36,735 bases of DNA. It comes from a virus. This document shows positions 1 through 36,735 of this stretch, one piece after another. The notes under the pieces were generated by a model. It had not been told where the DNA came from, searched no databases, and saw nothing but the letters and a program-made list of their open reading frames with translations. Position numbers and translations under genes: made by a program. Positions within the stretch are counted from its first letter, which is position 1. Each line of letters begins with the position of its first letter. The DNA lies in IMG/VR virus record IMGVR_UViG_3300042992_001103, positions 1 to 36,735 of that record. One strand, given 5' to 3'.

Positions 1-497
1 CTGAGGCCCTTGCAGCGCTGTTCACCTTCAAGACCACGATCCTCGGGTTCGTATCCGAGGAGCTCCTCAAGGAGCAAGTGGGTGAAGCTGCACTGAAAGC
101 AGAGCAGGCAGATATGGTCAACGCACTGGCAGAGGTCAAGCGCGAGGGTATTGCTCTCATGCGCGAGACCATTGCCGATCTGGTGTCCGGGCTCGCAGAG
201 AGCCTGACGCCGGGCGCGGACGGCTCCAAGAAGAAGTTCCATGCGTCTTCGGTGACGAAGATCATGGAGTATCTGGAGACGTTCTCCGACCGCAATCTGT
301 GGGGCGATGGCGCTCTCCAGAAGGAAGTCGAGAAGCTCAAGGGCATGGTCGAGGGAGTGAACCTCGACAAGCTCAGCGCCGGCAGCAAGGGTGATGAAGC
401 CCTGCGCGAGAAAGTGCGCAAACAGATGGAGACGGCCAAGGCATCACTCAGCAAGCTGCTGGTGAATGTCGGGGACCGCAGTATCGTTCTGGAGTAA
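1..497 (+). CDS. Partial CDS, DUF3150-like phage protein (C-terminal part)
   Basis: The reading frame is open to the left edge, so the true start lies outside the window; a GTG at 78 is only an internal codon. The visible 164 residues are helical and charged. The segment SVTKIMEYLETFSDRNLWGD, followed by a run of K/E-rich helix and an ALREKVRKQMETAK segment, resembles from memory the C-terminal part of DUF3150 proteins, which occur in phages and mobile elements and have no assigned function. That assignment is an inference and needs a profile search. It ends 3 bases before the next gene and is the first visible member of the rightward operon that runs to 3692. Confidence 0.6.
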   Translation, partial: EALAALFTFKTTILGFVSEELLKEQVGEAALKAEQADMVNALAEVKREGIALMRETIADLVSGLAESLTPGADGSKKKFHASSVTKIMEYLETFSDRNLWGDGALQKEVEKLKGMVEGVNLDKLSAGSKGDEALREKVRKQMETAKASLSKLLVNVGDRSIVLE

Positions 498-500
498 TCC

Positions 501-722
501 ATGTTCAAAATCGAAATGAACTTCACCTACGGGTGGGATGATGCTGGCTGGACAGAGACCGATCCAGACTCGGACAAGGAGCGCCCCTGCCGGTTTTCCA
601 CAAGGGAAGCCGCGCAGGCGGCCATTGACGAGTTCATCAAGGACCAGCACGAAGCAGTGGATGCTGGCGACATGGTGGACAAATACGACCCGGAGGATTA
701 CCGGGTCACGGAGGTAAAATAA
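501..722 (+). CDS. Small acidic protein of unknown function
   Basis: This 73-residue protein is rich in D and E, with aromatic residues near the N terminus (FTYGWDDAGW). I do not recognise a family. A helix with AAQAAIDEFIKD in the middle suggests a compact alpha/beta fold. It starts with ATG 3 bases after the preceding stop, and its TAA stop overlaps the next ATG by one base, so it is probably translationally coupled in the rightward operon. Confidence 0.75.
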   Translation: MFKIEMNFTYGWDDAGWTETDPDSDKERPCRFSTREAAQAAIDEFIKDQHEAVDAGDMVDKYDPEDYRVTEVK

Positions 723-1243
723 TGAAGCTTGAATGGAAACTGATAGGGCACTGCGGAGTGGACAGCGGGCAACTGCTGATTTGCGACCCGTGCTACATTG
801 AGTCGGAGTGGAAAGAGTCCGGGGATAATCCGGTGCCTCGGGACATATACGTGGACAAGGATGGACGGAAGTTCACCCTGTCGCTATCTGGAGCGAAGAA
901 AGATGGGATCACAATCTTCGGACACTACGAAGTCGTTCTTCCGTCAGGGAAAACACCCAATCAGCACGTAGCTGACAAAGATTGGGTGAAACTACCGCAG
1001 CCACCCCCGCTGCGTGAGTTCTCCTACAGGGGATGCTGCTCCGTCACGCTATCGGATACCGAAGGCGAGAATGGGCAGCTTGACTTCAAGATGGGCCACG
1101 GCGGCGCCGGGGTGGTCGCCTCCACAGCATACGGAGACGGGCACTACCCGGTCTATGGGCTATTCGAGAAGGGTGGCAGTCGCTGCATGGCAATGATTGT
1201 CGTCACCGATGAGGTTGAGAGGCTTCCAGCCCTACCACAATGA
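722..1243 (+). CDS. DUF4241-like protein
   Basis: This 173-residue protein has near its N terminus the motif GVDSGQLLICDPCYI and near its C terminus GDGHYPVYGLFEKG. This pairing (a D-x-G-x-x-x-I-x-D-P-C-Y segment and a GDG-x-YPVY segment) is what I recall for DUF4241 and related phage and plasmid proteins of unknown function. A GGAGG site lies 7 bases before the ATG, which itself sits in a TAATG junction with the upstream gene. The stop overlaps the next gene by 4 bases. The fold is probably mostly beta. No catalytic role can be read from the sequence. Confidence 0.8.
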   Translation: MKLEWKLIGHCGVDSGQLLICDPCYIESEWKESGDNPVPRDIYVDKDGRKFTLSLSGAKKDGITIFGHYEVVLPSGKTPNQHVADKDWVKLPQPPPLREFSYRGCCSVTLSDTEGENGQLDFKMGHGGAGVVASTAYGDGHYPVYGLFEKGGSRCMAMIVVTDEVERLPALPQ

Positions 1244-1464
1244 GCGACCCAATGGACTACTACAGAGAGTTCGGCTGCGATAAGGTCGGACTCACTGCCA
1301 GCGATGGGATGGGCTCGCTTCACGGGGTATTGAAAACCCCGGTTGCGAGCAGCGAGATGTGGGCCTGCGCCTACCTCACGCCCAAGGAAATGAGAGACCT
1401 GGCCAGCGAGCTGATCAAGCTCTCTGTGGCCATTGAGAAAGAGAAAAAGAAAGGATCAAAATGA
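1240..1464 (+). CDS. Hypothetical protein, 74 residues
   Basis: I do not recognise this protein. The C-terminal third forms a helix rich in K and E (KLSVAIEKEKKKGSK). The centre carries PVASSEMWACAYLTPKEMRDLASELIKL, which reads as a small helical domain. It overlaps the upstream gene by the ATGA type of junction and the downstream gene by the same arrangement, which supports it as a genuine member of the operon. Confidence 0.75.
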   Translation: MSDPMDYYREFGCDKVGLTASDGMGSLHGVLKTPVASSEMWACAYLTPKEMRDLASELIKLSVAIEKEKKKGSK

Positions 1465-1664
1465 GCAAGCCGAACATCATAGAAGAAAGCCGGGTTTTCC
1501 TGGCCTTCAAATGCAGTTGCGGAGACGTGGATACCTACGCGGGAATCCACCCGAAGAGACTCGCCGAGTGCGGGACTCCAGTGTGCGAGAAGTGTGATCA
1601 GGAAATGGTGTATATGCACACCGAGATAGGGGCGGAGAAGCCAAAGAAAGTGAAAGGGAAATAA
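1461..1664 (+). CDS. Small zinc-ribbon-like protein
   Basis: The 67-residue protein has paired cysteines at C18-x-C20 and C42-x2-C45, with a further cysteine at C37. This spacing could hold one zinc ion in a zinc-ribbon fold. The C terminus is basic (KPKKVKGK). An AAAGGA site precedes the ATG. No nucleic-acid or protein partner can be deduced. Its place in a row of small phage genes suggests an accessory or regulatory role, but that is inference. Confidence 0.75.
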   Translation: MSKPNIIEESRVFLAFKCSCGDVDTYAGIHPKRLAECGTPVCEKCDQEMVYMHTEIGAEKPKKVKGK

Positions 1665-1665
1665 C

Positions 1666-1869
1666 ATGAAGAAACAAAACCAAGTGGCCATCGTGCCACC
1701 AGTGAAGCTGAAGCGCGTGCGCAAAAAGCGCGAGCTCAGCAAAGTGCAGTTAGCGGCGGACGACTTCTCGGAGACCGTCGATAAAGTGGCGGGCGCCGTG
1801 AAGGCGGTAGGCAAGTTCTACCAGACCCATGTAGAGCCGCATGTGAAGCGGATAAAGGGAGGGAAATAA
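1666..1869 (+). CDS. Small basic protein
   Basis: The protein has 67 residues and is strongly basic at both ends (VKLKRVRKKRELSK and HVKRIKGGK), with an acidic amphipathic helix between them (DDFSETVDKVAGAVKAVGKF). It may bind nucleic acid or a membrane surface; I do not recognise a family. It starts one base after the upstream TAA and is followed by GGAGGGAAATAACC before the next ATG, so it lies in the same transcript. Confidence 0.7.
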   Translation: MKKQNQVAIVPPVKLKRVRKKRELSKVQLAADDFSETVDKVAGAVKAVGKFYQTHVEPHVKRIKGGK

Positions 1870-1871
1870 CC

Positions 1872-2084
1872 ATGATCATCGTGATAGTAGTCGAAGGCGG
1901 ATGCGTGATGAACGTGTTCGAGAAGTATGATGCGAGCAAGGTCATCCGTTCGGTCGTAGTGGACCAGGACCAGCTTGCAGTCGGAGAGCCGGCATTGGGT
2001 GAACTCCCAGTGGAGCTGCTCGAGGACTCAGAGGATGCGGACCTGATTAAGTCCGTGAAGGAATACATGGAGGAACGTCAATGA
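1872..2084 (+). CDS. Hypothetical small protein, 70 residues
   Basis: The N terminus is hydrophobic and short (MIIVIVVEGGCVMNVFEKYD) and the remainder is acidic (ELPVELLEDSEDADLIKSVKEYMEERQ). The GGAGGG site about 8 bases upstream favours the first ATG over the internal ATG at codon 13. The beta-strand-like start IIVIVVEGG looks like the first strand of a small alpha/beta protein, not a membrane anchor. The function is unknown. It overlaps the next gene by 4 bases. Confidence 0.7.
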   Translation: MIIVIVVEGGCVMNVFEKYDASKVIRSVVVDQDQLAVGEPALGELPVELLEDSEDADLIKSVKEYMEERQ

Positions 2085-2251
2085 GCGATAAACAAATGCT
2101 GGCAATTCGGTGTGCCTATGCCGACCTGGTTGGAGCGCTAGAGGCCCATGAGATGATGGACTCTGATATGCACGACTGGAAGGCGCACAAGCTGACCATT
2201 GAAGAGATGAAGGAAGTATTCCCGTTTGTAAGCGGGGAGAAAGGAGAATAA
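2081..2251 (+). CDS. Hypothetical small protein, 56 residues
   Basis: The ATG overlaps the upstream stop in an ATGA junction and is preceded by GGAGGAACGTCA. The frame runs 56 codons to TAA at 2249-2251, directly abutting the ATG of the next gene. The product (MSDKQMLAIRCAYADLVGAL at the start) is an acidic helical protein with many M and E residues. It is short and unrecognised, but start, ribosome site and spacing all fit the operon. Confidence 0.7.
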   Translation: MSDKQMLAIRCAYADLVGALEAHEMMDSDMHDWKAHKLTIEEMKEVFPFVSGEKGE

Positions 2252-2485
2252 ATGAGTGCAAGAGACATGACCAAGTTGCGGAAGAAGACCCTGATACTGT
2301 CGCTCAAAGCGATGAGCCGGTATCTGGAGTCTGTAGTGGGAGCCCTGGAGGCCCAGGACGACACCACTTCGTTCAGTCATCTGGATACGCGCAGGCTTAT
2401 CCAGTCATGCCTGGCCGATGTGTTGGAAGACTCCGCCGCCTATGACGTGGCGGTGGTGCTGCAGATAGAGAGAGGAGGAAAGTAA
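2252..2485 (+). CDS. Hypothetical helical protein, 77 residues
   Basis: A strong AAAGGAG site lies just upstream of the ATG. The protein is mostly helical, opening MSARDMTKLRKKTLILSLKA and containing RRLIQSCLADVLEDSAAYDV. I do not recognise a family. The stop overlaps the next ATG by one base (TAATG), with AGAGGAGGAAAG upstream of that start, so both are efficiently coupled. Confidence 0.75.
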   Translation: MSARDMTKLRKKTLILSLKAMSRYLESVVGALEAQDDTTSFSHLDTRRLIQSCLADVLEDSAAYDVAVVLQIERGGK

Positions 2486-3168
2486 TGAAGACAACCAAAG
2501 AAATCGCAGATGATTGCGGGCTGGGAGAGCATGAGGCGCGGCTGCTTGAGGAGATCATGTGCGACCACAAGAACGGCATCACCGAGGAGATCGTCGGCGC
2601 CCTCTACCGGCGCATTGAGACACTGGAGGGCGGAATGGTGATCTACTTGGCCGAGAAAGACAGGGAGATCGCGGAACTGTGCGATGCGGTGAATGAGAAG
2701 AAGCGGCGCATTGAGAAGATGGAGGAGGAGAAAAACCTGCTCGTAGATGCACTGGTTGTGGTTCGCGATGCGGACTGCGACGATAACGGGATGGGTGGTG
2801 AATACGCCCTTCCGCTGGACATCGAAAGACGGGTCAAGGGAGCGCTCCGGTTCGCCGGGGTTCCTGACAATGAGGATTGCGACGATCAGCTACCAGAGTC
2901 CATTGGGGATGATGGGAGCATAGCGATCCAACATCCGCCTTCGCCAGCCGATGCACCCTGCCTCACGATTCGGCAGTTCTTCTCGGCCGCCAGGGCCGTG
3001 AAGGAATATGAGGAAAAGAAAGGCGTGTGGACTGGCGGTGCGGTAATCGTCAGGCTTGAGAAGGACGAGGGGCTGTATCAGGCAATTCCCCGGGCCTACC
3101 TCACTGACGCAGCATACCTGGGGTCCAGGGATGTGGTGGACATTGACGAGGTGCGTTCCTTGATATGA
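2485..3168 (+). CDS. Coiled-coil protein of unknown function, 227 residues
   Basis: This is the largest complete gene of the rightward block. Residues about 30-90 form a heptad-like K/E-rich helix (LAEKDREIAELCDAVNEKKR and IEKMEEEKNLLVDAL), consistent with a coiled coil. The C-terminal half is more globular, with AVIVRLEKDEGLYQAIPRAY. I know no family for it. A GGAGG site precedes the ATG by about 8 bases. It may be a structural or scaffolding-type accessory protein; this is a guess from shape only. Confidence 0.8.
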   Translation: MKTTKEIADDCGLGEHEARLLEEIMCDHKNGITEEIVGALYRRIETLEGGMVIYLAEKDREIAELCDAVNEKKRRIEKMEEEKNLLVDALVVVRDADCDDNGMGGEYALPLDIERRVKGALRFAGVPDNEDCDDQLPESIGDDGSIAIQHPPSPADAPCLTIRQFFSAARAVKEYEEKKGVWTGGAVIVRLEKDEGLYQAIPRAYLTDAAYLGSRDVVDIDEVRSLI

Positions 3169-3308
3169 GGAACAAACTCCTACCATGGCGCTGGTTCAGA
3201 AAGCAGAACAAGCGCAGGAACGCGCGGATACCCTACCTGTTTGAGTCGCTCGTTGCATTCAACGGGCCGGTGAAGTATCCGAGACCGAACAACGTAGAAA
3301 GGAAATAG
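3165..3308 (+). CDS. Small basic protein, 47 residues
   Basis: The ATG overlaps the upstream stop (ATGA). The 47-residue product is very basic and aromatic at the N terminus (MRNKLLPWRWFRKQNKRRNA) and ends with KYPRPNNVERK. It may bind nucleic acid or a membrane. Only the coupling and the AGAAAGGAAATAG spacing to the next gene support it, so confidence is moderate. Confidence 0.6.
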   Translation: MRNKLLPWRWFRKQNKRRNARIPYLFESLVAFNGPVKYPRPNNVERK

Positions 3309-3311
3309 CCG

Positions 3312-3692
3312 ATGCACATAATGAACAGTCCAGAAGACCTGGACGAGTGGGAGTCCGAGCAGGTCGCCATCACCCGGGCGATAGATGAGAATCACCGTGG
3401 CGCAAGTGTGTTCTGCAAATTCATGATCGGTAAAATGAACATGGTGAAGCTGGCCACGCTATCGGGCGGTCCGCTACCGCTATGGCAGAGGGCTGCATAC
3501 GAGGCGCACATCCGGGGAATCCGCTCTGGAGATGCGGTCGAGAAGACCACAGCCGAAGCGCTCTGGGCCTTCGTTCAGTATCTCCAGAAGGAGTATGAGC
3601 TGGGGATGAGGCCAGAGATCGTCGAGTATATCAAAGGGATTCTCAGCGATGATGATGGTGGCTTCGACTTCTCGAAGCTCCGCGAAGACTAG
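3312..3692 (+). CDS. Hypothetical protein, 126 residues, last gene of rightward operon
   Basis: A GAAAGGAAATAGCCG leader precedes the ATG. The protein is helical, with segments QRAAYEAHIRGIRSGDAVEK and EALWAFVQYLQKEYELGM and an acidic C terminus. No family is recognised. The last codons lie in an 18-base perfect hairpin (3661-3678, GCTTCGA stem), and the strong hairpin at 3697-3744 follows the stop by 5 bases, marking the end of this transcription unit. Confidence 0.8.
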   Translation: MHIMNSPEDLDEWESEQVAITRAIDENHRGASVFCKFMIGKMNMVKLATLSGGPLPLWQRAAYEAHIRGIRSGDAVEKTTAEALWAFVQYLQKEYELGMRPEIVEYIKGILSDDDGGFDFSKLRED

Positions 3693-3696
3693 GAGG

Positions 3697-3744
3697 GCAA
3701 ACAAAGCCGCGCAGGGGGATCTCTCCTCCTGCGCGGCAGTTTGC
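3697..3744. terminator. Strong hairpin, probably a bidirectional terminator between converging operons
   Basis: An outer 6-bp stem (GCAAAC with GTTTGC) encloses an inner 14-bp stem (GCCGCGCAGG and continuing bases with CCTGCGCGGC, one G-T pair) around a TCTC loop. It is followed by TTT on the plus side and by TTTGTTTG within the minus-side outer arm. It lies between the end of the plus-strand operon at 3692 and the end of the minus-strand operon at 3832, which is where a shared terminator would be expected. Confidence 0.8.
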
Positions 3745-3831
3745 TTTCCCGTTAGCCGGGGCCTGCAAGAACCCCAAGAAAGGAGCTGAAACAATACTCC
3801 TCGGCGAGCACGGTGAACTGGCTATGTGAAT
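3745..3831. other. Intergenic stretch between convergent operons
   Basis: I see no open frame with a ribosome site and no further strong hairpin here. It is the 3' trailer of the leftward operon. Confidence 0.5.
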
Positions 3832-4137
3832 CTACACTGGAGCTTTCCGTGAGTCAATAATTCGCATGACGATCTCCGCCATCTCCTGCTCGGGCAGGAT
3901 TTCAATTCGGTCATGACAGACGCAGCAAGCAAGCGCCACAACTGACAGCTCTCCGGGGCCAAGGTTGCGGCGCTTTTTCGCGTGGGCGAATCCGAGTCCA
4001 TTGTCATACCAGCAGCCACGACCCTTGATCTCGCAAGTGGTGATCCCGGCGCGCTGGAACTTGACCTTCAGCTCGCGGCGGACCTTCTCCCATGCGAGAC
4101 CTTTCTTCCCGAGACGCTTCAATGGAGTTCGTTTCAT
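3832..4137 (-). CDS. HNH-like zinc-binding protein
   Basis: The 101-residue protein begins MKRTPLKRLGKKG and has C35 and C42, then GFAHAKKRRNLGPGELSVVALACCVCHDRIE with H52, a CC-x-C cluster at 71-74 and H75. The order Cys pair, His-Ala-Lys, then C-x-x-H fits small phage HNH or NinG-like nucleases that cut branched or double-stranded DNA. The usual H-N-H triad is only partly visible, so catalytic activity is uncertain. It is the last gene of the leftward replication operon and overlaps the upstream gene by 4 bases. Confidence 0.6.
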   Translation of the reverse strand: MKRTPLKRLGKKGLAWEKVRRELKVKFQRAGITTCEIKGRGCWYDNGLGFAHAKKRRNLGPGELSVVALACCVCHDRIEILPEQEMAEIVMRIIDSRKAPV

Positions 4138-5003
4138 TCGAGGTTGATGACCCTTTCCTGTCCGATGGTGATGGTGAGGCCGGTCCGGGGCTTGGGCTTC
4201 TGCTTCAGTGGCTCCTCGGTGCCTTCGAGCTTCTTTAAGTCAGACAAGAATGGCCTGCATTTAGCGATGAATCTACCAAGCTCGATTCCCCTATATAGAA
4301 GCTCCTCCTCGTTCACGGCGAGTTCCTCCCGTCGCCCGTGGCACTCGAATCCTACGATGTGCCTGCGCATGGAGTAGTCCTCCCGCGAAGTCACTCTCAC
4401 TGGCTTCTTGCACAGGCAGCAGTCTGGAGCGTATGGGGTTGAGATGGAGGAGGTGTCGGAGTATATCGGTCCGGCATACTTCTTGAGAGCCTCCTGATCC
4501 TGCATCACCCTGAACAAATCTCTCATGTCATTTACTTCAAAGTTGACCTTGGGTTCATCCATGGCCTTCCAGGCATCGAACTGCTTGGCCTTCCAGTCCT
4601 GGTAGTCCTCGGCCTTCTGGAATCCGCCTATGTTGCTGAATGCAAACAGCATTTGCAGGTAGATCCCATCGGCTCCCTGCGCCATCAGCGACTCGATGGA
4701 CAAGAATTTACCGGTGTTGTAACCGTGACAACTCACTGCGATACTGGCTCCATCTGGCGTGCAGATAACCTGGATCTTAGAGACGGGCCTATTGCACACT
4801 CCGCAGTGAGGGGGAGGCAGGAGCGCGACGGCTGGGATCTTGTCGGGCATCGTGAAGAGGTATGGCTTTTGGTAAGCGACACTCACTACGACTCCGTTTT
4901 GATCCTGGACGCTTTTCGCTGAAGGTTTGACATCCACGCGGAAATCAACGCGCTCCCACTGCGCCAGCGCGCTTAGCTTTATTGGGACTAGACCTTGCAG
5001 CAT
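4134..5003 (-). CDS. Protein with two repeated zinc-binding motifs, unknown function
   Basis: The 289-residue protein contains the same pattern twice. First, C67-x2-C70-x-RPV, followed about 20 residues later by C92-H93-G. Second, C195/C196 and C198-x-KPV, followed about 20 residues later by C221-H222-G. Each unit looks like a treble-clef or zinc-ribbon domain with ligands CxxC and CH. Between them is a helical segment of about 90 residues rich in Q, K and W. I know no family with this duplication. Its position at the end of the recombination operon suggests DNA or RNA binding, by inference. Confidence 0.75.
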   Translation of the reverse strand: MLQGLVPIKLSALAQWERVDFRVDVKPSAKSVQDQNGVVVSVAYQKPYLFTMPDKIPAVALLPPPHCGVCNRPVSKIQVICTPDGASIAVSCHGYNTGKFLSIESLMAQGADGIYLQMLFAFSNIGGFQKAEDYQDWKAKQFDAWKAMDEPKVNFEVNDMRDLFRVMQDQEALKKYAGPIYSDTSSISTPYAPDCCLCKKPVRVTSREDYSMRRHIVGFECHGRREELAVNEEELLYRGIELGRFIAKCRPFLSDLKKLEGTEEPLKQKPKPRTGLTITIGQERVINLE

Positions 5004-5004
5004 A

Positions 5005-5142
5005 TCACCCCTTCTGGTTGGTCCAGACGGCCACTGCGCAGATTAGGCAGAGAGTGGCGAGCGCCCAGTGGTTGTTGATCCCGAGGTGAGTGCCTCCGGC
5101 GGTGAATGCGATGGATGTGAGTGTTGAGCAGATGAGTTTCAT
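5005..5142 (-). CDS. Tiny membrane protein, 45 residues
   Basis: The ATG overlaps the stop of the ParB-like gene (ATGA). The product MKLICSTLTSIAFTAGGTHL continues into NNHWALATLCLICAVAVWTN and ends QKG. It contains one or two short hydrophobic segments. The gene ends one base before the next ATG. Function unknown; such proteins are common between phage genes. Confidence 0.6.
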   Translation of the reverse strand: MKLICSTLTSIAFTAGGTHLGINNHWALATLCLICAVAVWTNQKG

Positions 5143-6023
5143 TGTTTTGTTGTTTTTGGTGTGATGGGTTTCCCTTCGATTGTGATTGTCCACTCCATTT
5201 TCTCGGCCTCCATGATGGCGACGTGCTTGTTGCCTTTTTCCATGGCGCGGAGGAAGCCGTCCCGGAAGGAGTGGGCCGGAGTGAGCGTGGTGCTGGTATG
5301 ACCGAGCGCGGCATCCAGCTTCCATCCGGATTCGATGAAGGCTTTCACGCGCTCCATTTCTTCGGGGATGAGTCCGGACATTTTCACCAGCTCGCGGTTG
5401 GTGAGTTTGACGGTCTTGGTCCATGAGTCACCGAGGACTGCCTCAATGCGCCTCACAGCAGCCCCGTGTGCCTCGCTTTTAGCGTCTGCTGCGGTCTTGG
5501 CTGCGTGGAGTGACTTCTTGCCCTCAAGGACCTCCTGGGCGCCTTCCGGGTCTTGCTTGATGAGCGCTGCGGCTTTAATCACAGAGTCGCGGCTCACATT
5601 TAGGACCTCGGCAGCCGTGTCGATCTTCTGTTGGGATGGCTTCTTCTCCGAGGGTCCGGAATTCCGGACCCCCTCAGTTTTGACCTCAAGCTCAAGGGTA
5701 AGCTCAAGGTATTTAGCCCCGACGATGCACCGTTGCCCGACATCCAAGTGCCTGCGGTGCAGGTTCTCCTGGATGACAAACTCCAGCGGAGTGTTCGCCA
5801 TGTCTGGAGCCCGGAACTCGACGTAGGTGGGCGTGATGCCGGTGGCGATGCAGGCCAGGTTTCTATGCCATCCGTCCAACACCATGCCATCGTGGAGCAC
5901 GATTGGATGCAGCTCCGAGAAGCCTGATGTCTTGATGTCCGCGCAGAGGGCTTTGAAGTCCTCCTCCGGCATGTGTGGGAATAGTGCCCCGTAGGGATGT
6001 TGTTGTAGTTCTTTGGTGTTCAT
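5139..6023 (-). CDS. ParB-like nuclease-domain (ParB/Srx fold) protein
   Basis: The 294-residue protein has at residues 1-110 a ParB N-terminal domain: LCADIKTSGFSELHPIVLHD, then GMVLDGWHRNLACIATG (the position of the GxxRxxA box in ParB) and VIQENLHRRHLDVGQRCIVG. Residues about 130-180 contain a helix-turn-helix-like segment (AAEVLNVSRDSVIKAAALI). Phage ParB-like proteins act in DNA partition, in regulation or as nucleases. The gene itself contains one copy of a 20-bp perfect palindrome (5652-5671) that also occurs at 18074, so a sequence-specific DNA-binding role is plausible. It is coupled to both neighbours by ATGA overlaps. Confidence 0.85.
   Translation of the reverse strand: MNTKELQQHPYGALFPHMPEEDFKALCADIKTSGFSELHPIVLHDGMVLDGWHRNLACIATGITPTYVEFRAPDMANTPLEFVIQENLHRRHLDVGQRCIVGAKYLELTLELEVKTEGVRNSGPSEKKPSQQKIDTAAEVLNVSRDSVIKAAALIKQDPEGAQEVLEGKKSLHAAKTAADAKSEAHGAAVRRIEAVLGDSWTKTVKLTNRELVKMSGLIPEEMERVKAFIESGWKLDAALGHTSTTLTPAHSFRDGFLRAMEKGNKHVAIMEAEKMEWTITIEGKPITPKTTKQ
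5652..5671. repeat. 20-bp perfect palindrome, copy 1
   Basis: GGGTCCGGAATTCCGGACCC is its own reverse complement and lies inside the ParB-like gene, where it encodes VRNSGP. An identical 20-mer occurs at 18074-18093. Flanking bases differ and break the symmetry, so the repeat unit is exactly the palindrome. It could be a protein-binding site (parS-like or operator) or a small mobile palindrome. Confidence 0.9.
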
Positions 6024-6190
6024 GATTCGATAATTACTTTGAGGCCGAGTTTTTCGGCGTGTTTCTTAAATGCGTCCATGGTCCTCTTTGGCATCGGGCG
6101 CGTTCTGATTGTATCTGGGGTGGCTCCTCTTTTCTTCATGCGCCTGACCATCTGATTCATGTCGTCTAACAGTTGATCGAGGATGCTCAT
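6020..6190 (-). CDS. Small basic protein, 56 residues
   Basis: The ATG overlaps the upstream stop and the TGA overlaps the ParB-like start, both ATGA. The product begins MSILDQLLDDMNQMVRRMKK and continues RGATPDTIRTRPMPKRTMDA before ending in KVIIES. It reads as a basic helical protein. Unrecognised; position and double coupling are the support. Confidence 0.65.
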   Translation of the reverse strand: MSILDQLLDDMNQMVRRMKKRGATPDTIRTRPMPKRTMDAFKKHAEKLGLKVIIES

Positions 6191-6432
6191 GATTGTAGTT
6201 CTTCTGCGAGTTTCTTGATGAGGGCTACCTCTTTGTCGAAGAGCCTATGTAGTTTTTGCGAGCGCTCTTCGGGAATGAGGCCGACCTTAAATTTCGTTCC
6301 GATGATGACCTGATAGGACCGCTCTCTGGTTCGCTCAATAAAGGCCATGTTCACTTCACTCCCTCGCGGCAGCCCGGCGGCAGCCACCAGTTCTGGTCTC
6401 GGGAGCGCTGTTTCGTAGGAGAAGGCGCTCAT
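6187..6432 (-). CDS. Hypothetical protein, 81 residues
   Basis: The N terminus (SYETALPRPELVAAAGLPRG) is followed by a beta-strand-like stretch (YQVIIGTKFKVGLIPEERS) and a K/E-rich C-terminal helix. No family is recognised. It is joined to both neighbours by 4-base overlaps in the leftward operon. Confidence 0.7.
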   Translation of the reverse strand: MSAFSYETALPRPELVAAAGLPRGSEVNMAFIERTRERSYQVIIGTKFKVGLIPEERSQKLHRLFDKEVALIKKLAEELQS

Positions 6433-6776
6433 GACTTGGTGAAGAATGACGGGGTTTCCTTGCCCATCCAGGCGCCCTCGATGTTAAAGGAGTAGTAATC
6501 CAATGCATCGTCGTAGGCTTGTGATTTTGAGAGCTTCTTGTCGGCCTTCCTGAAGTCGGCTGCGAGCTTGTGGATGACCTTATCCCGGTCGTAGAGGATG
6601 GTGGTGGTGTTGAACTGGGTGGTGAGTCCGATGATGCAGTCATCGTATCCGTCCACCTTCAGCATCTTACCGTAGGTCTCGCGCACGTTGTCGAACCAGG
6701 CTTTCGTTCCCGGCGTCTCTGCATCCTCAGTGAATACCTCGCAGAGGGTCTTGGGTTTCTTCTTTCTGGTGCTCAT
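6429..6776 (-). CDS. Hypothetical protein, 115 residues
   Basis: A basic start (MSTRKKKPKTLCEVFTEDAE) leads into a segment with an aspartate-rich turn (VDGYDDCIIGL) and a K-rich helix (FRKADKKLSKSQAYDDALDY). I do not recognise it. It overlaps the 57-residue gene upstream and the 81-residue gene downstream by four bases each, so it is translated as part of the same chain. Confidence 0.7.
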   Translation of the reverse strand: MSTRKKKPKTLCEVFTEDAETPGTKAWFDNVRETYGKMLKVDGYDDCIIGLTTQFNTTTILYDRDKVIHKLAADFRKADKKLSKSQAYDDALDYYSFNIEGAWMGKETPSFFTKS

Positions 6777-6946
6777 GCTTTCTCCTCCGGTTTTTGCTCC
6801 ATACTATCGAAGAGGGCGCGGGCCATTTCGGACGCGCGCTGCTCTTCGCTACGGATCTCTGAGAATGATTCCTCGACTTCCGCCTCTACGGTCTTCTCCT
6901 CCATCTTGTCGTTGCAGTCGATTCTTCTGGATACGATGACTCTCAT
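6773..6946 (-). CDS. Small acidic protein, 57 residues
   Basis: AGGAGGAAGAGAA precedes the ATG, which overlaps the upstream TGA. The product starts MRVIVSRRIDCNDKMEEKTV and is very rich in E. A basic strand followed by a long acidic helix suggests a protein-binding partner. The excellent ribosome site makes this short gene credible. Confidence 0.7.
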   Translation of the reverse strand: MRVIVSRRIDCNDKMEEKTVEAEVEESFSEIRSEEQRASEMARALFDSMEQKPEEKA

Positions 6947-7296
6947 TTCTCTTCCTCCTTTGGTTGGGCCGCCTTCTTGAACTCTGCGGCGGCGAGCAGA
7001 AGCTCGTAGGTAGCCTCTCCCAGGACTTTGATCTGGACGGTGGTGTATCCGCCAGAGCTGGTGATCGAGAAGCTGGATTCGTCTCGGGTTGCTTGCTCTG
7101 ACTGCTGGCGGGCGTATTCACGAGCGGCGGGCTGAACACTCACCGGCAGATCGCCAATGGGGTCCTGCTGCGCGTCATCTGGCTGCTCTGGCTCGTCCTC
7201 GCCTTGACCGAGGTGATTCATGTGGGTTCTCGGTTTTCCACATTCAGCGCATCCGATGCGCCCTGCGGCTTGTCTGTATGGGTGTGGTGTGTTCAT
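6943..7296 (-). CDS. Hypothetical protein, 117 residues, possible zinc-binding N terminus
   Basis: I chose the ATG at 7296 (MNTPHPYRQAAGRIGCAECG) because it overlaps the upstream stop. The N terminus has C16-x2-C19 plus nearby His, a possible half zinc site. The middle is rich in E, Q and D and looks disordered. Residues about 75-105 form a beta hairpin-helix unit (GYTTVQIKVLGEATYELLLA). Function unknown. Confidence 0.7.
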   Translation of the reverse strand: MNTPHPYRQAAGRIGCAECGKPRTHMNHLGQGEDEPEQPDDAQQDPIGDLPVSVQPAAREYARQQSEQATRDESSFSITSSGGYTTVQIKVLGEATYELLLAAAEFKKAAQPKEEEK

Positions 7297-7844
7297 TGGA
7301 TAAGTGATGCGATGTTCGGGGTGAACTTGCTGGCTCTGTCTGAGTATAGGGTCCACTCCAGCGGGGTTCCGAAAAGGTCGGCCTCACTGCGTCCGATGGA
7401 GAGACGCTCCGCGGCTGCGTGCTCCCTCCAGAGTGGAAGATGTGGGTGAACCTTGATGGCGTATGTGGTGGATGGGTCGCTCTTGGTTTTCATCTCCCTG
7501 CCGTTGAAGTGCAGGAGGAGGTAGCACCGGGCTCCGAACTCCGCGCGCTTGAGCATGTGACTGAACTGCTTTGGGTGCGCTTTGCCGGCCTGGTGGATGG
7601 GGTAGCTGGCCTGCGAGCAGACCTTGGCTTCGATGATGATCTGCTGTCCGGTTCCAGACACGATTCCCTCGAAGTCAGGCAGGGACGGGATGGGCTGCCA
7701 TCTTGGTATGCCATGGTCGTCATTCATCATAACCACCTGGGTTCCGTATCGTCCCATCGTCAGAATCCCCTGCTCTTCGAGCTTGTGAGCCCTGAAGAGA
7801 ATGAGATTCTCGAAGTCCTTGCCTGACAACCTTTCGGGGATCAT
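7293..7844 (-). CDS. RecU-like Holliday-junction resolvase family nuclease (PD-(D/E)xK fold)
   Basis: The 183-residue protein shows the ordered motifs of RecU/PD-(D/E)xK nucleases: E12 in GKDFEN, D57 and E59 in LPDFEGIV, E72-A-K74 in IIIEAKV, and a following H/Q-rich helix (PKQFSHML). These residues would bind two metal ions and cut DNA junctions or ends. The start at 7844 has AAGGAG six bases upstream and overlaps the previous stop. Longer in-frame starts lack a ribosome site. With the ERF protein and the helicase it forms a phage recombination-replication set. Confidence 0.75.
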   Translation of the reverse strand: MIPERLSGKDFENLILFRAHKLEEQGILTMGRYGTQVVMMNDDHGIPRWQPIPSLPDFEGIVSGTGQQIIIEAKVCSQASYPIHQAGKAHPKQFSHMLKRAEFGARCYLLLHFNGREMKTKSDPSTTYAIKVHPHLPLWREHAAAERLSIGRSEADLFGTPLEWTLYSDRASKFTPNIASLIQ

Positions 7845-8125
7845 GGCTTCTCCTTTATCTCGGGGTAGATGTCCTTGTTCCAGCTCTCTCCTTTTTTGGG
7901 CGGCATCCACTCCTCCTCAATTCGGACGTTCTGGTAAGTGACCTTCGCGCTAAGGCACAGAAGCCCGTCCTTCTGACATCCGGACTGCATTATGATCCTA
8001 TGTGCCTCCTCTGCTGATACTGTGCGGGGCGTTCGGACAATCTTGATTCTGAGCCAGCGACGGCGCAGCTTCCAGAAGGCCCCGTAAAGCCACTTCATGA
8101 GATCCGAGCGCTTAGCTGTTTTCAT
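7841..8125 (-). CDS. Hypothetical protein, 94 residues
   Basis: A strongly basic, aromatic N terminus (MKWLYGAFWKLRRRWLRIKI) is followed by a compact region with two cysteines (QSGCQKDGLLCLSAKVTYQN). The N-terminal segment is amphipathic and could bind membrane or nucleic acid. No family recognised. It overlaps both neighbours by four bases. Confidence 0.65.
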   Translation of the reverse strand: MKTAKRSDLMKWLYGAFWKLRRRWLRIKIVRTPRTVSAEEAHRIIMQSGCQKDGLLCLSAKVTYQNVRIEEEWMPPKKGESWNKDIYPEIKEKP

Positions 8126-8430
8126 TCCAGTGTGATTTCGAGCTGGTTCGGGTCTGGTAGATCCGCCTCACAAGAGTCCGAGAACTTCTTGGAGAAGCTG
8201 ATCGCAACTTTGATGCGGCTGTCCTTGTCGGCCTGGGCGCCGGATTCAGCCTTGCGGTCGGTGATGATGATCTTGGTGGCGATGGAGACCTCCTGCTCTT
8301 GCTTGAGCATCTCCCCGATGTCTGCCCAATTACGGGAGAGGAGCAGGGCGAGCTCTTCGGTGGTCTTGTTGATGATCGCTGTCGCGTGTTCCGATTCAGG
8401 CGAGACTTCTTCTGTTTTTGGTTTGGCCAT
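8122..8430 (-). CDS. Hypothetical protein, 102 residues, behind a C/A-rich leader
   Basis: The protein has a helical first half (TTEELALLLSRNWADIGEML) and a beta-like second half (VSIATKIIITDRKAESGAQA and RIKVAISFSKKFSDSCEADL). I do not recognise it. Directly before the ATG is AACCCAAACCAAACCAA with no Shine-Dalgarno site. The start overlaps the end of the 8396-8581 frame. Confidence 0.75.
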   Translation of the reverse strand: MAKPKTEEVSPESEHATAIINKTTEELALLLSRNWADIGEMLKQEQEVSIATKIIITDRKAESGAQADKDSRIKVAISFSKKFSDSCEADLPDPNQLEITLE

Positions 8431-8581
8431 TTGGTTTGGTTTGGGTTTTCTTCTCCGCTACTAACCTCAGCACCACACTGCGCAGTGCTATGGAGCAATA
8501 ACCGCGGATGGTCTTTGCTTTTGAAATTCTCTGCTGGATGGACTTGCACCCTGGGCAGCGGTAGTTATTCAGCTTTGGCAT
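8396..8581 (-). CDS. Possible small zinc protein, 61 residues
   Basis: The frame starts at an ATG 17 bases inside the upstream gene and gives MPKLNNYRCPGCKSIQQRIS, with a CxxC knuckle and a third cysteine (RGYCSIAL). The C terminus is basic (KTQTKPNGQTKNRRSLA). The last 35 bases overlap the next gene and include its C/A leader. The CPGC motif favours a real product, but no second CxxC completes a zinc ribbon. Confidence 0.45.
   Translation of the reverse strand: MPKLNNYRCPGCKSIQQRISKAKTIRGYCSIALRSVVLRLVAEKKTQTKPNGQTKNRRSLA
8431..8449 (-). promoter_or_regulatory. C/A-rich translation leader
   Basis: On the minus strand the 19 bases before the ATG at 8430 read as repeats of AACC(C/A)AA, with no purine-rich ribosome site. 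The same kind of leader precedes the genes at 13637, 20319, 21853 and 35775. Confidence 0.6.
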
Positions 8582-8861
8582 AGAACTTTACTATCTGGTC
8601 GAGGACGTGGTTCCTAACGCGGCGAATGTGCTTACAGCGCATGGAGTCGTAAGGTTTGCGAACCTCTTTCCAGCGCTTGTATCGACGCCCGATGAAGTCC
8701 ATGCACTCGCAGTGCCCAAGCCCGCCATGAGCCGACAGATCGACGGCGTAGGCGACTCCTGTTTCGGACTGACTGTGGGCAAGGTAGCAGCCTCGTCCTG
8801 TTCGGACAATTCGCATCCCATCCAGTGTTCTTTCTTCAGCAAGGTCTTCATCTATGCCCAT
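8565..8861 (-). CDS. SWIM-type zinc-finger protein
   Basis: The 98-residue protein has C51-x-C53, then 22 residues, then C76-x-H78, in the context GHCECMDF and MRCKHIRRVRNHVLD. CxC...CxH is the SWIM zinc-finger signature found in DNA-binding and recombination-associated proteins (for example the Shu2/Sws1 family and some helicases). Preceding beta strands (GCYLAHSQSETGVAYAVDLS) fit the SWIM fold. The start ATG overlaps the end of the KH-domain gene by 10 bases. It probably binds DNA or the KH protein's partner; that is inference. Confidence 0.75.
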   Translation of the reverse strand: MGIDEDLAEERTLDGMRIVRTGRGCYLAHSQSETGVAYAVDLSAHGGLGHCECMDFIGRRYKRWKEVRKPYDSMRCKHIRRVRNHVLDQIVKFYAKAE

Positions 8862-9400
8862 TCAAGTTTGAGGTTGAGGTTCACGCCCTGAGCCATGCCG
8901 GCGGCACGGAGGACGTTGGAAAGGGACAGCTCGAACGGAGGATCCATCAGCGCGCGCTGGAGATACTCCTCGATGCGGATGGTGACGGTGGCTGTGGTCT
9001 CGGACTTCTCCTCGATGATCCAGGCTGAGGTCGGGACGATGGATTCGATGATGTCCTCAACCAGCCTTCCGATTACCTTCCGGTTCCACCTCGGATTGAA
9101 CAGGACAGGCAGGCTGGCGTTCATCTTCCGTGGACCATCAGGCTCCAGCAGCTTCACAGCGATGGGGCTGAGCTCCTGAATGACGCTGGCGAGCCAGATG
9201 ATGCGAGAGATGCTGGCGATGACGTTGCCTTGCTTTCCTACACAGCGCCCGTGGTCCTGCGGTGAGACCCGGAAGCTGATGATGCGCTGCTCCTCGTCGT
9301 ATTCCACGAACGGTGTCTCAGATCCCTTGGTGATTGAACGGACTATCTCCGTAAGCAGGTCGGGTATGGTGAGTTTGGATTTGGTTGGTTTGGATTTCAT
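8852..9400 (-). CDS. Tandem KH-domain protein (KhpA-like N-terminal domain)
   Basis: Residues 10-75 match the single-KH RNA-binding protein KhpA: LTEIVRSITKGSETPFVEYD, then FRVSPQDHGRCVGKQGNVIA with the GxxG loop GKQG at 55-58, then SISRIIWLA. The remaining half (about 105-182) repeats the same strand-helix pattern (LVEDIIESIVPTSAWIIEEK, TATVTIRIEEYLQRALMDPP, LSNVLRAAGMAQGVNLNLKL) but lacks GxxG, so it reads as a degenerate second KH domain. The role is presumably RNA or single-stranded DNA binding. It has no clear ribosome site; the upstream gene ends 20 bases before. Confidence 0.75.
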   Translation of the reverse strand: MKSKPTKSKLTIPDLLTEIVRSITKGSETPFVEYDEEQRIISFRVSPQDHGRCVGKQGNVIASISRIIWLASVIQELSPIAVKLLEPDGPRKMNASLPVLFNPRWNRKVIGRLVEDIIESIVPTSAWIIEEKSETTATVTIRIEEYLQRALMDPPFELSLSNVLRAAGMAQGVNLNLKLEWA

Positions 9401-9420
9401 GCTTGTCAGCGTGATGTCAC

Positions 9421-9657
9421 CTACTCTGTAAATTCGATCTCTGGAAGTCGAGCACTATTCTTCCGTGGTGGTAGTTTCGCAAAGAGTTCTTCGCATTGCT
9501 GGTATGCCAGCTCTGGGACCGCTTGCTTGTGGGATGCGACCCGGTTGAACATCTTCTTCCAGTCGTCAAACGGGGTTCCCGGGCCTCGGTCTTTCTCCTC
9601 CAATGAGTCATAGACCATCTCGATGAACTCGTCCCGGATTTTATCGAGGTAGCTCAT
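9421..9657 (-). CDS. Hypothetical protein, 78 residues
   Basis: The ATG at 9657 overlaps the helicase stop (ATGA), giving MSYLDKIRDEFIEMVYDSLE. The protein is helical and charged and ends PPRKNSARLPEIEFTE. Unrecognised. Being coupled directly to the replicative helicase, it may be a helicase partner, but nothing in the sequence proves it. Confidence 0.7.
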   Translation of the reverse strand: MSYLDKIRDEFIEMVYDSLEEKDRGPGTPFDDWKKMFNRVASHKQAVPELAYQQCEELFAKLPPRKNSARLPEIEFTE

Positions 9658-10940
9658 TCTGATGCCTCCGAGAATCGTGTGTATTGAGGCTCCCACTTGA
9701 TTGGGATTTCACTGCCTGGTGCTGAGCGGGCGGCGATGACGCTGATCTTGCGGCCATTCCCCTCCTCCTCGATTGCAAGCACGCAGTTGGCGTCCTGACC
9801 GAGCGCGCGTGACTCGCGGAGCTTCCCCTGCTCGCTGAGTTGGCTCAGAAGGATGACCACGCAGTTGCAGGCCCCTGCGGCTTCCTTGAGAAGTCCTGAA
9901 ATGCTGGCTACCTCGCGCTCGCGGGTGTCTCCGTCATTCCGGATTCCTTTTGCGAGCTGGGCATAGTCCACTACGGCCAGGTCGAGTCCTGTGGTGGCTT
10001 TTAAGCGGTGCATCTCTGCGACGATGTGCTCGATCTTTTTGGTCTTCTCGAAGACGTGGATGTTCCACTGTGCGATGCGCGCTGCTGCCTTTGTGAGTCG
10101 CTCAAATTCGTTGGGTCCCTTGTCAAAGATGTCGCGTGGCATCGGTCCGTCCATCTTGAGGCTTCGGATGTTCACGCCAGCCTGACTTGCGAGCATACGC
10201 TCTGCGTTTTGGCGACCAGACATCTCCAATGAGAACAGGGCTACGGCTTTTCCGGCTGCTGCTACGTTCTCCACGATGTTCCCGGCGAGGGCTGACTTGC
10301 CGCGCTTGGTTTCTCCGGCGATGATCACCAGGTCTGAGCGGCAGAACGGGCCGGCAGCGCGATCGAGCCCGAGTCCGAGTTCGATGGTTTCGTGATCCTC
10401 ATTGTCTCCGTTGAGCTTGCTGGTGATGGCTGCGATCGCGTCCTGCACGAACCCCTTGATCCCTGTCTTGCTCTCTACGGGGCGAGTGGTCACTCCTGAG
10501 AGCTGGTCACGCACCTCGTCTAGGAGCTCCGTGGTGGGCTCGGACAAGTCGAAGGCTCTCGCCATAAGCCTGGAGCCAATCTCGTGCATCCTGCGGGCTG
10601 CTGCGCACTCCAGTAGGGCGTTGATGTGAGACGGGGCGGTGTGGATGAGCGTGTCGGCGTAGATCGCTTCCTTGAGGCTCTCTTTCTCGCCGTCCCGTGT
10701 GAGCTTTCCGTGGGTTCTCATTCTCTGGATGAGATCTAGCCAGTCAAACTCCTGGCTGTCGGCCCACATGCCCATCATACAGACGAACACGGTGTCGAGC
10801 GGTGAGGCGAAGTGGTGAGCGGTGATTCCTGCTGACTTGGCGAGAGCCCCGGCGCGGAGGAGGTCGGACCTCATGCAGGAGATCAGGCCAATGGCTGCGT
10901 CTTCCTGCTTTTGGATAAATGGTTGGATGGGTTGGCTCAT
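9654..10940 (-). CDS. DnaB-type replicative DNA helicase
   Basis: From the ATG at 10940 the product is 428 residues. An N-terminal helical domain (about 1-150) precedes the RecA-type motor: Walker A GETKRGKS at about 209-216, the DnaB segment ALFSLEMSGRQNAERMLASQ, Walker B DLAVVDYAQL and the late motif VVILLSQLSEQGKLRESRAL. DnaB unwinds DNA at the phage fork as a hexamer. An upstream in-frame start at 11021 would add 27 residues, but the chosen start has the ATGA overlap with the preceding gene. The preceding replisome-organizer-like gene fits a role in loading it. Confidence 0.92.
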   Translation of the reverse strand: MSQPIQPFIQKQEDAAIGLISCMRSDLLRAGALAKSAGITAHHFASPLDTVFVCMMGMWADSQEFDWLDLIQRMRTHGKLTRDGEKESLKEAIYADTLIHTAPSHINALLECAAARRMHEIGSRLMARAFDLSEPTTELLDEVRDQLSGVTTRPVESKTGIKGFVQDAIAAITSKLNGDNEDHETIELGLGLDRAAGPFCRSDLVIIAGETKRGKSALAGNIVENVAAAGKAVALFSLEMSGRQNAERMLASQAGVNIRSLKMDGPMPRDIFDKGPNEFERLTKAAARIAQWNIHVFEKTKKIEHIVAEMHRLKATTGLDLAVVDYAQLAKGIRNDGDTREREVASISGLLKEAAGACNCVVILLSQLSEQGKLRESRALGQDANCVLAIEEEGNGRKISVIAARSAPGSEIPIKWEPQYTRFSEASE

Positions 10941-11290
10941 ACCGTGACTTTCTTCGGTGCTGGTTTCGGTGCCTGCGTGACTCCTGCCTTCTGACTCGGG
11001 AGGTAGCCGCATGACTTCCATGAACGGATCTTAGCCTGCCAGTTCTTTGGCCATTTCTCGGCCTCGTTCTTGTGGAAGAAGTAGTCGCCGTCTGACTCTG
11101 CGACAGCGATGGACTTGCAGAACGCGCGCATCTCTTCGATGGTCGCCTTGTGGGTGCTTTTCCTCTTCGGGGCTGGATCAACGATCACCATGTCTTCCTG
11201 TGGTTGGTCGAGCATGGACTCGAAGATGTTGGCGAGCGTTCGCATGATGGTGATGGCGGATTTAAGGACCGCTGGTGACGGAAGCTTCAT
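10937..11290 (-). CDS. Possible replisome-organizer-like or helicase-loading protein
   Basis: The 117-residue protein has near its C terminus DGDYFFHKNEAEKWPKNWQA and KIRSWKSCGYLPSQK. This resembles the W-x-x-T/K-W-R-x-W signature at the ends of phage replication initiator or organizer proteins that contact DnaB. The N-terminal winged-helix domain usual in that family is missing, so this may be a stand-alone C-terminal module. It overlaps the helicase start by four bases and the gene before it by four bases. The assignment rests on motif similarity and gene order. Confidence 0.5.
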   Translation of the reverse strand: MKLPSPAVLKSAITIMRTLANIFESMLDQPQEDMVIVDPAPKRKSTHKATIEEMRAFCKSIAVAESDGDYFFHKNEAEKWPKNWQAKIRSWKSCGYLPSQKAGVTQAPKPAPKKVTV

Positions 11291-11625
11291 TGGTAGTCAG
11301 CTACGCACTTCGTAATGTCGCCCAGACGCTTCCCGGTCCTGCGGATGTATTTCATGCAGAGAGGAGCGAGCGTCTTGGCTCTTTCCTCGGAGAGCTCTTT
11401 CAGCGAGTCCACGACCTCTTTCTTTTCGAGGGTGTAGCGCAGCGCCCAGTATCCGTTGGCCTTCTTGAAGAGGATGCCGGCTTCCAGGTCAGCGATGCGC
11501 TGAGCCTTGCGCGCCTCTCTGGCGAGCTTTTTGGACGCTTCCAGTTCCAGCTTGGCATTGCGCGCCCGCTTCTTCTCCTCCCGCTTGATCAGCCTCTCGG
11601 CTTTCTTGGTGAGTCCTGTTTTCAT
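11287..11625 (-). CDS. Basic coiled-coil protein, 112 residues
   Basis: The first 50 residues are a long K/R/E/A helix (KKAERLIKREEKKRARNAKL), followed by a short globular region with YWALRYTLEKKEVVDSLKEL. I do not recognise a family. High basicity fits nucleic-acid binding. It lies between the ERF annealing protein and the replication genes with four-base overlaps on both sides. Confidence 0.7.
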   Translation of the reverse strand: MKTGLTKKAERLIKREEKKRARNAKLELEASKKLAREARKAQRIADLEAGILFKKANGYWALRYTLEKKEVVDSLKELSEERAKTLAPLCMKYIRRTGKRLGDITKCVADYQ

Positions 11626-12611
11626 TGGATTTTGCTCCAGTGTTCGTGGGCCTTGGCGATCTGCGCGGCTTCGTGCTGAAGGTCTGGGCTGGATGCCTTG
11701 AGGTCCTTCTTCTGATAGCTGTTGTGCAGAGTTTCAATCTCCTCACGGCTGAAGGAGTCGAGACGCTTTCCGCGGTAGGCTGGTGACTTGATGCAGGCGA
11801 TGAGATGCTCGGGCCATGGCAGTTCGGCTGCTGGTTTTGGCGGGGGCTGCGGAATCTCGCTGCCCTTGACCAGCTTGCAGTTTTCGAGTCCTGGGATTTC
11901 GTCGGGTGGGGCAGATGTCTTCGGCGTGACGCTCTTGGCCGAGTCTGCGCGAGACCGCTGCACTCCATCGTTCTCATCGAGAACCCTTACAGGCTTCTCC
12001 TTGTCCCATGCCTCCTGAATCTTCTGGCGCATGTCTGCCGCGAGACCCTGATACTTCTTGCGCTCTGCCTCTGTGGTGGCGTCCATCGCGTTTTTTTCGT
12101 GCTGAGATAGGATGGTCTGCATTGCCCCAAGGTCGCGGGCGGATACAGCGTAGTCCTCTGGTCTATTGCGCGCGGCCCGCTCTGCCCACTCGGCGTCGTC
12201 GTCCACGGACGGTATGCACATCATAGCTTGCAGCGCATAGCGCCGGCAGTAGGTGATGGCACTTCCGAGGGCCTGAAGGTCATTGGCCTTGGTGGGAGTC
12301 ACGGTCAGCGTGGAGCAGATGGACTCACCGCTGGAGTGAAGCAGGATGGTCTCAAGGTATGTGCCCTTGGTGTCTGAGCCTACCAGTTGCAGGATGCTGA
12401 GCCCGTTGCTGGCGAGCGGCTCCTTGCAGACGGCAAGCACATCACCGAGGCTGGCGTAGCTGCTCTTGAAGAATGGGTTCGCTGCGCCCTTTACGGCTGC
12501 TCCGATGTGTTTGTGGGCCTCGGCAAGAGCGGAGGCTATCTTGGCGCCGAACCTGCGTTCGGATTGCATTTCGTTCTGTGGTATCATGATGTCGGCGTTG
12601 GATTCGTTCAT
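11622..12611 (-). CDS. erf: ERF-family single-strand annealing protein
   Basis: The 329-residue protein has an ERF domain at about residues 22-155: AKIASALAEAHKHIGAAVKG, NPFFKSSYASLGDVLAVCKE, YLETILLHSSGESI and LGSAITYCRRYALQAMMCIP, which are the diagnostic ERF segments. ERF proteins anneal complementary single strands in phage recombination, as in P22. The C-terminal half is rich in charged residues and proline and probably serves as a linker to partners. It begins two bases before the end of the upstream small gene and shares its operon with the RecU-like nuclease and helicase. Confidence 0.93.
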   Translation of the reverse strand: MNESNADIMIPQNEMQSERRFGAKIASALAEAHKHIGAAVKGAANPFFKSSYASLGDVLAVCKEPLASNGLSILQLVGSDTKGTYLETILLHSSGESICSTLTVTPTKANDLQALGSAITYCRRYALQAMMCIPSVDDDAEWAERAARNRPEDYAVSARDLGAMQTILSQHEKNAMDATTEAERKKYQGLAADMRQKIQEAWDKEKPVRVLDENDGVQRSRADSAKSVTPKTSAPPDEIPGLENCKLVKGSEIPQPPPKPAAELPWPEHLIACIKSPAYRGKRLDSFSREEIETLHNSYQKKDLKASSPDLQHEAAQIAKAHEHWSKIQ

Positions 12612-12613
12612 AG

Positions 12614-12832
12614 TTAGTTTTTGGGTTGTCGTGGTCTGAATGAAAGGGACATGAATACTGGCTTGTCTGGGTCGTGGTCTGGTGACTTTGGATTGTTTTT
12701 AATCCAAGCGTCTATCCACACATCGTTGCCTTCGACTACTCCCTTTCCTGCGTAGTCTGAGTCGTTCTTGCCTTCGCGTTTCCGGTCGTTCTTAAAGAGC
12801 GATCCGCTGTTTGGTTTTTGTTCGTATGCCAT
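12614..12832 (-). CDS. Small GSLFKN-type protein (DUF736-like)
   Basis: From the ATG at 12832 the 72-residue product begins MAYEQKPNSGSLFKNDRKRE and ends VFMSLSFRPRQPKN. The GSLFKN-x-K segment, a central GKGVVEGNDVWIDAWIK strand and a final SLSF strand are the pattern of small DUF736-like proteins frequently found beside phage recombination genes; their function is not known. An in-frame start further upstream at 12865 is less likely. An AGGAG lies 13 bases upstream. Confidence 0.75.
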   Translation of the reverse strand: MAYEQKPNSGSLFKNDRKREGKNDSDYAGKGVVEGNDVWIDAWIKNNPKSPDHDPDKPVFMSLSFRPRQPKN

Positions 12833-12839
12833 ATTGAAA

Positions 12840-13637
12840 TTATCGGCTCCTGGTTGCGAACACATGGCGCTTCGTGGCGCTGACTCCGGGGAGTTCGTGT
12901 CCTGCTTTGATCATGGCTTTGACCATGGCGAGGTCGGGGGTGAGTTTTACGCAGACTGGCATGTGCTTGTAGAGAGCGTGGATGTCTGTCACCTCGATGT
13001 CGATCTCCTCCCTGAGCGCTCCTCCCGTGGGCTTCGCTTCTTCGGCGCGCTGGCGTGCGGTCATGCGCTCTTCTTCGAGTCGGCGCAGTTCACGCTCGCG
13101 GGCCTCCTGCTCTTCCTCAGCTTGGAGTTGATCCTCCAGAGCTTTGACTCTCTGGGCTGGGGTCAGCTCCTTGCCCTTGGCTGCTGCGGCCTCCGCTTTC
13201 TTGCGCGCCTCTTCCGCTAGCCTGTCAGCCTCCTGCTGGGCTTTTCTTTGCTCCTCGGCAAGTCGGGCCTCCTCGGCGCGGCGGGCGCGCTCCTGGGCTT
13301 CCTGCTCGCGGCGGCGGGCATCCTCGAATGAGCCGATGAGGTTGTTGAGGCGTTTCAGCTCAGACTCAAGCTCGTTGACGTGAGACTTGGCTGCGTCGTC
13401 GATTGCGCGGCCCATTTGAAGAAATGGCTCCTTGATTTCCTTGCGGGTCTTTTCGACAGCGGTGATGTGGGCCTTGATTTCAGCAGCGCACATCACTACT
13501 TCGTCCCGGGTGTCCAGCGTGACGCTTTTGACTCCTTGCGATTCGGCCAGGAGATACATTTTCCGATTCTCTCCCTCCTCCGTGATGTGGATGGATGGGG
13601 TTTCGCCGATGGGCGGGGCTATGATGAGTTGGTTCAT
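12840..13637 (-). CDS. Coiled-coil recombination-associated protein
   Basis: The 265-residue protein has an N-terminal region (about 30-100) with CAAEIKAHITAVEKTRKEIK and EPFLQMGRAIDDAAKS, typical of phage coiled-coil proteins found next to ERF or RecT genes. A long A/E/R/K helix spans about 100-205 (QEAQERARRAEEARLAEEQR). The C-terminal globular domain has IEVTDIHALYKHMPVCVKLT. It is the first gene of the leftward recombination-replication operon, behind a promoter with an inverted-repeat spacer and the leader AACCAAACCAAA. Its exact biochemical role is unknown. Confidence 0.8.
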   Translation of the reverse strand: MNQLIIAPPIGETPSIHITEEGENRKMYLLAESQGVKSVTLDTRDEVVMCAAEIKAHITAVEKTRKEIKEPFLQMGRAIDDAAKSHVNELESELKRLNNLIGSFEDARRREQEAQERARRAEEARLAEEQRKAQQEADRLAEEARKKAEAAAAKGKELTPAQRVKALEDQLQAEEEQEARERELRRLEEERMTARQRAEEAKPTGGALREEIDIEVTDIHALYKHMPVCVKLTPDLAMVKAMIKAGHELPGVSATKRHVFATRSR

Positions 13638-13650
13638 TTTGGTTTGGTTT
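13638..13650 (-). promoter_or_regulatory. C/A-rich translation leader
   Basis: On the minus strand AAACCAAACCAAA lies directly against the ATG at 13637 and no GGAG-type site is present within 25 bases. It is the clearest example of the leader type seen at several minus-strand starts. Confidence 0.65.
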
Positions 13651-13654
13651 GGAT

Positions 13655-13673
13655 ACTCCGGACTGTCCGAAGT
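13655..13673. repeat. 19-bp inverted repeat near the predicted transcription start
   Basis: ACT-C-CGGAC-T-GTCCG-A-AGT is symmetric except for one pair. It lies between the predicted -10 and the C/A leader. Its CGGAC/GTCCG arms resemble the arms of the 20-bp palindrome at 5652 and 18074, so it may be a variant binding site or a leader hairpin. Confidence 0.5.
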
Positions 13674-13679
13674 GGGGCG

Positions 13680-13708
13680 ACTAAATCATCTTGCTAAGAA
13701 GATGGCAA
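13680..13708 (-). promoter_or_regulatory. Candidate sigma70-type promoter with operator in the spacer
   Basis: On the minus strand TTGCCA (13708-13703) and TTTAGT (13685-13680) are separated by exactly 17 bases. The first matches the -35 consensus at five of six positions and the second the -10 at four of six. The spacer is almost entirely the perfect inverted repeat CATCTT-GCTAAG-AAGATG (13687-13704). It would drive the recombination-replication operon and be blocked by a repressor bound at the repeat. Confidence 0.5.
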
Positions 13709-13730
13709 GAAAAACTTTCAGAAATCTTTC
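13691..13730 (-). promoter_or_regulatory. 40-bp upstream element, copy A
   Basis: Aligned without gaps to 20351-20390, 28 of 40 positions are identical, including GAAGATG, AGAAAAA and AAT-x-TTT blocks. Both copies lie upstream of minus-strand genes that also carry C/A leaders. It overlaps the -35 side of the predicted promoter here. Confidence 0.5.
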
Positions 13731-13807
13731 CGCGAATAATTCGACCCTTAGCTTTTACCTGTCGTAGTTTGTCTTGCGACTTTATTCGGTGACAGTTTAT
13801 GAGGTTA

Positions 13808-15667
13808 CTACTTCACGTTGGCGCGGTCTGTTTCGTCGGGAAGGACGAGCAATCCGAGCTGCAATGCGCGGATGGTGACATGCGATTCGCAGTCCGCCAA
13901 ATGGTTCGTCTGCGTGAGTTCATGCCACATCCACTCCACGCGACCTGTGCGCTTGTTTTTCTGCTGCCTTCGGATGCGGCTATTGAGGTGCGCCGTGTAG
14001 CCGGGATTGACGTTGGCAGATGCGTGCCAGATCGCCGGTTCTGCGTAGCGCAGCGAGGATACCATGTCGAGCGCTCCCTGCTTGCTGAACAACACGAATG
14101 TCGCGCGCTTAAAGGTTCTGTTCTCCCACGATGTCCCGAGCATCGGATCGCGGAACTGCGGGACCGAGTAGGGTCTCCATACTTTGCGCCCGTCGATGGT
14201 CCACTGGAACTTGCGGGTGTCGGATCCCCAGATGCCGCGCCAGTTGTTCTCGATGATGATTCTGGCCACTGCGTTGGGACGATGGGCCATGTCGAGCGTG
14301 ATGTTCTCGCCGGCAACTCCGTATTCCTTTTGCAGTTCGACGATCTCCTCCACAGTCTGCACGAAGTCTGCGAATACCAGCCAGCTCTCGCCGTGTAGCC
14401 TCTCCGGCGTTGGGCGCTGGAACCTGCGGATGAGCACCCAAAAGCCGAGCTCCTGCACATCGACCGCCATGACTGGAACTGTGTCCTGCGGGATTTCTTT
14501 TCCAGTGAACACCTCGAAGCGGAGTTCCTGGAAGTCGTATGCCTGGGATTCGTCCCACGGCTCAGCCAGCCAGCCATTCACGAAGTTCTGCAATTCTGAC
14601 CTGAGCCCATTGGCGAGCAGGAATTTCACCGCAATGCTCCCGAGCGACGTTTCCGGTCCGAGCACGGAGTAGAGCGAGCTGAGGTGGTAGCCGTATCTGC
14701 CAGCCTCGGCCCTCGCGCTCTGCGGAACCCATAGCGCCCCGTTCTCGGGCTGTATCATGTCCTCCCGCTCGAAGTCGTGGATCTTCCCTCCGCAGCACTG
14801 GCACTTGTAAAAAGCGTTGGCCTTCACTTTCCTCATGTCCCATTCGTTATCGGTCTTCGCCTCGCTCTCGTGCTCCTGCCACCAGCGAACTCCGCAGTCG
14901 CCGTGAGTTTCGGACCGGACGCGCATCTTGAGCAGAATCTTCTGGTCGCACCGGGGACACGGCACCCAGTATTGCCGCATGTCGGTCTTGAGATATTCCT
15001 GCCAGATCATCCGGTCCACAAGGGTTGGGCTCGATGCCTTGACGGAAAGTGGGAAGGACATGGTTTTCTGCCGCTCCTCAGCCAACTGGATGGAGCCGGC
15101 GTCAAACCCGAGCTGGTCGTAGTATTTGTCGCACTCGTCGAGCTGTAGGAATCCACGGGGCCGAGAGGCCAGGTTCGCCGGGGATCCCGCTCCGACAAAG
15201 TTCAAAACCATGCTGGTGTAGTGCTGGGCGGTGAATCCCCACAGGTTCTTGTCCACTGCGCCTTTTGCGGTTTTCGGCACCAGGTCCATCACAACCCTAC
15301 ACAGGCGGACAAATGCCATGAACCGTTCCTTGTTGAAGTCGCGGGCCTGGTCTGCGTTTGCCATTACCCACATCGCGTCCTCCGGGTCCCGGGCGATTCG
15401 GAAAAGCATACCGAAGATCAAAATCGTGGTTTTGCCCAACTGTGTCGCGAACACCATGACGATGTGCCTTGTGGTCTTGTCTCCATACCTCTCCAGGATT
15501 TCCCTGGCATACGCTGTTTTTGATAGATTCGCTCTTCCTGTGATTGCTCCAGTGGGGAGATCGACGTTCTTCTCAATCCACTCGCAGACCGACTCCATGC
15601 TCATCGGAGCCCACAGCGCCCCGATCGCGTCAGATGTCTCCTGGATCAGTTTTGCGATCGGTGTCAC
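13808..15667 (-). CDS. Terminase large subunit, GpA type
   Basis: The 619-residue protein has the lambda gpA arrangement. An N-terminal ATPase carries Walker A FATQLGKTT (about 73-81) and Walker B FLQLDECD (about 173-180). A zinc-binding insertion has C237-x2-C240 and a CQCC cluster at 289-292. A nuclease domain begins with VMAVDVQ (D403) and includes ITLDMAHR, and the conserved ending NHLADCESH is present. It pumps DNA into the prohead and cuts the concatemer, in most relatives at cos sites. The start overlaps the small-subunit stop (ATGA). It is followed by about 170 bases with a promoter for the recombination operon, not by a portal gene. Confidence 0.95.
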   Translation of the reverse strand: MTPIAKLIQETSDAIGALWAPMSMESVCEWIEKNVDLPTGAITGRANLSKTAYAREILERYGDKTTRHIVMVFATQLGKTTILIFGMLFRIARDPEDAMWVMANADQARDFNKERFMAFVRLCRVVMDLVPKTAKGAVDKNLWGFTAQHYTSMVLNFVGAGSPANLASRPRGFLQLDECDKYYDQLGFDAGSIQLAEERQKTMSFPLSVKASSPTLVDRMIWQEYLKTDMRQYWVPCPRCDQKILLKMRVRSETHGDCGVRWWQEHESEAKTDNEWDMRKVKANAFYKCQCCGGKIHDFEREDMIQPENGALWVPQSARAEAGRYGYHLSSLYSVLGPETSLGSIAVKFLLANGLRSELQNFVNGWLAEPWDESQAYDFQELRFEVFTGKEIPQDTVPVMAVDVQELGFWVLIRRFQRPTPERLHGESWLVFADFVQTVEEIVELQKEYGVAGENITLDMAHRPNAVARIIIENNWRGIWGSDTRKFQWTIDGRKVWRPYSVPQFRDPMLGTSWENRTFKRATFVLFSKQGALDMVSSLRYAEPAIWHASANVNPGYTAHLNSRIRRQQKNKRTGRVEWMWHELTQTNHLADCESHVTIRALQLGLLVLPDETDRANVK

Positions 15668-16275
15668 GCCAGTCCTCCTATCGCCGCCTGGCAGGCAATT
15701 TTGATCTCATCAACTTTCCTCTGGAGAACCTTCATCGCCATGATGGGATTGTCAGGATTGCACTGAGGGCCTTGTTCTGAAGGTAGCTTGTTCAGCATCC
15801 TCAAAACCGATTCCATCCCTTTCCTGCACCGCTCGATGATGATTGGCTTCGGAACCAGCACGCCCCGGCGCTCCTGCTCCTCCCTGTAAGCTTTTTCCAC
15901 CACGATCCTCACCTGGGTCGCCTTTGAGCTCTCCGAGAGCCTGGCGGCCATTGTAGGCGATTCCACGAGCACTGCGTCCTTGTAGGCGATATACGCCATG
16001 TCAGCCGTGTAGATCGCGTTGTTCAGCGCGTCGAGTAGTGAGTCTCCAGTCTTCGATGGCTCAGGCAGCGCGCGCGGCCTTCCTGCCTTTTTCCCTTTTG
16101 CCGGCTTCTCCGCCACCTGGACTTTCGCTGAGGGCGAGACCCTCTTGCTCGCGTGAGCCTCTCTCCACTTCGTCGCCGCCGACAGACTGTGAATCGGGCA
16201 TCCCTGCTTCTTCATCTTACTCACATACGGGCGGGACGTGCCCCAGGCTTTTGCAATTTCGGTTAGGCTCGGCAT
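15664..16275 (-). CDS. Terminase small subunit-like DNA-binding protein
   Basis: The 203-residue protein begins with a helix-turn-helix (SLTEIAKAWGTSRPYVSKMK) typical of Nu1-type small terminases. A basic linker (KPAKGKKAGRPRALPEPSKT) and a C-terminal helical region follow (ARLSESSKATQVRIVVEKAY). Such proteins bind the packaging site and recruit the large subunit. It overlaps the large-subunit start. The 154-base non-coding stretch upstream contains hexamer repeats and an inverted repeat and may be the site it binds. Confidence 0.85.
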   Translation of the reverse strand: MPSLTEIAKAWGTSRPYVSKMKKQGCPIHSLSAATKWREAHASKRVSPSAKVQVAEKPAKGKKAGRPRALPEPSKTGDSLLDALNNAIYTADMAYIAYKDAVLVESPTMAARLSESSKATQVRIVVEKAYREEQERRGVLVPKPIIIERCRKGMESVLRMLNKLPSEQGPQCNPDNPIMAMKVLQRKVDEIKIACQAAIGGLA

Positions 16276-16429
16276 TGGATCGGGTTTGTGACCCTGTTTC
16301 GCCTGTCAAGGTCGTAACCGTAACCGTAATTAAAAAATTACCTGCTTAAACGCTCTCGCTGCTCGTTCCGAGGTGACCTAAACCACTGTGATTGAAGAGA
16401 TTCCTTGACCACCACCGTCGAAAAAGAGC
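16276..16429. other. Non-coding gap upstream of terminase, candidate packaging (cos/pac) region
   Basis: No open frame with a start signal is seen. It holds a near-triple hexamer CGTAAC-CGTAAC-CGTAAT (16313-16330), the perfect inverted repeat GTAATT-AAAA-AATTAC (16326-16341) and a short GGGT/ACCC hairpin. In lambda-like phages, repeats bound by the small terminase lie immediately before its gene, as here. Confidence 0.4.
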
Positions 16430-16762
16430 CTATATCTTTGAGCGAGCTTGCTCCCCAACTCGAATGGCTTCAATCCATGTCGTGATTACAGCAATAGCTC
16501 TGGTGCGCGTCATCTCCTCGTCCCTTGGCTCGCAATGTAGTTCGTGCATCGCATCTCGGCAGCACAGCGCCATGCCGTCCTTGCCGAAGCCGCAGTCAAG
16601 CTCTTCCTTTGTGAGCGCGTTCCAATCGTGATCTGACTCTGGCAAGTAGCCTAAGGTGTCCAGGATCCATCCTGCTACCTCCCAGTTCGGGTCGCCTATC
16701 TTGTTTGCAATGAGCAATAGCTCTGCAAGGTCCTTGATTCCCACTGTGTATGTTGTCTTCAT
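16430..16762 (-). CDS. Hypothetical protein, 110 residues
   Basis: The protein has an N-terminal helical part (VGIKDLAELLLIANKIGDPN) and a cysteine/histidine cluster (ELDCGFGKDGMALCCRDAMH followed by ELHCEPRDEE) that could bind a metal. The C-terminal helix is RTRAIAVITTWIEAIRVGEQ. I do not recognise a family. Its ATG is preceded by C/A-rich sequence (CCCCTACACATACACACCA) and no Shine-Dalgarno site. It is the last gene of the accessory block. Confidence 0.7.
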   Translation of the reverse strand: MKTTYTVGIKDLAELLLIANKIGDPNWEVAGWILDTLGYLPESDHDWNALTKEELDCGFGKDGMALCCRDAMHELHCEPRDEEMTRTRAIAVITTWIEAIRVGEQARSKI

Positions 16763-16781
16763 TGGTGTGTATGTGTAGGGG

Positions 16782-17012
16782 CTAAGGCTGCGCTATTCCA
16801 TCACAGAGCACTGTTACTCCCTGCCTGCTTGGCCTGATGATTGTTGCGCCTACCTTTGGGAAGCACTGTCTGTGGTAATGCTTGCCGTTCTTATCGAGCT
16901 CACTACGGCAGGCATAGACGAGCCTATTGCAGGCGTGGCAGCGCTCTACTCTCCATCTGCGGGGTTGGTTGCCTGTAAAGGCTTTGGGCTCTCCTGTGAG
17001 GTGTTTGCTCAT
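16782..17012 (-). CDS. Small LIM-like zinc protein, 76 residues
   Basis: The ATG at 17012 overlaps the upstream stop. The product has C25-x2-C28, C35, then H45/H47 and C50 in the order CHACNRLVYACRSELDKNGK followed by HYHRQCF, similar to one LIM-type or treble-clef zinc site. A further cysteine lies near the end. Such proteins usually mediate protein contacts. Function unknown. Confidence 0.65.
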   Translation of the reverse strand: MSKHLTGEPKAFTGNQPRRWRVERCHACNRLVYACRSELDKNGKHYHRQCFPKVGATIIRPSRQGVTVLCDGIAQP

Positions 17013-17197
17013 GCCTTCAGGTTGCGTCCCCATCCCTGACCGTTCTTGAATCGCTTGCCTCCGCCCTTGAAGCGCTCTCCGTGGATCTCTTCATAGGAGA
17101 TGCGCTGGGCTTGTTCTCGGGATATGCCTGAGCGTCTGTGGCCTGCTGCGCTGAAGCGGTTCTTGGTCTGCTGCTCGTGGTTTGATGTGATGCTCAT
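17009..17197 (-). CDS. Small basic protein, 62 residues
   Basis: The product MSITSNHEQQTKNRFSAAGH continues with SGISREQAQRISYEEIHGER and a glycine/lysine-rich tail (FKGGGKRFKNGQGWGRN). It is very basic and probably partly disordered, and may bind nucleic acid. Its start overlaps the stop of the small membrane gene upstream (ATGA). Confidence 0.6.
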   Translation of the reverse strand: MSITSNHEQQTKNRFSAAGHRRSGISREQAQRISYEEIHGERFKGGGKRFKNGQGWGRNLKA

Positions 17198-17355
17198 GGT
17201 AAGAGGAATATCAGCATGATGGTGTATGCAGTCGCCATGAATGCGTCATTTGTGGCTGCCTTCCAATCTCGCCTCCCAGTGATGAGCGGATAGGTGTAGC
17301 ACCCGAATATCCAGCCCGCAAGTCCTGCGAGGAGTTTGATGGTAATTGGGCTCAT
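17194..17355 (-). CDS. Small membrane protein, 53 residues
   Basis: MSPITIKLLAGLAGWIFGCY forms one hydrophobic segment and AYTIMLIFLLP a second at the C terminus, with a polar loop (TGRRDWKAATND) between. It is probably a two-segment inner-membrane protein. It overlaps both neighbours by ATGA junctions. Function unknown. Confidence 0.65.
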   Translation of the reverse strand: MSPITIKLLAGLAGWIFGCYTYPLITGRRDWKAATNDAFMATAYTIMLIFLLP

Positions 17356-17549
17356 GGCAATGGCTCCGGCTCCTGTGGCCAGCTCTCTAAATGCTTAGAG
17401 TCGTGGTGGTATCCTCCGTGTCCTGCGTGCCTGTCGCATGTAGGCGTGCCTCGGGTTGGTGGGGAGTATCGCGGTATTCCGCAGAGCAGCCGAAGCGGTG
17501 GCGGGGCTGCTGGAGGGGTAGGTGGCGTGCTGTGTGTTTCGATGTTCAT
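17352..17549 (-). CDS. Small proline/histidine-rich protein, 65 residues
   Basis: The N terminus is proline-rich (STPPTPPAAPPPLRLLCGIP), followed by CDRHAGHGGYHHDS. The spacing of one Cys, then Cys and several His resembles small phage proteins with a C...C...GH-x-G-x-H zinc motif. Both its ends overlap neighbouring genes by four bases, which supports it despite the low-complexity start. Confidence 0.55.
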   Translation of the reverse strand: MNIETHSTPPTPPAAPPPLRLLCGIPRYSPPTRGTPTCDRHAGHGGYHHDSKHLESWPQEPEPLP

Positions 17550-17671
17550 TTCTTTCTGAAGAAGATCCAGTCAATGAGGCATCTGATGATAAATCCGATG
17601 AGCAGTAGCAGTGAGCCGAACACTACTCCATTCAGGGCGCAGTCGAGTCCGTATGGATCGTTTGGTGTCAT
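17546..17671 (-). CDS. Tiny membrane protein, 41 residues
   Basis: MTPNDPYGLDCALNGVVFGS is followed by LLLLIGFIIRCLIDWIFFRK and K, giving a single membrane segment with a basic C-terminal end. It is coupled by four-base overlaps at both ends. The start follows GAAACCACCAA, another ACC-rich context. Function unknown. Confidence 0.6.
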   Translation of the reverse strand: MTPNDPYGLDCALNGVVFGSLLLLIGFIIRCLIDWIFFRKK

Positions 17672-17871
17672 TTGGTGGTTTCTGCTGGTGTGTGGATGGT
17701 CACAAATTCATGCGGTATGATGTCGCTTAAACCCTTCAGAGGCCAGTCCTCGATGAATAGCCCCTCCTCACAACGAGTGCCATGGAATAGCTTCATTCCT
17801 TTGGGATAGGTGTATGGGCCGTAACATTGGAACGTGAAGTCCTTCTTTATTGTGGCCACTGGAGTTCTCAT
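17668..17871 (-). CDS. Hypothetical protein, 67 residues
   Basis: The product begins MRTPVATIKKDFTFQCYGPY and looks like a small beta protein (TYPKGMKLFHGTRCEEGLFI). Two cysteines are present but form no recognisable metal motif. It ends in HTPAETTK, encoded by the bases that form the ACC-rich context of the next start. Unrecognised. Confidence 0.6.
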   Translation of the reverse strand: MRTPVATIKKDFTFQCYGPYTYPKGMKLFHGTRCEEGLFIEDWPLKGLSDIIPHEFVTIHTPAETTK

Positions 17872-18065
17872 TTACTGGTCTCCTCAATGTAGTTCCGCAC
17901 CATCTTGTGAGCAGTGCTGGCCCGGACTCCGAGCTTCGCGCCAATCTCAGGGTAGGTGTATTTGCCGGTGATGAAAAGCTTGTGAGCCTTGGCCCATGTC
18001 TTCATCGCGCGCTGGCGCCTGATGCGTTGCCAGTTCTTCCTGGCTGGTGTCATGTATTTACTCAT
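17868..18065 (-). CDS. Small helix-turn-helix DNA-binding protein, 65 residues
   Basis: A basic N terminus (MTPARKNWQRIRRQRAMKTW) leads into a helix-turn-helix, KYTYPEIGAKLGVRASTAHK followed by MVRNYIEE, of the type in sigma-region-4-like and MarR/LuxR-like minimal regulators. It probably binds phage DNA as a regulator. The 20-bp palindrome at 18074 lies just upstream of its start and could be its operator. It overlaps both neighbours by four bases. Confidence 0.7.
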   Translation of the reverse strand: MSKYMTPARKNWQRIRRQRAMKTWAKAHKLFITGKYTYPEIGAKLGVRASTAHKMVRNYIEETSK

Positions 18066-18265
18066 AAAGCTGTGGGTCCGGAATTCCGGACCCTTTGTAG
18101 TTCTACCCTCTGGGCCTCTTTACTGGATTCAAGGTATCTGTTTCGTTGGATGAGAACAGTGTGCGCCTCGGTGTGTCTCTGGATTGCCGCTGCTACCTGA
18201 TTACAGTTGTCGGAGCCAGCGGCCCCTAGCTTGGCTGCTTGGACTATCAGTTCTAGGTCGCTCAT
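18062..18265 (-). CDS. Hypothetical protein, 67 residues, C terminus encoded by the palindrome
   Basis: The product is helical (MSDLELIVQAAKLGAAGSDN) with SSKEAQRVELQRV before the ending RNSGPTAL, which is written by the 20-bp palindrome at 18074-18093. The same VRNSGP peptide occurs in the ParB-like protein for the same reason. The palindrome may have been inserted into, or have extended, the end of this gene. Confidence 0.6.
   Translation of the reverse strand: MSDLELIVQAAKLGAAGSDNCNQVAAAIQRHTEAHTVLIQRNRYLESSKEAQRVELQRVRNSGPTAL
18074..18093. repeat. 20-bp perfect palindrome, copy 2
   Basis: Identical to 5652-5671. It sits in the last codons of the 18062-18265 gene, 9 bases upstream of the start of the helix-turn-helix gene (18065). 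Flanking bases do not extend the symmetry. Confidence 0.9.
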
Positions 18266-18651
18266 TGGTCGCCTCCAAGTCTCGGTAGTGCCGAGAGTTC
18301 GGCTCGGACAACATCTATTACTTTACGCGCTCCATCGCCTACGTTGTAAAGCCATTCCGTTTCGTGGCCGATGCGCCACCCCGCAATATGGATGTCAGCG
18401 TTTCGCCAACATAGACCTTGCTCGATAAGCCAATCCAGTCGTTCCTTATCGGCTTTCAGCGCATCGCGCTCGGCCTTATCTTCTTCCCTAACTATGCTTC
18501 CATCTCGCCACATCTCCAGTTCGGCGGTGACTGCGGCGAGTTCGGTTTCGAGTTCCTCCATGACCTCTGCGCGAACAACCTCGAAAGACAGTTCCCGCAC
18601 AAGATACGGCTCAGTCAATCGGGCGGCATCTGTTCGTGGTGTAGTGCTCAT
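18262..18651 (-). CDS. Helical protein with TDAA motif, 129 residues
   Basis: It starts MSTTPRTDAARLTEPYLVRE, then has a coiled-coil stretch (VMEELETELAAVTAELEMWR and EREALK-like repeats) and a C-terminal beta region with WRIGHETEWLYNVGDGARKV. The TDAA start and coiled coil are also present in the upstream gene product, so the two look like relatives. Such TDAA proteins are common in phages and have no known function. Confidence 0.7.
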   Translation of the reverse strand: MSTTPRTDAARLTEPYLVRELSFEVVRAEVMEELETELAAVTAELEMWRDGSIVREEDKAERDALKADKERLDWLIEQGLCWRNADIHIAGWRIGHETEWLYNVGDGARKVIDVVRAELSALPRLGGDQ

Positions 18652-19292
18652 TTGGTTTCTTCTAGGGCTTGTCGAGCGAGAGTGCTGGCGTGTCCGCTAC
18701 GTGATTCAGCTACCCATTCCAACGCCTCTCTACACTTGACGAGCTTAGCGAGGGCGGTGTCGCGTTCGGATTTCACTTTCTCATATTCCGATACGATGAA
18801 TTGCGCGGCGACAATCTGATCGTCGAAGTCTATTTGAAGCTGCGGCCAGCACGCGGCAAGTTGCTCCCATGCCTCGCCAGTTTCTTTTGCTAAATTTATC
18901 CACTCATCACGTTGAGCCTGTGCGTTCTTTGCAAATAGGCGATGTTCTGTTCGCGTCTTGTGGTATAGCTGATTCAATTCTATCGCCTCGTCCCGTTCCT
19001 CCGTGCGCTCTGCGAGCTTGGCGAGGGCGGTGTCGCGTTGGGCAGTTCGTGTAGCGAGAATTTTCGCATCAATCAAAGCGTTTGCCTTTTGTGTTTCTTG
19101 TCGCTGTTTTATTTCTTTTCTAAACCGCTCGACAAGCTCATCACTTTCCTCCGTGCGCTCTGCGAGTGAGCGCTCGATGGTGCGGGCGAAGTCGGATTTG
19201 ACTACATACTGCTCGATGCCGTCTTGGTCGGTGTAGCTGTATTCAGCCGCATCAGTCAGCGGGCTATCGGATTTTTGTTGGTTGTTTTCCAT
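18648..19292 (-). CDS. Coiled-coil protein with internal repeats, 214 residues
   Basis: The start at 19292 gives MENNQQKSDSPLTDAAEYSY. It contains a TDAA motif and then a long helix with repeated units (SLAERTEESDELVERF, KLAERTEERDEAIELN, and RDTALAKL twice). The DNA shows two recent duplications: a 26-base unit at 18741 and 19014 (one difference) and an identical 21-base unit at 18996 and 19146. The start lies 29 bases inside the HNH gene, and a longer start would read in that gene's other frame. It is probably a phage coiled-coil accessory protein. Confidence 0.7.
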   Translation of the reverse strand: MENNQQKSDSPLTDAAEYSYTDQDGIEQYVVKSDFARTIERSLAERTEESDELVERFRKEIKQRQETQKANALIDAKILATRTAQRDTALAKLAERTEERDEAIELNQLYHKTRTEHRLFAKNAQAQRDEWINLAKETGEAWEQLAACWPQLQIDFDDQIVAAQFIVSEYEKVKSERDTALAKLVKCREALEWVAESRSGHASTLARQALEETK

Positions 19293-19704
19293 ATAATATA
19301 GCTGAATCTTTGTGTGCTTCGGTGTGATGCTTCTGGCATAGCCAATGGATTTCAAATGGCTTGCTGTAATCTTCATGGTGCGCTTGTGCATTTATGGCTC
19401 CGCAAATTACACAATCACCTCGCTCTAGTTTTCCGTCGAAAATTAACTGTCTGATTTTTTGACGCGATATTCTCTTTTGCGGGTCTCGCGACCTGTCGTA
19501 TTCCGTGCGCTTCTCCCTGTGTTTCTTATTCGTTCGGCTGTTCGATTCTTTCTTCTTTTGCTTAGAGATTGGGTCGCTCCAGATTTTAGCATTGTGAGCA
19601 GATTGCCATTCTTTTATTTCTGATTTATGTGCGGCCTTGTATTCACGGGCCTTGCGCAACTTCCGCTCGTATGATGTTTCAGTTGGTCGTTCGTTTGGTA
19701 TCAT
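19264..19704 (-). CDS. HNH homing-type endonuclease
   Basis: The 146-residue protein has a basic, DNA-binding N-terminal half (KKKESNSRTNKKHREKRTEY). The HNH core is GDCVICGAINAQAHHEDYSK, then PFEIHWLCQKHHTEAHK, with zinc ligands C98, C101, C123, H126 and catalytic H109/H110. It matches small phage HNH nucleases that cut DNA to spread themselves. It overlaps the start of the downstream coiled-coil gene by 29 bases, consistent with insertion there. Lower G+C than its neighbours also suggests transfer. Confidence 0.85.
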   Translation of the reverse strand: MIPNERPTETSYERKLRKAREYKAAHKSEIKEWQSAHNAKIWSDPISKQKKKESNSRTNKKHREKRTEYDRSRDPQKRISRQKIRQLIFDGKLERGDCVICGAINAQAHHEDYSKPFEIHWLCQKHHTEAHKDSAILYGKQPTKIR

Positions 19705-19829
19705 AGTATTTGTTTCGCGATGTATTCCTTGAGAGTTTCCCCTTCTTCACGGTCTATTGCCCAAGCTATTGTCAGGATTGCCCACGCGATAAAGCATATC
19801 GGGATGGTGATTAGCTTGATGATGTTCAT
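19701..19829 (-). CDS. Tiny membrane protein, 42 residues
   Basis: MNIIKLITIPICFIAWAILT with IAWAIDREEGETLKEYIAKQ gives one membrane segment and an acidic cytoplasmic tail. It overlaps the upstream gene (ATGA) and the HNH start by four bases. Function unknown. Confidence 0.6.
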   Translation of the reverse strand: MNIIKLITIPICFIAWAILTIAWAIDREEGETLKEYIAKQIL

Positions 19830-20059
19830 CCAATGTTTTGTTTTGAATTGTTCAACTCGGCTAGCTCTTCTGCTTTGACGAGTTCGGCAAAGCGGTTCAC
19901 GGCGCGGTCGTAATCATCAATCTCGCTCCTGCCGTCATCACCTTCGGGCAAGTCTCTTTCGATTGCTGCGGCAAGCTCTCTCTCTGCATCAGCAAGCGCA
20001 CGCCTCGCGGCTTGTAGCTTCGTCGGTTTCGTTTCGGTGATTTGGAATATTTCGTTCAT
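19826..20059 (-). CDS. Helical acidic protein, 77 residues
   Basis: The product has a helical hairpin (KLQAARRALADAERELAAAI and YDRAVNRFAELVKAEELAEL) with a short acidic loop (DLPEGDDGRSEID). Its architecture resembles small antirestriction or coiled-coil adaptor proteins, but I cannot assign it. It overlaps both neighbours by four bases. Confidence 0.65.
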   Translation of the reverse strand: MNEIFQITETKPTKLQAARRALADAERELAAAIERDLPEGDDGRSEIDDYDRAVNRFAELVKAEELAELNNSKQNIG

Positions 20060-20319
20060 AGATTTTTGTCGAGTAGCGCGAGAATTGCCAACCAGTTTTC
20101 CTTGGTTTTGAAGTAGATTTCCATCGTCGTATCAACGAGGTAGATGTCTATGCCAAACAAGAGGGTGTCGTCCTTGTAGGCGTAGTAGCCCTTAAAATCG
20201 ATCTGATTGAACGTGAACATCACGTAGCCGTCCACATAGACCTTGACCCTGCCGTTGTAGATCGCGAAGTCGTAGGTGTGGGGGGTCATAGCTGGATTTA
20301 GCACATTGTTGATGTTCAT
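20056..20319 (-). CDS. Hypothetical protein, 87 residues, first gene of accessory block
   Basis: A beta-rich protein with many aromatic residues (YDFAIYNGRVKVYVDGYVMF and YAYKDDTLLFGIDIYLVDTT). No family recognised. It is the first gene after the 725-base structured gap. Its ATG is preceded by AACCGAACCAAT on the minus strand and, 32 bases upstream, by copy B of the 40-bp element shared with the 13637 gene, so a promoter probably lies here. Confidence 0.7.
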   Translation of the reverse strand: MNINNVLNPAMTPHTYDFAIYNGRVKVYVDGYVMFTFNQIDFKGYYAYKDDTLLFGIDIYLVDTTMEIYFKTKENWLAILALLDKNL

Positions 20320-20333
20320 ATTGGTTCGGTTCA
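20320..20333 (-). promoter_or_regulatory. C/A-rich translation leader
   Basis: On the minus strand TGAACCGAACCAAT abuts the ATG at 20319, with no Shine-Dalgarno site. It is the same type of leader as at 13637. Confidence 0.55.
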
Positions 20334-20350
20334 GGCGCCCTTTCTATACG

Positions 20351-20390
20351 CTGCTCGGAAGATGTCCAGAAAAATGTTTGGGAATGTTTT
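20351..20390 (-). promoter_or_regulatory. 40-bp upstream element, copy B
   Basis: Ungapped alignment to 13691-13730 gives 28 identities in 40, with GAAGATG and AGAAAAA conserved. On the minus strand TGGACA occupies the position of the -35 in copy A, and TATAGA follows after 14 bases, so core promoter spacing differs. It probably marks a common regulator or promoter class. Confidence 0.45.
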
Positions 20391-20479
20391 GAGCCTCTTT
20401 CTCTCTCCGTATTCTATCTCCACTGCGATGGTGAAGTAGCAACTGATGGTGATTTTATTCCTGGATTATTCCGGGATGA

Positions 20480-20968
20480 TAGTCCGACAATGCCGAGCCT
20501 TGGATAACGGCATAGCAAGCCCCGGTTAAGGGCCTGCCATGATGGAAAGATCGTCCGCATAAAGCAGTCGCCTGTGGTATCCGTCATCCCTTGCGGGAGT
20601 CAGCATGAGGGCCAGGTATTCTTTTGGCTTCGCCACCCTTGCTGTATCGTCAGCGCTGACAGACTCTCACACTCATCGTGTGACTCTTTAACCGAGGGAG
20701 CTTGCTCACCCCGGGCCTGTTGATGAATTGCCGCCATCACCTTTTACAGGGCTGCGGGTAACACCTTATCACGCCCCTATGCTGACGTGACAGAGGTTCA
20801 CGACACCCCGGCTCTAAGTCGGGCGCACCGTGAGGCCGCATACGCAAAGAAAAACCGAACGGTTGCGCGTTCGGTTATCTCCCAGTCTTCGGACTGGCCA
20901 TTCAGTGTCGCCCTTTCGGGTTTCGTGAACTTTGAAATTGTCTTCGCACGCAACTGCGATGTGCGTGC
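20480..20968 (-). ncRNA. Large structured RNA candidate, part resembling a group II intron 5' end
   Basis: About 490 bases carry at least ten strong hairpins: 20490-20513, 20587-20598, 20649-20660, 20667-20683, 20786-20802, 20853-20876, 20882-20897, 20911-20920 and 20946-20968, plus a GGC/GCC stem near 20626. Several have GNRA loops on the minus strand (TCCC-GCAA-GGGA, CCC-GAAA-GGG). After the terminator at 20846-20876 the minus strand reads GTGCGCCC (20828-20821), the group II GUGYG start. Its GCGCCC can pair with GGGGCGT at 20777-20771, as in known introns. No domain V and no reverse transcriptase gene are present, so it would be a remnant, an ORF-less derivative or a different RNA class. 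A plus-strand RNA is also possible (C-TTCG-G loop at 20888). Confidence 0.45.
20846..20876 (-). terminator. Rho-independent terminator on the minus strand
   Basis: On the minus strand AACCGAACG, a six-base loop and CGTTCGGTT form a 9-bp perfect stem that runs into TTTTTCTTT. It lies downstream of the virion/lysis operon, whose last gene ends at 21203, and probably ends that transcript. Confidence 0.75.
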
Positions 20969-21044
20969 TCTCAATCAACTTTCACCAAACCATGCAAGCA
21001 TTATTTTCTTGCGCAACGATCTTTTTTACAGTAGCGCACCCCTC

Positions 21045-21221
21045 ATGCCAAACAAACCAGAAGCCGAATTGACCCTTGAGGAAGAGCTCAAGCATATCGA
21101 GGCTGCCCGGATGGAAGCAGAGTTCGAGGAGTTGGAACGGAGGTCGCGCGAGTTCTTTGAAAGGCTTGAGAAGCCACCTGTGCGCCTCGTGGCAGCGTTT
21201 TCTTACGCTGAGGGTATCTGA
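21045..21221 (+). CDS. Small charged protein on the opposite strand, 58 residues
   Basis: This is the only plausible plus-strand gene right of 3.7 kb. The product starts MPNKPEAELTLEEELKHIEA and has a long E/R amphipathic helix (MEAEFEELERRSREFFERLE), then ends PVRLVAAFSYAEGI. The amino-acid pattern looks protein-like, but no ribosome site is visible. The frame also stays open upstream through the structured region (from 20787). It overlaps the 3' end of the convergent gene by 19 bases. It may be an independent accessory (moron-type) gene. Confidence 0.45.
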   Translation: MPNKPEAELTLEEELKHIEAARMEAEFEELERRSREFFERLEKPPVRLVAAFSYAEGI

Positions 21222-21853
21222 CTGAGGGACTCAGCAACAAACTCGTAGAGCTCGGCGAATTTCTCCAGCTCGCCGGCAATCTCTTCACGAGCCTCATCGG
21301 ACATCTTGCCGATCCCATCCTTCCCACCCACACGCCGCATCCAAACATCGAACTCCTGGCTAATGCCGTGGATGGTGAGAATCCCATGTGTCTGCTGTTT
21401 CACGACAGAAGGATCAATCACCTCCCCATGCTGAATGGATGCCTTGAGCTGCGAAGGACTGAGCTTCTGCTCGCTGGCAATTTCAGACCACTTCTCCATC
21501 TGCTTGGGAGTGATGCCGGACCTGGCCAGCACCACGTAATGCCCGGTGCTGAGGTTGTCTTTACGAAGGGTTTCGGGAATGGTATTCACATACATGGCCG
21601 TGGTGACATCTCCAAGGTCAAATTCAAGCTGGCCCAATGAAGCGCCAACCTTCTCTTTGCCGAACTTCAGATCACCAAACTTGAGGTATCCAGCAAAGCC
21701 GAGATCCATCCGCTCCTTACCCCACTTGAAGATGCGCAGCCCCTCGTGCCACTCCTCGTAGCTCATGTCGTCTTTGAGGACGACGCCCTGATCCGTCAGG
21801 GTGATGCTGGTGTTGGAAAACTCAATGGTGAGGTCGGTTGGGTTGGTGTGCAT
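21203..21853 (-). CDS. Hypothetical protein, 216 residues
   Basis: The N terminus is beta-rich (LTIEFSNTSITLTDQGVVLK). The middle carries a helix-turn-helix-like stretch (GITPKQMEKWSEIASEQKLS, then PSQLKASIQHGEVIDPS), and the C-terminal half is helical and acidic (DEAREEIAGELEKFAELYEF). I do not recognise a family; the middle hints at DNA binding. The start has the C/A leader AATACAAACCAA, but lies 58 bases inside the upstream gene. It ends the virion/lysis operon. Confidence 0.7.
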   Translation of the reverse strand: MHTNPTDLTIEFSNTSITLTDQGVVLKDDMSYEEWHEGLRIFKWGKERMDLGFAGYLKFGDLKFGKEKVGASLGQLEFDLGDVTTAMYVNTIPETLRKDNLSTGHYVVLARSGITPKQMEKWSEIASEQKLSPSQLKASIQHGEVIDPSVVKQQTHGILTIHGISQEFDVWMRRVGGKDGIGKMSDEAREEIAGELEKFAELYEFVAESLSQIPSA

Positions 21854-22506
21854 TTGGTTTGTATTGGTTTGAATTTACGAAGGCGCCAGTGGTCCATCTT
21901 GGCTTTCATTTTGTAGCGGACCTTTGCGATGGCGCTCTTCTGTCCCTCGGCTGGTATCGGAATTTGAAGAGACGTGCAACACTCATCTCGCCCCCTCTTT
22001 ATCCACTCCACCGAGCATCCACATTCCCTCGCGCTCGCTCTCATCGTTGGAAATCCATTTGCCATCGCAAGCCGTGGCACCGCATGTAAAATCTGGTGAA
22101 CCCTCGCCAGCACATTCCTCTTGTCCGCCTTGAGTATAAATCCTGTCACACGCCCCAACATCATCCCTCTCTCCATCTCAATCTCCCTCGCCATCGGCAT
22201 CATCAACATCTCCGCTGTTTTCCTGATGATCGGCTCATACTTGAATCCGATAACCTCGATGATCAGATCCAGGTGGGTGTCGATGGTAGCAGCCATATCA
22301 GGCGTGTAGCTCATGGTCGATGCCCCCTCATGAATCTCCACAGCAGCGGACATCGTTTCAGTTTCGGGACTGAGGCCCAGTTCAGCCACTTTCTTCTTCC
22401 ACGACTCCGGTGCCTTCTCCCACTCCTTACGATACTCAGCGCTGTGCGCCTGTTGTTTAGCCTCGTAGTTGGATTCGCCAGGTAGGGTTTGCACGAGGTC
22501 GGCCAC
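21796..22506 (-). CDS. Hypothetical protein, 236 residues, GTG start
   Basis: The frame begins with GTG; an internal ATG lies at codon 53 (MSAAVEIHEG). Residues about 70-140 are helical with many methionines (IIRKTAEMLMMPMAREIEME). Residues about 150-190 form a helix-turn-helix-like unit with cysteines (FPTMRASARECGCSVEWIKR). A basic tail (KMKAKMDHWRLRKFKPIQTK) ends in T/P-rich residues written by the next gene's leader. It could be a DNA-binding regulator or a second packaging-type protein; I cannot decide. Confidence 0.65.
   Translation of the reverse strand: MADLVQTLPGESNYEAKQQAHSAEYRKEWEKAPESWKKKVAELGLSPETETMSAAVEIHEGASTMSYTPDMAATIDTHLDLIIEVIGFKYEPIIRKTAEMLMMPMAREIEMERGMMLGRVTGFILKADKRNVLARVHQILHAVPRLAMANGFPTMRASARECGCSVEWIKRGRDECCTSLQIPIPAEGQKSAIAKVRYKMKAKMDHWRLRKFKPIQTKCTPTQPTSPLSFPTPASP
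21854..21872 (-). promoter_or_regulatory. C/A-rich translation leader inside the upstream gene
   Basis: On the minus strand AAACCAATACAAACCAA abuts the ATG at 21853. It is embedded in the 3' end of the upstream gene, where it encodes low-complexity T/P/Q residues. Confidence 0.5.
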
Positions 22507-22536
22507 TAGCAGGTCGCTAAATGCCTGTCAATAGAA

Positions 22537-23004
22537 TTATAGCCGCGCAGCTTGAGCGTGCATCCAGTCAAAGTCCTTTACCCTCCCAAGGCTTACGAAT
22601 CCTTCGCTCTCAAAGATGCGCCACATCGCCAAGTATTCAGGCCGTGCAAACCGCGCCGTCGCGCCCGTCTCGCGGAGCGTGTTGCGATCTGGATCGAGGT
22701 CAATCGCCACTCCGTAACTATGGATGCTCCACGATGACTTGCTTCCCCGCTTCAATCTCACGTTCAAACACCCACCGAACAGGTCAATACCGAGTTCATG
22801 TAGTCTGTCGTATCCATACTCCGAAAGCAGCTTGGCGAAGATGCGCCGCATCGGGACGGCAACCTTTTCGTGACAGGTGATCTTTTGAAGCGACACGCTT
22901 TTATCCCACGCCAGCCGCATCGGGTAGGGTAACTGAATCGAGGTTTGATTCTCGCCCTTCGCGCCGAAAAACTTCGGGCACTCTGCTTCGGTAGGCCAAG
23001 TCAT
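22537..23004 (-). CDS. M15-family peptidase endolysin (VanY-like, L-Ala-D-Glu or D-Ala-D-Ala peptidase)
   Basis: From the ATG at 23004 the product is 155 residues. The zinc site is S-x-H95-S-Y-G-x-A-x-D102 in SSWSIHSYGVAIDLDPDRN, with the second histidine H149 in FDWMHAQ, matching the M15/VanY pattern. It would cut peptide bonds of the host cell wall at lysis. Longer in-frame starts upstream run through the holin gene and have no support; the chosen ATG overlaps the holin stop (ATGA). It follows the holin directly, a standard lysis pair. Confidence 0.9.
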   Translation of the reverse strand: MTWPTEAECPKFFGAKGENQTSIQLPYPMRLAWDKSVSLQKITCHEKVAVPMRRIFAKLLSEYGYDRLHELGIDLFGGCLNVRLKRGSKSSWSIHSYGVAIDLDPDRNTLRETGATARFARPEYLAMWRIFESEGFVSLGRVKDFDWMHAQAARL

Positions 23005-23432
23005 CGGAACGCAACCTCCGTGTCTTTTTTGATCGGAGCATACGAAGGATCGTTGAGGTATTTTTCCTCGTTCTCCTTGATGATGCGCTGGATGTCCTCG
23101 CGGGTTTCCTTCACTTCGCTCTTTGAGAAACTCGCTGCGTTTTGCACAAGGTTTTGCGTGGCCTGAGTCGCAGCGCTGCTGAAATTGGTTGCTGTCTGAA
23201 CGCCGAGATATGCCAGCAGTATTGTAGCAACCGTCCACTGAAAATGCTGTGTAATCGAGACGAAGGCGGCGATCTGCGCGGGGTCTTTGATGGTGTAGAG
23301 GCTGGCAACAACCGCCCAATAGATACACCACTCCGCATACAACGCGAACAACGTCATCAGAAACTTCCGCGATGTGAAGTTGGTCAGCAGCGTCTTTAGC
23401 AATCGAGCGAGGAATGATTGGTAGGCGTTCAT
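23001..23432 (-). CDS. Holin-like membrane protein
   Basis: The 143-residue protein has a basic N terminus (MNAYQSFLARLLKTLLTNFT), two hydrophobic segments (FALYAEWCIYWAVVASLY and TVATILLAYLGVQTATNF) and a charged C-terminal coiled coil (KSEVKETREDIQRIIKENEE). Two membrane segments with a cytoplasmic charged tail just before an endolysin gene fit a class II-type holin. Length is somewhat above average for holins. A 20-base hairpin lies just upstream of the start. Confidence 0.75.
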   Translation of the reverse strand: MNAYQSFLARLLKTLLTNFTSRKFLMTLFALYAEWCIYWAVVASLYTIKDPAQIAAFVSITQHFQWTVATILLAYLGVQTATNFSSAATQATQNLVQNAASFSKSEVKETREDIQRIIKENEEKYLNDPSYAPIKKDTEVAFR

Positions 23433-23440
23433 AGCGGTTT

Positions 23441-23460
23441 GCGTCTCATGCGTGAGACGC
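23441..23460. promoter_or_regulatory. Perfect 8-bp stem hairpin upstream of holin
   Basis: GCGTCTCA-TGCG-TGAGACGC forms a perfect hairpin in the 43-base gap between 23476 and the holin start, nine bases before the ATG. The GTCTCA word recurs just beside it. No T-run follows, so control of translation or a protein-binding site is more likely than termination. Confidence 0.6.
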
Positions 23461-23475
23461 TATATGAGTTGTGTC

Positions 23476-23997
23476 TCATAATAGACGGTTTATGAGGATG
23501 AACAAACATTGCGCTGCCGAAAGCCCTGCCGCCAGCGATGCGGTGAACCGATATGCGATAGCGTAGGGCGCGGTTGTGAATAGCGGAATCTTGCCGAGCA
23601 ACTGCCACACCCAACCAAAGACGACGCCGACTACGCACGCCAGAACGACTCGCCCGAATGTCTGCCAGCGTTCCAGCTTCGCCGCTTGTGTGGCGATTGT
23701 AGCAGCCTGTGCATCCATTTCCCGCTGCACCTTCGCTGTCTCTATGATTGCGGTTACGTGTCCCTTCTGCGCGTCAATCAGCGCATCGGAAATCTTCGCA
23801 GTAGTGCCGTAGATTGTCTCGTTCAAGATGCGGAGTGATGCCGTCTCATCCTTCGCCTTTTTCGCTTCCGCTTGGATGCCTTTCACGTAGGAGATGATCT
23901 CCGCTTTCTTCGCGGCGGCTACGGCTTCCGGCGTTGGTTCCGCACGCGAAATTACCGCGAGGAAGATGATCACGAAGCCGATGAAGAAAAGTTTCAT
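23476..23997 (-). CDS. Signal-peptide membrane protein with coiled coil, lysis region
   Basis: The 173-residue protein starts with a signal peptide (MKLFFIGFVIIFLAVISRAE), followed by a long helix (EAVAAAKKAEIISYVKGIQA and AQAATIATQAAKLERWQTF). The C-terminal half has two hydrophobic segments (VVLACVVGVVFGWVWQLLGK and ASLAAGLSAAQCLFILIN). It sits between a lipoprotein gene and the holin. It may be a spanin-type or second holin-associated protein; this order is unusual for Rz. It overlaps the lipoprotein gene by four bases. Confidence 0.65.
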   Translation of the reverse strand: MKLFFIGFVIIFLAVISRAEPTPEAVAAAKKAEIISYVKGIQAEAKKAKDETASLRILNETIYGTTAKISDALIDAQKGHVTAIIETAKVQREMDAQAATIATQAAKLERWQTFGRVVLACVVGVVFGWVWQLLGKIPLFTTAPYAIAYRFTASLAAGLSAAQCLFILINRLL

Positions 23998-24236
23998 TGT
24001 AGCAGTTCCAGCAGCTTGATCGTTTTGAAGTCAATCGTGTCGAGGCTCCGATCCAGCTTTACCACTCCTTTGCCCATGCCTCGCGCCAACTCGCGCACCT
24101 TGGCGTTGTCAGCGGCAGCTTGTTCTGTGGATGCCTTGGCTTGCTTGAGCGCGGCGACGAGTGGCGCGGTGGCTGCGCCCTTGGGTGTGGAGCATCCCGT
24201 GAGCGCGAAGCAGGCGATGATCAGGAGCGTTTTCAT
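23994..24236 (-). CDS. Small lipoprotein, outer-membrane spanin-like
   Basis: MKTLLIIACFALTGCSTPKG contains a lipobox (ALTGC), so the mature protein is anchored by C15. The rest is a helical coiled coil (LVAALKQAKASTEQAAADNA). A short lipoprotein next to an inner-membrane coiled-coil protein in a lysis module fits an o-spanin (Rz1 type), which fuses the inner and outer membranes. It is longer than most Rz1 proteins and lacks their proline richness, so the call is tentative. Confidence 0.65.
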   Translation of the reverse strand: MKTLLIIACFALTGCSTPKGAATAPLVAALKQAKASTEQAAADNAKVRELARGMGKGVVKLDRSLDTIDFKTIKLLELLQ

Positions 24237-24532
24237 AGCGGCTTTTGCCCCTTGGTGAGTAGATCGAGCGTGATGGTGACGCGCTCCTGACTCCGCACCA
24301 TTTGCTGATGCCCGTCTGCAAGTTTGCGAAGCGCATCCGCGTTTGTTGCCGCTGCCGTCTCCACGTAGGTGATGCGGAGGTCTTGCTTAGCCTGCACAAT
24401 CTGCGATTGCGTCCAAACGACGAGTGCGCCAATCAGCATCGTGCCCGCCGTGAGCAGATGCCCAAGGTTGATTGTCCCGTCAAAACGGAGTTTGCGGGCT
24501 TGTTGTTCAGTTTGCTGTTCGGCTCCGTTCAT
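24233..24532 (-). CDS. Single-pass membrane protein, 99 residues
   Basis: The N-terminal 20 residues are polar, then NLGHLLTAGTMLIGALVVWT forms one membrane segment. A periplasmic helix follows (RKLADGHQQMVRSQERVTIT). This layout fits an i-spanin or a holin-associated protein, and the lipoprotein follows immediately with a four-base overlap. If the pair are spanins, this would be the inner-membrane partner. Confidence 0.6.
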   Translation of the reverse strand: MNGAEQQTEQQARKLRFDGTINLGHLLTAGTMLIGALVVWTQSQIVQAKQDLRITYVETAAATNADALRKLADGHQQMVRSQERVTITLDLLTKGQKPL

Positions 24533-24535
24533 AAT

Positions 24536-24610
24536 TTATGCGAGTTCGAGTTGCGCCGCGAGTGCGTCGGCTCTGGCTTTCGCTTCTGCGACTATGGGGA
24601 TTTTGAGCAT
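24536..24610 (-). CDS. Possible 24-residue leader or connector peptide
   Basis: An ATG overlaps the preceding stop (TAATG) and the frame runs 24 codons (MLKIPIVAEAKARADALAAQ) to TAA four bases before the next start. It fills the gap exactly, which is why I list it, but it has no other support. Confidence 0.3.
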   Translation of the reverse strand: MLKIPIVAEAKARADALAAQLELA

Positions 24611-25035
24611 TACGGGAAGAGCGCGAGGATTTCCGCTTTCTTAGCCGTCCACGTTGCCAGGGCATCGGGTGAAGTTCCCGGCACCTCGGCGGGAATGGCA
24701 ATCATCTGCACGGTCAACTTGGCGGCGGCGATGTCGCCACGGCGGATGTGATTGACTACGGTATCGTAGGCAGAACCAAAGGCCCATTTTCCGCCGTCGC
24801 TGAAATTGGCGTATGCTGCTTTGAGCGACACCAGCAAGTCGGCGGCAACTCGCTTCGCTTCCTGCTTCGACAAGACTTCCGGCCATGCTGCGAGCAAGGT
24901 TTCGTTGCTTGGTTGCGCGCCGAGCGCGGCGACATTCCAGTTGGTGACTTGCTGCTCGCCGCCGACACTGGAAACCCGATAGTCATCGCGACTGGCGTTA
25001 GGGAAAAGAAACTGGATACAGGATGCTAGGTTCAT
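24610..25035 (-). CDS. Hypothetical protein of the tail/lysis junction, 141 residues
   Basis: The ATG at 25035 overlaps the upstream stop (ATGA); the product begins MNLASCIQFLFPNASRDDYR. The first half reads as a small domain with WNVAALGAQPSNETLLAAWP, similar to the short phage proteins behind tail fibre genes. The second half is helical. It may be a fibre chaperone or assembly protein, judged only from position. Confidence 0.6.
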   Translation of the reverse strand: MNLASCIQFLFPNASRDDYRVSSVGGEQQVTNWNVAALGAQPSNETLLAAWPEVLSKQEAKRVAADLLVSLKAAYANFSDGGKWAFGSAYDTVVNHIRRGDIAAAKLTVQMIAIPAEVPGTSPDALATWTAKKAEILALFP

Positions 25036-25865
25036 GGCGTTAGGTATTTGACTGTCCAACTGGAAACCCCCAATGCGCTGAGTGTAGCACCGCCAGCATT
25101 ATCTTGTAAGCTTCCTTCTATTACAACGGTATCGCCCGCTGCCACTGTCAGCGGGAAATTAAAGGGCACTCCGATTGTCCCATCTCCCCAATTGCTAGTA
25201 AATTGAGCCGCGCCTAAATCCTGCGAGGAATTGCCGTTTTTGCTATAAAACACATCCCCGCGTATGTCGTATTCCGTGCCGCCACTTTTGTAGAAAAACA
25301 CGATCCCGCTCAATAGAACTGTCCCTGCCCTTGGTGCGGTAAATAGGCCATAGTCGCCATCCAATGCGCTCGCCATCGAACCAACTGCACCTTGGAAAAG
25401 CAATGTCTCGGTTGTGTTGTAGGTGAGTGACTGATTGCTGCCGAGTGTAGCGGTGAACTCCAAGGCAGGCGAAAGTCCCACCACATCCCAAGCCGCCGCT
25501 GTGGTGTCTGCGGAAATGCTTCGGCAAATCAGCGTCACCGACTGTCCGCTGGCGAGTCTGAGAATGTTATCGACTGTGCTGCTACTAGTCAGTATTATAA
25601 TATCCGAGGACTTGTTAATAAAAGTTGTTGCCCAACCAACTACAAGTGTAGTGACATTTGGGAGAACGTAATTCTGCTGATTGGAGCCTGTCGCCTCCTG
25701 TGTGCTCGCGCTTGTGACAGTAAGCGTCGTGGTGGCATTTGCCGTAACGGTCGTGGCGAAGATGGGGCGGGCGAGGATGCCCGTGCCGACGCCCGCGCCG
25801 AGCGTCATTTCAGACGGCTCGATGGTGGTGCCGAGAACGGAAGATGGAACGTAGGAACTTGGCAT
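25032..25865 (-). CDS. Receptor-binding-type protein with C1q/TNF-like domain
   Basis: The 277-residue protein has a threonine-rich N-terminal part (TVTANATTTLTVTSASTQEA). The C-terminal domain, about residues 140-277, has YNTTETLLFQGAVGSMASAL, DGDYGLFTAPRAGTVLLSGI and VFYSKNGNSSQDLG in the order of the C1q/TNF jelly roll. In virion proteins this fold is a trimeric head for host binding. It lies immediately downstream of the fibre genes. The likely role is fibre tip or adhesin; the C1q call is by pattern and needs a structure comparison. Confidence 0.6.
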   Translation of the reverse strand: MPSSYVPSSVLGTTIEPSEMTLGAGVGTGILARPIFATTVTANATTTLTVTSASTQEATGSNQQNYVLPNVTTLVVGWATTFINKSSDIIILTSSSTVDNILRLASGQSVTLICRSISADTTAAAWDVVGLSPALEFTATLGSNQSLTYNTTETLLFQGAVGSMASALDGDYGLFTAPRAGTVLLSGIVFFYKSGGTEYDIRGDVFYSKNGNSSQDLGAAQFTSNWGDGTIGVPFNFPLTVAAGDTVVIEGSLQDNAGGATLSALGVSSWTVKYLTP

Positions 25866-25869
25866 GAGA

Positions 25870-26160
25870 TTAGGTCAACCAGCGCACGTAAGCCGTGCCC
25901 GGTGTGGCAGTGGTGATGGTGACGGTGGCGAGTAGGGTATTGTCGTCGCTGTCGGAGAACCCAGCAGGGACAGTAAGGCCGCCGATGGTTCCGGTTCCGG
26001 TGAGGATGGTAGCCGTCCAACCTTTCGCGCCAACGGGAATCACTTGGCTCTGGCCTGCCGTGAGCAACGTGAAGTTGTTCGTCACTTGATCGTCCATTGC
26101 AATCACGGTTCCGGCGAAATTGGGTTTGCCCGCATTCGGTATCGTAAGGTCTAGTGGCAT
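25870..26160 (-). CDS. Small fibre-region protein, 96 residues
   Basis: Beta-rich product (TVIAMDDQVTNNFTLLTAGQ and ATVTITTATPGTAYVRWLT) with glycine/threonine turns. It starts MPLDLTIPNAGKPNF. It is probably a virion decoration or fibre component, from its place between fibre genes and its composition. The ATG follows an A-rich ATATACCAAACAAAAAT context without a ribosome site. Confidence 0.6.
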   Translation of the reverse strand: MPLDLTIPNAGKPNFAGTVIAMDDQVTNNFTLLTAGQSQVIPVGAKGWTATILTGTGTIGGLTVPAGFSDSDDNTLLATVTITTATPGTAYVRWLT

Positions 26161-26188
26161 ATTTTTGTTTGGTATATCATGTCGTCAC

Positions 26189-26467
26189 TCATGCGAGTGC
26201 GGCGATCTCCGCTTCCGCCTCTGCCTTTTTAGCAAGTGCGGCGGCGAGCTTCTTTTCGTTCTCAGTTTGCAGCGCAGCAGCGCGCATCGCTGTCAGCTTG
26301 GCAATGTCGCCCTCGTCAAAGGCGGCGGATGCTTCTGCGAGCAGCGCGGCGAGTCGGCTGCACTCGGCTGATAATTCCGCAAACGCCGCATCCTTCGCGT
26401 CGAGTTGCGCTTTGATGTCGAGCCATAGCTGGCCGGATTCGGTTTGGATTTGAAACAGTGATTTCAT
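26189..26467 (-). CDS. Coiled-coil protein, 92 residues, fibre region
   Basis: Nearly the whole product is a helix (AQLDAKDAAFAELSAECSRL and LQTENEKKLAAALAKKAEAE). Its start is preceded by AACCCACAACCCACAAACCC, a C/A leader. It may be a fibre assembly chaperone or a structural helix. No family recognised. Confidence 0.65.
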   Translation of the reverse strand: MKSLFQIQTESGQLWLDIKAQLDAKDAAFAELSAECSRLAALLAEASAAFDEGDIAKLTAMRAAALQTENEKKLAAALAKKAEAEAEIAALA

Positions 26468-26485
26468 GGGTTTGTGGGTTGTGGG

Positions 26486-27748
26486 TTAGGCTAAGAGTCC
26501 GGCGTTCCGTAGTGCTTTGACTACTTGTGCAATCGTGTAGCCGTCGAAAGTGTCGTCCGTTTTTATATTTGTCCCCCCGCCCGTGTGAGCAACGGTTGCG
26601 CTGGCAACTGCCGTTGTCGGCTGAACGATTGGTGTCGCATTCCAGAAGCTGAGTTTCTGCGTTGTTGCCGCGCCTATCTTCGTTCCGGTCGTCGTGTTGA
26701 AAGCGATGTTCTGCGCATCGCCTAAAGTGATTCCGCCGTTAGCTGTGAGAAGCCCCGTCAGCGTGGTTGCGCCAGTGACGCCGAGGGTTCCACCGCTACT
26801 CAGGCCAAGCGGTGCCTCGACTAAACCACTAGCCTTGATGATATTGATGCAGTATCTCGCATTGAGTTCGTCAAAAAAACCAAAGTCGCCCGTGCCTTTG
26901 GTAAAAAACGAATACTTGCCCGTAGTTGCGGTTGTTCTGGATAGACAGATACCCGCGCTGTCGGCAGCCTCGATGAGTAGATACGACCCAGCGGAACACG
27001 TTGCTGTCATACTTGCCCCTAGTCGCAGGATTCCCGGCTCCATGCTCATCCTCACATTGCTATTCGCCGACCATCCTATTTTATTCGCGCCGTAGAGATA
27101 CATCCCTGTGTCTGTATCCGACGCAAAACGCAAGGCGGGTGTTGCCGCCGCGCCGTCTGGAATCAGAACGCTTGTGGTGAACGTTGGCGACGTTCCAAAC
27201 ACTAGCGCGCCCGTGCCTGTTTCGTCTGTGACTGCGGCGAGTAGGTTTGCCGACGATGGAGTTGCCAGAAACGTGCCGACATTTGCGCCGAGTCCCGTAA
27301 TACCAGAAACAGGAAGCGTGCAGTTAGTGAGCGTGCCGCTGCTAGGCGTGCCGAGCGCGCCGTTGAATGTCAGGAAAGCCCCTGCGTTACCCACGGCAAC
27401 CGCAAGCGCATTGCCGACATTCGCCCCAAGCCCCGTGATTTGAGAAACCGAAACCGTGGCGAGCGCGGTGTAGCCGCCTGCTCCGCTGAGTGCGGTTTCG
27501 TCCGTGACCTCGTAGAGCACGCCGGTATCGGTCTGATACACGTAGTCGCCGTTCTGCACTTCGGCAGTGGTGAGGGCGTAGCGGTCGGCCTGGTTAATGG
27601 CGTGGAAGCGGACGATATTGTATGCGTTGGGCATATACACGGTGGCTTCGCTGAAATCCAGCGTGGAGCCAGCGGCAGCGGTGAAGGTCGCGCCGCTGGG
27701 TATCGTAGCGTCCCCTTCCATGCGTAAATTGAGAATCGGGCGTATCAT
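26486..27748 (-). CDS. Tail fibre protein with GLGANVG-type repeats
   Basis: The 420-residue protein begins MIRPILNLRMEGDATIPSGA. Two copies of ITGLGANVG lie at about 110-170 with the connecting unit GALGTPSSGTLTNCTLPVSG. The segment LLAAVTDETGTGALVFGTSP is a signature I know from many phage tail fibre and virion proteins. The C-terminal part has VGATTLTGLLTANGGITLG repeats and a final helix (YTIAQVVKALRNAGLLA). It is likely to trimerise as a fibre shaft ending in a small tip. Confidence 0.85.
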   Translation of the reverse strand: MIRPILNLRMEGDATIPSGATFTAAAGSTLDFSEATVYMPNAYNIVRFHAINQADRYALTTAEVQNGDYVYQTDTGVLYEVTDETALSGAGGYTALATVSVSQITGLGANVGNALAVAVGNAGAFLTFNGALGTPSSGTLTNCTLPVSGITGLGANVGTFLATPSSANLLAAVTDETGTGALVFGTSPTFTTSVLIPDGAAATPALRFASDTDTGMYLYGANKIGWSANSNVRMSMEPGILRLGASMTATCSAGSYLLIEAADSAGICLSRTTATTGKYSFFTKGTGDFGFFDELNARYCINIIKASGLVEAPLGLSSGGTLGVTGATTLTGLLTANGGITLGDAQNIAFNTTTGTKIGAATTQKLSFWNATPIVQPTTAVASATVAHTGGGTNIKTDDTFDGYTIAQVVKALRNAGLLA

Positions 27749-27749
27749 A

Positions 27750-29453
27750 TTAATCCATTCTCACTGACCAATCCATGTAGTAGGTTCCGGTGCCATCGGT
27801 AGTCCCGCTGAGGATGGCAGTGAATCCATTGGCGGACTTCGCAGTAAGTCCCATGAAGGAGATGCCCAGCGCTGACGCCGTGGTATTCCAGATCGAAGGA
27901 GCCCCAAGGAAGTGCCAGTTCGCGCTTGCGAGGGCTGGAGAAAAGGTGACAGCCTGCGCGCTGACGGATGCGCTGATGGTAGTTCTGCCGTCCCGGCCGT
28001 TCACCCCAACCGGATCGCTGTCGCCGCCTTTGTAGAGATCATTCCGCAGGTAGTGCTGAATCCAGTTCGTCTTGGATGGCTTCGCTCCGGCCCACGAGAA
28101 CTCCGCCATGAGGGTCGCGCGGGTTACGTCATCCGCAACAAGATAGGCCACGTAGGTCAGCGTTCCGGTTCCCGCTGTGGTAGGCGAGATAGCCGTCCCT
28201 GCTGCGGTAGCCGCAACCGTAAAGGTTCCGGTGGTTGGGACAGTCAGGACGTAATAGACCTGCCCAGCCACCAGGCCAGCCGGCATGGTCGTCGCAGCGC
28301 TGAAGGTAATGGTATCCCCAACAGCAAGCCCGTGAGTCGCTGGCGAGGCTGCGGTGAAGGTGGTGCTGGCTCCAGTTACAGTGAAGGTCCCTGTCGTGGT
28401 AGCATCAATGCCCAGCAGGCTGTTCAGCTCGGTGGTGATGTAGTTGCAGGTCCCAGTGAAGATGGTGGTCGATCCGCTGCCGGACTTCACGAAGTTGGTG
28501 GTGCTCGCAACTACCGGTCCGTCATAGTCGCCGTCAGGCTTTACTGTCCATCGTAGGGCGAGCGTGGTGGTCTTACTGGCCCGCCCCCCGGCCCCAGCGG
28601 CGGTGAGGGTGAGCGCCCCGACCGTGAAGGTGTTGGCTGTGACTGCGGTGATCGTGCGCGTCACTCCCTCTGCGGTATTGGCAATCGGAGTGGTGGTCGT
28701 CACCGTGACTGTCCCGCCTCTCAGTGGAGAGTAGTTATCGATCGGGATCGTGAAAGTAGTGGAAGAGACCCATGTGGCAACGTGCGTGCCGTTGATGTCG
28801 CTGGCTGGGCGCAGGAACGCTCCCAAGGTGCCGGCTCCTGCGGTCGCGTCAATTCCAGTAAGGGCGAATGTCGTGGCGCTCTTTACGATAGCCACGGCCG
28901 TCACGTTGACCGCAGTTTGGGTGCTTCCTGTTACTGTGACCAGATCCCCGTTGGTCAATCCATGCGCAAGCGTGGTAGTGATTATTGCTGGATTCGTCGC
29001 GGAGGAAGAAGTGACTGCCCCGCGCAACTCCTGAGCCGTCTGATGCCCTGAGATTTCCACCAGGAACTTGCCGGCGGCCAGCGCTCTTCCGTCAGCCCCG
29101 GTGCCGTTGCCGCCTGTGGTCATGCCGTGATCCGTGAGAGTGGTGATTGTAGCCGCTGTGGCGCTCACCGCCGACCCTGAAATCCGAATAGGCAAGCCAG
29201 TATGATCCGAAATGGAAATGGTGTCCCCAACAATGAATGAGTGACCAGGAGCCCTGAAGATTGTCCCCGCCCCAGTCGTAGAGGTCTCGATGTCAGTGTC
29301 ACCCAGCTCTGGATCAACAACGACTCCGCCCCTGGCGAATTGGACCGACAGCTCCACAGAGGACGCCCTGGGTATAGAGATGTCGCTACGAGCCCCGGAA
29401 ATACCAGGGTCGTCCACGATGTTCTGTGTGTCTAGGTCAACGATGAGTAGCAT
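27750..29453 (-). CDS. Large tail fibre or adhesin protein, threonine-rich beta repeats
   Basis: The 567-residue protein begins MLLIVDLDTQNIVDDPGISG. It consists of repeated threonine/glycine-rich beta units of the type HGLAVGDTITFSAATTMPAG and GTFTVAATAAGTAISPTT, and of TTTLAHGLTNGDLVTVTGS. Each HGL-x-x-GD unit is a known fibre repeat motif. The C-terminal part has AKTNWIQHYLRNDLYKGGD. It is probably the central or upper fibre, upstream of the 26486 fibre gene in the same operon. Confidence 0.75.
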   Translation of the reverse strand: MLLIVDLDTQNIVDDPGISGARSDISIPRASSVELSVQFARGGVVVDPELGDTDIETSTTGAGTIFRAPGHSFIVGDTISISDHTGLPIRISGSAVSATAATITTLTDHGMTTGGNGTGADGRALAAGKFLVEISGHQTAQELRGAVTSSSATNPAIITTTLAHGLTNGDLVTVTGSTQTAVNVTAVAIVKSATTFALTGIDATAGAGTLGAFLRPASDINGTHVATWVSSTTFTIPIDNYSPLRGGTVTVTTTTPIANTAEGVTRTITAVTANTFTVGALTLTAAGAGGRASKTTTLALRWTVKPDGDYDGPVVASTTNFVKSGSGSTTIFTGTCNYITTELNSLLGIDATTTGTFTVTGASTTFTAASPATHGLAVGDTITFSAATTMPAGLVAGQVYYVLTVPTTGTFTVAATAAGTAISPTTAGTGTLTYVAYLVADDVTRATLMAEFSWAGAKPSKTNWIQHYLRNDLYKGGDSDPVGVNGRDGRTTISASVSAQAVTFSPALASANWHFLGAPSIWNTTASALGISFMGLTAKSANGFTAILSGTTDGTGTYYMDWSVRMD

Positions 29454-29477
29454 CTGTCAGAAAGGGTTGTGTCAAGC

Positions 29478-30785
29478 CTATGAGCCACCTGGAGACCAGC
29501 AGCCATACCAAGGAAGAAGGCCGACCCACTGCACATCTGTGCTGCCTCCGAGCCTGGCGCCTTCAATGAAGCCTTCGACCAGATGCGTCGTAGTGGGACA
29601 CATCAGCCGATACCACGTTGACCCAAGCTTCACGTCTTTCGGATCTCCGTCCACCCAGGGCTTCAGCCATGCCAAGAGTTGATACCATTTCTGGCTCGCT
29701 GGCGTTCCGTGCCCCACATACATATTCTGCGGATTGTAGAACTTACCGAGCCCGTCTGTCCATGGAGCTCCGGACTTCACCTCCGCGCTCGACAGCTTCC
29801 ACGAGGAGTCAAAGCTACACTCCATATAAACGATGTGGGTTGGGTCTGACAGGACAAACCCGTTCCCCGCATTGTCAGGAAAGTTGGAGACCGTCTGCTT
29901 GCTCGTCCACCGATTCGTCCCTACATCCACCCGCGCGGAATATGTCTGCATCAGGGTGGAAATCGGGTTCACCTTCAGCGTCACGGATGTCCCCTCTATG
30001 CTGCTTGCGATGTAGCACTGCCACGGATTCAGCCATGGAGGAGGGCCTGCTGGTGTTGCGATCTCATAGTCGATGAGCACATTCCCCTTGCGATACTGGG
30101 TGATCTTGAAGCCGGATGGCTCGGTTGTATCTGACACCACCTTTGCGATGAGGATGAATCTGTATCTGTCCGAGCTGTAGCCGGCCCCAGCGTGGGCGCC
30201 CCGGACGATGGGCGCGGTTGCCGAGTCCGTGAACCAGATTCCTGGAGATGTGTGCGAGTATGCGTATCCCGGGGTTGCTGTCGTTGTGGTAACGAGCACG
30301 CCGTTCACATCCGTCACATACCCGAGCCACACATACTTATCCGACGCCCCGTAGGAGTGGCTGATGAACCATCCGTAGTCCTCGTCTTGAATATCGTCGT
30401 AGGCGTAGGTGACGCCGTTATACACGGTCGCCACCGGCCTCACTATCGCGCCATCAACCAGGTTGCTCACATACCCGAGATGGCAGAGGATATAAACCCC
30501 CGGGGGATACCCGGCCCTGAAGGATTCTGGCGTCCCTGAGATAGTGACCTCGAATGGCTCATGCAGCGGTTTGTATTTATCCGGCGCTCCTGGTCCCTGG
30601 ATAACTACAGACGACCCAGAGCTGGTCTTTGTGACCCCGCCAGCGGTCTGGATGTTGTCGCCCTTGGCGATCATTAGGACCGAGGACTGGATGGCGTTTA
30701 TACGGTCAGCCGTGATTGCTTCGTCAATGGAGTCGCCGATCTTTACTGGCGTCAGCTTCTTGAGGTGGGTGGAGAGTGAGTCCAT
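29478..30785 (-). CDS. Distal tail/virion protein, 435 residues
   Basis: The N-terminal DEAITADRINAIQSSVLMIA and GDNIQTAGGVTKTSSGSSVV resemble the start of phage minor virion proteins behind tail-tip genes. The middle is beta-rich with many aromatic residues and turns. The N-terminal segment is common in phages, but the rest has no family that I recognise. It probably belongs to the baseplate or fibre attachment. It is separated from the next gene by two bases. Confidence 0.65.
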   Translation of the reverse strand: MDSLSTHLKKLTPVKIGDSIDEAITADRINAIQSSVLMIAKGDNIQTAGGVTKTSSGSSVVIQGPGAPDKYKPLHEPFEVTISGTPESFRAGYPPGVYILCHLGYVSNLVDGAIVRPVATVYNGVTYAYDDIQDEDYGWFISHSYGASDKYVWLGYVTDVNGVLVTTTTATPGYAYSHTSPGIWFTDSATAPIVRGAHAGAGYSSDRYRFILIAKVVSDTTEPSGFKITQYRKGNVLIDYEIATPAGPPPWLNPWQCYIASSIEGTSVTLKVNPISTLMQTYSARVDVGTNRWTSKQTVSNFPDNAGNGFVLSDPTHIVYMECSFDSSWKLSSAEVKSGAPWTDGLGKFYNPQNMYVGHGTPASQKWYQLLAWLKPWVDGDPKDVKLGSTWYRLMCPTTTHLVEGFIEGARLGGSTDVQWVGLLPWYGCWSPGGS

Positions 30786-30787
30786 GG

Positions 30788-31660
30788 CTACTTCTTCTTC
30801 TCAGGCGCTCGGTATTCGTAGATCTCCGGAATCCATCCTCTTGGCCCAGAGGCCCTCCACTCTTTCGTGCATTGGAAGCACGCTCCCTTTTTCTGCTGGG
30901 TCAGGGATATGAGCAGCCAGTTCCTCGGGCCGGTTGGCTTGGGCTTATCCCGCTCTTTAAGAAACCGGGTGTCGATGTCGGGCTTGATCGGCTCCGGATC
31001 ATTCAGGTCGGGTGCAGGCCCGTCCGGGATGGAGATCTTGCCGACCTGCGTGAGATCGTAAAGGGAGTTCCTGCGGCACCAGGATCTCCTCCATGTGATA
31101 CCGGGGACAAGGTAGGAGCTGACTCCCGCAAAAGGATTGAGCTTATCAGCAGGAGGTCTTGGTCCGATGAACGCAGCGTCCGGGACGTGAATATCGAAAA
31201 AGTCGAAGGACCAGCCTGAGTTGTTTGGCGGCGTGAAGTTGCGATCATTGGCCGGCAATGGGAAAGAGGGATGCTTGAAGTTCGCGCCGTTCTTTGGAGC
31301 CATGGCCGTGCCTCCGATCAGCTTGATGAAGTCCGGGTGCGTGGCAATCGGATCCTCTCCAACTGTGTCGTTCAGGTCATAAACCGAGTCGCTCTCCTCG
31401 GACTCGATTCCAAAGTAGGTGCAGGTCGCTATGGCAAAGGGTCCCGAGAAGTTGATCTCAGAGCGGTCCACTGACAGGTTCTTGAAGATCGGATGCGCTG
31501 TCCTGACCTTGGGCAGTTCTTTCCAGCGCTCCCTTGGGATTTTGTAGGAGGCTGTGGCAGACTGGAGCCCGTCCCGCTCTGTGGAGAGCGTTCCGTAGTC
31601 GATGACTTTAAGCCCGAGTCCAATCAGGTAGTCGAAGAGTGCGTCGTGTGGAAATGTCAT
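30788..31660 (-). CDS. Distal tail/baseplate protein, 290 residues
   Basis: It starts MTFPHDALFDYLIGLGLKVI, directly after the tape measure stop (four-base overlap), the usual place of distal tail proteins. The C-terminal half is proline-rich (DPEPIKPDIDTRFLKERDKP) and has ACFQCTKEWRASG, a possible metal-binding CxxC. I do not recognise a specific family; the assignment is from position. Confidence 0.6.
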   Translation of the reverse strand: MTFPHDALFDYLIGLGLKVIDYGTLSTERDGLQSATASYKIPRERWKELPKVRTAHPIFKNLSVDRSEINFSGPFAIATCTYFGIESEESDSVYDLNDTVGEDPIATHPDFIKLIGGTAMAPKNGANFKHPSFPLPANDRNFTPPNNSGWSFDFFDIHVPDAAFIGPRPPADKLNPFAGVSSYLVPGITWRRSWCRRNSLYDLTQVGKISIPDGPAPDLNDPEPIKPDIDTRFLKERDKPKPTGPRNWLLISLTQQKKGACFQCTKEWRASGPRGWIPEIYEYRAPEKKK

Positions 31661-34600
31661 TTGAGCTTCATGCCTTTCTTGCCTGAAATTATTGCGAGAA
31701 GCTCATTCCCGGTCTCAGCCAGTTTGATCTTCCGCTTCTCCAAATCAATCAGCGTATCAACCGCCTCCACTCCTCCACCGCCGCCCACTGCCGCCAATGA
31801 GGAGACTGCCGCTGAGGCCGCTGCGCTGCGCATGTCCTGCCCCGCCTGGATGTCCACGGTGTTGCGGGTGTAGTCCAGTGCTGCCTGCGCTGCCTTCTCG
31901 GGGCTCATCCCCTTACTCCGGAACTCCAGCATCTTGGCCTGCAAGTCGTCGGCAGCCTGGTTCATGATGGCCGTCTCAGGGTCGCCGGCCGCCATGGCTT
32001 TGTTGCTCGCGATGTCGCGATTCATTGAGGCTACAGTGAATGCGTCCTGCTTGTCGGCCTCAATTTTGGCGTTCTGGATCCCGCTCAGATTCGACAGAAG
32101 CTCTCCGGCTTTCGTGTAATCCGCCGGTCCATCGGTTCGCTCTGTCTGAAACTTGACCTCGGCATCCAATGCGTCCTGAGCTGCTTTCTCTTCAGCCCTC
32201 CGCTCGTTTTGTGCGCGCGTCATCCCAACGCTGGTGTCGTCGCCGGCAAGCTTCGCAGCCTCGCGCTCTCTCTGCTGCCCGGCGCTCTTCGCGGCCTCAA
32301 ACTTCTGCGCAACCAACTCCGCGGCTTTGGCGTTAGCTCTGTTCTTGAGGTATGCGTCCGTGGTTGCATTAATGCCCGTGTGGAGCTCCTTGTATTGCGC
32401 GATCTCGCGGTCGATAGCTGCGAGCTTGGCCTCGCTCTGCTGCATGAATGCCTGATGTCCCTCTGACATGCTGGAGGCGAGCTCAGCTTGCGCGTCGGCC
32501 TCAAGGTTGGCGTATTTGCGGGCGATCTCGCCCTTGCGTGATTCCTCCGCCATAGCTTCGGCTTCCGCTTTGTTCTGAAGCGCTTCACCCGACAGCTTCT
32601 TGCCTCTATCAATCTTGATCTGCGCGTCATCGTGTCGCCTGGTCCAGGCCTTTCGCTGCTCATCTGTGGCGTTAGGCGTGGCATCTCTTTCCAACTGGAC
32701 CAGAGCCTGCTCTCCCATTCCCTGCTTCTCAAGCGAGTCTGACTTGGCGTAGGTTTCGGCGATCTTTTTGTCCTGCTCCGACGTGTCGGGGCCTTTGTTG
32801 GCCAAGGCTTTCTCCAGTCGCGCCTTTGCGTTCGCCCTCATCCGATTGGTATCTGCTGCTGTTGACCATTGGTTTGACTGCGTGTATGTCACGTCTGATT
32901 GAGCTTGTGCTATCTCAGCGGCTCTCGCCTTCGGCCCGCCAGCCACCGCGTCCGCCGCGATTATCTGCCCCTTCTCAATCTCATACGATGACGCATCCAG
33001 CTCGGTCTGCCTGCCCCCTGCGATTTCGGCCTCTCCCTGCATTGCGAGTCCGGCGAGCCTCTCAGACTCCACCTTGTCCATCTCTGCCCTCTGCTCCGGG
33101 GTGGCGCGCGAGGATGCTAGCTCCCTGGCTGTCTGCTTCTCGGAGAGTTCCTTTGCGGCCTCGTGGCGCTTCACGACGATCTCGGAAACCGGGGCGCTGA
33201 TGATTTTGGACGCGCTGGCGTCAATAGCCTCCGCTGCGGCCGTCTTGCTGGCGAGCTTTGCCTTCCCCTCCTTGCTGACCCAGCCCCATTCATCATCGTT
33301 CGCCGCCTGCTGCTCCTGGACCTCCCGCCATGCGTCAGTAGATGCCTTTAGCGCCTTCTGGAGTAATGCGTGTTTGTCGGCGAGTGTCTCAATGTTGTTC
33401 GCCTGCAACATCAGCTCGTCATTGAAATCCTTGGAGGCCCTGGCGGCATCGTCCATCTCTTTTGCCAAAGCAGCCGTATCAGTGACCAGCGAGCTGAAAA
33501 TCGCGCCAATGACTGCAAAGCCCATCAGGAATATGCTCGCGGCCTGGACGGCAATCAGCGCCCACTTCGTCGCAAATAGCGCGGCATTCATCCCCATGAC
33601 AGCCACTCTGGCTACCGTAGCGCTACCAGTAAATCTCACCAGCCCTACGCCGGCAGCTTTGATGTGTGTGGATAGCCACCCGAACGCACTACTTGAGCTC
33701 GTTATCCAACTGATGAATTTAATACCCATCACGAGCGTCAGGCCCGCCGCAACTGCCGTGAGGGCATAGACAAGCCCCGCCAGGATGCCGCGGACCACCT
33801 TGAAGCTCGTAACCCACTTCACCAGCCCAGAGGTCCACGAGCCAATGTATGCGAACATCGACGCAAAGAAACTGGATACCTGCGCGATAATCGGCGTCAT
33901 CGCCTTCAGCGCTTCTGTGTAATTCTTGGTGCTCTGGATGTCTCCCTCTACCCAGGGCTTACCTGCGGCTGCCTGCGCGCCCTTACTGGCAGCTTCCTGC
34001 TGTTGCTCAACCTCTGCAATGCCATCCTTTCTACCCGCGGATTTCTTGCCCATCGCTGAATCCAGACCGGCCTGGATGGAGAATGCTCCAGCCCCGGCTT
34101 TCTGAAGGTTCTTCAGGCTGCTGGCTGCGGAGTCGCTGATGGCTCCCATGGACCGGAGACGATCGATGGCCCCATCAATCTCACTCCCGTTGCGCATGGC
34201 CTCAGAGACAGCCCCGGCGTTTTCCGCGAGACCCTGTAGTGATGCCCCTGTGGCTTTGGAGACATCAATGAGCCGCTCCATGTCGTCCGCGGTTCCCATT
34301 GCTCCCCTGCTGAGTGCAATCAAGCTCTGGGTGGCTTCTGATACCTCCTCAAATCGGAGCCCGCTGGCTGATGATAGCTTTGCGAGCTTTGCGATCTCCG
34401 CCTTGGCGCCCGCTGCACTGACCCCGAGAGCCGTAAAGGACTTCTGCGCGGACTCTGCTGCGCCCAGTTTCTTCATCGCTGTATTCAACGATCCTGTGGA
34501 AACGATCAAGCCCTTGACCATGCTGCCCAGCCCGGAGAATGTCTTACCGAACGAATAATACATCGCCCCGTTTGCCAGGACGATGTTCAGCATGATATTC

Positions 34601-34722
34601 TTGATGGACTTGAGGACGTTCTCCCCCTTTGCCAGGCTGGCAAGATCCGAGATGGAGAATGCTGCACCAATCGCGGCACCCCCTGCGTTGCTCTTCAGAA
34701 ATTGTGAGATCTTTTTAGCCAT
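31657..34722 (-). CDS. Tail tape measure protein
   Basis: At 1021 residues it is the longest protein. The N terminus (about 1-290) has KSIKNIMLNIVLANGAMYYS and an Ala/Gly/Ser-rich helical part. Two hydrophobic regions (GILAGLVYALTAVAAGLTLV and SIFLMGFAVIGAIFSSLV) suit the membrane-inserting hydrophobic part. From about 430 onward the sequence is a long A/E/K/Q coiled coil. The length of the tape measure sets tail length; by the usual 1.5 angstrom per residue this suggests a tail of roughly 150 nm. It overlaps the preceding chaperone-like gene by eight bases. Confidence 0.9.
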   Translation of the reverse strand: MAKKISQFLKSNAGGAAIGAAFSISDLASLAKGENVLKSIKNIMLNIVLANGAMYYSFGKTFSGLGSMVKGLIVSTGSLNTAMKKLGAAESAQKSFTALGVSAAGAKAEIAKLAKLSSASGLRFEEVSEATQSLIALSRGAMGTADDMERLIDVSKATGASLQGLAENAGAVSEAMRNGSEIDGAIDRLRSMGAISDSAASSLKNLQKAGAGAFSIQAGLDSAMGKKSAGRKDGIAEVEQQQEAASKGAQAAAGKPWVEGDIQSTKNYTEALKAMTPIIAQVSSFFASMFAYIGSWTSGLVKWVTSFKVVRGILAGLVYALTAVAAGLTLVMGIKFISWITSSSSAFGWLSTHIKAAGVGLVRFTGSATVARVAVMGMNAALFATKWALIAVQAASIFLMGFAVIGAIFSSLVTDTAALAKEMDDAARASKDFNDELMLQANNIETLADKHALLQKALKASTDAWREVQEQQAANDDEWGWVSKEGKAKLASKTAAAEAIDASASKIISAPVSEIVVKRHEAAKELSEKQTARELASSRATPEQRAEMDKVESERLAGLAMQGEAEIAGGRQTELDASSYEIEKGQIIAADAVAGGPKARAAEIAQAQSDVTYTQSNQWSTAADTNRMRANAKARLEKALANKGPDTSEQDKKIAETYAKSDSLEKQGMGEQALVQLERDATPNATDEQRKAWTRRHDDAQIKIDRGKKLSGEALQNKAEAEAMAEESRKGEIARKYANLEADAQAELASSMSEGHQAFMQQSEAKLAAIDREIAQYKELHTGINATTDAYLKNRANAKAAELVAQKFEAAKSAGQQREREAAKLAGDDTSVGMTRAQNERRAEEKAAQDALDAEVKFQTERTDGPADYTKAGELLSNLSGIQNAKIEADKQDAFTVASMNRDIASNKAMAAGDPETAIMNQAADDLQAKMLEFRSKGMSPEKAAQAALDYTRNTVDIQAGQDMRSAAASAAVSSLAAVGGGGGVEAVDTLIDLEKRKIKLAETGNELLAIISGKKGMKLK

Positions 34723-35377
34723 TGCGCTTGAATGATTCTGGAAGCGTGGCCTGGAATGCCTTCTCCTCGGGTGTCAGGAAGTCCACATCAAGGCCCTTCT
34801 CTCTGTGAGCCATGGCGCGATACCAGTTCGCTTTCCCAAGAGGGAGATTCCAGACGGTTGCCTCACTCCATCCTGACCAGGCTATCAACTCGGATGCGTG
34901 TTGCAGTTCCTCTGGAGCGCGGCCTCGTGGAGTTTGGGGATGCGGGCTCTTGGTGTCTGGTGTGATGATCGTGTATTCCGGCTGCTGGAGGTAATCCCCA
35001 CAGTATTCCAGGAAGGCATCTACGCGCCTCGCCAGCGTCTTTTGAAGTGGGTTTGGCTCCTTCGGGTCGGCTGGCTTCTTCCAGCGCCGTAGCAGCCCGC
35101 CTGCGGTCAGCCCGCACACCATGAGGAATGGCCCGAGCTTCGGTTTAACAACACGAGAGTCTCCATACTTCAAGCGGCAGACACCGATAGCGGTGCGGAG
35201 ATCCCTGAGTGTGACGGCTCCCTTCCGAGTGAAAGGCGAGTCGATGGTCCTGAGCAGGAGTCTATGCCAAAGGCAGAACTTGCGAAGTCGGACTCCGAAG
35301 ATGCGCGTGCCCGACCATTCCAGGTTGTCCTGATTGTCGATGAACGCTCCTGCGAATGTAAGGTCAACGGCACCCAT
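34715..35377 (-). CDS. Tail assembly chaperone-like protein, 220 residues
   Basis: I choose the ATG at 35377 (MGAVDLTFAGAFIDNQDNLE), which has TAGGATC upstream. A TTG at 35401 would add eight residues and overlap the previous gene. The C terminus contains GWSEATVWNLPLGKANWYRA, the short helical motif common in proteins encoded between the tail tube and the tape measure, where assembly chaperones lie. There is no visible second frame, so no programmed frameshift is needed here. The central KKPADPKEPNPLQKTLARRV is basic. Confidence 0.55.
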   Translation of the reverse strand: MGAVDLTFAGAFIDNQDNLEWSGTRIFGVRLRKFCLWHRLLLRTIDSPFTRKGAVTLRDLRTAIGVCRLKYGDSRVVKPKLGPFLMVCGLTAGGLLRRWKKPADPKEPNPLQKTLARRVDAFLEYCGDYLQQPEYTIITPDTKSPHPQTPRGRAPEELQHASELIAWSGWSEATVWNLPLGKANWYRAMAHREKGLDVDFLTPEEKAFQATLPESFKRNG

Positions 35378-35388
35378 GGCCGATGATC

Positions 35389-35775
35389 CTACGGCTCGCA
35401 ATACACCACTGCGTAGTCTGCGGTCAACGAAGCGTGACTGCCTTTGATGCCGAGTGCGGCAGCGGGCTTGAACAGGAATGCTTCCCCGTTGGCGATGGTG
35501 CCAATCAGAACCGAGCCAGTGGCCCCGTCCTGATAGATATTCAGATTGACAGTGGTGTTGGTCGCTTCGACGTTCTTGATGTAGAACCAGCCACCAAAGG
35601 TGGTCAGCTCTCCTACAGGAAGAATCTCAGCGGAAGCGCCGGAAAGAGGGGCCGTAGCCACGTTCTGTCCGAAGTTATTTCCAGCCAGGGTTTGCGAGGT
35701 GCTGATGGACCCGCTGGCGGTGTTGTTCGATTTTGTAACCGAGAGACTGACTGCTACTTTAATTTCGTTGGCCAT
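35389..35775 (-). CDS. Small virion protein, 128 residues, tail tube region
   Basis: A beta-rich protein (MANEIKVAVSLSVTKSNNTA and FYIKNVEATNTTVNLNIYQD) similar in size to tail tube or collar proteins. The ATG is preceded by a long C/A-rich leader (AACCACATAACCAACTCATA) and no ribosome site. It could be a second tail tube-type subunit or a decoration protein; I cannot tell. Confidence 0.65.
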   Translation of the reverse strand: MANEIKVAVSLSVTKSNNTASGSISTSQTLAGNNFGQNVATAPLSGASAEILPVGELTTFGGWFYIKNVEATNTTVNLNIYQDGATGSVLIGTIANGEAFLFKPAAALGIKGSHASLTADYAVVYCEP

Positions 35776-35805
35776 GGTATGAGTTGGTTATGTGGTTGCT
35801 TTGGT
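35776..35805 (-). promoter_or_regulatory. C/A-rich translation leader
   Basis: On the minus strand AACCAAAGCAACC and AACCAACTC units lead to the ATG at 35775. This is the longest example of the leader type. Confidence 0.5.
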
Positions 35806-35810
35806 TAAAG

Positions 35811-36194
35811 TTAAGCTGCGGCCCCAGTGACGAGCGCGTAGCTCTCAACAGAGAGAGATACCTCTGCGTATTCCCCCTTCTTGCGAGGGTCGGAAATGGA
35901 TTTGACGATGAAGTAGCGAGAAACGTTGTTCACCGTGAAGTTGAAAGTGTTCGCGATCGAGTTGCCAGAGAAGCCGGCCGCGATGTAGCCAGTGAAGGTT
36001 CCAGTGATCTTGCGGTGGGTGGCTTTGGTCAGGGCGACTGCCTCCGTGAGCCCCTCGCCATCGGTAGCCTGGACAAAGATTTCAGGCTCGTAGGTCAGCT
36101 CAGCAGTGCGAGCCGAGAAATTGGTGATTGTCGGTGCGTCTGTGGACTCGAATCCGAAGACGTAACTCTGCCCGTGAAATTCATTGTTTGCCAT
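35811..36194 (-). CDS. Major tail tube protein candidate
   Basis: The 127-residue protein starts MANNEFHGQSYVFGFESTDA and is mostly beta (KITGTFTGYIAAGFSGNSIA and YFIVKSISDPRKKGEYAEVS). Length, position after a tail-terminator-like gene and before the chaperone-like gene, and beta content fit a tail tube protein. The sequence TTGACA lies upstream, but no convincing -10 is present. Assignment by context. Confidence 0.65.
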   Translation of the reverse strand: MANNEFHGQSYVFGFESTDAPTITNFSARTAELTYEPEIFVQATDGEGLTEAVALTKATHRKITGTFTGYIAAGFSGNSIANTFNFTVNNVSRYFIVKSISDPRKKGEYAEVSLSVESYALVTGAAA

Positions 36195-36224
36195 AGTATC
36201 TTTTTCCGGAGTGTCAACATTCCG

Positions 36225-36638
36225 CTACCCGCTCACCCCGGCGGTGAAGGCAATTACCGTGGCCCTGCACTGTAGTTGGTCATCCTCGGCGGTGCTAACT
36301 TTGGTGATGTCGATCCCGTGAAGAATGAATGTGCCGGTCGCTTGCGGAGATAGATCCAGCGCCGCATAAACCGCACGGGATAGCTCGGTGTGGGCCTGAA
36401 CACTGGTTTCTTTGTGGTGGGTAATTGTTTGTATGGTTCCATTGCAAATCCAGGTTCCCTCGTTCGGATGGGTTTTCTCTGCGCCGTCCAGCATAACCAC
36501 AGTGAACGGAGGCTCGATCTCCTCTGCGTCCAAGGCTGCCGTTCCGCCGTGATACGGATAGAACGTGTGATCCGGCACTGCTGATGCCAGCTTCTCGCAC
36601 AGGAAAAGCTCACACTGATGTTTTATGTCTGCGCTCAT
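36225..36638 (-). CDS. Tail terminator/completion-like protein
   Basis: The 137-residue protein has MSADIKHQCELFLCEKLASA followed by an alpha/beta body with GTIQTITHHKETSVQAHTEL and a C-terminal QLQCRATVIAFTAGVSG strand. The pattern of an N-terminal helix, a central antiparallel sheet and a final strand matches tail terminators (lambda gpU type), which cap the tail before joining to the head. The start overlaps the upstream gene by four bases. Confidence 0.6.
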   Translation of the reverse strand: MSADIKHQCELFLCEKLASAVPDHTFYPYHGGTAALDAEEIEPPFTVVMLDGAEKTHPNEGTWICNGTIQTITHHKETSVQAHTELSRAVYAALDLSPQATGTFILHGIDITKVSTAEDDQLQCRATVIAFTAGVSG

Positions 36639-36735
36639 GATACCTTGGCCCCCGCTGATTCAATGCTCATCACGAGCGTATTGTCGCCGTCCTTGGCTAT
36701 GCTGACGATCCTGCCTCGTTCACCTCGGACAATCA
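36635..36735 (-). CDS. Partial CDS, C-terminal end of a neck or head-tail joining protein
   Basis: The frame is open from the right edge to TGA at 36635. The visible 32 residues end GDNTLVMSIESAGAKVS. Being upstream of the terminator-like gene it is probably a head-tail joining protein, but too little is present to say. Confidence 0.5.
   Translation of the reverse strand, partial: IVRGERGRIVSIAKDGDNTLVMSIESAGAKVS

Follow-up and report, generated by a model that had tools for sequence, protein, structure and literature searches.

A large non-coding locus in a phage genome

The DNA analysed here, hereafter the window, is a viral sequence of 36,735 nt (IMG/VR record IMGVR_UViG_3300042992_001103). 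Its longest stretch without a plausible gene lies at positions 20480-20968, in line with a sequence-only reading that had described it as the only long gap. The open-frame listing contains just short, spurious-looking frames across this stretch, and a Pfam search of its six-frame pieces gave no credible match, confirming that the stretch is non-coding; a 144-aa ORF running over it is probably spurious. A frame with a YxDD-box-like motif (RRLLYADDLSIMAGP; 20572-20540, minus strand) was judged a coincidence, as it has no family match and is not kept in the homologue described below. The element itself is slightly longer than these limits, extending from about 20990 to 20470 on the minus strand. 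Downstream of it lies a gene for an 87-aa protein (20056..20319, minus strand), which is widespread among phage contigs, and a phage endonuclease gene (phrog_2340; 19264-19704, minus strand) is located nearby.

Architecture of the predicted RNA

Read on the minus strand, the element begins with a series of hairpins upstream of an intrinsic terminator (20848..20876, minus strand; hairpin 20876-20853). The upstream hairpins are GCACGCA/UGCGUGC (20946..20968), evident from direct reading, CCC-GAAA-GGG (20911..20920), which has a GNRA loop, and CCAGUC-CGAA-GACUGG (20882..20897), all on the minus strand. The terminator is followed by a further minus-strand hairpin, CACG..CCCG..CGGG..CGUG (20799..20832), the 3' arm of which overlaps the closing helix of the core, so that the two may compete.

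The predicted core consists of two domains, again on the minus strand. Domain 1 (20680..20802; model R1) is multi-branched, closed by GUGA(AC)CUCU/AGAGUCAC, and carries three hairpins: d1, with the loop AGCAUAGG (20769..20790), hairpin 2 (20722..20765) and hairpin 3 (20692..20714). Domain 2 (20576..20670; model R2) comprises a GUCAGC/GCUGAC closing helix, an GGCGAAGCC hairpin, the GNRA hairpin UCCC-GCAA-GGGA (20598-20587, minus strand) and GACGGAUACC, and is followed by a 3' hairpin, CAUGGC..GCUAUG (20511..20541). The sequence-only reading had counted at least ten hairpins with stems of 4-9 bp, some with GNRA loops on this strand; we can discern at least eight local hairpins there, two of them with GNRA loops.

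Folded alone, the minus strand of 20440-20990 reaches -215.7 kcal/mol, compared with -183.5 +/- 6.2 in dinucleotide shuffles (z -5.2), while the plus strand of the same interval has a z of -3.1. The core by itself gives a modest single-sequence z of -2.2.

A homologue with conserved secondary structure

Viral contigs scanned for a 17-base motif yielded six stretches, five of which are chance matches and one a true homologue, in another phage (contig IMGVR_UViG_3300037493_003821, hereafter L060). The two RNAs share 84.8% identity over 125 columns and 73.6% over a further 174, in the same order and orientation, and the homology goes on weakly past the 3' hairpin to about 20475. Between the core domains, at the site corresponding to 20671..20679 (minus strand), L060 carries an insertion (1143-1308; 166 nt as cut) that is absent from the window copy. 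The 87-aa gene is also present in the L060 phage (91.6% identical DNA), where it is oriented divergently from the RNA.

Pairing is kept through sequence change at several places. In domain 1, hairpin 2 changes from GGUG/CAUC to AGCG/CGCU in L060 and hairpin 3 from CCGGGG/CCUCGG to CCGAUA/UAUCGG, the GNRA loop of domain 2 stays within its class (GCAA/GAAA), and the hairpin behind the terminator has a counterpart, ACGGGA..UCCCGU, in the same place. The R1 model contains 35 pairs, four with changes on both sides and none broken between the two copies, and the R2 model 18 pairs, three with both-side changes and none broken. Over the whole core, 59 of 77 pairs are unchanged, 8 differ on a single side and 10 on both sides, and none is broken, the absence of broken pairs being partly built in because the structures were predicted from that same alignment.

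Shuffling the alignment columns provides the stronger and fairer test. In the RNA sense, the alignment of the 5' domain (core domain 1) scores -36.5 against -25.6 +/- 3.4 (z -3.2) and that of the whole core -78.2 against -55.8 +/- 5.1 (z -4.4), with none of 200 shuffles as good in either case; domain 2 beats 199 of 200 (z -3.0). On the opposite strand the effect vanishes for the 5' domain (z -0.3) and the whole core (z -0.6), though it is present when the short domain 2 is taken by itself (z -2.8). The number of both-side changes is less striking, since the 10 observed in the whole core compare with 6.4 expected and are attained in 11 of 200 column shuffles. In the weaker test, in which letters are shuffled within pairs, the observed pair counts were reached in 41 of 500 trials.

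Compensatory changes and strand-specific folding of the alignment, the general marks of a structured RNA, are thus both found, on two sequences; as these are the only two sequences of this type available, the evidence is good but its covariation support is shallow. Single-base indels between the copies exclude a common reading frame. The sequence-only reading had named a lack of compensatory changes, or a conserved protein frame, as what would count against a functional RNA, and had listed an unknown RNA among its candidates; the homologue, its compensatory changes and the strand-specific alignment z all speak for that candidate, on the minus strand. We conclude that the two phages share a conserved predicted secondary structure on this strand. 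The evidence supports the view that the stretch of about 490 bases is a minus-strand gene for a structured non-coding RNA, as modelled here, of a family absent from Rfam.

The putative RNA gene is carried on an exchanged cassette

A close relative of the window phage, G001 (L002/L030; 99% identity in both proteins that were searched), matches the window on both sides of the RNA, at 20314-20393 (95%) and 21025-22539 (95%). Between these flanks it has an unrelated segment of equal length that contains, instead of the RNA, a protein frame of 123 aa, HTH-like by eye (L002 6906-7277, plus strand), and the rest of its record contains no match to the window RNA. The window in turn retains what reads, by eye, as the leftover C-terminus, RLKTFPNIFLDIFRAAYRKGA*, of a frame that extends further in G001 (20331..20396, minus strand). 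The matching flanks, the differing segment and the frame remnant show, by comparison of the two genomes, that the RNA sits on an exchanged cassette (20394..21024, minus strand). Its absence from G001 further indicates that the RNA is dispensable at this locus. Beyond the cassette, the window encodes a 58-aa frame (MPNKPEAELTLEEELKHIEAARM..; 21045-21221, plus strand) whose DNA is conserved in G001.

Varied non-coding sequence at one locus in the L060 lineage

One gene order is common to twelve contigs, L060 among them: the 87-aa gene, a 98-aa ORF, the non-coding locus, a 50-aa ORF, a glycosyltransferase-like gene and terminase. Their flanking genes are about 90% identical, those of the other contigs being about 84-97% identical to those of L060. 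The non-coding locus is filled in all twelve, by four very different sequence types: type A in L060, type B in L221, L222, L230 and L241, type C in L231 and type D in L232-L237. Several of the twelve are almost duplicates of one another, so that the set represents fewer than twelve independent cases.

Within type D, L237 and L232 share a core that is about 99% identical behind the terminator, while the terminator itself and the part just before it are unrelated, which places the joint at the terminator T-run, the point where upstream part and core meet. The upstream part together with the terminator has therefore evidently been swapped independently of the core in this lineage. The upstream hairpins of L232 parallel those of the window: CCC-GGAA-GGG corresponds to the GNRA hairpin at 20911..20920, and in place of the hairpin at 20882..20897 stands CCCAAG-UGCU-CUUGGG, in which the whole stem is replaced and the pairing kept.

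The relationship among the types was approached with two descriptors, d1 (a hairpin with an AGC[AG][CT][AG] loop after ACCTC) and d2 (CTGAC, a tetraloop hairpin and ACGGA.AC). In 3.2 Mb searched on both strands, the two together match types A and D only, at similar spacings (194 and 210 nt); as they were written after both types had been seen, this shows specificity and not independent discovery. Hairpin d1 of type D has a different stem that is still paired (UGCACC/GGUGCA) and the loop AGCGUGAG. Unfiltered model searches in type D gave weak scores. All considered, homology between types A and D is likely. For type B, the best match of the R2 model falls at the collinear place and chance matches in the window score about equally, so that its homology to type A is possible; between types C and A the model search detects no relation. 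Types B, C and D gave no exceptional z when folded singly, and their structure is accordingly inferred from position and motifs.

In searches for further copies of type A, blastn against named phages and plasmids found no relative, the R1 model had no match in 50 phage records, further motif scans of viral contigs gave no copy beyond L060 among the matches listed, and a motif scan of one genome per species (84,980 species) returned seven chance matches and no copy. Nor did R1 match any of 388 genomes from the phylum of a Limisphaerales MAG, a phylum that was guessed and may not be that of the host. Types B-D had no blastn match in phages.

Comparison with known RNA classes

The sequence-only reading had proposed a group II intron derivative or a large RNA of the GOLLD or ROOL kind. 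Against Rfam 15, no family, including these three, matched the window at E < 5, and all three are absent from the matches of L060 (E < 10); neither the GOLLD nor the ROOL covariance model matches either copy. More generally, nothing exceeded the threshold in Rfam scans of the window, L060, types C and D and relatives. The sole low-E match in L060, to sar, falls below the gathering score and lies antisense to the terminator hairpin.

GOLLD and ROOL are large structured phage RNAs that form RNA-only cages and whose function is unknown (PMC12286853). Homo-oligomeric assembly is a further trait of the two classes. Like them, the window RNA is large, heavily structured, phage-borne and non-coding; unlike the many GOLLD RNAs that exceed 800 nt, it measures about 380-510 nt. 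GOLLD and ROOL also often lie near tRNA islands (a typical and not an obligatory setting), whereas ARAGORN detects no tRNA or tmRNA in the window or at L060-type loci. They therefore offer a fair analogy in kind, not a class to which the window RNA belongs.

Possible function and alternative explanations

We consider it probable that the locus is a structured non-coding RNA gene on an exchanged cassette, with a fast-evolving, terminator-gated core and a presumed accessory role. Transcription would begin upstream of 20970. We found no convincing sigma-70 promoter. A single transcript would cross the upstream hairpins, most of it stopping at the terminator and the rest yielding the core, and the terminator would limit the amount of core made. 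The core (about 330-380 nt) would be a stable accessory RNA that acts in trans in the course of infection, by analogy with other large phage RNAs, and would evolve under diversifying selection.

On a roughly even balance, we prefer this trans-acting RNA to a leader acting in cis. A leader would make the RNA the 5' UTR of the next genes, with put-like terminator passage or attenuation, and we regard it as somewhat unlikely, even though the hairpin module runs directly into the terminator with the core immediately behind and same-strand protein genes follow in both phages. The next genes differ, namely the 87-aa gene in the window phage and the 50-aa ORF and glycosyltransferase-like gene in L060, which is why we favour a trans role over a leader specific to one gene; a general antitermination leader, as against a gene-specific one, is possible. 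The put RNA of HK022 acts in cis to suppress pausing and termination (PMC9378689). The likeness is one of layout only, a phage RNA element tied to termination; the window unit includes the terminator, and the core of about 350 nt behind it far exceeds known put elements in size. Moreover, G001 does without the RNA.

That absence from a near-identical genome, at the site and elsewhere in the record, also weighs against a packaging RNA, a sequence-variable structured RNA encoded near terminase genes, which we hold to be improbable. Fast sequence variation would suit such a role, as would the distance of about 1.2 kb between the RNA and the large terminase gene in the L060 lineage; in the window that distance is about 5 kb. 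In the phi29 packaging RNA structure is likewise kept while sequence drifts, but the window RNA is larger and missing at the locus in a close relative, and its link to packaging is purely hypothetical. A DNA-level element, such as an integration site or the palindrome-rich ends of a mobile element, would fit an exchanged cassette with many palindromes; it is very improbable given that the folding conservation is strand-specific and that no terminal inverted repeats are seen. As for a group II intron derivative, a GUGCGCC stretch at 20828, the frame LLYADDLSIMA, resembling a reverse-transcriptase motif, and the position directly behind a terminator, where group IIC introns sit, all recall such elements. 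Yet no Rfam intron family matches at E < 5, blastn finds nothing in phages or plasmids, the YADD frame has neither a Pfam match nor a credible relative, and L060 keeps neither GUGCG nor the YADD box, which makes this origin extremely improbable. ORF-less group II introns exist, and the missing intron-encoded reverse transcriptase would not by itself be decisive.

Returning to the accessory RNA, we tentatively suggest that it belongs to a novel class of large phage RNAs in which the locus is fixed and its RNA content turns over, by replacement or rewriting, much more quickly than the neighbouring genes, the terminator serving as a recombination joint at which control part and core would be swapped independently. 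Such turnover, if true, would be expected from an RNA engaged in an arms race against a host target. In the literature searched, we found no earlier account of a phage RNA with such hypervariability. Only a few large structured RNAs are known from phages, and for the most familiar of them, GOLLD and ROOL, no function has been established. Modular exchange at a locus that is filled in every sampled member of the L060 lineage, in four forms, amounts to a natural experiment that could reveal the function of large phage RNAs and the forces behind their evolution.

A further feature is confined to one of the types. Type D contains a canonical T-arm, AAGGG-UUCAAUU-CCCUU, with what may be a closing helix beside it, an arrangement suggestive of a tRNA-like corner; type A has no canonical T-arm. 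The T-arm is shared with tRNA-like domains such as that of tmRNA, whereas the fold recognized by ARAGORN is absent. tRNA arrays beside the 87-aa gene occur in three distant contigs only (L278, L283 and L284). T-arm-like stem-loops that are not ARAGORN tRNAs were also observed in L254 (1707 and 2496), L264 (9933), L268 (9654 and 9960) and L279 (9974), several of them close to the 87-aa gene.
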